From NCBI RefSeq assembly GCF_000219625.1, contig NC_018209.1, positions 1,550,001 through 1,614,000 of the forward strand: a stretch of DNA of 64,000 nt, written 5' to 3'. This DNA is from Zymoseptoria tritici IPO323 (Eukaryota; Ascomycota; Dothideomycetes; Mycosphaerellales; Mycosphaerellaceae). The notes beneath the pieces were generated by a model. That model made no database searches. It was not told the DNA's origin and was given only the letters and a program-made list of their open reading frames with translations. This document shows positions 1 through 64,000 of the stretch, in pieces (the first letter of the stretch is position 1; the number at the start of each line of letters is the position of its first letter). A program made the translations under genes and the position numbers.

Positions 1-815
1 CAGCGGCATCTACGTAACTAAAACTTAATTTGTAACGTTACCTTATGCGAATTCACTCTTTAATAAGCGCAATAGCGCTTAAGCGCTACGCTATACGACT
101 ACCGCATACGAATTCGAATACCTTAGACAATCTAAAGAGCTTAGATTTAAAGGACTTAGTAATTTTTAAGGGCGTCGGTTTAGCGCTAGCGCTAGCGCTA
201 GTAGAGCAAAAGGAAAAGGACTTAGTAGTTCTTTAAGAGCTAGACTTAGTAGTAGTAGACTTAGTCGTTTTAGACTTTAAAAAAGAGAGGCTAGAACAAA
301 AGCGTAACACTAAGCGGGGCTCGTTACCGGAACAGCCTAAATAGCGTAATAAATTATCGGCGTATTTAGCGTTTCTTAGAGAGCCGCTTTTCCTATCCCC
401 TAAGTATTTATAGGTCGAACTAGGATAAGTTAGGATTAGGTTAACAATTTATACCGAAAACGTATATCTAGTTAATATTATAGCCCGAAGGCACCTAAAT
501 AGCGTAATAGTAGTATTTAGGATTATAAGGCGTTAAGGCTAGAGCGAAGAGTTATAGTTTTAAGTAAGACTTAGGTATAGTAATTAAGAGGAATTAAACC
601 CCTATTGTTACTAATAAGTAAATGTCTTCCTCTAAGTTCTCTAGCCGTATTCCTAGTACGTACCGAAGAGAGTAGATTTAGCCGTAAGTTAGCTATAGGT
701 ATTAATCTAATAAGCGCCTTAAGCTACTCCCCTAAGATATTATAAACGCTCGCGCGAATAGATTAGAGGTTATAAAACTGTTGTAGTATATTAAGGTAAG
801 ACTCGAGAGTAAATA

Positions 816-846
<31 letters not shown>
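816..846 (+). repeat. Poly-G homopolymer, 31 G
   Basis: An uninterrupted run of 31 G lies inside AT-rich repeat DNA. Such runs are rare and length-unstable, and they are prone to polymerase or assembly error, so the exact length is uncertain. Confidence 0.9.
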
Positions 847-847
<1 letters not shown>

Positions 848-988
848 GCGGCGTAGATCTTAGACTAATATATAGATATCTATTACTCGTACAAACGACT
901 TGTACGGAAGCTAGAAGTACTAAATCCGGTATTAAACGGTAGGCTAATTAGAGGGCTAAGAACTCCTTTAACTTTTTAGCGGTATTAG

Positions 989-1003
989 TTATAATGCCGG
1001 TAG
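989..1003. repeat. Target-site duplication, left copy (LINE)
   Basis: The 15-bp sequence TTATAATGCCGGTAG recurs exactly at 6,157-6,171 and brackets the LINE. Part of its TTA start could also be read as the end of the LINE 3' TTA tail, so the certain duplication is 12-15 bp. Confidence 0.85.
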
Positions 1004-1250
1004 AATTATAAGGATGGAGCATCGACCAATTATAAGGATGAAACTATATGGAAAAATCATGCCAACGCAGCCACCATACGAACAGAGAGGCCTCTAGGCC
1101 TCTTAACACGCAGCAGTCCACCCTTAGAGGAGGCAAAACATTCAGGGAGGTTAGGGAGTAAAGGAAAGAGGAGGGGACTATCCTCCGCCTTCCTAAGCCC
1201 CCCTAACTACCCTAAACTACTTAAAAGGCCCAAAAGGCTATTAGCAGCAC

Positions 1251-2600
1251 CTTAAGGAGCTGCAAATACAGTTAGAAATTAACAAGGATATGCAAAAACT
1301 GACTAGTGAAGTAGCAAAGGTCCTATCCTCCCCCTAGGAGGAAACCCTAAAGTCTCTCCTCCTCTCCCTCCTCTAGAGGGCACAAACTACCCTCCTGCAC
1401 ACTCTCTAAGGGCAGACAGTTATCTAGAGAGTCTAGGAAATCCAGAAGACTATCCAGGCTACCTAGCTAAAGACCTAGGCACAAGCTGCAGCCCTCCCTA
1501 AACAACAGACATCTAGCTAGGTGTACACAAAGCTAGCCCCACCCTAAAGCTACTACTTCCTCCTTAAGATCCAGAACCTAGTAGAAAGAGAAGAGATCTA
1601 GAAGAAGACAAGCATAGAGATTGTTAGGGAGTTAAAAGACCTAGCAGTACTAGTAGTAAAGAAGCTAGAAAGCGGAGACATTAGGGTTTTTACCTACAGC
1701 CAGAGCTCCTAGGAAAGGCTAGAAAGGGACCTTAAGTAGGCCCAGGACAAATACCCTAGTGCTAAAGCTGTAGTGCAGCTCTTCTAAGTGCTAGTACATA
1801 GTATTAAGATCCAGACTATTAATACTAAGAGTTAGGGAATAAACACTTAAATTAAGGAGGAGAATAGAAGACTCTACCTACACCTAAAAGTCCTTAGAGC
1901 AGGATAGCTGAAAAGCAAAAAGAGAAGGGAAGGCAAGGACTTCTCTTCCTTAATCCTAAATGTCTAGAACACAGCACAGGCAAAGGAAATCGTTGCTAAG
2001 GGACTAGTTCTCTAAGGGAACATTCTAGTTGCAGAAGAGTTCTACCTACACTAGAGACTAACACAATGCCTTAACTGTAGATAGTTTAGACATATTGCAA
2101 AGCACTGTAGAGGCACACAAACCTGTAGAAAGTGCTTAGGAAACTACAGAACAGACACATGCAAGGAGACTAAAGTAAGGTGTAGCAACTGCTAGAGGGA
2201 GTACCTATCTTAGTTAGCAACCTGTAAATTTAAGTAAGCGGCAATCTTAAAGGCAAGGCAGTTCAGGAGTATTATAGCCTAGGGATTATGTAGGAAACCC
2301 TCCTAAACCCAGCCGGAGGAGAGTTAGACAATAGTGCAACTAACAAACATAAGGAAAAGAAGGGCTAGCCCTATCGACAGTAAGCAAACTAAAGGCAACT
2401 AGATTAGGAATCTAGCAGGGAGACTAAGAGCTATCCTAAGAGTAGGACAAAGCCAGGCTAACAAGATTAACACAATGCTAAGGAGCTCTACATAGGAGGG
2501 CTACTAACAAGCACCCTAGGTACAAGCAGGAATGCAGCAGCAGGACTAAGCCTAGGACCCCGGACAGGAGGACCTAGAAATAGGAGAGAGCGATATTAAG
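1251..2600 (+). pseudogene. LINE ORF1 (gag-like, CCHC knuckles), broken
   Basis: One reading frame runs from about 1,251 through 2,250 with scattered stops. It begins with a coiled-coil-like N-terminal stretch (LKELQIQLEINKDMQKL). Its centre resembles the fungal LINE ORF1 RNA-binding fold, and its C-terminal part has zinc knuckles. The first knuckle, at 2,067-2,108, has the exact CX2CX4HX4C spacing with one stop inside. Two further Cys pairs follow (CRKC, CSNC). In living elements this protein packages the LINE RNA. Here it cannot be made because of many in-frame TAG codons. The exact start and end cannot be set. Confidence 0.75.
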
Positions 2601-2643
2601 GACCACTTCTTCCTAACATAGGATAAATAACACACTAAAGGAA

Positions 2644-5600
2644 CTTAACATCCTACAGTACAATACAAACAAGAGTAGCAACCAGATCCAAACCCTATTT
2701 ATGCAACAAATAAACCTAAGAACCTACTATATTATTGCAATCTAGGAACTATAGGTAAACACCTCTACTAGAGGGAATATTAAGCAATACCTAGGATACT
2801 ACATAGTAGTTCTAGAAGGAGAGACACTAAGAGTTGTTACATATGTATTAAAGGAACTGCAGCCAGAAACCTAGGAAGCCTGGCTAATTTGTAAGGACCT
2901 AATTAGGATTACCCTCCTCTAGACAGAGCCAAAACTCTACATCTTAAACTGCTATAACCTAAGTAGCCTAATAACAGGCAGAGACCTAGGTACCCTCTAG
3001 GAAGTTAGGAAGGCTCTCTAGGACACAAAGGAAAACTAGCATATCCTAGTTAGGGACTTTAATCTGCATTATTAGAAGTAGGGAGCACAAACAGCAACAA
3101 ACTAGCACTAGGCTGCAGACTACCTAATTAAGACGGTAGAACAGGCTAATATGCAGCTCCTCCTAGAACTAGGTACAACAACATAGGAGAGAGGACTAAG
3201 CATTTAAACCCTTAACTTAGTCTTTAGGACAAAGGAAATCCAGGACTAGATAACACAATGTAGGACCTGCACTAAACTGGAAATAGGGTTAGACTACCTT
3301 CCAATCTAGACATTACTCTTTACCTAAGGCATTGTAGAGCAAGAGAACCAGAAAAGGCTACAGTAGAAGAAGGCACTATAGGAACAAATTAGATCTAAGA
3401 TCCTAGAAGCAAAGGGAGAGGCTAAACAGCTACCTACAGAGGGAAAGCAGAGCCTAGACTAATAGGCACTCTAGCTTTAGAGGACAATCTAGCAGCTAGT
3501 TAAGGAGCTAGTACTACAAGCCCGACCCTTACTATACGCAAAGATAAGTTAGGACCAGGAAAGCACTAGGCTAGTTAAGAGAGCGAGGAAGGCTAGGAGA
3601 GCCTGGAGGGAGAACAAATCCCTCCTAAACTACCTACTTGCACTTAGAACTACATATACAAAGAAGAGGCACATTAAAAGGAGCGGGAACCTAGCTTAGA
3701 GGAAAACAGTTATAGAGATCTTAAAGGATTAGAGCAAGATATAGAAGTTTGCAAGGTAGGCAAGAGAAAGGGCAAACAAAGGACCCTCTCTTCCCTAGTT
3801 CCTAGGCATTAAGAACAAGGCTGGACTCCTCTAGACAACAATATCTAGGAAGGCTAAGGCCCTTGCAGAGGAGTTCTTCCCTTAGCCGACAGAGGTAGAC
3901 CTTACAGACATAACAGGATCTATACTAGCCCTAATCCCTATAGACTGTACAATTACCTAGGGAGAAATCCTAGCTACAATCTAGAGGCTTGTACCAAACA
4001 AGGCACTAGGACTAGATCAGATCCTAAACCTATTCCTAAAGAAGACAAAGAAAGAGCTAGCAGACCTCCTACAACTATTCCTGCAAGCCTGCATAGTACA
4101 AGGATACCTCCCTAGGCCCTTTAAGGAATCTACAACAGTAGTCCTTAAGAAGCCCTAGAAACTAGACTACTTAAAGGCAGGAGCCTACAGACTAATCGCC
4201 CTGTTAAATACAATCTCTAAAGTCCTAGAGGCCCTTATAGCGACAAGGCTTAGTAGGGCCGCTAAGGAAAGAAACCTGTTCCTACTAAACTAGATAGGAG
4301 GAAGACTAAAAAGGTTAACAACATTAGCACTAGAGCTAGTAACTAAACAGGTCTACTCCATCTAGGGAAAAGGCCTAGGGAATGTAGCCTTAATGCTATG
4401 TTTAGACATCTTAGCGGCCTTCCCAAATGTTTTACACCTAAGACTAATCTACTACCTAAGAATGTGCTAAATACAGCCAAACCTAGTAGCCTTTGTAGAA
4501 TCCTTCCTTTAGGACAGGACAACATGTCTTAGGCTAGGGAACTACCTTGACATACTAAGGCCCTAGCATACAGGAATCCCCTAAGGATTAATAATGTTAC
4601 CTATCCTCTTCCTGTACTTTGTAAGAACCCTACTTCCTCTAATTAAAGAAACAGGAGTATTAGCAATAGGCTTTGTAGATAATACAAACATTCTAGCCTT
4701 TAGAAAAAGTACAGAGGAGAACTGTAGAAAACTTAAGAGAGCCTATAAAAAATGTACAGAATAGGCAAAGACTTATAGAGCAGTCTAGTCCCTACAAAAG
4801 TACATGCTAATCCACTTTATAAGGTTAAGAAGGAAACACAACCTACAAGCTACAGTTAACATCTAAGGATTTAATAGCAAACCCGTTCCTAACCTTAGGC
4901 TTCTTAAAGTGCAAATAGATACTAAACTTATATAGAAACCCTACATTAGGAAAGTTGCAGAGAAAGCAGAGTTACACATAAACTCCCTGCATAGGCTTAG
5001 CTAATTAACCTAGGGAGCATCCTTCCAGAAGGCTAGGCACATCTACACTACAGTTATAAGGCTAGCAATAGCCTTTAGCTGTAAAGTGTAGGCAAAGGTA
5101 GAAGGGGTTTAGAAGGGATCTAAAAGCTAGACAAAAGAGCTTAAAGCAGTCCAAAATGCTGCCCTAAGAAGGATTACTAGAGCATATAAGAGTGTCCTAC
5201 TAGGAGTACTCTAACAAGAGGCAGAGATACTACCCTTTAATCTATATGTGCAGCAACTAGCTTTAAACTAGGCAAGGAAGGAGGATAGGCGAGATGTAGG
5301 GAGGTATACAAAGGCAGCAAGTTAGGCACTCTTAAATTAGGAACAGGGGGCCTAGAGAAGACAAGGACATCGAAGAATCCAGAGGGCACCCTACGAAACT
5401 GTACAGGAAAGACTCCTAGAAAAATTCTAATAGGAGGGGGGAAACTAAGATAGAATACCCCTAAACAGATCCTTTATTTAGGAGAGATAGAAAGCAAGAT
5501 AGGAGGCAGAAGTCAGAAAGAAGAGACAACATAGCAATAGGAGGTTACCTATAGTATAGACAAATAGAGGAAAAGGAAGGTCTCTACATTAGAACTAGAC

Positions 5601-6020
5601 AAGAGCACAGAGCACAATTGCTACACAGATAAGGACTGAGCATATTAGATTTAATGCCTACCTAATAAAGAGAAGAGTCCTAGGGAAGACACTAGAATGT
5701 AGCTATAGAAGTTAGGCTCAGACAGTGAAGTATATAGTAATGTTCTGCCCTCTCCTCTAGGGGAGAGACAGAACATTCTAGCAGCTAGGTACATCTAACT
5801 AGAAAAGCATAATGTTAACAAAGAAGGGTCTTAGGGCAATTGCAAAGTAGATAATTAGGGAAGAAGTCCTAGACTAGTTCCTACTAGCTAAGGAGGAGCA
5901 GGAACGAGAGGAGAGGGCTAAGGGAGCCTAGGTACACAACCTGGTAAGAGGATAGGATAACAGATCCTTCTAGAGTCCAAAAGAGGAACCTGAAATAAAA
6001 GGTGTCTACTAATAGTCCTA
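2644..6020 (+). pseudogene. LINE ORF2 (endonuclease plus reverse transcriptase), broken
   Basis: A single frame opens with an apurinic-endonuclease-like start (LNILQYNTNKS at 2,644) and contains a GDFN-like motif now read as RDFNLHY. The reverse transcriptase follows from about 4.0 kb (ALGLDQILN, then an LDILAAFPN block). The catalytic box at 4,672-4,683 reads FVDN instead of FVDD, which fits a single G-to-A change in a TG context. A Cys/His-poor C-terminal region continues to about 6.0 kb. Many stops interrupt the frame, chiefly TAG in place of Trp or Gln. The element is dead both by nonsense codons and at its polymerase active site. Confidence 0.8.
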
Positions 6021-6156
6021 GGAGACACAAGCAGAGAGAGATTAGGAGGGTTTTTATGCCTATGGCTTTTTGCCCTTAGTGAAATTTAGGGAAGGCTGCT
6101 TGCCCTGTACATAGTTACATAGAGGGATGGATCAGCAATACAAGACTTTATTATTA

Positions 6157-6171
6157 TTATAATGCCGGTAG
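6157..6171. repeat. Target-site duplication, right copy (LINE)
   Basis: An exact match to 989-1,003, lying directly after the LINE TTA tail. Confidence 0.85.
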
Positions 6172-6259
6172 TTTTTATAGTTAAAGGTGTTTAAATAGTT
6201 ATAACTATCTACGTTCTACTACTTAATACCCTACTTAATACATCTACGATTTCCTATCT

Positions 6260-9200
6260 ATCTAATCTAGCTCCTCTATATCCTCGTCCTCGTCGAAGAC
6301 CTCTATAAACCGGGTTAGCTCTAGTAGCTTACTATTATTATTACCTATACCTTCGACATCTATATTCTCGTCGTCCTACCCTTATTACTACTATAGCTAC
6401 TATAGCTACTATCGAGTAGCTTCCTATTCCTAGCTCTATACTTTACTCCTTATAATCCCTAAGCCTATTAGTATATCGGATATAAAAGTACCTAAAGAAA
6501 GCGGATCCGTAGCTGTATAAGGCTACGAGGGTATAATAGAGGTCTACCGTAGGGGCGGTAGTAGTAGTATCTATAGCTCGCGGCGGAGTTTATCTTCCTT
6601 CCGTATCTATAAGATCTTAGCGGCTCCGAGATCGCGAATATAGGCGAAGTCGAACGATAACTTAAATAGTAGGCCCTATAGCGTTTATATACGAGAAATA
6701 GTAACGTACGTTAAGCCTATAGCGAATTCGGATTACGTAAGGTCGAGGACTACTCGGTCGAGCAACATTCCTTAGGCTTTATAGATAGTTAGGGTATATA
6801 ATACTATAATTAGAAATTGTTCTCTCTATATATCGGGCTTACCTAGGCGGTAGAACGTTCTTCGTATAGGGTAGATTAGTAAGACATTCTTGCCCTCGTA
6901 TTAGAACAGCTCTAGCGTAGCGGGAGAGAGACTATTAAAAGCTATAAGTAGTACCGAGGGCATAATATTACGGACTTCTATAGGATCGGTACTATATAGC
7001 TAGATAATAGTATAGAGTATACCTTACCGGCTATTAACGATGCCGTATTTAGTCTAGACGTTTAAAAGAAGTATTACTCTATAGCCGATAGCGACCTTTA
7101 AAATAGACTATAGATTCTAAACGTCCTTCTTATCGGTCTCGGCTAAGGTAGGGCTGTCGTATAGGGTAGAGATTTTTAGAACTACGTAACTAATATCTCG
7201 AAGGCGTATAGTATTAATCTTATCGACGGCCTTACGTATAAAGTATAGCTATATCGCTTAGTCGAATTTACGTACCTCTTTATCCGGAAGTACTACGGCG
7301 ATATAAGAAGCGAGGAGCTCCTAGTGCTAGATCTTAATATAGCCCTTCCTAAGGCGAAGAGCCTATAAGTAATCGCGGAAGGTAGTTTACGTAACTCTAG
7401 CTTACCGGACGATAGTCTATAATATAGCGGTCTAATTAACGGAGTAGTATACCTACTAACTATTAATCTCGTCCTTATTCTTAAGCTTAGTATAGAAGAG
7501 TAGCTTCTAACTAACCGGTATAAGCTAGAAGAAATTACTAAATAGTAAGAGGCTATATCCGCTAAAGGGCTCGTCCTTACGCCGAGGGTATACTTAACGG
7601 AGACGGCTATCGATATAGTATAGTAGCTTAAGGGAGACTATAGACTTCTTATCGATTACGATATAGAATACCCCGTTAAGTCTGTTCTATAGAGTCGTAA
7701 GCGGCTACCCTTAAAGTAGTACGAATTTTCCTACGACGGGGATTAAGAGGAATATATAGATTATCGAGCTACAGATATTAAAAGTAGCCGCTCTAGTTAG
7801 TACATAGCGCTAGATAGGGTTAATGTTATTACCGGCTATAGCCTATAGTCGAGTAGATATAAGTTCGATTAGATAGGACTTACTAGTACTAGCGGAGCTA
7901 TTAATATTTAGTCGGATTAGCTCTAGGGCTATAACTCCTAGTCCTACGGATATAGCGGCTTATATATCGTTATAGTAGTTAATTACTATATCGAAGATCT
8001 ATCGTTAGAGGAGGTTTAGGTTGTTAACTTAAGTAGTCGACTAAGAGGCGATAGCGAAGTTAGCTAGATTGTTAGTCTTCTACTACTCCTACTAATCGAC
8101 TTCCGCGTTGTTATAAATCTCCGGGTACTATTAATATATACTAATATATAAAGCCTAATTAGTAGTGCGATTAACCTTACGATCCCCGAGATTGTCTAGA
8201 TCCTTATCGCGGATTACGTTACTATTTAGTACTTCTTAGAAATAAGCTAGCTAGCCTTTAGGAGGTAGTCGCTTAGGCGGTTCGAACTTATCCAGGTCGC
8301 CCTTAGGTAGGTCGCCGTAGTAGTCTAGCTTATATACTCTATAGTATATACGAGCTTTATAATATTCGTATGCCTTAGACTACTTATAGTAAGGGTTCTC
8401 GTAGAACTCGTTATCGTTAAAGTAGTACGGATTCTCTATAGAGCACTCCGGATACTCGGTCTATAGGTAGTAAAGAATTATCTTAATATAGTAATAGTCT
8501 TCGTACTTCGTACCGGAATCGTTAACCTTATAGCGAGGATAGTAGTTTAATAACCTATAGTTCTATTTCCGCTCGAGCTCGGCTAGCCTACCGCGATACT
8601 ATAGGTCGTATCGCTAATAGAATAGGAATAGTGTCTCCGTTTTAAGATTACTCTTAGGCTACTTCTCGGTGCGCTACTCGTACTTCTAAAGAGCGGTAAG
8701 GCTAGGGGCTCGCTTAGTACTACTATCGGTACTACTATTACTATCGTTATTATCTTCTAGCTCGATAAGAGCCTTCTAAAGATACTTAGGGCGATAGTCG
8801 ACTATAATAATAGTACGGCTACCCTTCTATAACGGTAGACTAAGATTATAGTATACGACTTCCTATACTAAGATATTACGCTCGCTAACGAGCTAATTTA
8901 ATATACGTATAGTAAATAATATTAGTAGCTTTTCGGCGTTAATTTAAGGCCGTATAGTCGACATAATCTACTAGAGAGAGACGCTCTTTTCTTCTTCCTT
9001 ACTAGCGTATTTAATAATATAGCTCGCGGTTACCTCGGTAGTAATATATAGGGAGATGTCGGTATTAGCGAGCTAGGCTATAGCGACTAATTAGTTATAG
9101 TAGTATAGGAATAGGTCGTTATACGTAGCGATAAAACTTAGGTAATATAGGTTATACTCTTTACTAGCTACGGCGTTCTCTCGAAGTTTCTAAGGGAAGT

Positions 9201-11930
9201 AGAAACGATACGCTACTTATACTTATTCCTCGTCTAAAGCTACTTTACCGGCTAGAGCTACTACTAGCGCTAGCGCAATATTACGGCGCTTAGCCTTATA
9301 GTAGTCGCTATACTTATAGATTATTATACGGTTAACGATGTCGCCGAGCTAATCCTAAGTATATCCGGAGAGTTCTTCGGTACTAGATTAGAGCACCGTA
9401 TTATTAATATTTATCTACTTAGTAGGATTCGGATTATAAGCGGAGATATAACGACCCTAGAGCTCTACGAATCTAACTATCTACTCCTCGGTCTCTAGCT
9501 CGCTAAACTTAGGTAGCTCGTACTAAAGAAAGAAGTATACGTAAGAGCTACTACGGCTCTAGTACTCGAACCTATACTAGTAGTCGGTAACGTTAAACTT
9601 AGGCTTAAGCACCGTATTAAGGAAGAAGAGAAACCGGCGTTCGAAGTAGGCGTCCGTAATATATAGGTTGTCGCGTAAGTTTTTACGGGTAAGGCGAGAA
9701 CGATCGTCTAGCTAAAGCGTTAACTACTCTTTAAAACGCGGTATATAGCGAGCGACGTTAATCTATTTAAGGTCGGCGGCGCTAAGAGTTATAAACATAT
9801 TAGGCTTACTAAGTACCGCTAGGAACGTTAAGAGATTTATCTTACGAGCTATCTAGTATAACCGAGTACTACGTAAGCTACGACCGGAAGCGACGACGGA
9901 GTTAAGTAGAATCCTAGACTTACGCTCCTACGGATTAGTAAGTACGTAGGAGATCGCTTCTATAGTAACTAGACTACCCTTTTCCTTAAATCGATTAGCG
10001 AAGAAGCCCGCCGCTTTTAAGGCTTAACTACGTATCGCTATATTAAAGGCGTAGAAGGGCTAGCGAGAGTAGCGAGTAAAGCGACTATCGTAATAACGTA
10101 TTAGATATTAGACGAATACGGTGTCGGTAACGTTCCGTATCCGAGGCTAGCGTAGGTCGCCCTTACTAAAGGGAAATAGAGTAGGGAATACTAGTAAAAG
10201 TAGAGGGCGATTCTTATCGAACTCGGATAGTAGTACTTCCTCGCGGTCGGGGAAGGTAAGGAATAGTAGTAATAGTAGCTACTTAGGGTCGTTACGCTAT
10301 TATTATTATTTATTACTAATAGGGACTTTAGGCTCCGAGATAGAGCTACGACGGTAAGCGTCGAGACGGTTAGGTCGTAGTAGTATTACTACTCCTAGGT
10401 TTATATCGCGAGCTACTTAGAGTTCTTAGTTCTTACGTAGTCGCTAGGCTTAGAACTCTCGTAGTCGATCCGCTAGCTAGTTAATAGTATAATCTTCCGC
10501 GGTAGTAAAGGCGATAGCTATACGGTTGTAGCTAAGATCCTCTCCTTCTTAATATTACTCTACGACTAGACCTTCCGGAGCTACCTATTAGGCGTTCGCT
10601 AGATCGTACGTCTTATCTTATAACTAATCTTAAACATCGACACCTCCTCTATTAACGTCTTATTCGCTATTACCTCCTAGTAGCTAAGCTAATACTTCTT
10701 CGTCGATAATAATATTAGTATAGCCTAGATAATTAGCCTTAAGCTAAGTTAGCTATCTCCGAACAGCCTATCGGCGAATCTTAAAGTCCTTAGTAAACTA
10801 GTATCGAGTACGATTATCGCTACTACCTTCCTTTTAAACTAGACGAAGTAATATAATATCGAGGTTTTTCAGTAACTATAGAAGTCTACGGAAGATCTTA
10901 GTATTCTTCGCGAGGAAGTTAACGATATAGCCGCGATACTTAAATTATTATCCTCGAACTATAAACACCTATATAAGGATTTAGACCTTAGTAATAATAA
11001 TCTCTTCGATAGTAGTAAGTATAGGAAGCTCGGGTAGAACATCGCCTAGATCTATATTATTAGCGGCGGAGAAAAGGTAGAGGTCGTCGATATATTTATT
11101 ACGGTCGCGATTCTTATAGTAGAGATAGATACTATTATCGTTTAGATTAAGCTACTATTTCTCCCTATAGCGAGGGTAGTACGACTATTTATTATTATCG
11201 AGGGTACGACGGAAGTTTCCTAATAGCTTACGATCTTCGTCGGTTAGAGTAGCCTCGAGAGGCTAATCTACTAGATCGACTAAGGGTAGGTTATAGTAAG
11301 CGACAAATTAAGCCTTTTATTTCTCCTAACGACGTTACGCTTTACCTAGCCGCTTTAATCTAGATCTAGATATAGAGCCTATAGCTAAGGTACTAGCTTA
11401 TATACTAAGTCCTAGTATTAAGAAGTCGAAGTTAGCGGAAGAAGGGGTTTACGGTATAAAATCGCTACCGGCGGATCGTATAGCTTATATATAATCGCTA
11501 CCCTTATTACTAGCGCATTTAGCGTAGTAACTATCTCGATATATACTATTACGGAAGTCGAAGAACATTACGAGGCTAGGGTAATTGCCCTAGATATACT
11601 ACTTCTCGTACATCCCGGTATTATTAACATTAAAGCTATTCTCGTAGTACCGATAAACTTCGGTATCTTCCTTATCTTTATAGTCGTTCGTATAAGGAAC
11701 GCCGTAATTTAGATAGCGGAACTACTTAGGCTTATTCTAAAGGGACGTATCTTAAGTAAGATTATAGGTATCGGCTAGGCCGTATCGCTTATTATAGCGT
11801 TCTTTACGTCTTATTCTCGCTACTAGGCGTACGCTCTAGATAGTAGCGGGTAATACGTAAGGGTAGTATACGGTACCGGACGGACGGGTAGTAGCGGAAG
11901 GGCCGGCGGTAGCGGAAGGACCTACGGTCG
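6260..11930 (-). pseudogene. Helitron Rep/Pif1-helicase gene, broken
   Basis: Read on the minus strand. The N-terminal part (about 11.9-10.9 kb) has ENSFNVNNTGMYEK and LTTIEEIIITKV blocks typical of Helitron N-termini. The Rep nuclease HUH motif should read HVHFF but is YVYFF (9,535-9,543). The helicase Walker A box (7,877-7,900) reads SSASTSKS where GSAGTGKS is expected. The Walker B Asp-Glu is Asp-Lys. The C-terminal Pif1 signature survives as YTLTIYKA, LDRVVLDLT and FAIGLTYVTISRI at about 6.6-6.8 kb. All these changes are G-to-A or C-to-T in CpA/TpG context. Many TAG/TAA codons also interrupt the frame. In active elements this protein nicks and unwinds DNA for rolling-circle transposition. 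Confidence 0.8.
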
Positions 11931-12603
11931 GTCCTCGGCTTAGTAGAGGTATCGTAGTAAAGGTAGACGGTAGTATAGGTACGAGGTTACGTTATACTAG
12001 TAGAGGTACGGGTTACGTAGGAGGATCCGGTAGTAGCTTATTAGCGATAGTACGAGTCGTCGTATCGATAACCTTACCTTAGTAGTCTATATATCGGAGT
12101 ATACTAGTACCTACTTAAAGGTCCTAAGGGCGTATTAGTATAAACTATATAATGTCCTTAGTAAGTTTATATCTACCGATATACTTACGCTAGGTAGGTA
12201 GATCGATCCTTATATTCTAGACGACTAGGGGGTTATTTATAGCTATATTAAAGGGTGCTAAGCGCGATACGTAGTTAGTAAGGGTTTAAGAAACGATACG
12301 TAGTAGTAGAAGGTATAGTTTAGAAGTAGATTAAGAATAGAAGGTATAGAGAGAGTGTTAACGGAAAGGTAGTTAGAGGAAGGAAGGAAGGTAGTAAAAT
12401 CTCTAATATCTTAGGGATCGCTAGTTTACTAGCTAGTAAATTAATATATATAAAAAGCGTAAGTATAAGCTAGAAGTATCTTACTATAATAGCAATCTAT
12501 AGAGCGGACCTTCTACTTACTACCTTCCTTTATTCGTTATAAACTTCCTTTATTAATAACGTATAGGAAGTAGCTTACTCTCTATAGCGTACTTCTTCCG
12601 GTC

Positions 12604-12729
12604 TTTAATCCGTAATTGTTTCGTAGGTACGGAAATATCGTCGCCGATATTAGGCTCGCGCCCTCGTTTAATCCGTAATTATTTTGTAGGTACGGAACTA
12701 TCGTCGCCAATGTTAGGCTCGCGTCCTCG
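12604..12729. repeat. Tandem repeat, 63 bp x 2
   Basis: Two adjacent 63-bp units (12,604-12,666 and 12,667-12,729) begin TTTAATCCGTAATT and end GGCTCGCG(C/T)CCTCG. They differ at a handful of positions, mostly C/T or G/A transitions. They lie upstream (5') of the Helitron gene and may belong to its leader. Confidence 0.8.
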
Positions 12730-13018
12730 TTTCTCCGCTATAGCTATATAGGGAGTAGTTTATACTTACTAGCTTACTCTTTACCGCTCGTATATAATAT
12801 ATAGTAATAATATACTAGAAGTATCCTAATATAGTAATCCTTAATTAATATATCGATGTAGTTTAGTAGATTCTTTTATTATACTAAGGGGGAGACCCCC
12901 TTAAACCCCCCTTTTACCTCCGGCGGCGCTCCGCGGGCACCTACCGTAGGCCTTTTCTTCTTAAATAGTATAAGGGCATTGCTCGTATATACTTATATAC
13001 TTACTATAATTAATAGAC

Positions 13019-13037
13019 GTGTTGTTGTTGTTGTTGT
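13019..13037 (+). repeat. GTT trinucleotide microsatellite
   Basis: Six tandem GTT units at the change from heavily TA-rich repeat to the less mutated 13-17.5 kb stretch. Confidence 0.8.
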
Positions 13038-14340
13038 ATGTAGGTGACGTCGAAGGAAGTCACGTACGCGGGTTCCCCGCGTAGGGTTCCGGCGCTAACG
13101 AAACTTCGACCAATCAGAGCTTGCGCTTTTCAGTACAAAACGCCGTACTCCGTACGGCTAAACCTAAAAGAATCTAGCAAGCTTCGCTTGCAACTACACT
13201 TCCATCCTACGAACGAGCAAAGACGAACACTAAGAAATCACACCATACTCATTGCCAGATCTCACCGCATCGCTCGCGCTACTCTTATTGAACGCAGAAT
13301 AGCACACGCCGTCGACTACCTTAGCGTTAATGCACGAAGTCTGGTCGTCGGCGCAGGAATTTGGACTATAGGTCGTAAGCATCTGACCGGCCTAGGCGGA
13401 AGCGATAATGCAGTAGGAAGAATGATCCGAGAAGAGCGCAGGTCGCGACAGTTTGTGTCGTGGAAGAAGGAGACGACTACGGCGCGAGTTAGAGTAAGGC
13501 TGGCGAGGACGGAGAGGATGGTAGGTTAGAAGGGCATTATGGATGGGAGGTCTATTAGATTTGGCTTCTACTAGGATGGCCGAATAATAGATGATAGAAG
13601 TGAGCGGTTTGAGGTGATGGCATGTCTTTCATGTGTCGGGCATCTACTCTTAGACCTCTCGCTCGATTTTATGCTATATTACCTCGGACGACTCTATGCT
13701 CGTTGAACATATAACGATGCCTAAAAGCGCCACGAGGGTGCACAGTTTGGACCTGCAGACCGGAGTTGAAGCTAGAATGTAACTCTTTCCTACGCGACGT
13801 CTTAGTAGTCCTGCTTACATGTAGGAAGAATCGGCTCGTACTCAGACCGCGAGACCTAGACACTAGAAAAGATAGCATCCGTTCTGAGATGGACATTAGC
13901 AACGAGGGTTTCTCTTCTCGTAGCGAGGAATTCCATGAGTCTTACGCGGCGGCCGATTGTTGGTTTAAAAGACATAGAGGCTAAGCGACATCGTACCGGG
14001 TTCTGTACAGTCGCAGGATCTTAGGGGAGTGGAAGAGAGAGTAGATGGCCTTAGCAGCAAGACAGTGGTCTTACTAGACCGTTGCGGCCACTGTCTCTTG
14101 AGCTAGTGCTCCGGAACTGTCTCTCCTTAACCGGTCCTTGGGCGTACAACAAAGCTCAGTTTCGTTCTACCTAAGCGATGTGTAATGAAATAGCAGCTGC
14201 ATCCGACTGAAACCGAGTATGTCGCACACATTGCGCCGGTAAAGAAGCGTAAGGGTCGCTATAACGGCGATGATAGGAGGTGAAAGTTGCTTCCTCGTCA
14301 GGGGTAGGATCTGTCAGAACTCTACCTTCCGAGGGCGAGA
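13038..14340. other. Less mutated stretch; one open frame of unknown meaning
   Basis: Base composition here is milder than on either side, with CAG and TGG present. The longest open frame is 13,044-13,529 (+), 161 codons, rich in Arg and Leu, starting MTSKEVTYAGSP. It matches no family I know, has no visible domain, signal peptide or membrane segment, and may be chance. A CCAAT-like box (ACCAATCAG near 13,110) lies inside that frame, which argues that the stretch could instead be a former promoter. I see nothing else supported. Confidence 0.3.
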
Positions 14341-14880
14341 CAACGAGGCAGATCGCGAAATGTTACAATATGATACCGTGTTAGCATGATATAGCATAGT
14401 CACACACATTATGCTCAAGTCCATGCTCCGGAGAATCTGAGACTATGTCGAATCCTTAATTGACTTCGCGGTCGTTAGCTTAAGGATTGAGGAGGTCGGC
14501 ATCGTGCGGATGATGTGTAAGAAATGCCTTACCAAATATAGTTCAAGCTCTATCTATAATCTACTTCGAGAAAGTTCGCCGCCTTGGAAATCCTTAATGC
14601 GAGGAAGACCCACAAAGGTAGACAAAGAACCTTTCGTCTCTCGTAGTCTCAGAAACCACTCTGCAACTAAACTACAATCTCCGAAGACCTGGCTCGACGA
14701 CACCGTCGGTCTGTAACAATAGGCACGAAAACAAGCACGAAAACAAGCACGATAACATAAAGCTCACTCCTATTATTACCGCGATAGAAGTCATAAATGC
14801 AACGATCCGGGCTCCTACTTTTGGTCTTGCATGGTTTAGTTCTAACCGTTGAATTAGTCTCCTCTTTGTCTGCATGTCTT
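14340..14880 (+). repeat. Degenerate duplicated segment, copy 1
   Basis: This segment resembles 15,200-15,770, offset by roughly 860-905 bp. Shared landmarks are GAGGTCGGCATCGTGCGGA versus GAGGCCGGAATCGTGCGGA (about 14,491 and 15,385), a GTTAGCAT block (about 14,382 and 15,240), and CATAAAGCTCA followed by ATTATTACCGCGAT (about 14,757 and 15,665). Translated near its end it gives KHDNIKL and IITAI, as copy 2 does. Homology is by eye only and clearly old. Confidence 0.55.
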
Positions 14881-15199
14881 ACCTTTTCTCCCTCTTAAGT
14901 ATTCGATTTCCCTGCGGCCTTCTAACGTCAGTAACTATAAAGCCCTTATCCGACATAGATAGGGAAGATGCTCTGCCGCTATGAACTGGACGTCGTCAAC
15001 TTAATCGCATCTCGACGTCACGCAATAAACTATCGAAGATCAAACTTGTCGTACTCTATAGGTCTGCTTTCGATTATCTCGTCGAAGGTATAAAGTCCTA
15101 TCCTCGAGGATGCCCAAATCAACCGCTGTACTGGCCTTAGCTCGAACCCGATAATGCAAAGGATCCGATCGATGCGTACATAGAATGTGCTTGGACGAT

Positions 15200-15770
15200 C
15201 ACCGACGGAGATATGCGAACGTTACAATGTAATAAGAAGTTAGCATAACATGGCAAGGATGCCCGTAGAACTATCGCACGTCCGTTATCTTATCCGTGAC
15301 GCCGTGCGTACACCTTCTGCTCTTAGGCTTCTCGAAATAGAGTCGGGCTCCCGATTGTGTTAAACTCTATCAGCTCCGGAGCATAGAGGCCGGAATCGTG
15401 CGGAAGATGTGAAATTATAATCACCAAGTATGCTTGTCTCTCCAGCTCAGTTATCACACGATTCGCAATTCGCGTAACGTCTCCCTAACCAAGTCCAACG
15501 ATCTTCGCTTACTCTTGCAAGAGACAACTACGTATAAAGTTCGCCTTAGAACCTACTCAGTTATGACCTCTTCTTCAAACACTACTCTGCATTAAAAACA
15601 CAAAGTGCGAAGACCAGAATCGGCAGAACCTTTCCGTTCCGTCTACGACACTAAACACGACAACATAAAGCTCAACATTATTACCGCGATTGTCATTACC
15701 TTCATCGCTCCCGCGCTCGCGGTACGCTTTTATTGCTTCCTCGTAGCTGTCTTTTTGCTGACACAAGCTC
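15200..15770 (+). repeat. Degenerate duplicated segment, copy 2
   Basis: Partner of 14,340-14,880 with the same ordered landmarks. It differs by substitutions and indels, not only transitions, so this duplication predates the RIP wave or escaped it. Confidence 0.55.
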
Positions 15771-15847
15771 CAAAGGATACCTGCAGCAAGGATAAACCCT
15801 GTCCGAAGACGTTCTGTGCCCGGTTCGGGAACCGCCTACTATTCTAG
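15653..15847 (+). pseudogene. Small membrane-protein-like frame in duplicated segment 2
   Basis: The frame reads KHDNIKLNIITAIVITFIAP and continues into a second hydrophobic stretch (about 40 residues of membrane-like sequence), then a Cys-containing tail (DTCSKDKPCPKTFC) and a stop at 15,847. Copy 1 carries the same KHDNIKL...IITAI start but ends earlier at about 14,852. A third similar pattern, a hydrophobic segment after FITAV, occurs near 16,980-17,150. No family recognised. It may be the C-terminal membrane anchor of a larger decayed gene. Confidence 0.35.
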
Positions 15848-16398
15848 TAAGATATCATTTGTCCTTTGTCGCTGCGCTTCATTAGTGCTAATAAGTCGCT
15901 TAAAGCAACGAGGGCGAATGCAGCTGCCGATAGACTCCCCCGGGCGATTCCAGGCTATAAGCGGGCAGAACAATTATCATTAGCCGGAGAAAGGAGATTA
16001 GTTAGAGGCGAAGGACGATTTTCGAGACGGCAGGGCAAGGCGATAGCTATAGACGAATCTCACTCCTGATCTTTGCGCTCTCTATATTAGGCACTCGCGA
16101 GTATGCTTTCGTTGCTTGCATATATTACTTTCCAAACTCCCGCGACTTCGATAAGGCTCTGCACACTTTTTCTATCAGTTATTATAAGCACCTCGTTCGA
16201 CGTAGGCAACGGAGATGTAATGCCCTTATCTCGGTTTCCTCCACTTTCCGCCACGTCGACGACCGACTTGCTAAGAAGGGTCGTTCGGCTGGCTTGACTG
16301 CCTAAAAAACGAACCTAATCGATACCACACTATCAAGGTTAAAGTGTTTTAGCACAAAAAGCGATCGTAGTGCTGCTATCTGTATAGAAACACAGTAC

Positions 16399-17148
16399 AG
16401 TGTTCGAATAGGGGTCGCGACTTGCTCTGTAGCTGGCAAGATTTAGCAGGTCTGTAATACGGTTAAGCTCCTCGCAATCATTATAGCTAACCTCCTTCTG
16501 TGCGTTCCGCCTGGAAGCTCGATTGCTCTAATTTCTGCGAAGACAGAGAGGTCTAACCCGGATCTAACCGGAAAGTCTCTTGCCACGTAATCCTGGTCAG
16601 GATTAGCAAGATCTGGAAATATCTTTCTTCCTTGCGATCTGTATGGTTTCCCCCAGCTTCCAGGCGTCGATAATCGCGATACGAAGTTCGTCCTATGGTC
16701 TCGCTGCCGTCTTCCGCTGATCGTAGTATTAGCCGGACGTAACGTTAATATAAAGGGCAGACGAAGACCTGCCTACAAGAAACTTCTCTTCGCCAACGCT
16801 TACCTAAACACTTTAGAACGTCGGCTAGCAATAAAAGATCCACCGTCGGCAAAGTACCTCTACGCCGTAGCACGCTCTCTTGCTACTAACAAAAGCTTCT
16901 ACTATCGACGAAGACTCTTACTACGTCGAAGCCCTTCCTACCAAGACCTTAGCTACAGATAAGACTAAGATAGCATGAAACCTACTACCTTTATTACCGC
17001 CGTTACTGTTGGGCTTCTCCTCCCTATAGTAGCGGTAAGCATACTCCTGTTTTTTAACCCTGCCTACTTAGTTACTAAGGCAGATTTTCCATTAACAGGC
17101 GATTGTCATTCTGTACTAACCTCCACCTTGCACTACTGCCGATAATTG
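16399..17148 (+). pseudogene. Unknown protein with C-terminal membrane segment, broken
   Basis: One frame stays open from about 16,399 to 16,948 except for two stops, and this long conservation suggests a real former gene. It includes a hydrophobic start (LLAIIIANLLLCVPPGSS), a central GNIFLPCDLYGFPQLPGV block, a basic Arg/Lys-rich part and a Tyr/Arg-rich end (SFYYRRRLLLRR). Past two more stops, the same frame continues into a clear membrane segment (FITAVTVGLLLPIVAVSILL) and ends at about 17,146. I recognise no family. The hydrophobic end resembles those in the two duplicated segments upstream, so the three may be remnants of one small gene family. Confidence 0.4.
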
Positions 17149-17522
17149 CATAGGCTAGTGCGGTAAGGACCTTTTGGCAGCGTATTAGTAGGAGTCTCTT
17201 CTCTTCTTCGTCCTCCGTGATTGAGGAAAGTAATAGCGCTAACAGTCTAATGTGTATAGCGTAAAAGGGAAGTGCGCGTGCGATAGTAGCGGAGGAGGAG
17301 ATTGAGCGAGGCGCGGAGAATTTGCCGTTTCCGTAGTTATCTGGCAGAGCTTAAGGGCTAATTCGCCGGAAAAGCTAGTATAAGGTTGCAGAAGATAATG
17401 TACAATTATGTTCTCTCCTAGATACGTCTATTTGTGCGTAATCGTAATCGTAATAGGTCCGACCTCGGGCGACTTAAATCCGAGGGGAGGGAGGTTGCCA
17501 GGAGGAGGAAAGTTGCCATGTA

Positions 17523-17667
17523 CAGCGTGTTAGCATATCGGAGGGATCACCGCTGGTGGACGTCAGGGGGGTGCTTCTGGGTTCAGATTGGCTAACTGCC
17601 TTATAATCCGGCTATTAGCCTGCGGACAGGGATTGAGCGGTAATCCCTCCGATGTGCTAACACGCTG
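17523..17667. mobile_element. MITE with 32-bp terminal inverted repeats and TA target duplication
   Basis: A 145-bp element with terminal inverted repeats at 17,523-17,554 and 17,636-17,667, matching at 30 of 32 positions, beginning CAGCGTGTTAGCA. Both mismatches are CpA versus TpA, so RIP can explain them. TA dinucleotides flank it at 17,521-17,522 and 17,668-17,669, as expected for the Tc1/mariner superfamily. It is far too short to encode a transposase, so it would be non-autonomous. Confidence 0.8.
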
Positions 17668-18009
17668 TATAGGTAAGGTAGATGCCGCGTTCTATAGAGG
17701 CGGAAAATTTAGTAGTGGATATGTCTGGCGGAGTAGAGATCATCCTGTGATTAGAGCCTGGGATCGTTATACGGCCGCTTTTAATATCTAATCTGTTAGT
17801 ATGTTCGTCGATTCTGCTTTTAACGACTCTCCTTCGAACCGAGTTATACTACTACCAGCCAGCTCCTCGTATTTTTCCAGCACTACTGCAGTCGTCGGGG
17901 ATGCTCCTGCTATCTACCTTGTTATTAACGTGGCGCTGCCAGGGATGCAGTCTATTCCTGTGAGGATCGCGGCCTATAGTAACATTTAGGTTACTACCTT
18001 AATTCTTAT

Positions 18010-18328
18010 TTCTTAGTAGATAGTTCTATATAGTTAACTGCTTATTTAGCGCTCGCAACTATCTACCTGCCTTGCTCGCAGTCCTTCTTCTTCCTTTTAA
18101 CACCCTTACTCCCCTTACTACCCTTACCGCCGTCGCCGTCGCCGTCGCTATACTACGAACCGCCCTTAATATCGACTACCTCCGAGCTAAGATCGAGCTC
18201 TTACTTAGAGTCTCCGAATAGACTTACGAAGGTGTTATCGTATAGCTAAGGGAAGAGAAGAACGTAAATGTAGAGCCTCGCACCTTCCGTAGGATACTAG
18301 TAAGATAGGAGCTATTAACGCGACCAAA
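18010..18328 (+). pseudogene. DDE integrase-type transposase, 5' fragment
   Basis: The readable frame (about 18,140-18,328) gives LRTALNIDYLRAKIELLLRV, then TYEGVIV and LREEKNVNVEPRTFRRILV, ending LLTRPK. This is a helix-turn-helix-like N-terminal region. The frame is cut by the 5' LTR of the chromovirus at 18,329 and resumes in phase after the 3' LTR at 26,795 with VYKDKEYRALLY. The joined codon pair across the insertion is Pro-Lys. The N-terminal Met is not clear. GCCGTC repeats near 18,128-18,150 may lie in the leader. Confidence 0.7.
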
Positions 18329-18630
18329 TGTGAAAGGCGCCAAGGCTAAGCGTAGGCGGACCGTAAGGACCTAAAGGTCGTTGCGAAGTCCCTGCGGTAT
18401 CGTTGCGGTGTGCACATGCGGGTGCGAGTTAGATGTCGCGTAGCGAGTCGTAGGCGTACCGCACCCATTCCGTACCGACTCGTGTCCATCCCTCGAGGGT
18501 TAAATAGGTAGCCGCCGTAGGCGGATCGAAAGGGTAAGAATTACTCTTGCACTAGATAGTACGGTATCCTTACACTGTTGCATACCCGAGTAGTACGCTT
18601 GTTTATACATCCCTACTACTTATTATTATA
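18329..18630 (+). repeat. 5' LTR of the chromovirus
   Basis: 302 bp, starting TGTGAAAGGCGCC and ending TTATTATA. It differs from the 3' LTR at 13 positions, all RIP-type transitions. Eleven of the 13 mutated states (T in TpA) are in this copy, so it was hit harder. Confidence 0.95.
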
Positions 18631-18738
18631 TAGTAATTCTTCCTTAACCTTTACTATAAGGGTAATAGTCTAAGGATGCTACCTAAGCGAACTACTAGGG
18701 TCGCTATAGGAAGAGACGAGCTACTTATAAGTAGCGCT

Positions 18739-19950
18739 ATGCCCGATAAACAGGGCATTGCTGCCGAAACTGCTGCCGATGCGGGTCGCATTAAGGAAGT
18801 CGTTAATAACGACTAAGATAACCTTATTGCCAACTAAGAGGAAGGTAACGACATTACCTCGACACTCTCTAAGGAAGAGCACGCAACTACTCCGCCGGCG
18901 GATCCCGCCGAGGGAAACGAAGACGACAATGCCGAAATCGACGAAATAGTCGACCTCCAGGCTGCCGTCGCCGCGGAAGAGGCTCTTACCAAAGCTTTTC
19001 TTCGGAAAAAGCTTAGAAAGATAAAGGAACTTAATAAGAACTTAGCGGACGATATCGCCTACGGTCGCGTAACCGGACATAAAAGGGTGCGGTCCGATAA
19101 AGAGTTTGCCGGAGTTAGAAGAGCCAAGATTAATATTAAGAAGCCTTTCGACCTTAAGGGCAAGAGCGTAAAGGAGCTGCGTAACTAGCGCTTCGAATGC
19201 GAGCTTGCATTTGCTAATGCACCGCAGTCGTTCCGCAGTAATTCTTAGAAGGTTATATAGTCTATGTAATACCTAGCTTACTCTTACGATCCGAGAGAAC
19301 GCTAGTACAGCTAGTAGGCTAACAACCCTAACCTGCGTACCGTAGTAACTTAGGTAGGATTTATAGAATTCCTTAACAACCTGCTAGACGATCTAGACGC
19401 TCGTAAGCTCGAGTCCTTTAAGAAGCATCGCGTCGCGGTATAAGGCAAGGATTAGTCTACACGCTCGTTCCTTATATACTTAGAAAGCATCGAAGCTTAG
19501 CTTCCACTATTGCCTTTAGAGGAATAGTCGTTGTATATGTTTTATGTGCGACTTCGCAAGGATGTTCGCATTAAGATTATAGATTATAATGTAATACTAA
19601 CTACTCGCACAGAGCTTGTAGACCTTGCGTCTCGTATAGAGAAGAACATTAAGGATGCAAAAGCTCCCTCTGCGAGCACTAGTTAGAGACCTCTAGAACC
19701 TTCTAAGACGCTAGCGCCTCGTAATCGCGAGCCAAGAAGTAACAGCTAGGGCCGAAACTCTAATAGGAATAACTATAGAGGAGGCTAGAGAGGCAACGGT
19801 AATAATCGTAGTAGAGGAAATCGTAGAGGCTTTAGAGGAGGCTTAACTCTCCCTTCGCGCCCTGCCGATTTATCCTCTACTATCAGCTGCTAGACATGCG
19901 GAAAGGCTGGTTATATCTTAACTACCTGTCCCTAGAAAGGATAGGGAGGT
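18739..19950 (+). pseudogene. Chromovirus gag, broken
   Basis: The frame starts at an ATG at 18,739 (MPDKQGIAAETAADAGRIKE) and runs through acidic N-terminal and basic central parts to a zinc knuckle near 19,888-19,930. The knuckle reads ISC*TCGKAGYI..TTCP. The expected CX2CX4HX4C His codon is Tyr (CAT to TAT), and a stop replaces one residue. About a dozen TAG/TAA codons interrupt the frame. In active elements Gag assembles the virus-like particle and binds RNA through this knuckle. Confidence 0.8.
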
Positions 19951-20069
19951 AGAAATCCAAACCGAGCTCCAATCGGTTTGGGAAAAGGATAGGCTTCGTC
20001 GCAACCGCACAAAGTATAACGAAGCCGAAATTAGTGCGGCCTATTAAAGCTAGACAGGTTATTACTCGA

Positions 20070-23000
20070 CAGGTCGATATTGTGTTGTCGCAGGGACATC
20101 GCATAGTCTCTGCTACGTTTAATACAGGGTCGCAAATTACCCTAATCGACTAGAAGTTTGTAGTTCGCTACGACTTCGCAACGGTCGAGGCCGAACTCCT
20201 ATCTCTGGTTTAGCTTTAAGATTAAAGTATAACCTGTTATAGCGCATATAATGTTCCTGTTCGGATAATAGACAACAATAGTATCGTTAAAGAATACACT
20301 ATACTTATATATAAGGTAGATAAGGATAGACTAGAGATCCTCTTTAGATAACACACTATAACGACGAAAGGAATTAACCTCTAGGTCGGTATAGGAACCT
20401 AGCGATAGGGTCTAGGGACCGAAACTATTAGCAGGATCTCGTATAAAAGATTAAAGAAGGAATTAAGGAACAACAAGACTCCGCTTGTTATCGTCGGGTA
20501 GATTACAGTAACGCCTGCGGGATCTATGCGCCTCGCATATACTGTCGGCTTAGCTAAAGTAAAGGTAGTTAAAATCCCTGCGGCTCTCTTAGACTACACC
20601 GACGTATTTAACTCTAACTCCGCTTCTGCGTTGCTAACGCATCGAGCTACCGACTATGCTATTAACTTAGTCGAGGGCCGGGAACTACTATATAGCTCCC
20701 TATACAATCTCTCGGAGAAAGAGTTAGGTATCCTTCGGGATTACCTAGAAAAGGAGTTAGCCTCGGGTCGCATATAATACAGCATTAGCCCTGCGGGTGC
20801 ACTAGTTATCTTTGTTCTAAAGAAGGGCGGCGAGCTACGTTTGTGCGTCGACTACCGAGCACTTAACTTTATCACTATTAAAGACAGATGCCCTCTGCCT
20901 TTAATTAATAAAACCTTAGATCGCCTAATAGGTGCGAAGTTCTTTACTACCCTCGATCTTAAGGAAGCATATTATCGCATCCGCATTCGTAAGGGCGATA
21001 AATAGAAGACTGCGTTCCGCACGCGGTATAGCTATTACGAGTATAAGGTTATGCCCTTCGGCTTAACTAATGCTCTAGCTACATTCTAGGCCTATATTAA
21101 CTATACCCTAGCGGGCCTTCTCGATAACCTTTGTATAGTATACCTCGACGACATATTAATTTACACCTACAGTAAGGACATCGAAGACTATTAGGCTGCG
21201 GTCCGCAAGGTCCTAGACTGCTTGCGTATCGTAGAATTGTACGTTAACCTTAAGAAGTGTGCCTTCGCGGCATAGGAGGTTTTATATTTAGGGTTCCGTG
21301 TTACGACTAAAGGTGTAACTACCGACCCTAAAAAGATCGCAACGATCTAGGAATAGCCGCAACCGAATAACGTCTACGACGTTCAGGTCTTCCTAGGTTT
21401 TGCAAACTTCTACTAACGCTTCGTGTTAGGATTTGCAAAGATTAGCAGCCCGATTACCGACCTACTCTAGAAAGACAAGGAGTTCGTATAGGGCAGGGAA
21501 GCTAACACGGCTTTTAGAAAGCTAAAGGAGGTGTTTACCAGCAATATCGTTCTTAGGCACTTCGATCCGAAACTAAAGATCAAGCTGGAAACGGATGCCT
21601 CTAACTTTAGTATCTTAGGTATTATGTCGCAGCTATATCCAGATAGTAAATAGCATCCCGTAGCGTTTACGTCTCGGAAGATGCAGCCTGCGGAGCGCAA
21701 CTACTAGACGTACAATTAGGAGTTGTTAGTAATAGTGCACTGCTTTAAGGTGTGGAGGCACTATTTTAGTAGTTCGGAAAACCCGGTCTAGGTTTACACG
21801 GACTACAACAATCTAAAAGGCATTTAGACTGTTTAGAAGTTAAATGCGAGGCAAGCGCGGTACGCACTGTACCTAGGCTTATTCGACTTCGAGATTTTCT
21901 ATTAAGCAGGGAAATCGAACCTAGCAGATAGACTATCTCGTAGACCGGATTACTAGACTAAAAATTCGGCTGTAAACGAACTACTTCTAACTCTGTAGAA
22001 CAAGCTAAAGTTAGCAAGTTAGAGCGTAATAGTTGCGTTCGCCAGGATCGTAACCGAAAAGGATTAGGGACCTAATTGCGGTATAACACTGTAAGGAGAT
22101 TGCAACGACCTCCCGGACTAAAGCGACGTAGTCTCTGCGAAATCCCCCGTCGCTAGTACTTCTAAATGCATGCAGATCGTGCTACGCTGTGTAGCAAAAG
22201 TCCTGCTTAACAGCGCAACTACATCTTTGGAAGATTTAAAACCTTTCCTCGAGCTAGTATCTTTACTATAGGATCGCGACGACTTTATTAAGTAATAGAG
22301 ATCTAGCGAAGAGGTATAGATAGAGAGTCGAAAGAAGCGCGGGAATTAAGTATAGAGCTTAGGAGACGACAACTTGCTCCGTAGGTACGGCAAGTTATAT
22401 ATACTAAATAAACTAGCCGTAAGGAACGAAGTTATAGCGGTTTACTACGACTCTAAGCTTGTAGGACATTTCGGCGCCGACAAGACTATTAAGCTTATTA
22501 CGAGGTCCTTATACTAGCCCGAACTGGACGCGGATGTTAAGCACTTCGTAAAGACATGTAATATCTACTAACGAATAAAGGCTCCGAGATTGTTGCCCTT
22601 AGGCAAATTGTCCAGCCTGCTAATTCTAAGAAAGAATTAGGAAGAAATTACCCTAGATTTTATTGTAAAGTTGCCGCCGTCGAAGCGCAACGATAATATA
22701 TTCAATTCTATACTTATAATCGTAAACAGACGATTAAAGATAGTATTGTATATTCTAGGAAAAGAAACTTAGAAAGCTTTAGACTTCGCTAAAGTATTTA
22801 TAGATCGAGTAGCGTCTAAGTTTAGTTTCCCTAAAGGCATTATGTCCGACCGTAGTACACTCTTTACATCTACATTTTGGACAGAGCTGTGTTTTTAATG
22901 CTAGATAAGAAGAAGACTAAGTACCGCGTACTATCCGCAAACGGATAGTTAAACTAAGCGGCAGAACCAGACGCTAGAAGGATTCCTAAGAGTATTCTGT

Positions 23001-23868
23001 AATAAAAGACAGGATAACTAGGCTAAGTTGTTGCTATACGCTAAATTCGCTTATAACAACTCGGACTATTTAAGCACTAGGAAAACGCCTTTTTTCCTAG
23101 TATATAGAGAGAATCTACGATAGAATAATATAAACGAGGCTGTTTATTACAAAGGGGAGGCGCCGGTAGCAATCGAGCGGTTCGAGGAGATGTAAAGCGT
23201 ACGCGAATTAGCTGCGAATAAGCTTAAGACCTCTTAGAAGTACTAGCAAAGGGCGTACGATAAGAAGCATCGCAACTATGCGTTCCGAAGGGGCGACTTA
23301 GTATTACTAAGTACGAAAAATCTAAAGTTAAAGAAGCTAAGCTAGAAGCTATTACCTAGGTTCGTAGGACCTTTCTAAGTAGATAATGTAATTAGAGAGA
23401 AGGCGTAGGCGTACTACCTAGTGCTACCTTCGTTATAGCAGATCTATAACGTCTTCTATATCTTACTACTATAACTGTACTATATCAGACCTAGCTTCGA
23501 GCTAAAGAATGTTAAGCTACCGGATGTTACTACGGATAGCAACGAGGTATACAAGGTCGAAAGAATTATAGACTAGCGGACTCGCGACAGCAAGATGCAG
23601 TATCGATTAAGATAGAAAGACTATAACGAGACTTGTGATACATAGCAAACCGCCGATGATTTCGAAGACATAGACGAGCTGTTGTAAGAATAGGAAGTTA
23701 CTGCGAAGTTACAGCGAAAGACTAGGAGAACATAGATTACGATTAAACATATTAGTATTGTCGAACTACCAAGTCGGTGTCGTCCTATGCGTGTCGCATT
23801 CAAGACTCTAATCTAACTAATTGCCCGCGCCCGGAAAATGCGCTGTATTAAAGAAGAGAAGTTATTAT
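20070..23868 (+). pseudogene. Chromovirus pol (PR-RT-RH-IN-chromodomain), broken
   Basis: Domains in order. Protease: active site at 20,121-20,129 reads NTG where DTG/DSG is needed. Reverse transcriptase: [31 protein letters not shown], and an intact YLDD box at 21,141-21,152. RNase H: KIKLETDASNFSILG near 21,585. Integrase: the zinc finger has lost a His and a Cys (CNIY). The first two acidic residues persist (LDFIVKL, SDRSTLFTS), but the third, normally TERQNQ, reads TKRQNQ (22,953-22,970). Chromodomain at about 23,544-23,632 (YKVERIID..RTRDSKMQYRLR), which in relatives binds histone marks and directs integration to heterochromatin. Dozens of stops. Frame 3 is kept almost throughout, so mutation was by substitution. 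Confidence 0.9.
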
Positions 23869-23879
23869 AGTAGTAACTG

Positions 23880-26100
23880 CGAGTTGCAGTTACGATAACA
23901 AGTCGTTGTAAGATAAGTACGGAGTTAGTGCGGAGATCTACTCTTTATAGAGCGTCGTTCTTATGCGCCAGATCCTCTAGGTAATCCGCTAGATAAGCCT
24001 GCATAATTTAATTGCGGTAGTTAGGATTAGTAGGGAACTAAAGGTACACCTCCTCTCGAACGGAGCGAGGCAGCAGGTTAGGGTTTGCCGCTATCGGGTC
24101 GCTACGAGTCCTAGGAGTCTGAAGACCTCCGAGGATATAGTTGCTACTTAGCGGAGTGCCTGCGGGTGCGTTGCGGTTAGCCTTAATACGAAGAACTGCA
24201 TTAGCGACAGTAGCACAGGTAATCTCGCGGGACTCCTCCTCCGCTATACAGGCTTGCTCCTCTCGTGCTTGGCGCTAGTCGCGCTCGCGCTAGATTATAG
24301 CGGTGCGCTTAATCTCACGCTAGCGAGCCTCTTGGACTTGCTCTTCGCGGATGCGCTAGCGCTCGCGAAGGAGGGTGAGACGAGCAGATTAGGGAGTTTA
24401 TGCAGGGTTAGTGCGAGCCGTAGGCGTAGTAAGGTTTAGAGGTAGATTAGCCGAGCTAGCGTTAAATAGAGTGGCGGGACGGCTACTAGCGGTACTATTA
24501 AATATTCCAGCCTTACGATTAAGGTCCTCTTAGGTGCGCTCCGCAAGCTGTTAATTAAGGCGTAGAGCTTTAGCTTAGTTGTCGGCGATCCGGCGGCGAA
24601 GACAGTCCTGCTCAGTCCCCGAGTTAGGGAGAGCGCTACTTATTATTGCGGGATCGATCTTAGCGAGAGGCTAGCGACTACGGTTGTCGCGAGTAGGAGT
24701 ACCCTCCGGGCTGCCTAGAAGGGTGTTCTTATCGAATGTTATGCAGTTAATAGAGCGGTTGCGGATAAAGTTGTCGCTAGCGGTATCGGTACGGCTGCCT
24801 TGCGTAGTAGGAACAGAAACACCTCTACTACGAGAACGGTTGCGCTTATTAGCCGAGCGGATAGCACGGCGCTGCTTATTATAACAGGCACGCTGCTCCT
24901 AGCGAGCCGCCTTGCGCGCTACTTTCGTATGCTTCTCCTTCGCGAGGCGGAGAGTACTGCCGCCCTTGCAAGGCGACTTGCTCTTTAGCACGCGGCTACT
25001 AGAAGCCCTACCGTTATTAGAGGAGCTGCGACGGCGACCACGGCGGACCGTAGGGGAGTAGATAACATCTTCCTCTTCTTCGTCCTCCGACGACTCCTTA
25101 GTATCGGACACCTCGCTTAAGCTAGCATCCTTATTATAGTCTCTATCGCCTTCATCCTCTAAGTCGCTACTAGCAGCCGCAGCTGCGCTAGAGGCGCCAT
25201 AGTCGTTAACGCGAGTCGAAGGGGTGCTAGGGGCCTTACGGTTAGAGGGGAGACGCATGTCGGTAGGGCCGGAGCTAAAGGTAATCGCACCCTGTTCGTT
25301 AGAGGCGAAAGGGCATGCGGCAAGGTGTAGTTTAATTACTCCGTTAGAGCAGGGAGTCTAAAGAAAGCGAAAAGTTAGTAAAAGGTCGTTACGGTATAGT
25401 TGCGGGACAACATACGCGCAACGCGCTAGAAGAAAACATGCCAGCTACCTGCGAGGCGTATGTGCTATTAAGGCGCGCGGCGGCCTCGTTAGCGAGGAGA
25501 GTAGCCTCTATATTAGAACGAGGCTTCGAAGTTAGGCCGAACAACTAGTGTCCCTAGCGAGACGCATTTGCCTCTATCTACTAGATCTCGGAGTTGTGCG
25601 TCTTTGTAGCTAGAGACAGGTTAAGGCCGGCCGTAAAAGCTACGTTATCCTCGCGGACATACTCCTCCAAGTTATCTAATAGGATGCCCTCCTCCTCTAT
25701 TTCGCGGCGGACGCAGTTAATTTCCTCGCGGTAGATATTAAAGAAGAAATAGATCTTATTAACTCTACCCTATATACCGCCGAGTACCTACGATGTAGTT
25801 AGTTAAAGTCTACAAGTTATAGCGAAGCGCATACGTACCTAATAGCAACCTTTATAGTTGTTAGAGTTGCAAAACTTGCAAGCCTTATTTGGCGGCTTAT
25901 TACATTCCCTGCTAACCGCAATAGACTTTGCGCACCTATAGCAATCGATCTAGGTAGCAGGAGCATCCGGAGCTATGTCGTCTGCGCTCTACTTATAGAC
26001 GGCTTCTTCTAGCAGGTCCGTTAGATATACGAAGTCCGCTATAGCGCCCTTCTAGTAGCCTATAGCTGTAGAGGCGCGCGGTACGCTTGCGTACAGGTAA
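23880..26100 (-). pseudogene. Antisense accessory reading frame in the chromovirus, unknown protein, broken
   Basis: Convergent to pol, between its stop and the 3' LTR, the minus strand carries long readable stretches. The upstream part (26,100 to about 25,330) has a Cys cluster near 25,855-25,965 (CYRCAK, then C..., then ACKFCNSNNYKGC) followed by an alpha-helical Glu-rich stretch (REEINCVRREIEEEGILL). After a frame change, WTPCSNGVIKLHLAACP leads into a stretch open from 25,258 to 24,899 with Ser/Ala- and Asp/Glu-rich low complexity, then a basic Arg/Lys-rich C-terminal region. Frame changes could be introns or indels. I know no family name. The CxRCA...CxxC pattern recalls uncharacterised fungal Cys-rich proteins. 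Whether it belongs to the element or was captured by it is open. Confidence 0.55.
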
Positions 26101-26472
26101 TAATGTTAGTTAGTAATATTAGTTGCGGATTAGTTGTAGTTTAGTTGCGAATATAGTGTAAAAAGAAGATGTCCCGTTAAGAAAAAGTCATTCGTAAGGA
26201 AAATATTTAGGGTATAAACTCGCGGGCGTTCTGCCGAAGATTAACTAGAGTGTTAATAAAAATTCGGAATAACAACGCGGGGCTGCGCCTAGCGACCGTC
26301 GCTACGCGGACGCTCCGTAACGACCAAACTAAGATAACTAAAGGCACGTGAACAGTAGCGGATCGCAAGGGATCCGAGAGGAATAAAAAATGAATACCTT
26401 AAGAGTTAGAACTATAGAGCGCAAGGATGCGCATGCGGATAGCTATAACCTATGCTGCTAAGGACATTAGCA

Positions 26473-26484
26473 TAAGGGGGAGGC
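26473..26484 (+). other. Polypurine tract (second-strand primer site)
   Basis: AAGGGGGAGG lies directly upstream of the 3' LTR start at 26,488, where LTR retrotransposons prime plus-strand DNA. The matching tRNA primer site after the 5' LTR (from 18,631) is not recognisable and is probably lost to RIP. Confidence 0.65.
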
Positions 26485-26487
26485 GTA

Positions 26488-26789
26488 TGTAAAAGGCGCC
26501 AAGGCTAAGCGCAGGCGGACCGCAAGGACCTAAAGGTCGTTGCGAAGTCCCTACGGTATCGTTGCGGTGTGCACATGCGGGTGCGAGTTAGATGTCGCGT
26601 AGCGAGTCGTAGGCGTACCGCACCCATTCCGCACCGACTCGTGTCCATCCCTCGAGGGTTAAATAGGTAGCCGCCGTAGGCGGATCGAAAGGGCAAGAAT
26701 TACTCTTGCACCAGATAGTACGGTATCCTCACACTGTTGCACACCCGAGTAGTACGCTTGTTCATACATCCCTACCACTCATTATTACA
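26488..26789 (+). repeat. 3' LTR of the chromovirus
   Basis: 302 bp, starting TGTAAAAGGCGCC and ending ATTATTACA. The TG...CA ends are better kept than in the 5' copy. Confidence 0.95.
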
Positions 26790-26794
26790 CCGAA

Positions 26795-28480
26795 GGTCTA
26801 TAAAGATAAGGAATATAGGGCACTACTATATATAAGGATTAAGGAGCTCTTCTAGCTATAGCATATAGATAATTAGACGCTACTAAGGTGCTTAAGGAAG
26901 GACGGTTTCGAGCTCTTATTAAGGTAGTTAAGAACGATTCGAATGTAGCTAGGCTTACATCGATTAACTCTAAAGGACGAGTAGCCGGAATATAATAAGG
27001 TTATACGGATAGTATTAGAGGGAACGATTGCGGGTAGTATACTAGATAACTTTAGATATAAGCGACTAGTAAGGCACCTACGGAAGGAATACTACCTTAT
27101 AGGAAGGTCTATATATACGCTCGTAAGTACGCTCGTAAGCTAGATTCGTCCGCTCGTAAACCCCGATATACGCTACTTCCCTTACTCGTAAACTCCGCCG
27201 CCTAGCTCGTACGCTAACGCTCGTCTACTCGTAGGAATCGTATATCTAAGATCGCGTATTCTATTAATCCTATAGGTTATAATATACGCCGCCGGAGGGG
27301 TAGTAAGGAGGATATTAAGCGCGGTCGTCTAAAGGCTAAGGGCCCTAATTATATATAGTCGGTAGATGCCTACTATAAGTTCGAGACCTTTAGTATCTAC
27401 TTCTACGCCTATATCGATATATATATACGGAAGATTATATAGATCTACGTAGGCACTATAGCTAAGACGGTCTTCTCGGTCTCTAAGTAGTATTTAGATA
27501 TAGTCCGAGAACTTAGCTTTACGCTAAAGATAGGCTCGTTACCGTACGTCCTATACTCGTAGCTCTACTAACTTCTATAGATTATGCGAGCGGATTACGG
27601 CGTAGAGACTCCTTTAATAGCTAATATACACCTCTTCTACCGTAAACTTTAGGAGGGTTAGAGTATTAAGTTCCGCGATAGCTTCTAGTATATAACGAGT
27701 AAGGGCAATTAAACGATAGAGCGCTTCTAGGGTCTTAGTATAGCTATAGGATAGAATCGATAGCGTAATTTCTTCTACCGGCTCCGCGATAAGGGCCTCT
27801 ATAGCGAGGATAGTAGGGCTAACCGTATAGCGTTCCTTACTATCTTCGTTCTAATCCTCCGGTTTATAGTCGAGCTATTTATTAATAGCTACAACAACTA
27901 CGGCATTCGAAAGTAGGCTAAAGTCGAAGGGCACTTGCCTAGTATTCCTACTTATAACTACGACTATCCTCCTAATAGCGTAGAGGATCGCGGAATATAC
28001 CTTAATATAGAGCATCCGCGTATTTAGCGGATAGCGGATTAGTATACTTAATTCGGTTAGTACTTCCCCGCGAGCGGCTTACGTACTACTACGAGCGTAC
28101 TAGGGTTAAGGAGCTATATAGGGATCGAGAGCTTGCTACTAGGATCCTAGCCTACTAGCGTTGCGAGCGTTTTACGTGCCGTAACGAGCTAACTATTTAT
28201 AGATCTTCTTATATACCTTCCTCCGCCGACTCTACTATAGGCTACCGAGATGCTAGTAGCTAGTAGCTATCCGGCGACGCTCGATAGTCGCGAGCTAGAC
28301 GCTAACAAGGATAAGATCTATATAGATACATATCTCTACCTCCGTAATGCTACCGCTCGTTACCTTACGGCCGGCAACGAGCTCGCGGAGTTTTAGACCC
28401 CTCCGAAGGGCGCTAAGTTATAGCCGCGTAACCGTATAAGGGACTTCTTCCGCGCTAATAGCTTTACGTTCGATTAAGCT
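26795..28480 (+). pseudogene. DDE integrase-type transposase, 3' fragment with catalytic core
   Basis: Continues the 18,140-18,328 frame: KVYKDKEYRALLYIRIKELF, LRKDGFELLLR, SILDNFRYKRLV. After a probable intron (about 27,120-27,235; GTAAGT donor, GCTAAC branch-like site, TAG acceptor) comes an integrase core: SVDAYYKFETF (first Asp at 27,365), RADYGVETPLIA (second Asp, near 27,594), and a third acidic site in IERFWGL (near 27,720). The fold and motif order match the integrase-core transposases widespread in fungi and animals (rve-like). The three acidic residues survive, but more than fifteen TAG/TAA codons, mostly at Trp positions, kill the gene. The C-terminal part runs to a serine-repeat region at about 28.5 kb. 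Confidence 0.7.
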
Positions 28481-28502
28481 ATATATAAGGGCACGCCCTC
28501 CT

Positions 28503-28556
28503 ACTCTTCCTCTTCCTCTTCCTCTTCCTCTTCCTCTTCCTCTTCCTCTTCCTCTT
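28503..28556 (+). repeat. Hexanucleotide repeat (TTCCTC)n
   Basis: About nine tandem 6-bp units, which in the transposase frame would encode a serine run. Confidence 0.85.
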
Positions 28557-28689
28557 ACTTATTATAGCTACCTCTTAATTCTGCCGCAATCCTACGGCTC
28601 TACCCTATACCTCTTATACTTCCCTCGGTAATAAGAACTATAGCTTCTACGGCTGCCCTCTACCCTCGCGAGTAGCTCCGGCGAGTAAC

Positions 28690-30080
28690 GACGGCGACCC
28701 TACGAGCGACTACGAGCGCTAGCCTACCCCTCCTAGCTCCGGTACTCGCGAAGGCATATATATTCCGTAGAGCCGTACGAACACTAAGATAAAGAAGGCG
28801 GCTAAGACGAAGGCCCGTAAGTTACCTAACGCTGCCGCTAACTTATTAAAGGAGGCTAAGAAGGCTAAGCGTTTAAGGGAGCTATTAGCTAATAATAAGA
28901 GTACGATGGGCGGTGCCTAGGATAATAAGGATAAGCTACTACTACTATTTACTACTAAGTGCTTCCTTTATACCGTTACCCTTATAGATCCGGAGCCTCC
29001 TATAGACGGCGAGGACGCTAATAATAATACAACGCCGGTCTACTCCGATAAACGTAATAAGATCTTATAGTAAGCTTAAGGCGTTATTGCCGAGATAGAT
29101 ACTATTCTCTAAAACGCTTAGAGGCACGACCGTAGAAGGCTCTTCTTAGAGTATCTAATAAACGAGAGCGTAGCTACGAAGTAGCGGCGAGATAAGAGGC
29201 CCTACTACGACATCTATTTAACGAAGGAGTATAGTAGGAATTAGCCTATTAAGCTCGGCGCTAATAACGTAGCCGCTACGAACACTACGATTAGGATAAT
29301 ATAGCTGTTTAATCTAAAGATAACCGGTAAGGCTCCCTTAGCGACCGTTCGGATTACTTACGTTATCGCCTCTAGCGGCTAGAAGAATTACGACGATAGC
29401 TAGGTATATATAGACTTAAAACGCTCCGTAAAGAAGGACGGCGAGCCTATATTTCAGTATATAATTAGCTACAACGTAGAGACCGATAGCACTATCCTAC
29501 ACCCTAACGGGCGTATATTTAAGGACAAGGACAGCGTTATTTACTATCCGTTTATATAGACTAATAGCTACACTAGCGTCGATGGTAGGGAGATCCTCGT
29601 AGGTAAGAGTTACCTACTCGTAAGCTAGCTCGTACCGGAGGCTCGCTACCTTATAATAGCTATAGTAGGTCCGTCCGGTAGTAACATTAAGGCGCTCGTA
29701 GATTAGTCTATAGGGCTCGTAAGCCGTTCTCGTATAGCTCGCACTACCCTTAGCTCCTCGTAGGATCTAGAGCGCTCTAGCCCTCTACCTTAGTAGTAAC
29801 GCTCTAGCTCTAAACGCCCTACTAGCCGCGACCTCTAATTATCGCCGGTAAGCTAGCCTAACGACTATATTCTACTCGACCCTAATACGGACAGCTTAGA
29901 CGATATAGTAAGGGCCAAGGAAGCTACCGCGAACCGAGCTAAGGAGAACAGTACATCTTCGACGATTTCCTCCGTAGTAGCTAGTACGCTAGCGCTAGCG
30001 ATCCGTTCGGACTCGACGATGCCCTCTTCGTTAGCGACAACGACGATGCTAACGCCTTAGTTAAAGTCGAAGGCGAAGGA
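28690..30080 (+). pseudogene. Unknown second reading frame of the DDE element, broken
   Basis: Downstream of the transposase core a plus frame gives a basic stretch (NTKIKKAAKTKARKLPNAAA, then LKEAKKAKRLRELL) and then, from about 29,080, a longer readable part. That part includes RRRLFLEYLINESVATK, LTKEYSRN, LFNLKITGKAPLATVRITY, VYIDLKRSVKKDGEPIF and REILVGKSYLLVS. Stops sit mainly at likely Trp/Gln positions. It could be an accessory protein of the element or the former neighbour gene. I recognise no family. Confidence 0.4.
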
Positions 30081-30089
30081 GCCTAGTAG

Positions 30090-30291
<202 letters not shown>

Positions 30292-30337
30292 GCCGCTACT
30301 ACTATTAATTAAGGGGGTTTAGAGATACTAGAGGAGG

Positions 30338-30350
30338 TCGCCGAGCCGGT
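30338..30350. repeat. Target-site duplication, left copy (minus LINE)
   Basis: TCGCCGAGCCGGT, exactly repeated at 34,292-34,304. It brackets the minus-strand LINE with its nested plus-strand copy. Confidence 0.8.
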
Positions 30351-30352
30351 TT

Positions 30353-31863
30353 TGTTTGTTTGTTTGTTTGTTCCATTTACGTCCTGTATAAGTCTATGAC
30401 TATGTAGGACGGCTGTCTCGCGACAGCAGTCTATCTATGTACAATCGTTGTTCTCTCGTATCTCTTGACCTTAGGGAAAGACCCGTACCTAGGATAGTAG
30501 CAAGCTAGTATCGAAGGACTTTAAAGAAAGACAAATAAGGAAAAGTAAAAGGAGTGTAGGCTAGACGGTCTCGTCTTCGCCTCTTGCTAGGTGCCAGGAC
30601 CTAGAAGCAATCTTTGTATCCGAGAGAAAGGTAGTAAGGTGTTTCCGGAGTTCCTTATCTTCTACTATTTCTAGCAGAGATTGTGCTTGTCGTAGCGGTA
30701 GTGGCCTAAATACATCGTAGATAGGGCAGCTACATACGAGGTGTTCTGCTGTTTCTCGTCGTCCGCAAGGGCAGTCTGGCGTCGTTGCGTGTCCAAAGCG
30801 ATAGAGATAGGACTTTAGGTATCCGTGTCCTAATAGGATAGTATAGAAGGCACTAGTTAAAGCACGTCTTCCTCCTATTCTATGTTTTCCTGGCGAGCTC
30901 CATAGAAATCGACTAAGGTAGCTATTTGTATTCCTAGGTACCTTATTGATCTCCCGTTGTCTTGCTATTTCGTATCGGGTTTTCCAGACGCTAAAGAGAT
31001 CGTCTTTTGCGTAGTTAGCCCTCTCGTGTTCTACGAAATGCTTGTATTGTCGGAGTCGATAATAGAGTAGTTGTATCTGTGTTCTCTGTCGTTTTTGCGG
31101 AAGTATCTCTCTCGAGTCCTCGTGTTGGACTTCTCGCGTGTCCGAAGGCGCGCTTTGGATAGCGAGTCTTACGGGGTAGTTTTCGGGTAGCTTTGCTGCG
31201 CGTAGAGAGTATAAAATTGACTGTCTCTCTAGGCGTAGATCCGGGGGGAAGAGATTTGACTCTACTTCGGACGGGACGTTTGGGGCGGTACGGAAAACGC
31301 CTAGGATCTTCCTACAAGCTTTACTTTGTAGAGATACTAGAGGTTTTATGCTCTTTTTCGACCGCTACCAAACCGGGGCCCCGTAGTCTGCTATTGTAGT
31401 AACGCAGGCTAGGTAGATCTTTCTTAACGATATAGAAGACAGACCGCGTTCGGTATTTGCTAGTCTTTCTAATCGATAGAATGCCGCTTGTGCTTGAGCC
31501 GATCTTATTACAATGTGCTCCTTAAAGGTAAGACCGGCGTCTAGCCAAATCCCAAGCCACCTTATCGCTTTCTTTGCCGGGCGAACAATATCGCCGTTTA
31601 GAAGAATTACCGGGCAATCGGACCCTTTCCCTTTTGAGAAGTATACTAGGTCTGTCTTTGCTAGGTCGAAAGCAATCGAGTTCTTCTTTCCTAGGTCTAT
31701 TAGCCTTCTTGCCTTACGTTCTAGTACCTTAGAGTTCTTCTTAAGGGACGTAGACGAGGTAGATAGTCTAATATCGTCGACGTAGGAACTAGGAGTAACT
31801 CCTTATAGCGAGAAGAATATGTCGCGCGTATAGATTAGAAAGAGGATAGGAGACATCGGGCTG
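30353..31863. repeat. Inverted-repeat arm, left
   Basis: Pairs with 32,662-34,172: a position x on the left matches 64,525 minus x on the right. By protein comparison of two blocks the arms differ at only a few residues (six in about 158), so they are nearly identical. The 798-bp spacer (31,864-32,661) belongs to the longer minus-strand LINE copy. Confidence 0.9.
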
Positions 31864-32650
31864 CCTTACAGAACGCCGATCTCTACGTCCTAGAATTCCT
31901 ATATCTGTCCGTCAAATACTATTTATAGGCGTCTATTACTTATAAACAACTAAACCTAATGTATAAGGCTATACGGAAGCCTTAACTAGATTATTATTCT
32001 TAATAGTCGGTTCTTTGTAACATAGTCGTATGCTCCTCTTACGTCGAGGAAGATAACCGAAGTCTTCTTTTTCTTTCTTCGATTCTCTTCGATTTCGTTC
32101 GTTAAGAGAAGTACTATATTAATAGCCGATTTCTTCTTTCGCCCTCCTAACTACGAGTCGTATAGAAGGGGCTTCGTCTCTACGATAATCCCTAGGCGTT
32201 TTACAAGTATTCTCTTGCTAATCTTACTAAGACAGTTTAGGAGAGAGATAACTCGGTAGGCCTTAGGGACCGAATAGTCTAGTTTTCCCGGCTTTGCTAG
32301 AACTACGCCTATCGCAACTTTCCAGCATCGGGGGTAGTGTCCTTCGTCGAGTAGCCTACTATATATACGTAGAAAGGTAATAGGAATAGCGCTGTACGCT
32401 TTACTAATAATAGCTTACGTAATACCGTCTAGGCCCGGCGTTTTTCCTTTTACTATCTTCGTACTACAGGCGGTAGCGAGTTCCTCTTCGGTTAGCGTAG
32501 TCTAGCCCTAATCCCCGGCTATATACGCTTCCTAACGGCTAGGTAGAGGTTCCTTAGCAGGAGGGCGCGGAAATAAGGCTTCGGAGAAGGCCTTACATTT
32601 CCCCTCGAAAGAATCTTCGTTATTTATTATAGGTATCTATCTTCGGCTGC
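30540..32650 (-). pseudogene. LINE reverse transcriptase, minus-strand copy
   Basis: Long readable frame with an RT domain, the YVDD box intact (31,773-31,784), and a zinc-binding C-terminus. About a dozen stops remain, mostly TAG or TAA at Trp/Gln positions in the 5' half. The C-terminal 1.2 kb is nearly open. It lacks ORF1 and the endonuclease because of 5' truncation, so it was never autonomous here. The plus-strand copy repeats its 3' 1.5 kb. Confidence 0.8.
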
Positions 32651-32661
32651 TATTCCTAGTA

Positions 32662-34184
32662 CAGCCCGATGTCTCCTATCCTCTTTCTTATCTATACGCG
32701 CGACATATTCTTCTCGCTACAAGGAGTTACTCCTAGTTCCTACGTCGACGACATTAGACTATCTACCTCGTCTACGTCCCTTAAGAAGAACTCTAAGGTA
32801 CTAGAACGTGAGGCAAGAAGGCTAATAGACCTAGGAAAGAAGAACTCGATTGCTTTCGACCTAGCAAAGACAGACCTAGTACACTTCTCGAAAGGGAAAG
32901 GGTCCGATTGCCCGGTAATTCTTCCAAACGGCGATATTGTTCGCCCGGCAAAGAAAGCGATAAGGTAGCTTGGGATTTGGCTAGACGCCGGTCTTACCTT
33001 TAAGGAGCACATTGCAATAAGATCGGCTTAAGCACAAGCGGCATTCTATCGATTAGAAAGACTAGCAAATACCGAACGCGGTCTGTCTTCTATATCGTTA
33101 AGAAAGATCTACCTAGCCTGCGTTACTACAATAGCAGACTACGGGGCCCCAGTTTGGTGGCGGTCGAAAAAGAGCATAAAACCTCTAGTATCTCTACAAA
33201 GTAAAGCTTGTAGGAAGATCCTAGGCGTTTTCCGTACCGCCCCAAACGTCCCGTCCGAAGTAGAGTCAAATCTCTTCCCCCCGGATCTACGCCTAGAGAG
33301 ACAGTCAATTTTATACTCTCTACGCGCAGCAAAGCTACCCGAAAACCACCCCGTAAGACTCGCTATCTAAAGCGCGCCTTCGGATACGCGAGAAGTCTAA
33401 CACGAGGACTCGAGAGAGATACTTCCGCAAAAACGACAGAGAACACAGATACAACTACTCTGTTATCGACTCCGACAATACAAGCATTTCGTAGAACACG
33501 AGAGGGCTAACTACGCAAAAGACGATCTCTTTAGCGTCTGGAAAACCCGATACGAAATAGCAAGACAACGGGAGATTAATAAGGTACCTAGGAATACAAA
33601 TAGCTACCTTAGTCGATTTCTATGGAGCTCGCCAGGAAAACATAGAATAGGAGGAAGACGCGCTTTAACTAGTGCCTTCTATACTATCCTATTAGGACAC
33701 GGATACCTAAAGTCCTATCTCTGTCGCTTTGGACACGCAACGACGCCAGACTGCCCTTGCGGACGACGAGAAACAGCAGAACACCTCGTATGTAGCTGCC
33801 CTATCTACGATGTATTTAGGCCACTACCGCTACGACAAGCACAATCTCTGCTAGAAATAGTAGAAGACAAGGAACTCCGGAAACACCTTACTACCTTTCT
33901 CTCGGATACAAAGATTGCTTCTAGGTCCTGGCACCTAGCAAGAGGCGAAGACGAGACCGTCTAGCCTACACTCCTTTTACTTTTCCTTATTTGTCTTTCT
34001 TTAAAGTCCTTCGATACTAGCTGGCTACTATCCTAGGCACGGGTCTTTCCCTAAGGTCAAGAGATACGAGAGAACAACGATTGTACATAGATAGACTGCT
34101 GTCGCGAGACAGCCGTCCTACATAGTCATAGACTCCTACAGGACGTAAATGGAACAAACAAACAAACAAAACAACAAACAACAA
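32662..34184 (+). mobile_element. 5'-truncated LINE, plus strand, nested head-to-head in the minus copy
   Basis: It starts abruptly inside the RT domain (open frame 32,669-32,968 with YVDD at 32,741-32,752). After a single TAG it continues through the RT thumb and C-terminal zinc motif to a stop at about 33,963, then a 3' UTR and a CAAA-type tail (34,152-34,184). I could not find a target duplication for this inner copy. Between the two halves of the minus copy about 9-15 nt of coding sequence seem to be missing, so a small deletion may have accompanied insertion. Confidence 0.8.
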
Positions 34185-34291
34185 AGATAGATTTCGAGTC
34201 TTCTTTTTCGAGGAAAGCGTTCCAGTGGTTCTTCTTAGCTGTTTTAATAGCTTGGAAGTACTCGTTTCTCGCTTCCGTATACGCCTCTTTT

Positions 34292-34304
34292 TCGCCGAGC
34301 CGGT
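34292..34304. repeat. Target-site duplication, right copy (minus LINE)
   Basis: An exact copy of 30,338-30,350, directly beyond the truncated 5' end of the minus LINE. Confidence 0.8.
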
Positions 34305-34740
34305 CGTTTAGTAGTAGAAGATAAAGAAGAAGAAGAAGAAGGTTAACGAGCCGGTAGCTATTAGTACTAGACGGAGCGAGCGGACTATTAAGCTTACCGA
34401 GAAGGGTAGGGCTAACTAGAAGGACTAATATATACGAATCTAATAAATATACGCTACCGACGACTCGCTCGTTGCGTACTCGCGGACTAAACGGACTGGC
34501 TCGTAGCTAGAAGGAGCAATAAACGTATATCTTATATCTTAATAGCTTAATATCTTAATTCTCTTCCTTAAAAACGGCTCGCGGCGTACTCGTAGGCCAA
34601 AACGGCTAGCTCGTAAGCGTAAAAACGAGGGATTTAAGGAGATATATAGTAACTAACGCATTTATTTAGGTATTAACATATAGGCTCGTAAGGCTTGCGG
34701 AGAGCTCGTAGGCTAAATCGATCTATCTATTAATCTATTA
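34305..34740. other. Continuation of the DDE-element host sequence
   Basis: Continues what stood left of 30,338 before the LINE inserted. It has a GAA-rich purine stretch (34,320-34,343) and repeated CTCGTA/CTCGCGG motifs like those near 27,120-27,240. No gene can be supported. Confidence 0.4.
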
Positions 34741-35560
34741 CGCCTAGTCTACCGAACTTCTCGTTAATAGTACGCTAATACTATAACACCGACTACTTAA
34801 TCTTAGTAATAGTAGCCTTTAACTTGCTCCGTACGTTATTAACCTCGTCTATAATCTCCTTAATTAGCTCCTCCTTTAGCTAACCTTTTATGCCCTTTAA
34901 ACCGCTAATCTTATACTTTAAACCGCTAATCTTACGCTTTAAATCCGATACCTCCGACTCTAACGTAGCGATCTTATCCTACGCCTTATTTATCTTACCT
35001 CGCATACTACTAACTACCTCCTTTAATATAGACTTCTTTTCTACCGGCTCCTCCTTAATCTTTACCTACTCTCTAGTAAAACACGGAGGCTTACCCTTAT
35101 AGTAGTAGTAGGCGTAGGTAGCGGAAGTCTTAGAAGTCTTATAGACGAGCTTACGAGTCGAGTACTAGTAGCACTCGGTAACCGCCGGAATGCCTATTAT
35201 TTAATATTAGCCTACGAGCCTTACTACGTACCTTACGAGCTATATTACCTTCGTCCGTCTCTATAACTCTACGTACATAATCGTATCTTATAAGTATCTA
35301 ACGTCCGCTCTTCTTTACATTGCGGTCTACGCTCTATGCTCTAAGGATAGTATCGTTCTATTAGAGGTCGGAGATGTACTAGAAGTCTCTAGAGGTAGCC
35401 GTAGTAGGCTTAGTATAGACGAGGAGGTCGGTAGGTAGCTAAGGAGTAGGAGCGATAGCTAAAGTAGATACGGTCGCTAGCTTAGAGTCGCTACCGTCGT
35501 CGGAGAGAGAGGAGAGTAAGGAGTCTTCGAGAGAGAGAGTCCGCGTAGGCGGTCGGGGTC
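34740..35560 (-). pseudogene. Coiled-coil protein remnant, minus strand
   Basis: Read on the minus strand. After scattered frames near 35.2-35.5 kb (YDYVRRVIETDEGNIARKV) and YSTRKLVYKTSKTSATYAYY, one frame stays open from about 35,105 to 34,785. It contains KKSILKEVVSSMRGKINKAW and two tandem heptad-like blocks (LKRKISGLKYKISGLKGIK), then KEELIKEIIDEVNNVRSKL. This looks like a coiled coil. Frame changes upstream suggest introns or indels. No family recognised. It may be part of the DDE element or an older neighbour. Confidence 0.4.
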
Positions 35561-35639
35561 GCGAGCCTTACTAAGTTCCGTATTAAGTGCCGTAAAACTA
35601 GCTATTATACGCGCGAGGGTGCGATATTGCGAGCTATAT

Positions 35640-35880
35640 ATATTGTGTAACGAGCGAGCTACGAGCGCGCGCGGTAGAGTAGTAGAAGTAGTAGTATTAA
35701 TAAGAGGTTTAAGAGTCGAAGAAAATAATACTTATCTAAGTAAACGGCGTATTAGCGCGCACTTATATATAATTGTTAATAATTAGAGTAACTAGCGCAG
35801 CTATATAGCGACAATACGAGCGATTGGCGACAATGGCGGCGGTGGTAGTGGTAGTGGTTGTTATTGTAAGAAATGAGAAT
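35640..35880. other. Compartment border: end of RIP-type sequence
   Basis: Up to about 35,820 the sequence has the TA-rich mutated look. After a short GGC/GGT/AGT microsatellite-like stretch (35,838-35,868) it changes within tens of bases to ordinary, CA/TG-containing, gene-like DNA. Confidence 0.7.
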
Positions 35881-35968
35881 TGAGGTAGTGACCTAAATGT
35901 CACTATGGGCCGCGATCTGAGCGGTGCCGCCATTTACCCGCGCCACTCGAGCTGAAGCCGAAACAGAA

Positions 35969-35977
35969 CATAAATAC
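35969..35977 (+). promoter_or_regulatory. TATA-like element upstream of the first small secreted peptide gene
   Basis: CATAAATAC lies about 90 bp before the ATG at 36,061, a plausible core-promoter position. It is followed by a CA-rich leader (CACAACATCACTACCAC). Confidence 0.4.
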
Positions 35978-36060
35978 CGCCTGACCGGCTCCTCCTGTTC
36001 CACTTCTTGTTCAACACAAAAGATCCAGAAACACAACATCACTACCACAAGTCCCGAAAG

Positions 36061-36341
36061 ATGAAATTCACCACCTTTCTCGCGGTCGCCTTGATGGGCC
36101 TTGTCTCTACCGCGCTCGCTGTATGCTCTTGTCGTTCATCATCGCGCGATGACACACACTAACGCCTGCTCGAAGGGCTGTCAACACGACTGGGACTGCC
36201 ACGGAAGTTGCGGCAGCGCTGGCCAGCAAGCCTGGTGAGCTCTTCCCTCGTCTGACTTCCCTTAAGAATGTCGAGCGTGTGCTAATGCGACACACTGACA
36301 GCTTCCGCGGCGTATGCAAATGCCCACGGCCTCCTCAGTAA
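36061..36341 (+). CDS. Secreted six-cysteine defensin/knottin-like peptide (52 aa)
   Basis: Three exons: 36,061-36,120, 36,176-36,234 and 36,302-36,341. Intron 1 (55 nt, phase 0) is GTATGC...CACTAAC...AAG. Intron 2 (67 nt) is GTGAGC...GCTAATG...CAG and splits a Cys codon TG|C. Exon 1 codes exactly 20 residues, a signal peptide (MKFTTFLAVALMGLVSTALA). The mature part is about 32 residues with six Cys spaced C-x5-C-x3-C-x7-C-x4-C-x-C. The CxxxC...CxC layout is that of cysteine-stabilised alpha-beta (CS-alpha-beta) defensins. Unspliced, the frame stops early, so simple ORF callers miss the gene. Possible roles are antimicrobial peptide or effector, by inference only. It lies about 200 bp from the transposon border. 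Confidence 0.75.
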
Positions 36342-37510
36342 TGCCCGCTCCTCTCGAGCCTGGCTACACTGCGCCTTTGCGGGAACAAGATGAAATTCAG
36401 TGTTGTTTGGTGGGAGATGGAGATGGAGATGGGATGGTCCGAGGCAGACAGAGTCCTGAATGTATTGAGTGAATCCTCATATACTGCGACAATCAACTTA
36501 AATGCTTGCAAACAGTTGACGATAGGTCAGAGGCACCCATTTCTTCGTAGCGGATGTTGATGCGAGGTTCCAAAGTCAAACATCGTCACCAATATAGGAC
36601 CGTGTCATTCGAACTCCTCAAAGGTCGGATGTCGCCTCGAGCCTGATGCTGAGCCGTGGACTGGTCGACAGTCTCGTCATGGTTTTGCAGGGTTCGTCCT
36701 GGCTGGAGACAGTGCCGCGCCCGATGCACTCCTCTCGCGAGGGGTCCTGGACCGTCAGATCAATGTTGTCATCAGATGAACCTGTCCTGATCGAGGAGGT
36801 TGATCCTCATCGTTTGACTGCTTGCATCCATCATTGATCGCCCTCTTCTCAATACCTACCGCGAATGTGGAAACATCGTGGAGATGTCATCTGTTTTCTT
36901 GTCTCGATGCCTCATAGCATTGCCTGAAAAGACGTCACCTTCCAGGATGAGACCGGATGATGCTCACCGTCAGCTTCCGGCCACTCCCTGCACTGTATCC
37001 AAGCAGCGACACCGAGGGCGCAAGTTTCTCCTCCACTTCAAGGGACCATTCGTCGTTCCCGAGAGTAAGAGTGTTTGACTTGAGCATCGACAGCCAACCG
37101 TGCGGACTCTGGACCCAAAGCAAGTGGTCGAGCGCGCTCCCGAAGGACGAGACCGATGGCGCCGGGAGTCCGGAATGATGCAAAATCCGCGTCAAACATC
37201 ATCGATCCCATGCGCGTAAGCACTACTTGCCCAATGCAGTAGTCCGCGGGATGTGGAGTTCTCCACACATCCGGCGGGAGGGATCTCGTGGGGTGAGCGG
37301 AGCGATACAAAGATGACTTGCTCGCTGGAGAGTTTCCTATTCCTCCCCCTTTTCATTCGTCGTCGAACTCCAACACACAACACTCGACTTTTCGACAAAC
37401 ATCGTCTCATTTCGGCATCACCACTTCCCGAACTCTGTCGCAAGAGAGCAATTGGCGACATCCTCACTTCCAAACAGCACCACAAGTGTCAAGACCCAAG
37501 CACGACAATC
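36342..37510. other. Intergenic region between the two small peptide genes
   Basis: About 1.17 kb of ordinary composition with several short overlapping frames on both strands and none with family resemblance, signal peptide or good splice pattern. I see no gene here. It should contain the promoter of the second peptide gene. No clear TATA box seen. Confidence 0.5.
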
Positions 37511-37817
37511 ATGAACATCCAAGCCCTGATCGCCGTCATCTTCGTCGGTCTCCTCGCGCCCATGGCCACGGTATATCCTTCTTTCCATCCTTCACGACTT
37601 TTCCTTCTTATCGCTGACGACTCGGCTTTCAATAGGCATGCAGGACACCGTCTGAATGCTCTTGCTCCCACCACGGCGGTGATCCCATCTGGTGTGTGCC
37701 CATGCTCTTCCACTCCCTCGCTTGCTCACCATGACCTGAATGTTGGATGTACTGACTGTCCGTGCGTTTTGCAGCGTCAACAGACAGTGCCAATGCACGG
37801 GTCATATAGGCCGGTAA
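37511..37817 (+). CDS. Secreted six-cysteine knottin-like peptide (52 aa), paralogue-like
   Basis: Three exons: 37,511-37,570, 37,636-37,691 and 37,775-37,817. Intron 1 (65 nt, phase 0) is GTATAT...CTGACG...TAG. Intron 2 (83 nt) is GTGTGT...ACTGAC...CAG and again splits a Cys codon TG|C. Exon 1 encodes a 20-residue signal peptide (MNIQALIAVIFVGLLAPMAT). The mature 32 residues carry six Cys at C-x5-C-x-C-x8-C-x4-C-x-C. Total length, exon-1 length, both intron phases, the first x5 and the final x4-C-x-C match the gene at 36,061, so the two look like old tandem duplicates although residues between cysteines have diverged. The second-third Cys spacing (CxC) departs from the CS-alpha-beta rule, so the fold is open. 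Confidence 0.75.
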
Positions 37818-38240
37818 AAATCTTCCCGATCTCGCTGCCGGGATGGTTGGGACTTTGCTGCGGGTGCGGACGGGAGGAGAGGAGGCAGCTTCAAGAGTGT
37901 CATGGCGGAGAATCCAGCTCGGACATTTTTCGCGTCTTGTGAATGGGAGGGAAGTGGTGTACGCGAGTCGGGAGACGCATTCTGGACTTCGCGTGGTGCC
38001 GGAGAAATTCAGAGAAAGCCACGTAGCGATGTAGATCATTTCTGCTCAATGATGTCTGCATTTCAATCCATCTCTCATTGTCGTCACGCCCGTGCGATGC
38101 TCCTTTTGCTTCCACGGGTCGCTTGACGTCGTGAATTCATCGGACGGGCAGGATTACTTCCAATGGCTGCCCGCAAACTTCATTCGCCGTATACCTCAAA
38201 CTCTGCATCCGAAATCCGCACCATCTGAACCTCTCCACCA
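37818..38240. other. Intergenic; nothing recognised
   Basis: Overlapping short frames on both strands without family resemblance. It contains the 3' flank of the second peptide gene. Confidence 0.5.
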
Positions 38241-38241
38241 G

Positions 38242-38857
38242 TCACCCCGCGACATTCAGATACGCCTGGCTTCGCTCCTTGGACATGGCCAGCGCTTGGT
38301 ACGCTGTCGTCAGCGGGAACATCTTCGAGCCTGGGCCGTAGAGCCGGAACTCATCACGCAGCAGAGAAGGGACGCTTTTCAGGACCTGAATACAGAGAGC
38401 GATTGAAGCTTCTGTGGGAAGGTTGGAGATGCTGTTAGCTCCGCTGGATCGGATTGTGGTCCAGGAGAAGATGTATATTGATGCGAAGGTCTTGGACCTC
38501 GAGAAGGCAGACGAGCTTGAAGACCCAGGGATGAAGCAAGGTGTTTGCGACGGAGACGTCCAGAAGCCATAGATATGCGCCGTCGCAGGCGTCCGGTCCA
38601 TCGTCTGTGACTAAACAGTCCGAGAAGTCCGAGAAGCAGTCTGCCCGCGAGCTCTGGAATCATTGGTGGGGCATGCGGTGACTGTCGGCCAGCCGTCCGA
38701 TCGTGCTTTTGACGGCGTTCGCATCGGCCAGCGCGAGGCCGTGTCGCGCATCGTCGAGTTCAGCCAGGATTGACGGGATCCCGCCGGCCAAATTGAGGAG
38801 ACGCTGCATTGAAGATGCTCGTTCGTTCGGAGAATGGCTTGGTCTTCCGGTCATCAT
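38242..38857 (-). pseudogene. C-terminal remnant of a fungal transcription-factor-like gene
   Basis: On the minus strand three short frames join into something like the C-terminal middle-homology region of Zn2Cys6 regulators: LLNLAGGIPSILAEL, then YLWLLDVSVANTLLHPWVFK with LVCLLEVQDLRINI, then ASIALCIQVLKSVPSLL and RLYGPGSKMFPLTTAYQAL. Successive pieces are in different frames with no convincing introns, and no Zn2Cys6 DNA-binding motif is present upstream. This is most simply a decayed gene. The family call rests on the general pattern (helical stretch, GP...FPL..AY block) and is moderate at best. Confidence 0.4.
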
Positions 38858-39127
38858 GCGCGAGGAATGTCGGCTTTCGTGATGCGAAAGCTTGCAAAAC
38901 TAATATTGATTGGTCATCAAATATGAAGCAGTCAGCCATTGCGCAGCTCGTGTATCAAAAGCGGTCGTAAACAAACGAACACCTTGTGTCGAGGGTTCGA
39001 AGCATAAGACTCCGGAGACGAGAGCTGGACCAGTCTGATGAGGCCATCGGAATGATGCAACCAGTCGATACCCTCGTGCGGCATGACCGCCTGGGAGTCG
39101 GTCAGCAGCAAGGCATGTCCGATGGCA
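38858..39127. other. Intergenic; nothing recognised
   Basis: No frame with family resemblance. Composition resembles the flanking gene remnants. Confidence 0.4.
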
Positions 39128-39445
39128 AGAAATTGACAACAGTGAGCTTGTTGGTCTGGCACGCTATTGGCAGAAATGGCATTGGCAGTGCCAATGCCAA
39201 TTGGCATTAAACAACAATATTGTTAGCTGGCATGGCATAGAGGTCCGGAGCCAGACTAATGCCAGAAGGTGCCAGACAATGCCAGACAAAACCGGATATC
39301 GGCTGCGTATTCTGTCTTTCGACTGCATAAAACCTGGAAACGGACTAGAATGTAGGCGCATATCGCTAGCGGCTGCTTGTTGGCAGTATCTAGCATGCCA
39401 GACAGTGCCATTGGCATGCTACTCTGTGCTATTGGCATGGCATGA
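39128..39445. repeat. Dense TGGCA/TGCCA cluster
   Basis: About 19 TGGCA or TGCCA pentamers lie within about 320 bp on both strands, including the near-palindrome ATTGGCAGTGCCAAT and tandem TGCCAGACAA units. Far above chance by eye. It could be a decayed foldback or MITE-like repeat, or a protein-binding array. Confidence 0.6.
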
Positions 39446-39582
39446 AATCGAGCCCCAAACCAAGCCAAGCCAAACCAACAAGCTCACTGATTGACAATGC
39501 GGGAACCAGTCATTGTCCTGCAAGCCAGCATCCACGAGTCCTGATACCCACCACAACTACCGTGTTCACATATTTCACCAAC

Positions 39583-39861
39583 ATGCCTCAATCCTTCCGC
39601 CAAACAACGGGAGCTCGACCTTCCACCGCCACACCCTCCGACTCCGTCCTGATCATCATCGGCGCCTGGAACGAGTACACGGAAGGTGCATTGAATGGCA
39701 CCGATGCTGCCAACCCACACAAAGCAACGGCGTCCTTGCTCAACAGATACCGCGAGGCCAACGGCCAGATCGTGCACGTTGACCACCAAATTCCCAATAG
39801 AGCTCCGGTCTCCACGCCCGGCCCTCGTCTGGCGGAGGCACTCGAAGCTTTGGCTGCCTAA
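39583..39861 (+). pseudogene. C-terminal fragment of an AWNEYTEG-containing hydrolase-like protein
   Basis: A frame ending at 39,861 has SVLIIIGAWNEYTEG, reminiscent of the conserved AWNEW-type motif near the end of GH99-like carbohydrate-acting proteins, followed by a helical tail (LLNRYREANGQIV) and a stop. Nothing upstream continues the domain, so at most this is a leftover 3' end. The family assignment is weak. Confidence 0.25.
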
Positions 39862-39898
39862 GGGTAGCGAGAAGGTGGTTAAGTAGAAGCATCCTTAT

Positions 39899-40222
39899 TT
39901 GCTTGCAAATACCAATTCGCCTGAGGATTTGAAGTCGATTGATGCGAAGACGGTCGTGCTGGTGGGATACAGGCCGATCAGATCGTGCTGCTGGACAACG
40001 CTTCTGACACGGAAGTCAGGCCCCGCATGCGTGTCCACCACCGCTCGTGACGCTGTCCGCTTTAGGCATGACACCATCATTGTGGTGAAGGACTGCGTTG
40101 GCGATCGAGCCATCCCAAAAGCCAGCAGAGCGGAGGTTAGTCAGGTTACCAAGATGGCAATGCATAACTTGATTTGCTTTGCGACCATCGTGCAGAGCTC
40201 GGAGATCAACCAGCATGTGTAG
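39899..40222 (+). pseudogene. Isochorismatase-like cysteine hydrolase, C-terminal remnant
   Basis: Pieces in two frames, QIVLLDNASDTEVRPRMRVH then RDAVRFRHDTIIVVKDCVGD followed by RAIPKASRAEV and FATIVQSSEI, resemble the C-terminal half of fungal isochorismatase-fold hydrolases (VVVKDAVGDR-type block, then FATI). A frame change near 40,045 and an early TGA break it. The upstream catalytic Asp/Lys/Cys region is absent or unrecognisable, so a decayed gene is the likely reading. Confidence 0.35.
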
Positions 40223-41253
40223 CTTGTGAAAATAGTTAGCTGCAGCACGGACACCTACCTTGTCGCGAGATGCATAGCCTTCTCAGCATGCCACTCGCAA
40301 CGGAAGCCTCGTCGAGAAATTCGATCTGGTCCCAGCGCCAGGCTCACTCGCCAATAATGTCCCGCAGCATGAAGACCGTCCACGTGTTGAACGGAAGGTC
40401 GAAACCATAAGATTTTTTTGCGACATTGCCGTGGTGTTGTGTTCGAAATCGACCACGTTTTCTCGGAGAGATCTCCGGAACTCTCGACAGTGGGAACGGC
40501 TGTTTCATCGTCGCCTGAACCAGGTCTGCCTCATCTGCGAGAGTGAGAACTCCTACAATAACTCTGTCGATTGCCATCCGGTCTTGTCTTGTGCCGTTCG
40601 CCGGCTCAACGTCCGCGAACTGAAGGTCTTCCTGGGCTTGAACTCCGTCCCGAATCATGGTGATTCAGAGGTGATCGTTCGTCTTGCGGATGTTCTCTGC
40701 TTATCGCCTCCCGGGCAGATGGGGGCACATGGAGATTGGTTGTAGTAGAAGATGTATCAGAGTGGAAGGAAAGGAGATGAAGAAGGATTTACTTCGCTTA
40801 CACCATGGCGCTAGTGTTTAGCGTTGCACTCTCGGATAAAGTCCGGCGCACGTGTTCGTGGGGTGCAGATCTGGCGCATGCACTACGAGCGTGTCAATGC
40901 ACGCGTGAAGACGGACTCTGATACATTTTTGTTTAATCAATATTTGTTTCAGACTCCCATCAAAGTCCCATGATCATGCCGGCAGTTCATCGTGCATGAA
41001 ACAAAGGGTTCATTGTCGTCTGATTGCATGTGGGTGGCGAGCTGCCTCAGGTGGACAGGTGACGCGGCCCGTTCGGAACAGCGAGATCCATCGAATGGAT
41101 GGAATAAGGTGTCGCGCTAATTATAGCCAAGCGCCCGTTCGTAATTAGCCAAGACCAAAGAACATCCGTCAACATCGATCGGACATCCTCCTCCTCTCCA
41201 CGACGACAACAATAACATCACACAATATCACCCTCGCTGTCCTCCACACCGCC
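40223..41253. other. Intergenic; nothing certain
   Basis: Scattered short frames. One on the minus strand (40,344-40,658) has an open 104 codons but no family resemblance I can defend. The last about 150 bp, CA/TC-rich (CTCCTCCTCTCCACGACGACAAC), is a typical fungal leader for the gene at 41,254. Confidence 0.4.
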
Positions 41254-42213
41254 ATGACCCGCTCCGCTCTCATCGCCGCCGCCATTGCCGGCGCGTGGAC
41301 CATCACACCGACGCTCGCCGTCCCGCCCGAGGACTTTGGCTTCCCTTCCGCACCGAACGACACGATCCTCGACGTCTCCTTCCGCCAAACACTCAGCGGA
41401 TACGAAGACGTCGTGCCAGGAAGCCGCTACGGTATCGCCATCGCCGAGAATGAGCCCAATCTCAGTCTCAACACCACCGCCTACCCTCGACTGGACTCGT
41501 ACCAAGGCGAATACATCGTCATCATGGTCGATCCGGATGCCTCATACCCGGAGAATCCCTCCAACCGCTTCATTCTGCACTGGCTGCGACAAAATCTCAG
41601 CTCAGCAGAGAACGCCAATCCTCCACCAGCTGGTCTGCAAATTGTCACCGACACGGCGAAGTTACTAAACAGCTTCACACCCGCAATAGTCCAATATCGC
41701 CGTCCTTCGCCACCGACCAACTCCTCCGCTCATCGCTACATCTTGTACGCATTCGAGCAGCCACAGCACTTCCGCCTGCCAGAGCAGTGGTCCGGCTTGA
41801 GCGGCAGCAACCGCACGGGATTCAACCTGACGTCGTTCATCAGCGACACAAACCTGGGAATGCCATGCGCGGCAAACTACTTCTACACTTCCAACCAGAC
41901 TGTTGTACCTGATGACTTTGTCTCTACCAATGGCTCTTCCTACCCAGGTGGTGATGGCACGGCGATCACTTCCGGCGATCCACATGGTCCTGGCTCCTCT
42001 GCTCCAAACAACACCCACAGCGCCAACTCGACCATGCCGACTCGCATGCCGAATGCGACAACAAGTGGTGGTGCTGGACCATCGCCGACCTCATCTCCGA
42101 CGACATCTGCGGAACCTTCCTCGACCTCGGCCTCCACTGGTGGAACAGCCATGTTGACCGGCGCCGGAAGTCTTGTCGCCGCAGGCCTCGTCGGACTCGC
42201 CGCTTTGCTTTGA
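41254..42213 (+). CDS. Secreted, probably GPI-anchored PEBP-family protein (319 aa)
   Basis: Intronless. A signal peptide covers about residues 1-22 (ALIAAAIAGAWTITPTLA). The PEBP fold signatures are MVDPDASYPENPSNRFILHW at about 91-110 and HRYILYAFEQP at about 160-170, corresponding to the DPD...LHW and GxHRY...Q sites that form the phosphate/lipid-binding pocket. Many NxS/T sequons suggest glycosylation. Residues from about 215 on are Ser/Thr/Pro/Gly-rich (wall-protein-like), and the last about 22 residues are hydrophobic with small residues upstream, as for GPI attachment. Likely acts at the plasma membrane or wall. The ligand is unknown. The start has a good context (CCGCCATGACC). Confidence 0.88.
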   Translation: MTRSALIAAAIAGAWTITPTLAVPPEDFGFPSAPNDTILDVSFRQTLSGYEDVVPGSRYGIAIAENEPNLSLNTTAYPRLDSYQGEYIVIMVDPDASYPENPSNRFILHWLRQNLSSAENANPPPAGLQIVTDTAKLLNSFTPAIVQYRRPSPPTNSSAHRYILYAFEQPQHFRLPEQWSGLSGSNRTGFNLTSFISDTNLGMPCAANYFYTSNQTVVPDDFVSTNGSSYPGGDGTAITSGDPHGPGSSAPNNTHSANSTMPTRMPNATTSGGAGPSPTSSPTTSAEPSSTSASTGGTAMLTGAGSLVAAGLVGLAALL

Positions 42214-42992
42214 AGAATTTGAGACTTGTACAGCACATGTGGGAATTGAATGATCCACTGCGAAATTTGAAGTCGCACGGGATCTGGGTTGGATTGATGA
42301 TAATGTTTTTGGGCCCTTTTTTTTCTTTCTTATTCTACGGCACTGCTCGCAGGAAAGATACCAGACAGAGTGAGAGAGAGAGAGAGAGCATTTTCGTAAC
42401 AATGTATTCATATTGATCTACCGTCAGCCAGGAACCATCTTTGCTGTTCGAATTCGTGCCTGGTTCCGTCGGCTTTTGGTCTTCTTTCGGATTTGACTCC
42501 GGGTCTTACATCTGCTCCGGGATCTTTGAGCAAGCCACGATTTCAGTCCAAGCGAGACAACTATCCACGATGCGACCATTTGGACTGGGTATGACGACGA
42601 CTGATCAAATCCTACAGGTTCTGGACGATTTGGCGTGCATCAAACTGAGTCGGCGCCGGATCCTCCTCTCAGCTCCGACGATGAATACGCACTCTCAAGC
42701 CACAATCCCACCAGGGCCACCACAAGCGAGACAATTCTACCACACTTTCCGGTCTTTCCCCGCCGAACAAAGCCAGATCGAGACTGGATAGTCCAGGTTG
42801 GTATCCCTTGCTTCACGAGTCTGACATGCATGGAGTAAGATTGGATTCGCAATGATCGCACAGACAGGTACAAGTATGCGGGCGATGCGGCTCCGATTTG
42901 ACTCTCGATTCGTTTTTACTTTGCGTTCCCCGGAACACGACATCTCCTGATCCGTTGTACCTGTTGTACATCTCGCAAGCACAGCCACAGAT
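42214..42992. other. Intergenic
   Basis: Holds the 3' flank of the PEBP gene, a GA dinucleotide run (about 42,366-42,387) and the promoter of the amine oxidase gene. No additional gene supported. Confidence 0.5.
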
Positions 42993-44456
42993 ATGAAGAC
43001 CTCACTTCGGGCCAACGTCGGGATTCTCTCACTCCTCTGCATTCCAGCAGTCCTCGCCGACAACAACACACCTCAAACCGTCGACGTCGCAATAGTAGGC
43101 GGCGGCCTCTCCGGTCTCGCCGCCGCCAAAGTCCTCCTCGATGCCGGCAAAACTTTCACAATCCTCGAAGCCCGCGACCGTGTCGGCGGCAGAGTCCAAA
43201 ACCAAGACCTCAAAAACGGCGGCGTCACCGAACTCGGCGCCGCATTCGTCGGCCCAACCCAAGACCGCGTGCTCGCCCTCGCCGCCTCCCTGAATCTTAC
43301 TCTCATCCCCGAATATAATGCCGGCGACGTCGTCGCAGTCTTCGCCAACTCCACTTTGAAATACTCCACCGCGAGCCCGATCCCGCCGATCGACGACGAA
43401 TCGTCCAAACTGCTGCTGCAAACTATCGCATTTCTTGAGACGACTGCTGGGACGATTAATACCACCGCGCCGTGGACGCATCCTAATGCGACGGTCTGGG
43501 ATAGTCAGACGGTTGCCACTTTTTTCGATGGGCAGAGTCATCCTGTTGGTACCGTGCGCCGTTCGCTGTTGGATGTGTCGATTACGAGTATTTTCTCTGC
43601 TGAATCGGCTGAACTTTCTCTCTTCTACGCTCTTTCCTACATTGCGTCCGCAGGAAACGCTACCACACCGGGCTCCTTCATCCGCCTCATCTCCGTCGAC
43701 AATGGAGCGCAACAAGCCCGCATCACAGGCGGCACTGCCCTTCTCGCTACCGGCCTGGCCAGTCAAGTCGGCTTATCCAACATCCAACTCAACTCCCCCG
43801 TCCGCTCCATCGCCCAGCAACCAGACGGCACCTACCTCCTCACCACCACCTCCGGCTGCACCACTTCCGCCCGCAAAGTCATAGTAGCCATGTCCCCCCC
43901 TCTCGCCTCCCGCATCGAATACACCCCTCCCCTCCCGGCTTCCCGCGACCAACTCACTCAACGCATGTTCATGGGTTCCCTCGCCAAAGCCACCGCCATC
44001 TACTCCACTCCTTTCTGGCGGGCTTCCAATATTTCCGGCCAAGCCCTCTCTGACTTTGGAACTGTGCGAGCGACGTACGACGTCAGTCCGGCGGATGGGT
44101 CGTATGGCGCGATCTTAGGATTCGTCGAAGCAGATCGTGCTCGGGCTATTGACGACTTGACCGATGAGGAAATTACTAAATTAGTTGTTGAAGACTATGT
44201 GAGGTACTTTGGAGAGCAGGCTAGAGAGGTGAAGGAGTGGGTTGTGAAGAGGTGGGATAATGAGGTGTTCTCGAGGGGCGGACCGGTTGCGTTGGCTGGG
44301 GTGGGGACGTTGAGCAGGTATGGTCCTGCGTTGAGGGAGAGTGTGGGAGGGGTGTTTTGGGCGGGGACGGAGGCGAGTGAGTTTTGGGTGGGGTATATGG
44401 ATGGGGCGTTGAGGAGTGGGGAGAGGGCGGCGGGGGAGGTTTTGGGGGCGTTGTGA
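42993..44456 (+). CDS. Secreted flavin-containing amine oxidase (487 aa)
   Basis: Intronless. An N-terminal signal peptide (residues 1-22, ending AVLA) is followed by the FAD-binding Rossmann motif VAIVGGGLSGLAAAKVLL (about 32-49), an ILEARDRVGGRV block (57-68) and GAAFVGPTQDRVLAL. The C-terminal FAD-binding region is present (GVFWAGTEASEFWVGYMDGA then RSGERAA), the pattern of the monoamine/polyamine oxidase family, which oxidises amines to aldehydes or imines with H2O2 release. Length is usual for the family. No flavin-linking Cys is evident near the C-terminus, so FAD is probably non-covalent. The signal peptide suggests extracellular or vacuolar amine use. The substrate cannot be told. Confidence 0.92.
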   Translation: MKTSLRANVGILSLLCIPAVLADNNTPQTVDVAIVGGGLSGLAAAKVLLDAGKTFTILEARDRVGGRVQNQDLKNGGVTELGAAFVGPTQDRVLALAASLNLTLIPEYNAGDVVAVFANSTLKYSTASPIPPIDDESSKLLLQTIAFLETTAGTINTTAPWTHPNATVWDSQTVATFFDGQSHPVGTVRRSLLDVSITSIFSAESAELSLFYALSYIASAGNATTPGSFIRLISVDNGAQQARITGGTALLATGLASQVGLSNIQLNSPVRSIAQQPDGTYLLTTTSGCTTSARKVIVAMSPPLASRIEYTPPLPASRDQLTQRMFMGSLAKATAIYSTPFWRASNISGQALSDFGTVRATYDVSPADGSYGAILGFVEADRARAIDDLTDEEITKLVVEDYVRYFGEQAREVKEWVVKRWDNEVFSRGGPVALAGVGTLSRYGPALRESVGGVFWAGTEASEFWVGYMDGALRSGERAAGEVLGAL

Positions 44457-45148
44457 GGGGGAGGAGGGCGGGGAATGATCGGAGACGGGAAATGGACGAT
44501 TTTCGTGGCTCATGACATGGAATTTCCTTCTGCGACCGATCTTTGCGCAGTCCACGAGATTCGGTAGCTATCAGATGCAGCGATATGGACTTCAACGAAG
44601 CTGGACGTCATAACGAGGCCTCTTCAAGTTCGGCATCCTGTCAATGCGCAAGTCCGATTCGTTCACGACATGTCTCTGCTGGATCGCCTTTCGGAAGGAC
44701 AACGCTTCGATCATGACAATGCACTCATTCTGTGCATTGTGTCCGGTGTCCCCCTTCTCGGACAAAGAAACGACGACAATGCATTGTTTGGTCAGGAGTC
44801 CGGCTTTTTCGGCACAATGCTCTTCTTCTGGTCAAGCACAATGCTCTTCCTATGCGTATGTGCAGTCGATCACAACGCAGTGTCGTGTCTCGACAACGGA
44901 ATCACCTTCACGATGCCTTTCTCCAGTACGCCCGTCATGGAGTCCTCGCATTACATTTATGCCTTCGATCAGCCCGTCCAAATCCAACATCCCATCAGCT
45001 CTCAAGTGCACCAGACCACCTCGAACAGTTTTCCACCAAGTAAAACCGTTCGAACCGTTCCACGCACACCAAAAGCAGCTGCTCATCCACAACCTCAAAC
45101 ACTCAAGCAGGCCTCAAGACCAACCAACCAAACCACCCAACAGCCACA
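44457..45148. other. Intergenic
   Basis: About 690 bp. Overlapping frames on plus and minus strands look like composition shadows (Pro-rich in several frames over a CCA/CAA-rich leader). The CA-rich stretch just before 45,149 is a typical leader. Confidence 0.5.
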
Positions 45149-45934
45149 ATGTCCGGCTACTACCCCTACTCCGACTACCCCTCCGACCCCTCCTACTTCT
45201 ACCAATCCCGCCCCTCCCGCTCCTCCTCCGCCACCTCTGCCCGCTACCAATCCTCCTCTACCGCCGCTGCATCCCTCTCCTACAGCGAGATGTACGCCCC
45301 CTCCACCCCGTCCTCTTGTTCCCAGAACCCGTACGCCCGCTCTTCCGCTTCGCACCACAACCCTTACTCGTCCTCCACCCGCGACAACCCCTACCTCCCT
45401 AGCATCGACCTCTACGGCTCCTCCTCTTCTCGCGACCCGATGCGTCTAGCGGAGAGCATGCACCCACCTCGCGCCGCCAGCTTGTCCCGCTACCGCGACT
45501 CCGGTCCCCGTCCCAGCACAGCCTCCGACCGCGCCGCCTACGCCGACCCCTACTATCTCGGACCAGGCTACGGTCCCTCTCCGCCACCGCGTCAGCCTTC
45601 GATGTACTCCCGCGCGCCATCTCCGTCCGCGAGGGATGCGTACCTTCCCAACCGTCGACCAAGCTACTTTGACGCGACGGAGCCGAGTAGGGACTTGTAT
45701 GGGTCTAGGAGCGGCACCTACGGTAGCGACAGTTCATACCAGGCGGGATACACCGCTACACGCCCTTCACCGATGATGTATGGGTCGAGACCGTCGACGT
45801 CTTCTGGAGGGTCTTTGCGCAGACCGAGTGGGTATGATGGGTACGAGGGGTATGGAGGGTCTTCGTCACGCTATCCGGACTTGCCGAGTGGGTATGAAGG
45901 CGGAGGGAGTAGGAGAAGGAATGCTTACTATTGA
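45149..45934 (+). CDS. Tyr/Ser/Pro/Arg-rich hypothetical protein (261 aa)
   Basis: A single exon starting in good context (CCACAATGTCCGG). The whole protein is low complexity: an N-terminal Tyr/Pro/Ser stretch (MSGYYPYSDYPSDPSYFYQS), repeated SR/SS pairs, MYAPSTPSS- and MYSRAPSP-like elements, and a Gly/Tyr/Arg-rich C-terminus (GYDGYEGYGGSSSRYPDLP) ending RRRNAYY. No signal peptide or membrane segment. Such disordered proteins occur in RNA-granule or scaffold roles, but nothing here shows function. The open frame with biased but consistent codon use supports a real gene. Confidence 0.7.
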   Translation: MSGYYPYSDYPSDPSYFYQSRPSRSSSATSARYQSSSTAAASLSYSEMYAPSTPSSCSQNPYARSSASHHNPYSSSTRDNPYLPSIDLYGSSSSRDPMRLAESMHPPRAASLSRYRDSGPRPSTASDRAAYADPYYLGPGYGPSPPPRQPSMYSRAPSPSARDAYLPNRRPSYFDATEPSRDLYGSRSGTYGSDSSYQAGYTATRPSPMMYGSRPSTSSGGSLRRPSGYDGYEGYGGSSSRYPDLPSGYEGGGSRRRNAYY

Positions 45935-46494
45935 GTAAGTACGGAGGAGGGCATGAAGAGAGAAAAGTAAGGAGGTAGAGAGGGTCCAGGAGAGTGAAGC
46001 TCATCGAGAAGAAAATCAAGGGAGGACTATGCAGATGGAGGATGAATTGTCTCCACGAGAAGAAAACCAGGGGATGATAATGCAGGTGGAGGATGAAAGA
46101 ATCTCAGCGAGAAGAAAACATGTATGTATACAAAGTTGGCTGATCTTGCCGCTGGATACATTGGAATGCAAAACGCGAACAAAAGCAAATATGTACATTT
46201 GACCTTGGTTGATTTTTAATTTTTTCAACGAGTGATTCACGTTCTGGATGATCGAGAAGATATGTATGTACCCCTGATTGGAAGCGAACGCCGTCGTTTC
46301 TTTGTCTATTGAGGTTGAATCTATCTAAATCTTCTGTAGGTTCGACCGTCCAAGGAAAGGCTTCTTCTGTGCGTCTACTGCGAAGCGAGCGTAGTCTATT
46401 CTATCTGTCATCATTCCTTCATCCATCCAATCGGGTCAATCATATGTCACTCAAGAATATCCACCCCAAGCGATTCTCGGCGGTGCTCAACAGA
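45935..46494. other. Intergenic between convergent genes
   Basis: Contains an imperfect tandem repeat, with GGATGAATTGTCTCCACGAGAAGAAAACCAGGGG-like units at about 46,011-46,130 (three related copies of a GAGAAGAAAA-containing unit). No gene seen. Confidence 0.5.
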
Positions 46495-47349
46495 TCACTG
46501 AGTCTCACTGCAGCCATGATCAGCATTGACCCAACCGGTAAGCCTATTCGCAACATCCGAAGCATAGCAATGCGTGGCAATACCCTCCTCAAGAATTCCA
46601 GAATCCGCGACCGAGCCAGAGTTATAACTTCTCGCAGCCCTATAGTAAGTCCTAGCATCCTCATCATGGAACTGTTCAACCGCCTTGTTAATGCACTGAG
46701 CCATCCCATCGCCCGCAGCAGTCCCAGCGACGCCATCGCGGATCATCTGAGTGATAGGCTCCTGAGGACAAGGGGGCGCCGCTCCGTTTTCGTTACAGGT
46801 AGCTGCACCATCGCGGTCTTGCAAAAGTCCTGGATTGCGAACACCGTTGTCGGTTCCGGGAACACGGACACAGCCACGGCCCACCGGACTCCTGCATCAT
46901 GATGGCGAGGATGAAGCGGTGGTCGACGCCTGTTTCGCCGGAGAATTGCTGAATGGCGTTCCAGATGTCGCCGACTTCTTCGCCGGAGTTGTTGGGTACG
47001 GACCATTGGGCGCAGCTAGTGAACATGGTCGGGTTGTAGTTGTCGAACCTGGAGGGCATGTTAGCTTGGGTTGGCTATGTGCTGGATATAAGGGTGAGTA
47101 TGCTTACATTTCTTAGAAAGAGATCCATCCGGACAGAGCTGGGAAGCTAGAGCCGTCGCCTTTGTACATGATGTACTTGTCCGAGCCGGCACCGATTCCG
47201 TCTTCGACGTTGGCGTAGTTGTAGGTAGCCAGACTGCCGGACACTTTGCCGCCGGCTCTGACTTGGAGATTGGCCTTGCCAGCTGTCGGCATGGCGATGG
47301 CGAGGTGGAGAACAGCAGCGCTGATCAAGAGATGCGAGATAGACAGCAT
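46495..47349 (-). pseudogene. Secreted lysozyme/SLT-like protein gene with stop and frameshift
   Basis: Exon 1 (47,349-47,108) encodes a signal peptide and the start of the mature protein. The intron (47,107-47,049, 59 nt, GTAAGC...GCTAAC...CAG) is phase 2. Exon 2 (47,048-46,495) carries the transglycosylase SLT-like core with the catalytic-type MMQESGG, then CVRVPGTDNGVRNPGLLQ and Cys-rich blocks. Two lesions occur. A TAA at 47,115-47,113 interrupts the run WISF*EM|FDNYN just before the intron. About 7 extra nucleotides near 46,873-46,885 shift the frame directly after ESGG. Family relatives cleave peptidoglycan-like polymers or serve as secreted muramidase-like proteins. Alternative splicing at GTACAA (near 47,170) could bypass the stop but not the frameshift. 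Confidence 0.65.
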
Positions 47350-49086
47350 GTCTTCGTCGAGCCCGAGGCTAGTAGAGCTGCAGGCTTGTGGTAACCTTTG
47401 CTGTGTGGACTGGTGGCCGGCAAGTTCGGTTGAGTCGTTTGGAACGTTGCTGACTGGGCACTTGATCTGATGCAGAGCCTTTGAACAGCGAGAGAATCAC
47501 CTCGATCTTATACTCAAGACCTGAGCTGCCGCACGTTGTGTCCACGCTCATCGGTAAGCCTTTCGATGATGGAGTTGATTCAAATGGCTCAACCATGCCT
47601 ACGCATCAAGGACACACTTGGAGGCTCGTCAGCGTTGCAATGCTCAAGTGAGCACGAAAGCCTCGTGCCCGGCCTCTTTCTACGGAGCCTCTGTCTCCTG
47701 AACGAATGAGGCGGGTTCTTTGATGTCCGCTCCAAACCCGCCGAACATGCTGTTCGAGAAAGACTAGTCTCCATAACATAGCCTCCCGTCATAACCGAGC
47801 AGGGTTACCGGTCAAGGTTAGTATGGTGTATCGTACGAAGAGGTCCTGGCATTGGACGATGTTGTTGATCAAGCCGTCAAGGACGGCGACAATGTGGACC
47901 AGCTGCGCCCAGAAGGCGGAGGAAATTGTCGTCGAAAATCCTCGTTCCCAGGCAGGTCATCATGTTCCAAAATGCGGCGCCAATTCAGCGACTCCCTTCG
48001 TTGCTGTATTGCTCCCACTCCTGCATCGCCACCAAAGCCTTTGTCTTGATCCTTACATTGGAGTATCAGACGCAAAGCGGAGATGGCGACATTGCACCGC
48101 CATTGAACCAGAGGCCTATGCTTCATCCATCTAAGGAAAGGCAGAAACCGCGCGCTGAAGTCTGATCAAGCCGTTAGGACGGAAATGGACCGGACCCCTG
48201 AGCCGTGCATGCTCCAAGAAGGAGGTGCAAACCGACGTCCGACGTGGACAAGTCTCAGCGGAGGGTCCAGTCTCGAGTTCAACGGGGAGAGAGTCGTGAC
48301 ACATGCACAAAGGCTTAGACCACACCTATGGCTCCAAAACTCCCGGTGGCGAGGGTTGTACTATGACAGTCTGTGCGATGGAAGGAGTCCAGGTCATGCC
48401 TTCTGCATGGGCAGTTCAGATCTGCGGCCAAGTATGCCGCCGGCAGTAGCACACACCTGGCACAAGATAGAGGTTCGGATCGAAGTGAGACGTATCGTGT
48501 GACTGGCGGCTGCGGGCAACCGTTCTCCGTACTTGTGCGGAGCATCAGTGTCCCTGCTTACTGCAAGACTCGATTAGACATGGACATCGAAGGACACGGC
48601 TTTGTGTGTATGATAAGAGCAGTCTCTGAAGATCAGAGATCATATTACCGAAATCGTCGCACCGCAGCTGGGAAGATCGATCGACTCGGCATGCCAAAGC
48701 CCGTGCTGGCGTAACGAAGTATGAAGTACGACAGCGTTTATGTGACGCTGGGTAATGTTTCTTACGCCATGCTGTTCCAGTCGTCCAACGTCTAACGTTG
48801 TCTAGGCCTCAATCTTGGCGCTCTCTGATCCACCAGCAGTCTTTGTCTTAGTCATATGCTTTCAGCTTGTTGGTTCTGAGTCGTCCATTTAGTGGGGATG
48901 TTTGCCATTGTCGAATGTGCCAGCAGTTCAGCGAGGGTCATTGCTCTGGATACTCGATTGAAAGTAGTCTGGTATTCGAAATCTCATCGTTCTGAGGGGA
49001 TAAAAATTGAAGAGGCTCAGTCTCTCAGATCTTGGGTATGTGCTCGTGCGGGACTGGTCAACTAGACGACCTCCGTGATGACGATC
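47350..49086. other. About 1.7 kb without a recognisable gene
   Basis: Several 70-110-codon frames overlap on both strands (for example 47,823-48,134 plus and 48,373-48,714 plus) but none shows a domain, signal peptide or conserved motif. Given the damaged genes on both sides, this may be old decayed coding DNA. Confidence 0.45.
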
Positions 49087-50366
49087 TTAATCCCCCCCAT
49101 CAACCAAGTCAACTTCCACGAGTCTGCTCCGGGTATCTCTGCGTCTCAGTCTGACCCGTCTCCGATATGTTCCTTCCCTGTTCTCGCTTGCCGCGTTGAG
49201 CCGCGGCGGAGACGTTGACGGATAGAGGGTAAGAGGAACGCCTCCGTCTACGGGAGGAGATGCATCAGGATGATATTCCAAGAGCGATTCCACAACGTCA
49301 GTCAAATTCATCCTTCTTCGGAAATCCGCGAGTCCGAAGACAAGTTGAGCAACCACAGCGGCGATCCCAAAGACCATAATGGCAGCACTCAACTTCGCGC
49401 TTCGCGAAAAAATGCCGTAGGACCAGACATACACTCTCGCGCGACGAGCAAAGACACGCTCAGGATCCGCTCCCGAAGTATGGCTAGTAGCGTTAAACTC
49501 GAGCATACTCGTAGTTTGCAAAGTCGGAACGAATGCGAAAGCTGAAAGTGCCACCTGGTTCTCCACAGGCATGGGGAAAGCATGCTTTTTATCACCGGTG
49601 GACCAGGCGAGCATGAGGTCGGACAGGAGAACACCAAGGGTGCGATTCGTGAAGAGAGTCCCGTTGTCGTCGATTGACCACGATATGAGTGTCCAAAAGG
49701 GGTGGACACTCGTATCGTATATCCGACTGGTATTCCCTTTTCATGCTCTGCAAGCTTCATCGTTGCTAGAAACACTAGCGAACAGACAACGAAGATGAAC
49801 CAGACTTTTAGCGCCTTTGCGACGACTTGCAGTGCGCGAATCAAGTTGCGACTTTCGAGGCTGTATTTTGCACTCGCACGGCGTCCCAAAGCGGGACTGA
49901 AGTGACTGACACTACAGTCGCCGCGGAAGCACCATGCACTTGCGCCAATCACGTAGCTGCGGAAGTTCAGCACCAGAAGTTTTATTGCAGGAAGCAGCCA
50001 TAGAAGCATGAAAGCTTGGACTCCGATGACTGCTTTCCATGAGTGATGAACGGCCGCGAGAGTCGTCGAAGGCTGAGAGTCTTGAGGGTGCGCGGAGTCC
50101 AGGGGATCGACTTGAGTGTTTGATGACGAGATCGCTGGCGAGTTCGTGGGAAGACTCGGTCGTTTCGTCGACAACGACCGAGTTTGAGCGGACCGTATCA
50201 TATGTGCTACCGCAGACTGTAACTTGTCGTATGGGTTTTTCAAGGCAGAAGAGGCCGCTTTAGACCGATCAGGGAACGATACATCCAGCACGGAACAGGA
50301 GGCATACGTCAAACTCCAAGTCTGTAGAAAGATCGTCAGTGAAGCATATAAAGCGTCAATCAACAA
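49087..50366 (-). pseudogene. Multi-pass membrane protein gene with a frameshift
   Basis: Upstream half (50,366 to about 49,720): MLIDALYASLTIFLQTWSL, a polar linker, then membrane segments around AVIGVQAFMLLWLLPAIKLL and VWFIFVVCSLVFLATMKLA. The same protein continues in another frame (VHPFWTLISWSIDDNGTLF, LMLAWSTGDKK, then membrane segment AAIMVFGIAAVVAQLVFGLA) to 49,087. The switch at about 49,716-49,723 is explained by a 2-nt TA duplication (GGATATACG for GGATACG). The gap is too short for an intron. The architecture (N-terminal TM, long extracellular-like loop, C-terminal TM with basic tail) resembles uncharacterised fungal membrane proteins. Function unknown. Confidence 0.5.
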
Positions 50367-50429
50367 AAAGACTAGATACTTTCAACCACCACGGCGAGCC
50401 CTCTCATCTCCTTGCAACAAACCGCCAAC

Positions 50430-51302
50430 ATGCGCTTCCCACTCCTCCTCACCACCCTCCTCTCCGCCCTCACCTCCGCTAGAATCCTCGTCAGCGACTC
50501 CGCAGCTAAACACGACTCGACCTCCAAGCTCGGTCTTCTGAACCTCGACGGCTAGGGCCGGAAGAGCGGCTGGCCGAAAGGCGTGTCCAACTCGTCTCTC
50601 TTCTTCAAGGTACACCACCGTCCCTCCCTCCGCCATCCTCAAACCCCGACCCAAATCAACGTCTCAGACCTCCACCGACCCCCTCGGCCAACCAGCCGCC
50701 CACGTTCACAAAGCCGCCAACTTCGTCCGCGCCGAATACCATATGCTTGAATTCCACGACCAGCCGGTCAAAGAAAACACGTATTACATCGCCTACGTTG
50801 TTCGATTTGAGACTGCTGCGAGGGGTATGATCGTCTTTCAATGGAAGACCTACGATGAGAAGTTTGTTGTCGATGATGATATCCCCGCGCGGCTGGTGTT
50901 CCAGTCAAACAACGTGCTGTATGCCTCCTCGTCTCCTGCACCATGCAGAAGTCGTGCTGACATGGGAGAAGGGCGTTGGATGTGAAGACCGATCCCAGTA
51001 ACGTGAATAAAGGCACCGAAGCCTGGAAAGGGAAGATCGCACTTGGGAAGACGTATCATTTCGGAATCATCGTGAGCACATCCCAGAAACACGGGTATTT
51101 CCAAATGTACGTCGACGGCCACGACGTTACCGGCAGGATCAAGGGGAATTATCTCCCTGGTGGCACGAAGGGCGCGGCGTCGCCGAAGGTGGGGTTGTAT
51201 GGCGCCGAAGAGGGAGTGCAGGACTCGTATGTTTATGATGTGGTTGTGGGAACGAGGATGAAGGATATCCAGGAGGTGGCGGGAATTCCGGGCGGGTGGT
51301 GA
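50430..51302 (+). CDS. Small secreted polysaccharide-lyase-like protein (PL20-like), about 224 aa
   Basis: Best model has four exons, all phase 0: 50,430-50,489, 50,556-50,609, 50,668-50,913 and 50,988-51,302. Exon 1 again codes 20 residues, a signal peptide (MRFPLLLTTLLSALTSARIL). Without intron 1 (weak donor GTCAGC; CTAAAC; TAG acceptor) a TAG falls in frame at 50,553. Without intron 3 the frame ends at 50,985. The mature part has blocks typical of small beta-jelly-roll lyases: YYIAYVVRFET, MIVFQWKTYDEKFVVD, LGKTYHFGIIVSTSQKHGYF and MYVDGHDV. This suggests a glucuronan-lyase-like (PL20) enzyme acting on polyuronides. If introns 1 and 3 are not spliced, it is a pseudogene. Confidence 0.6.
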
Positions 51303-52397
51303 TGGAGGAAGTTTCGTCGGTGAGTTAGAAAGCCGTCTCGTCGCGAGCGAACAATGCTAGGTCGCGCAATATCGGCGTTGCGCTCTACGCTGTCAGTCGG
51401 ATATGGATCAGAAGCGCTCTGATCCTGTTTGACTGCTGCGTTTCTGCGAATCCAGTGTGCTCCCTGGCGTCAGAATGGCGGCGTAGTCCAAGTCGACCAG
51501 CAGTGAATCCTGAACAGTGGACAGTACCTCCGAGAAGCCAGACTCCGAATCCCCGACTATGCTCTGTTAAGAGCCATACGTAGCGCAGCGTACCGTGAGA
51601 ATGCAGGCGTATATTGCGAAATACGATGGTATTTCTGAGCCGTTCCGACACATGTAGATTGGAGACATCGATGTGTTGATGGCTGGCCAAGGACGCAGCT
51701 TTTCGCCTCCGCTAAGGTATGAAAGTAATTCGCAGCACACAGTGCAAGGACGAGGACTCAGGGCAGTGCGGTGTGCGTCTTAAAACGGTGAGCCACAAGC
51801 GAGCCGAGTTGCGTTCATGTGTGCGATGCAGAGGACAAACGAAAGCCAGGCTTTGAGTCCTCGCCTTGCGCTTCCTTGCCATGTGAGTAGCTTATAGCGC
51901 GGCCGGCGACAGGCTTGGCATGCAATATGTGGAAGACATGAATGACTTCGCATCGCAGCTCGCTCGCATCGGCGAACGGCGTGTATCGTGACCTTGCTCA
52001 GTCTTGACTTCTGCCCGACGATGTTGCAATCTCGGATGGTGATATTGTTGATATCGGAGGAAGGTTCTATGGTTTGAGTTCCAGACAGCATGCATGGAAT
52101 TCGTGCCTCCAACTTATAGAATCGGAACTCCGTGGTTGCCTCGAATGAAAGAGAAGGAATAGCATAAACGGCAGTATCTTCGTGAAGCAACGCATGTGCA
52201 AATTCTGGTATCGATCGATCAGCGCAATCATGCTTCATCAACAAGCGAAGAGAGTACGAGAAGTCCAAACACTATTCCTGTTCAAGAAGTATCCTTTCTC
52301 CCATCCAGCCACTCCATACCCGCCAAGTCTTTCTGTGCACAGTAGCATACCATCAACGCCTTCAAAACGCCATCGTCCATCTGCCGTCACCTCGCAT
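51303..52397. other. Intergenic or decayed coding sequence
   Basis: About 1.1 kb. The minus frame 51,780-52,268 contains INNITIRDCNIVG, faintly like a beta-helix (pectinase/GH28-type) turn, but nothing else supports it. No gene called. Confidence 0.35.
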
Positions 52398-53641
52398 CTA
52401 CTTCCGCAGCACAGCCTCGTACAAACTCGCCAACCCTCCAATCCCCGCACCGATAATCACCGCCCTGTATCCTCCGAAAATTGCACCATCCACCCGTTCC
52501 GCGACAGTGTCGCTAACAAGCCCAAAGTTGACACCTTGGCTGTAGACAAGCCATGTAGCAACAGCCTTGACAACCGCAAACGTCAGCGGATCGACGACAT
52601 ATCCCGTCTTACTCGGCCTGCCTCGCCCACTCGTGTTCCGGTGCGTGAGGTTGAAAAAGTAGCCGAACAGCGCAGGGATAAGGATGGATGTCGTGGCCCA
52701 GAGAAGGGTAGTACTCCACCAGTATCCCGTCAGCAGGATAAACAGATCTGGAAGGAAGACGGAATGGCTGGAAATATGCAGCGCGCTGATGGCGGGGATA
52801 TCAAAAGCGAAGCGAAACGGCAGAATCGCGCGGACGATAGCCAACGCTTCGAGGACGAGGAAGGTGAGATGTACTGCTGGCACGGAGGAGAGGGCATCGC
52901 GAGAGTACTCGATCCAGTCGGAGATGCCGGCATTCTCGTAGAGACGCTCGACGAATTGGGCGACTTGGTTGGATTCGTATTCGACGATGTCGGCGACATC
53001 GGCGGGTGAGGCGGGGATTTCGGGTCTGCGGTCGCGGGTGCTGCGGCGAACGGCGGGTGTGCGGGTTGAGCTTGCGGCGTTGTTGTGGGAGAAGGGAGAG
53101 AGGGCTGAGTCGACTACTGGGCTGAGAGCGGAGGAGACGGCTGATACGGCGTCTTTGGCAGCGGAGATGGGGGAGGGGAAAGCATCGTCGTCTCTACTTT
53201 GTGGGTCAGTAATGGCCGACTGATGTCTCAACATGCACGACACTCACTCGGGCTCCTGCTTGATCTTGGTAGCTCTTCGTCCACGCGCCTTGACCACACT
53301 CTTGACGCCCTCCTCTTCACCACTGGTCGCATTCGGCGCGGCACTGCTGTCGCGGATCTTGAACGGTGTGCTACGACGTCCTGTACCGTAGTATCCCTCG
53401 AACGTCGCATTCTTGGACAAGCGTGTCGCGTTTGTCTGGAGAAACTCATCGAGACTTTCCACGATTTCGTCTTTGAGGAGCGCGGAATCCCTGCGATTGA
53501 AGCATGAATCAGCATCTCGTGCTTGGGCCTCGTGTTCTCCTTCGTGTGTCTCTCGCGGTATACTCACAGTGTCAGTCCAGCCTCTTTGGAAAGATCGACG
53601 AGATCCTGCTTCTTCTTCTTCATGAGCCATGAGTGCGACAT
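52398..53641 (-). CDS. SAP-like N-terminus plus multi-pass membrane protein (371 aa)
   Basis: Three exons: 53,641-53,568, 53,490-53,248 and 53,196-52,398. Introns of 77 and 51 nt have GTGAGT donors, and 1,116 coding nt close in frame. The N-terminus (MSHSWLMKKKKQDLVDLSKE, then SALLKDEIVESLDEFLQTN) fits a SAP-type helix-extension-helix, a DNA/chromatin-binding fold. A basic linker (VKARGRRATKIKQEP) and a disordered Ser/Arg region follow. From about residue 200 come several hydrophobic segments (VHLTFLVLEALAIVRAILPF, DLFILLTGYWWSTTLLW, ILIPALFGYFF, AVIIGAGIGGLASLYEAVL). SAP plus membrane segments suggests the inner nuclear envelope. That is inference from architecture; I know no characterised orthologue by name. 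Confidence 0.8.
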
Positions 53642-54404
53642 CTTGATGTTCGTTCGCGAAGGAGGGCGGGATAGGCGGTAGTGACGAAGTTGTCGCAAAG
53701 CGGTGAGACCGGTATCGTCGTGGTCGCGTAAGTGTGGCGATCACTGTGGTATGTTCGGATGGGCCGTATGTATACACGATGGAGATGTATGTAAGCGTAA
53801 GTGTATGTTTGGTGGGGAAGTGATTGGAGTGGGAGAAGACGCGCCGTGTTGACGACCAAAACAAGAGCCGGTCGCGCCAGTAAATCCCGATACTCGATCG
53901 GGTAAGGCGTTCGCTGACGTAAACTTGGAGATTTCGAGATCAATGCTCCCGTCCAGCTGCTCTCAATGGAACGATCCACGTCCATTGAGCACATGGATCA
54001 AGACGGGAAAGGAAAAGTGCTGGAGATGTCGGAGAGAGCAGCGTGTTTCCGAGTGCTAAAATTATACAGTTGACCATATCGTGTCTTGTAGGGTTTATTA
54101 GACGTTCTTCCACAATCCGCCAAAAGCACCACGTCATTCCCGCGGACTTTCTTTCTCGGGCGAGACGATTTTGGGAAGCATTCCGCCTTCAACGAGACCC
54201 ACCAACGACTGACAACCACATCTCCATCTCCATCGCCTCACCGCCATCACCGCCCCTATCACCGCCGACGCCACCGTCTACGAACCTCATCGCTCCGCTC
54301 GATTGTCCTCCGCCACGACCGACTCTCCCTACAGAATCCATCAAATCTCCGTCACCTCCTCCTAGGCGCATGCGGCAGCCACCGAGGACAGAACATCCTT
54401 CTTC
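53642..54404. other. Divergent promoter region
   Basis: Shared upstream region of the minus-strand SAP/membrane gene and the plus-strand carrier gene. It is TC/CA-rich near 54,220-54,400. No further gene seen. Confidence 0.5.
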
Positions 54405-55742
54405 ATGGTATTAGCCCGCGTGGCTGAATACCTTTCGCCATCCTCCACTCCTCCCGACTCCTCTTCCTCGTCATCAACGGCTTCCTTCATCAGCAACAAT
54501 GGAGATCATCAGCCGGAGAACAATCACAGCGCCCTGCGACGGCCGACAGAAGATCTTCAACCGAATACCGAACACCCACGAACGCCCATCCCGCGCGTAG
54601 TCGACGTCGATCATGAAGACTACCGCCCACCATATCCACACGCTATCCTCGCGGGAGGTCTCGGCGGCACAATGGGCGATATGCTGATGCATTCCCTCGA
54701 TACCGTCAAAACGCGGCAACAGGGTGATCCTCATATGCCGCCGAAATACACGAGCATGGGAAACACATACTACACGATCCTCCGACAAGAAGGCGTCTGG
54801 CGAGGATTGTACGGAGGAGTCTGGCCCGCCTTCATGGGCTCATTCGCAGGCACATGTATCTTTTTCGGCTGCTACGAATGGAGCAAGCGCACCATGATAG
54901 ACTTGGGCATAACACCGTCCTTTGCCTACCTTGCCAGCGGCTTCTGCGCAGACCTCGCTGCATCTCCACTCTATGTCCCCACCGAAGTGCTCAAAACGAG
55001 GTTGCAGCTGCAAGGTAAACACAACAATCCCTTCTTCGTAAGTGGCTACAACTACCGCAGCAGCATGCACGCTTTCCGCACCATCTATCGCACAGAAGGC
55101 GTGCTGGAACTCTTTTCCGGATACAAAGCGACGCTCTTCCGTGACCTGCCATTCTCAGCGCTGCAGTTCGCGTTCTACGAGCAAGAGCAGCGATTGGCAA
55201 AACAATGGGTGGGACCAGGGAAGGAAATCGGAATGCCATTGGAGATCTTGACAGGAGCGAGCGCAGGTGGTATGGCAGGTGTCCTCACATGTCCAATGGA
55301 CGTGGTCAAGACGAGAATACAGACCGAGCTTGACCCCGAACTTGCAGCAGCAGCGAGGGAGAAGCGATCAGCGATGAAAGCCAAGTCCGCTGCCGTCAAA
55401 GCATCCTCCTCATCTTCGTCAACCACACGTCCATCAACCGCATCGCCAGCGTCCTCCTCCTCTTCCTCCCAAACCCGCTCCATCTCCACCTCCGGTCCCA
55501 GCACCGCGCTCAAACACCACGGCCAAGTCCCACTGGACACGGAATCCGTCATCAAAGCTCTTCGCATCATCTACCGGACTGAAGGAGTGGGTGGATGGTT
55601 CCGAGGCGTGGGTCCGCGTTTCGTCTGGACGAGCGTACAGAGCGGTACTATGCTCGTCGTGTTCCAGAAGTTGCTGCGGTGGTTCGATGCCAATCCGCTG
55701 GTCAAGGTGGACCCGGAGGAGGGGTTGAGGGGGTGGTCGTGA
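54405..55742 (+). CDS. Mitochondrial carrier family protein (445 aa), Mme1/YMR166C-like
   Basis: Intronless. Three carrier repeats with signature motifs: HSLDTVKTRQQ (about 96-106), PTEVLKTRLQLQ (192-203) and PMDVVKTRIQ (297-306). It carries FFGCYEWSKR and RDLPFSALQFAFYE blocks and a C-terminal RTEGVGGWFRGVGPRF. An N-terminal disordered extension of about 75 residues (Ser- and Pro-rich) and a Ser-rich insertion of about 60 residues in repeat three make it longer than the usual 300-aa carrier. Closest general resemblance is to fungal carriers of the YMR166C/Mme1 type (inner-membrane Mg2+ export in yeast). I hold that sub-assignment loosely. The first motif has Ser where Pro is usual. Confidence 0.9.
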   Translation: MVLARVAEYLSPSSTPPDSSSSSSTASFISNNGDHQPENNHSALRRPTEDLQPNTEHPRTPIPRVVDVDHEDYRPPYPHAILAGGLGGTMGDMLMHSLDTVKTRQQGDPHMPPKYTSMGNTYYTILRQEGVWRGLYGGVWPAFMGSFAGTCIFFGCYEWSKRTMIDLGITPSFAYLASGFCADLAASPLYVPTEVLKTRLQLQGKHNNPFFVSGYNYRSSMHAFRTIYRTEGVLELFSGYKATLFRDLPFSALQFAFYEQEQRLAKQWVGPGKEIGMPLEILTGASAGGMAGVLTCPMDVVKTRIQTELDPELAAAAREKRSAMKAKSAAVKASSSSSSTTRPSTASPASSSSSSQTRSISTSGPSTALKHHGQVPLDTESVIKALRIIYRTEGVGGWFRGVGPRFVWTSVQSGTMLVVFQKLLRWFDANPLVKVDPEEGLRGWS

Positions 55743-56818
55743 GGAGAGGGAAGTGGGTGGGATGGGATGGGAGGGAACGCATTGGATGGCGTGACTGGCG
55801 TTGACTGGCATTTTGGAAGGGTATGGATACAGCACGATGGATGGGGAGGACTGCGCGGTGCATGTGGACCGGACCAGCCTTTGTATGTATAGATCTCTCA
55901 ACCTACTAATTCTTTTTTCTCTGTGGGGTGCGGTCCACCGGTCGTCTGAATTCCTGGTTAGCCAAGGACTTACCATTCACAACTCGAATCGACAAACCGC
56001 AACGAAAATGGGTTGTTGCGAGCTGGTCAACACGGCAGATAGAACATATCGTCGCCCTCCACACTGTCTGGGACCGCTTCTCCATGGCTCTATATTGATC
56101 ACGCCATGGACCATCTTCTCTCCAAGCACCCAATTCGAGCTTCGGCCTCATCTTCTTGATCCTCAATGATGAGCATCCAGGTGTGCGGTCCGGGATCCTC
56201 GACGTGGTTAGATACCCAGAGCCCGGCCATGCCATGAGATGACCAGGACCAGGATAGCGTGGGGAAAGGAATCGCATGTGTTCGAACCTGGTCCGGCATT
56301 TGAAGGCTTGTTTGAATGGGTTTGATGGCCCAGAGACCGGGACGGCGTCCATCAACATGCAATTGAGAGACTACCACGATGCTTTCGTGCGCGGTAATGG
56401 CATATGCGGACCTGGATCCGCAAGCACCACCAGACTGTCAGTCAAAATTGGATCAGGATACACGATCAATGTCGCCTTCAACCTGCTACGTCGACAACAG
56501 CTCTGCGAAGCTATCCGAAAGCATGAACGCAGTGTTCTTCATCCTGGAGGAATCCATCGACATCTGCCGAGCATATCCAGCCACATGGATCTTACCAATA
56601 AAGGGCTATTTCTCGTGTCAGCACAGCGAACTTTCGAGTCTCCACTTGTCTGACAGAGTTAACTAATCCGTTTGCCAGGATTTACACCGAGCGAGGCATG
56701 GAGAGTGCTGCCGCGTTACCAAAGCGAGCGGCAGAATTGCTCACATGTGCTCACCTGGTTTCTGTCGGTCGGTCAACAAGAGCAATACCCACTCTGACTC
56801 CGAAGAAGGCCAGCAAAC
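55743..56818. other. Intergenic
   Basis: Short overlapping frames on both strands (for example 55,906-56,358 minus, 56,276-56,653 plus) without family resemblance. I see no supported gene. Confidence 0.45.
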
Positions 56819-57152
56819 ATGCTCCTTATCAAAGTCACCATCGTCCTCTCCATGGCGTCGACCGCCTTCGCCGGAGCGGTGCGTCCTTCGCCAGTCTACG
56901 AGTGCACTGGGTGTCCGTCATGCTGACACACTGAGTTTAGTACTGTATCAAACCCAACAGGGCCGCACAGAACACCGCAGGAAGATGTTACGTCGACCCG
57001 GCCAGAGCGTACAAAGACTGCCCGAGTGTACGGTTCTTCCTCTCCCATCTGATGTTCGCGCAGCCTTGCTGACTGCCCCTCAGGACCACCCTTGCACGCA
57101 CGACCAGCACCCGTGCGGTTACAACAAACGGGGCCAAATGCGCTGCACTTGA
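56819..57152 (+). CDS. Small secreted cysteine-rich protein (71 aa)
   Basis: Three exons: 56,819-56,878, 56,941-57,027 and 57,084-57,152. Introns of 62 nt (GTGCGT...CTGACAC...TAG) and 56 nt (GTACGG...CTGACTG...CAG), both phase 0. Exon 1 is 20 codons, a signal peptide (MLLIKVTIVLSMASTAFAGA). The mature protein of about 51 residues has six Cys (YCIKP, GRCYVD, KDCPS, HPCTH, HPCGY, MRCT), many His and Gln, and no resemblance I know. It shares only the 20-codon signal-peptide first exon with the 36-37.8 kb peptide genes. Its Cys spacing differs, so homology is not shown. A candidate effector or wall-associated peptide. Confidence 0.7.
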
Positions 57153-57625
57153 GATGGAATTTGCCAGGGAGATGCAAGAATACGATCTTGAGCGTCTGAC
57201 TTTGAGACGACACATTGCGGCATTGGAAAGTGGGAGATCAACCGGACACACATAAACTCATTTCATTCCTTGAAAGATCACCTCAAGCATCGATGAGCGG
57301 ACGCTTATACGAGCTGTCATCCCCATGTCTCCCCATCTCATCAGTTCCCAGTCGAAAGAGGCATCTCGGCGAGTCGTGATGGCATGCCACTCTGCCTTTG
57401 AGAAGATGGATGTAGCAAGCTGACCTTATTCTCTTTCCAGGACGGGTTTGAAACGTCTCGGACTTCCCATCGCTTCCTCGTAATTATCTTTCCGCCATCA
57501 AAACACAATACAGCCTCAAGACCACGAAAGTGCCCGCAGGGTGTTCTCAACATTCTGTGGGACTCGATCAAAGAGGCATACTGGGTACTGTCCCTACTGC
57601 ATCCGATCTGAATATCTGCCCATCC
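57153..57625. other. Intergenic between convergent genes
   Basis: 473 bp. No gene recognised. Confidence 0.5.
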
Positions 57626-59430
57626 TCACTTCTCGTTCTTGTTCACCGAGATCATCGCCGTCTCGATGTCGGAGCTTCCGCTACTGACGACAGTCCCTTC
57701 GATCACCGTCGGCGGCGCCTCCCTCTCCCCATCATAGAAGCCCTCACGGCCCTCTTTGGCCATGTACTCCCACTTCCTTGGCATGCTCTCATAGCCTTCC
57801 AGATGGATCTTTGCTTTGACGAACAATCTCAAGACATAGTATACTGTGCCCGCAGTGATGAACGACAGGAGCCATCCCATCTTGTACATGTTGACAGCTG
57901 CTGGCCCAACAGTCCCAGGCTGGAGCTGGCCGACAAGACCAGGAAGACTAGTGACCATCCCACAAAACCAAGCGAAGACTCCAACCCAGTTCACACCAGA
58001 CCAGAACCAGTATAGCGAGCCTTTGCTACCATCATACATCGACGGCGTATGCAAATTTCCCCTCCGGACGAAGACATAGTCCACGATCCACACCGAACAG
58101 ATTGGCGCCATGTAAATATTGTACGAGCTCAAGAACGTCAAGAACTTGGTCGCATTCTGCAGCAGCAACCACGGCTGTACCACCACTCCAAGAACCGCAC
58201 AGATGATCTGGCCCCGAATGATAGTGACGTACTTTGGCGCAAAGGATGTCAGGTCCGCTCCGAAAGGCAGACTGTTCGCTCCTAGATTCGTCGCAATCGC
58301 CGCGACCACATATGTCATAGCGACACACCACACCCCGGTTCTCGCTCCCGCCGTCCAGTAGTGGTCTAAGATGGCGTCCAGCAAGTCCCATATGTTCCAG
58401 TATGCCACACCCCAGACTCCTTGGATGGAAGCCGTGGACGCCAATCCGAGGAAGAGGACGAGTACTTTCGCTCCGAAGAGGGACAGGCCTTGGATCCAAC
58501 CTGCGTCTCGAGTGCGGTTGCAGTAGCGGGATAGGTCAGGCTGGTTGACCAGCATGGGGGAGAGGGTGCCGAGGATGATGTTGATGCCGTTCATGATTGC
58601 CCAACCGAGTGGGACGGCATTGCGTGCTTTTGCTCCTGCGGCGTTGGCGAGGGACAAGGCTTTGGTTCCGGAGCCGGTGGACATGCACCATCCGAAGAGG
58701 GCGAAGGTGGAGATTGGAAGGAGGATTCCTTTGATTGTGTAGAGGTAGTGGATCTTCTTCGGGTGCACGAAGACGAGGGGGAGTTGGATCATCCAGACGA
58801 GGAAGAAGCAGAGGAGTTGAGCGGAGGTCAGGCCGGAGGATGGAGAAAGGGTGTTGGGAAAGGACGACCAGGAGGCACCGAACATACACCGGAAGGCGAC
58901 GGAGAGGAGGTTGGCGGCATAGAACTGGATTGCCATGATCAGCACACGACCTACTCGTGCTGATTGAGAAGACTCACAGTCTGCACTCCAAACCAAATAA
59001 TACACACAACGCCTCTGATGAAGATGAAGAAAAATGCTCCCCACATCCCCATCACAGAGCGACACAACACCGGAAAGCCAAGATGATACTGCACTCCCGG
59101 CCTCGCCATGGCCATCACCATCAACGCGGAGATGAAGCAGCCGAGCACGCTAGCGATGAAAGTCTGCTGCCATGTCATGCCCGTGGCGATGAGGGACGCA
59201 GCTGCGTTCCACCCGGTGGGACCGAAGGCGTTGGTCAGCCAGAAGAGAGGGAGGGAGTACCATTGCCATGTTCGTTCGGAGGGAGGCGTGGGTTCGAGAT
59301 CGCGGTTGGACCAGCGGCCTTTGCCTACGGTGAGGGTACCGGGTGGTGCTTCGGGGGCTTTGAGGAAGGTGCGGAAGGCATGTTTGGATTGGAATGGTGC
59401 TGCGAGGGTCGTTTTGCTGGGGAGACCCAT
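57626..59430 (-). CDS. NCS1-family permease (583 aa; uracil/allantoin/nucleobase type)
   Basis: Two exons: 59,430-58,978 and 58,924-57,626, with a 53-nt phase-0 intron (GTGAGT...GCTGATC...CAG). The N-terminal part has the family pattern GRWSNRDLEPTPPSERTW followed by LFWLTNAFGPTGWNAAASL. About 12 hydrophobic segments follow, with PDLSRYCNRTRDAGW, an NCS1 signature loop, in the centre. NCS1 permeases (Fur4/Dal4/Fui1/Thi7 group) import uracil, allantoin, uridine or related compounds with protons at the plasma membrane. The first exon ends GVQT and the second starts FYAANLL, as in relatives. The substrate cannot be fixed from sequence. The neighbouring PuuE-like gene makes allantoin or a related ureide an attractive guess. 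Confidence 0.92.
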
Positions 59431-60219
59431 CGTTGAATGCTGAGCCTGAACGGAAGACCGTTGTTGTTGGAAGGTGAAAAGTACAGCGCTCGAAAGACAT
59501 CTGGAAAGTTGACCTTAAACCTCCCAATGAAGGAGCCGGAATAAAGTTAGAGGCATTCTTCGCATCGCTATCGTCAGTTCATGGTCGATCAATCGCAGCA
59601 GCATGTCTTTGCCCGCTCGCTTCGACGAACTCCACGCTTGCACACCATACATCCAAGAAATGGCAGACAGCAGCAGAGAAGCAGTCAAGAATTGGCCTGC
59701 TTATCAGCCGGTACAGATATGCATTGAACGCAGATAAGCCCTGGCCGGCCTTCGGTTGTCATGCTCTCTTGCGTCGGGCAATGTCTGGAGCCGCAGATCT
59801 TGACGGCCATTCACTCTGATTCCCTTGGTCGGTAGATTTGGAACCGGTCAGCTCTTTGGCGGAAGTTCACAGTCCCAGTAGTGTGGATGGCAAACTCGTA
59901 GAGGGTGAGCTCCTCATTCCCATTCCGGGCAGTAGTCTTCCCCGGCGTTCTTCGCCGCCTACCAAGGACCTTATCAACGCCAAGTGATTGTGCTGCATGT
60001 TTTAGTCGCAGAGATGATCGCCTCAAGGATGTATGTGCAGGCCGACAAGTCTATCATTCAGTACTTGTCCGTCGATAGCATTGAATCCATATCCGTAGAG
60101 CAGACAAAGTGCCCAGAGAGTCCGCGAGATTTCGTCAGGAGGAGAACTCTGCATTTGCTGAATCCACAAAAATATCAAAGACTCGTCGATAGGAGCAAGC
60201 GAGCTGTTCCGCTCAGAGT
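59431..60219. other. Intergenic
   Basis: About 790 bp. Upstream region of the NCS1 gene and 3' flank of the next minus-strand gene. No gene recognised. Confidence 0.5.
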
Positions 60220-61360
60220 TCATGCGAGCTGCCCCTTCTTGTAAGGATGCTTCTCCTTGAACGCCTCAGCGATCTCCGTCCTCGTCGCCACCCAGACGCC
60301 TTCTTTCTTGCCGATGTAGTTGACGAAATCCCTCAGCGCAGCCAGACGGCCAGGGCGACCGATGCTATCCAAGATCAGTAAAGTGCACTCTGCGATGTTG
60401 TTATGCTGCGTTTGACTCACATCCTGCAGTGCAACCCAATAGTCATCATCTTCGGCATTCCCTCCTCACCCTCCTCATACAGCACATCGAAAGCATTCTT
60501 GAGATGATCATAGAAACCCGTCGGCTCCGTGAAACCAGACCCAGCGGTATGGAACTTGAAGTCATTGCAGTCGTATGAGTAAGGCACCATGAGCATACCC
60601 TTTGCATCATCTCTGTCCTTCTCATGTGGTACATCCGTCCAGTAAGGTACATCGTCGGCGTAAGTATCAGAGCACCACACCAGCTCTTCTCCCATCTCCG
60701 CATAGACCTGAGGTACAAGCACACGAGACTGTGGAGACAGTCGGCCGTAGTACCATCCGCGAGGAGCGTAGCCCGAGAGAGCTTTGAGAGAAGTGATGGC
60801 TTTCCGGATGTAGTCTTTCTCCTTCTCAACCGGAAAGTCGTGGTAGTCGAGCCAGCGGTAAGCACTGCAAGATCATCAACGGTCGTGGCCTGTTAATACT
60901 TGCGGGAAAAACTCACTGTGAAGCAACATCATGGCCCTCCTCGACACATCTCGTCACAACTTCCGGCTGCTCCTCCACCGCCTGCGCCACAGCGTAAAGC
61001 GTAAACTTCATGCCATACTTGCTGAACAGCCGGAAGAGTCGCCAGAATCCCGCTCGGCTGCCATATTCGTATTCGCTTTCGACGTTCAGATCCCGGCCGT
61101 TGACGCGGGGCGGAACACCTGGATTCTCGCGGAGGTTGGATTCAGAGACGCCATCGCCGCTCATCACAGATCGCTCGCCGCCCTTCAAGTCCGGTCAGTC
61201 CGAGCGGAAAGAGCATGTCTCGAAGTCTCACCTCTTCATAGTTGATCACGAACGAGACTGCGATTTTGGCTTCGTTCGGCCAGCCTGGGTTGATGCCCTT
61301 TTCGCCGTAGCCCTTGAAGTCTCTGATGCCGACACGCTGGACAGATTGATCTCCTGACAT
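60220..61360 (-). CDS. PuuE/polysaccharide-deacetylase-type hydrolase (327 aa)
   Basis: Four exons: 61,360-61,232, 61,182-60,917, 60,864-60,421 and 60,364-60,220. Introns of 49, 52 and 56 nt all have GTGAG donors. It has the NodB-fold variant blocks of PuuE-type allantoinases and HP0310-like deacetylases: RDFKGYGEKGINPGWPNEAK, SFVINYEEGGE, YEYGSRAGFWRLFRLF, the HDVASHAYRWLDYH metal site (its His is created by splicing CA|T), GWYYGRLSPQS, SDTYADDVPYWTDVP and MTIGLHCR. Likely hydrolyses a C-N bond in a ureide or amide. Start taken at 61,360; an in-frame ATG at 61,450 would add 30 residues outside the conserved region. Adjacent to the NCS1 permease and divergent from the OYE gene. Confidence 0.85.
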
Positions 61361-61739
61361 CCTTTCGGCAATGATGCTGTGTGGACGGAGATGTCTTACG
61401 TCGCTGTTGTATGTGTCCGGAAGTTCAGGCCTGCAGCTTGTTGGATCCAAGTCTCAGATGGTCGCTCGGCTTCGCTGCATGACTCGTTTCAGTGATGCCG
61501 GCTTATCGCTGCCCTATCGAGCATATGCACCACAAGTGGGTACATGCTGGGGCTGATAAGTCAGGCGAGTCAGTCCGCTCTTTCGGAACGTTGTGAGGCA
61601 TCATTGGCCCATGGAGAGATTCCATCGGAACAAATTCGGTGCATGGTATCGCTGGTTGAAAATGTATGTCCAAGCGAGCAATGCCAGCGTCGCAAACTGG
61701 AAGTCGTGAGAAGTCTCGAAGATCTGGAGACATAAGAAG
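61361..61739. other. Divergent promoter region
   Basis: About 380 bp between the PuuE-like gene and the OYE gene, possibly co-regulating both. No named binding site can be asserted. Confidence 0.45.
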
Positions 61740-62920
61740 ATGACGAACTTGTTTCAACCTCTGGAAGTTGGCGCAACCAAGCTCCAGCATAGGCTGGTGA
61801 TGGCGCCTCTCACACGATACCGTGCCGATGATGACTGCGTGCCAATGGACATTGCGAAAGGCATGGCGACTCAAAGTGCCAAGTGAGAGAACGACCGCAC
61901 GCTAACATCAAGACGACCACAGAATACTACACTCAACGTGCGTGTGTTCCTGGCACGCTCATTCTCAGCGAGGCGGTGCAAATATCTCCTCGCTGCGTCG
62001 GCCGTGACAACGCACCCGGAATCTGGTCAGAAGCGCAGATCGCAGCATGGAAAGACATCGCCGACGCGGTACATGCGAAAGGTTGCTACATCTGGTGCCA
62101 GCTCTGGGTGCAAGGCCGAGCTGCCGATCCAGCTGTCCAACGACGGCGTGGATCCAGATTTATAAGCTCGAGCGCAGTGCCGCATTCTCCAGAGGCAGAG
62201 ACGCCAGAGGAGATGACGGAGAAGGACATACTCGAAGTCATTGACGACTACAGAGCTGCAGCAAAGAATGCGATCGAAGGAGCAGGCTTCGATGGCGTCG
62301 AGGTCCACGGAGGCAACGGATACCTGCCAGATCAATTCTTGCAGGACGTATGCAACAAGCGGACGGATCGCTGGGGTGGCAGCATCGAGAATCGGGCGAG
62401 ATTCCACATTGAGGTGCTCAAAGCCATCGTTGGAGAAGTCAGTGCGGACAAGACCGCAGTCCGGCTGAGTCCGTGGAGCGACTTCATGGCGATGGGAATG
62501 ATCGATCCGGTACCGACTTTCACTTACCTGGTCGAACAGCTGCGAATCATGAATCTCGCCTTTCTTGATCTGATCGAGGCGAGAATCCGCGGGAACGATG
62601 ATGCGGAATGCGGCGACGGCAAAGATGTCGGGTTCCTCGTTCGTGTTTGGGGTGGCGTCTCTCCGGTTATGATCGGTGGTGGATTCAACCTCGAGTCCGC
62701 CAAAGTGGCGGTGGATGAGAAGTACAGTGGCTACGAGGTCGCAATCGTCTTCGGCAGATACTGGACCTCGAATCCAGATTTGGCTTTCAAGATGTTCAAG
62801 GAGGATGTTCCACTCGTCAAGTATGACAGGTCGACGTTTTACACACCGAAGAAGGCGGACGGATACATCGACTGGGAGTTCAGCCCGGAATTCAAAGCGA
62901 CTTCAGTAAAGGTGGCGTGA
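61740..62920 (+). CDS. Old Yellow Enzyme family NADH:flavin oxidoreductase (about 360-370 aa)
   Basis: Exon 1 starts at 61,740 (MTNLFQPLEVGATKLQHRLV, then MAPLTRYRADDD). A short intron ends in CAG before 61,921, and exon 2 runs EYYTQRACVPGTLILSEAV to the stop at 62,920. Family marks: CQLWVQGRAADP, GFDGVEVHGGNGYLPDQFLQ (catalytic His and Asn of the HxxN site), TDRWGGSIENRARF, and the phosphate-binding GGGFNLE and FGRYWTSNPDL. OYEs bind FMN and reduce activated C=C bonds with NAD(P)H. The donor site is unclear. The consensus GTGAGA (61,884) puts the join out of frame. GC at 61,859 (AAAG|GCATGG) or GTGCCA (61,876) keep the frame. Otherwise there is a small frameshift. Confidence 0.82.
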
Positions 62921-64000
62921 TCGGATGCGCAGAGTAATCTGGGAAAGGAATCAATCAGCCTTGATCGTTTCGCGCCTCGGTAGTCTCGCTCATTGCTCAT
63001 ACTGTTCGACGTGACTATCAGCCTCTGCGCTCCCACTCGCGCTGCCTTATTTGATACAGCTGATTTGCAAACATGTCTTGCTGTGAATAAGTGAACTTTG
63101 CTGCTCCACGCTGGCGCTGTTGGTCGATCATTCGCTGGCTCATGCGCATTTAGTTGTGCGGCGTGTGAAAGTTTCGTGATGGATCGGCAACGGCTTGCTG
63201 ATATTGTTACTGCATGGGGTTGTAATGGAGCATGCCGTACACGATGGCGGATCGTCGTATTGCTGAAGAAGTAAATCCGTGCAAGATCGATGTGAGCAAA
63301 AATGGATAAACCGCCAGAGTCCATGAATGAAGCCGTGATCGTCGCATCACACTGCGGTATGGAATAAGGAAAAAGATGCCCGAACAGCAGCATTGTACTA
63401 GGAATCTTTGATCAGACCTGCGCTTCATTCGAGCCAGCTGAAGATTCGGTTCCCGGACCATTTCCAGAATCGTCGGCTGGCCGTGATTGAAGGTAGCGCT
63501 ACATTGTTTTCCAGGGCGTGGACCCTTTGAGAGCCTCACTACTGCCACTCCTACAGAGGGCCTCCCAAAGCACGGTGATGACTTGCAGGCGTGCAATCTT
63601 GCTCTCTCGTCGTATGCGGAACGAGTATCGTTCAAGTGCCTCTTCAATGAGACCGCTTCCTTGGGAGCGACCCAGTCACATCATCTGAATCGCCTGCGAA
63701 GGTCTTGCAAGGAGCAACGAAGCTTTGCCAGTGCGAGCTGACCGATAAACATTGTATTCGGGGAAGCTTTGCACGCTGGTATAATATGTATGTCGCTTGA
63801 ACGCTGCGCAGCAGCCAGATAACAGACTACATCGACGCAAAGTGAATTGCAAAGTCGGCGTACTTCGATGTGTCGGTCCCTGATGATTCTGTGGCCAATG
63901 TCGCAGCATAAATCGCTCTCGACTGGCGAGAGACTTGGAACAACAAATCGATCCTAGACAGTGATGCCGTCCTTACCTCGGGCCGCACGTCGGGTTCCTT
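62921..64000. other. Intergenic to window end; nothing recognised
   Basis: About 1.08 kb. Frames of up to 184 codons on the minus strand (62,839-63,393) overlap the OYE 3' end and show no domain or bias that would support a gene. Confidence 0.45.

What the first reader, a model, noticed from the sequence alone, without database searches (positions are those of the whole stretch)
36061..37817. Two 52-aa six-cysteine secreted peptide genes with the same three-exon design at the transposon border
Seen: both have a 60-nt first exon encoding only the signal peptide, a phase-0 first intron, a second intron splitting a Cys codon TG|C, 52 residues in total, and C-x5-C ... C-x4-C-x-C. The first fits the CS-alpha-beta defensin spacing (C-x5-C-x3-C-x7-C-x4-C-x-C); the second has CxC instead of CxxxC. 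Known: fungal and invertebrate defensins use the CxxxC/CxC pair. Inference: an undescribed defensin/knottin-like family, diversified next to RIP-prone repeats, acting as antimicrobials or effectors. Unspliced frames stop early, so automatic annotation probably misses both.
Basis: partly seen in the sequence, partly recalled or inferred. Interest (0 to 1): 0.85.

Follow-up and report, generated by a model that had tools for sequence, protein, structure and literature searches.

The report
Tandem defensin-like peptide genes in Zymoseptoria
Two tiny spliced genes side by side in a wheat leaf-blotch fungus encode secreted, cysteine-bridged peptides of a defensin-like family described in this fungus in 2017, so the genes look real but the family is not new.

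Summary
Both genes have the stated three exons; gene 1 encodes C-x5-C-x3-C-x7-C-x4-C-x-C, gene 2 C-x5-C-x1-C-x8-C-x4-C-x-C, 52 aa each. A splice-aware scan finds only these two models in the window and none in 60 shuffles. All four introns carry a CTRAY branch motif 12-18 nt before the acceptor; 97 of 3477 background AG sites have one at 10-20 nt. The 'undescribed family' reading fails: the window is Zymoseptoria tritici IPO323 chromosome 10 (lengths match exactly), and a 2017 paper (PMC5234102) describes Zytrisins and lambda-Zytrisins from this genome with the same phase-0 intron ending the signal peptide and phase-2 intron in the Cys4 codon. Gene 1 is a typical Zytrisin by framework. Gene 2 is lambda-like, but its one-residue Cys2-Cys3 gap lies outside the published 2-9, so it is probably unlisted. 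Listing could not be checked (supplement not readable). A RIP-marked repeat ends about 140 bp upstream of gene 1. Function is unknown; the one member the paper assayed, Zytrisin-1, showed no antimicrobial activity.

The parts
36061..36120 (+). gene 1 exon 1: hydrophobic signal-peptide exon, 20 codons
36121..36175 (+). gene 1 intron 1, phase 0, GTATGC...CTAAC-12 nt-end, acceptor AAG
36176..36234 (+). gene 1 exon 2: Cys1-x5-Cys2-x3-Cys3-x7 and TG of the Cys4 codon
36235..36301 (+). gene 1 intron 2, phase 2 in the Cys4 codon, GTGAGC...CTAAT-15 nt-end, acceptor CAG
36302..36341 (+). gene 1 exon 3: C of Cys4, x4-Cys5-x-Cys6, stop
37511..37570 (+). gene 2 exon 1: hydrophobic signal-peptide exon, 20 codons
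37571..37635 (+). gene 2 intron 1, phase 0, GTATAT...CTGAC-17 nt-end, acceptor TAG
37636..37691 (+). gene 2 exon 2: Cys1-x5-Cys2-x1-Cys3-x8 and TG of the Cys4 codon
37692..37774 (+). gene 2 intron 2, phase 2 in the Cys4 codon, GTGTGT...CTGAC-18 nt-end, acceptor CAG
37775..37817 (+). gene 2 exon 3: C of Cys4, x4-Cys5-x-Cys6, stop
34292..35918. dispersed repeat copy with RIP signature, ending about 140 bp upstream of gene 1; 36 of the 45 other matches lie in this stretch (a lower bound: 40 of 565 candidates were scored)

Best explanation
An intact tandem pair of genes of the Zymoseptoria fungal defensin-like superfamily. Gene 1 is a typical Zytrisin by cysteine framework; gene 2 is a lambda-Zytrisin-type paralogue with a Cys2-Cys3 gap of one residue. 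Shown here: gene architecture, six cysteines, hydrophobic leader exon, non-chance status. Inferred: transcription and splicing, removal of the leader, and three disulfides. Inferred further: gene 1 folds as a small CS-alpha-beta peptide, while gene 2 cannot span an alpha-helix with Cys-x-Cys and so folds differently. Most likely mode of action (inferred, about 50%): a stable secreted peptide that binds one particular surface target in the wheat apoplast, of host or of a competing microbe, rather than a broad membrane-killing antibiotic.
For: Same genome as the published family: 39,686,251 bp and chromosome 10 of 1,682,575 bp, and a neighbouring ORF 98% identical to a Z. tritici protein. Same two intron positions and phases as stated for the Zytrisins and lambda-Zytrisins, which the paper reports as transcribed with introns confirmed, pseudogenes excepted. 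Both gene models open and intact. Specific scan: 2 real models, 0 in 60 and 0 in 200 shuffles. Branch motifs in 4 of 4 introns. [quoted passage not shown] For a narrow rather than broad action: Zytrisin-1 was inactive on the strains tested and members vary strongly outside the cysteines.
Against: The two proteins share no detectable local similarity, so their homology rests on gene design. Gene 1 lacks the Gly at -2 of Cys4 that most CS-alpha-beta peptides have (Gln there). No Pfam family passes its cut-off and PDB sequence matches are weak. Both peptides have an Arg in the Cys4-Cys5 loop and three K/R against two D/E, unlike Zytrisin-1 whose c-loop lacks a basic residue, so antimicrobial action is not excluded. 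No expression data were at hand for these two loci. The 10-20 nt branch window and the spacing ranges were set after the genes had been seen.
Confidence: 0.85

Rival explanations
1. The two genes converged on similar three-exon designs and belong to different secreted-peptide families.
For: No local alignment between the two proteins; different Cys2-Cys3 and Cys3-Cys4 spacing; 5' regions no more alike than chance: 175 of 2000 random draws score as high (draws closer than 300 bp were skipped but stay in the 2000).
Against: Identical phase-0 position at the end of a 20-codon leader, identical phase-2 split of the Cys4 codon, same length, 1.2 kb apart on the same strand; the published family shows this design with high variability outside the cysteines.
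Confidence: 0.07
2. Secreted antimicrobial peptides used against competing microbes on the leaf (a rival on function, compatible with family membership).
For: Defensin-type framework in gene 1; Arg in the Cys4-Cys5 loop and net +1 (His not counted) in both; a Verticillium effector with a defensin-like fold has antifungal activity (PMC11328434 passages) and VdAMP3 is classed as a CS-alpha-beta defensin (PMC9438471 passages).
Against: Zytrisin-1 inhibited none of the strains tested, and the authors suggest that most Zymoseptoria members might have lost antimicrobial activity.
Confidence: 0.3
3. Gene 2 is really a single-exon gene, 143 aa from its ATG at 37511 or 209 aa from 37313, read without splicing.
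For: The unspliced frame is open from 37313 to 37942.
Against: Splicing alone gives a leader exon plus six framework cysteines with the same two junctions as gene 1; branch motif in both introns; such a spliced model is absent from the shuffles.
Confidence: 0.04
4. Chance or pseudogene: no functional genes here.
For: No annotated homologue found; close to a RIP-affected repeat.
Against: 0 models in 60 and in 200 shuffles; no stops and no RIP signature in the genes.
Confidence: 0.03

Closest known systems
Zytrisins (typical fungal defensin-like peptides of Zymoseptoria tritici; PMC5234102)
   Same: Same genome, six-cysteine precursor with leader, phase-0 intron at the end of the signal peptide, phase-2 intron in the Cys4 codon, Cys2-x3-Cys3 and Cys5-x-Cys6: gene 1 fits these.
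   Different: Gene 1 is not Zytrisin-1 (reduced mass 3419.81 against 3629.03 Da) and lacks Gly at -2 of Cys4; whether it is one of the other 28 could not be checked.
lambda-Zytrisins (atypical members, PMC5234102)
   Same: Same gene design with an altered Cys2-Cys3 gap, and no Gly at -2 of Cys4 (the paper ties the fold change to loss of that Gly): gene 2.
   Different: Published Cys2-Cys3 gaps are two to nine residues; gene 2 has one.
CS-alpha-beta defensins of other fungi and of invertebrates (micasin, plectasin and relatives)
   Same: Gene 1: Cys[1]..Cys[2]x3Cys[3]..Cys[4]..Cys[5]x1Cys[6].
   Different: The two-intron fungal defensin genes described in the passages read of PMC4165938 have intron phases 0 and 2 as here, but the first lies in the helix region and the second in the c-loop; no sequence match over a Pfam cut-off.
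Legume nodule cysteine-rich peptides (Pfam Nodulin_late, PDB 7th8)
   Same: Gene 1: similar cysteine spacing, weak score.
   Different: E 0.0038 and 18 bits against a 30.4-bit cut-off; E 0.27 in the PDB, no better than an unrelated RNase at 0.28; plant proteins; most likely similarity of spacing only.

Membership tests
Zytrisin (gene 1) | Phase-0 intron at the end of the signal peptide | tested here: met
   (intron 36121-36175)
Zytrisin (gene 1) | Phase-2 intron interrupting the Cys4 codon | tested here: met
   (intron 36235-36301)
Zytrisin (gene 1) | Cys2-x3-Cys3 and Cys5-x1-Cys6 | tested here: met
Zytrisin (gene 1) | Listed among the 29 published genes | not testable with these tools
lambda-Zytrisin (gene 2) | Same two intron positions and phases | tested here: met
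   (introns 37571-37635, 37692-37774)
lambda-Zytrisin (gene 2) | Six cysteines with altered Cys2-Cys3 or Cys5-Cys6 gap | tested here: met
   (Cys2-x1-Cys3)
lambda-Zytrisin (gene 2) | Cys2-Cys3 gap within the published two to nine residues (a published observation, not a stated requirement) | tested here: not met
   gap of one against the text
CS-alpha-beta defensin (gene 1) | Cys framework C..Cx3C..C..CxC | tested here: met
CS-alpha-beta defensin (gene 1) | Gly at -2 of Cys4 (usual, not universal) | tested here: not met
   Gln at -2
CS-alpha-beta defensin (gene 1) | Helix-sheet fold with 1-4, 2-5, 3-6 disulfides | not testable with these tools
CS-alpha-beta defensin (gene 2) | Cys2-x3-Cys3 | tested here: not met
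   Cys2-x1-Cys3
CS-alpha-beta defensin (both) | Sequence match to a curated family over its cut-off | tested here: not met
Knottin (both) | Knotted disulfide pattern 1-4, 2-5, 3-6 with the third bridge threading the ring (recalled) | not testable with these tools
   no structure could be predicted or measured
Secreted protein | N-terminal signal peptide | tested here: inconclusive
   hydrophobic leader (best 8-residue mean 2.64 and 3.45); no signal-peptide predictor available

The most novel reading that the evidence does not exclude
Gene 2 represents an unlisted subclass of the lambda-Zytrisins in which a Cys-x-Cys replaces the helix motif, giving two Cys-x-Cys motifs in one peptide. It would have arisen beside its typical neighbour by loss of residues between Cys2 and Cys3, and would thus be a caught-in-place step in which a defensin scaffold is turned into another disulfide fold while the gene design stays frozen.
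Probability: 0.35. Interest if true: 0.5.

Novelty: new member of a known kind. Interest (0 to 1): 0.3.

Why it matters
The pair puts a typical framework and an extreme atypical one 1.2 kb apart, in one gene design, in a well-studied wheat pathogen. That makes it a compact test case for how a disulfide fold changes within a family, and a reminder that very small, multi-exon secreted peptides can escape protein collections. It is not a new family: the superfamily was published in 2017 from genomes that include this isolate.

Tried and rejected
Protein searches with both 52-aa products found no candidate. The neighbouring PEBP-like ORF, used as a control, found a 98% identical Z. tritici protein, so the collection holds this species; it is one control, of a longer protein. 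Exon-level searches of the whole genome with each protein returned only the genes' own three exons. DNA search with 35900-37900 returned only itself. Pfam Nodulin_late was tried across the genome: no match, and no control genome rang, so it says nothing. Similarity of the two 5' regions was tested and rejected (175 of 2000 random draws as good, near draws skipped). Terminal inverted repeats or a target-site duplication of the upstream repeat were sought; best 8 of 12 matching and 4 bases, nothing convincing. PDB matches of gene 1 (NCR13 0.27, but also two ribonucleases at 0.28 and 4.9 and a viral-type protease at 1.2) and of gene 2 (four scorpion potassium-channel toxin chains at 0.82-1.6, but also unrelated proteins at 0.92 and 9.3) were not taken as homology. 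The first pattern search (3481 forward and 3275 reverse matches, 2811 and 2735 for the reversed pattern) was too unspecific to use. Papers: 'zytrisin' gives one paper; papers holding both title phrases of the 2017 paper: 5 including itself, the other four seen as a listing; Zymoseptoria tritici with defensin-like: 13, of which besides the 2017 paper two were read as passages. Searches were read as listings; from them PMC4165938 and PMC4502367 (not used) were read as passages.

Full report
WHERE IT IS. The window is contig 10, bases 1,550,001-1,614,000, of a 39,686,251-bp genome in 21 contigs, and contig 10 is 1,682,575 bp long. Both lengths equal those printed for Zymoseptoria tritici (Mycosphaerella graminicola) IPO323 and its chromosome 10 in PMC3111534 (passages, and the section with Table 1, read). 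The nearby ORF 41254-42213 is 98% identical to a Z. tritici ST99CH_1E4 protein.

OBSERVATION. Gene 1: exons 36061-36120, 36176-36234, 36302-36341. Gene 2: exons 37511-37570, 37636-37691, 37775-37817. Each gives 52 aa. Intron 1 is phase 0 after a 60-nt leader exon; intron 2 is phase 2 and splits the fourth cysteine codon.

CHANCE. A scan for leader exon, two introns and a six-cysteine framework, with ranges set to include both genes, finds exactly these two models on both strands of the window, and none in 60 dinucleotide-preserving shuffles. A looser scan finds the same two and no other in the last 282,575 bp of the chromosome. With those looser settings, 200 shuffles of a 96,656-bp segment (38.7 Mb counting both strands) give none. 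Each of the four introns has a CTRAY ending 12-18 nt before its end, against 97 of 3477 background AG sites with one at 10-20 nt. Ranges and window were chosen after I had seen the genes, so the product of probabilities printed is optimistic.

SURROUNDINGS. A dispersed repeat runs from about 34292 to 35918. A search with window 34000-36000 gave 46 matches in the genome, itself included (40 of 565 candidates scored, so a lower bound). Of the other 45, 36 lie in 34292-35922 and 24 end at 35917-35922 in window coordinates; nine match only the first 186 bases of the query, a different element. The composite RIP index is +1.08 to +2.73 in the six 500-bp bins from 33000 to 36000 and -0.80 to -1.58 in the eight bins from 36000 to 40000; it is -0.67 and -1.04 in the two genes. 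So the repeat ends about 140 bp before gene 1's start codon and the genes themselves are not RIP-marked. A TATA-like ATAAATA at 35970 lies in the unique stretch (seen, not tested). No further family member was found by the scan nearby and no DNA-level duplicate by the genome search.

WHAT IT IS. Wu, Gao and Zhu 2017 (PMC5234102; abstract, introduction, methods, results and discussion read; passages; figures and supplements not seen) searched three Z. tritici isolates, IPO323 among them. They report 29 typical fungal defensin-like peptide genes (Zytrisins) and 19 atypical ones (lambda-Zytrisins) over the three. [quoted passage not shown] that lambda members have a Cys2-Cys3 gap of two to nine residues, or two residues between Cys5 and Cys6; that RNA-seq of IPO323 confirmed the two introns and transcription except for pseudogenes; and that some typical and atypical genes are adjacent. 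This is the design seen here. Gene 1 meets the typical framework. Gene 2 meets the gene design and has an altered Cys2-Cys3 gap, but of one residue, outside the stated range; both cysteines lie in one exon. By that statement gene 2 is probably not among the 19. Whether gene 1 is among the 29 could not be checked; it is not Zytrisin-1, whose reduced mass is 3629.03 Da against 3419.81 (gene 1) and 3413.81 (gene 2) for the 32-residue products.

RELATION OF THE TWO. The proteins show no local alignment (24% identity in a forced alignment) and their 5' regions are no more alike than random draws. Homology is inferred from the identical intron positions and phases, length and tandem position, the argument that the 2017 paper uses to join typical and atypical members.

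HOW IT LIKELY WORKS. Shown: open reading frames, hydrophobic leader, six cysteines. Inferred: secretion, leader removal, three disulfides. Gene 1 probably takes the CS-alpha-beta fold, with a reservation: it has Gln, not Gly, at -2 of Cys4, a position that is Gly in the majority of such peptides. Gene 2, with Cys-x-Cys where the helix would have to span two cysteines, cannot take that fold unchanged (the distance argument is). Zytrisin-1 was refolded and had a CS-alpha-beta-like CD spectrum but did not inhibit the strains tested, which the authors tie to the lack of a basic residue in its c-loop. Both peptides here carry an Arg between Cys4 and Cys5 and have three K/R against two D/E, so an antimicrobial role is not excluded. 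I put about 50% on a narrow-target secreted peptide acting in the apoplast and 30% on antimicrobial use; nothing here tests either.

CLOSEST SEQUENCE MATCHES. Pfam: gene 1 to Nodulin_late, E 0.0038, 18 bits against a cut-off of 30.4, and EB module, E 0.038, 14.5 against 24.3; gene 2 none. PDB: gene 1 to nodule peptide NCR13, E 0.27, next to an unrelated RNase at 0.28; gene 2 to four scorpion potassium-channel toxin chains, E 0.82-1.6, among unrelated proteins; in the alignments printed for two of the four its Cys2-Cys3 gap is two residues shorter. These are similarities of cysteine spacing, not evidence of membership.

ANNOTATION. No candidate for either protein in a collection of 5.8 billion proteins, while the control found Z. 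tritici. The search looks only at proteins of 0.55-1.75 times the query length and needs three shared five-residue words, so a wrongly modelled longer gene 2 or a strongly diverged allele would not have been seen.

VERDICT. A correct and sharp observation of what look like real genes; an already described family; gene 2 probably an unlisted, unusually spaced member.

Noticed in passing
window 30355-31863 and 32662-34170: A 1509-nt inverted repeat, arms 98% complementary, 798 nt apart, left of the dispersed repeat. Its right end, window 34000-34185, has nine other matches in the genome, seven at 97-99% and two at 83% and 76% identity.
   Followed up: partly
window 30032-30346: Tandem array with a unit of mostly 9 nt.
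   Followed up: no
window 34292-35918: Dispersed RIP-marked repeat with copies on many chromosomes; no clear terminal inverted repeat or target-site duplication found.
   Followed up: partly
window 41254-42213: Phosphatidylethanolamine-binding-protein-like ORF, 319 aa, Pfam PF01161 on its relatives.
   Followed up: partly
window 42993-44456: 487-aa ORF that starts like a secreted protein and looks like a flavin amine oxidase (reading, motif recalled, not searched).
   Followed up: no
PMC5234102, Table 1: The paper's text says more than 70% of the peptides are negative or neutral, while the table note calls the percentages ratios of positively charged peptides; the two do not agree.
   Followed up: no
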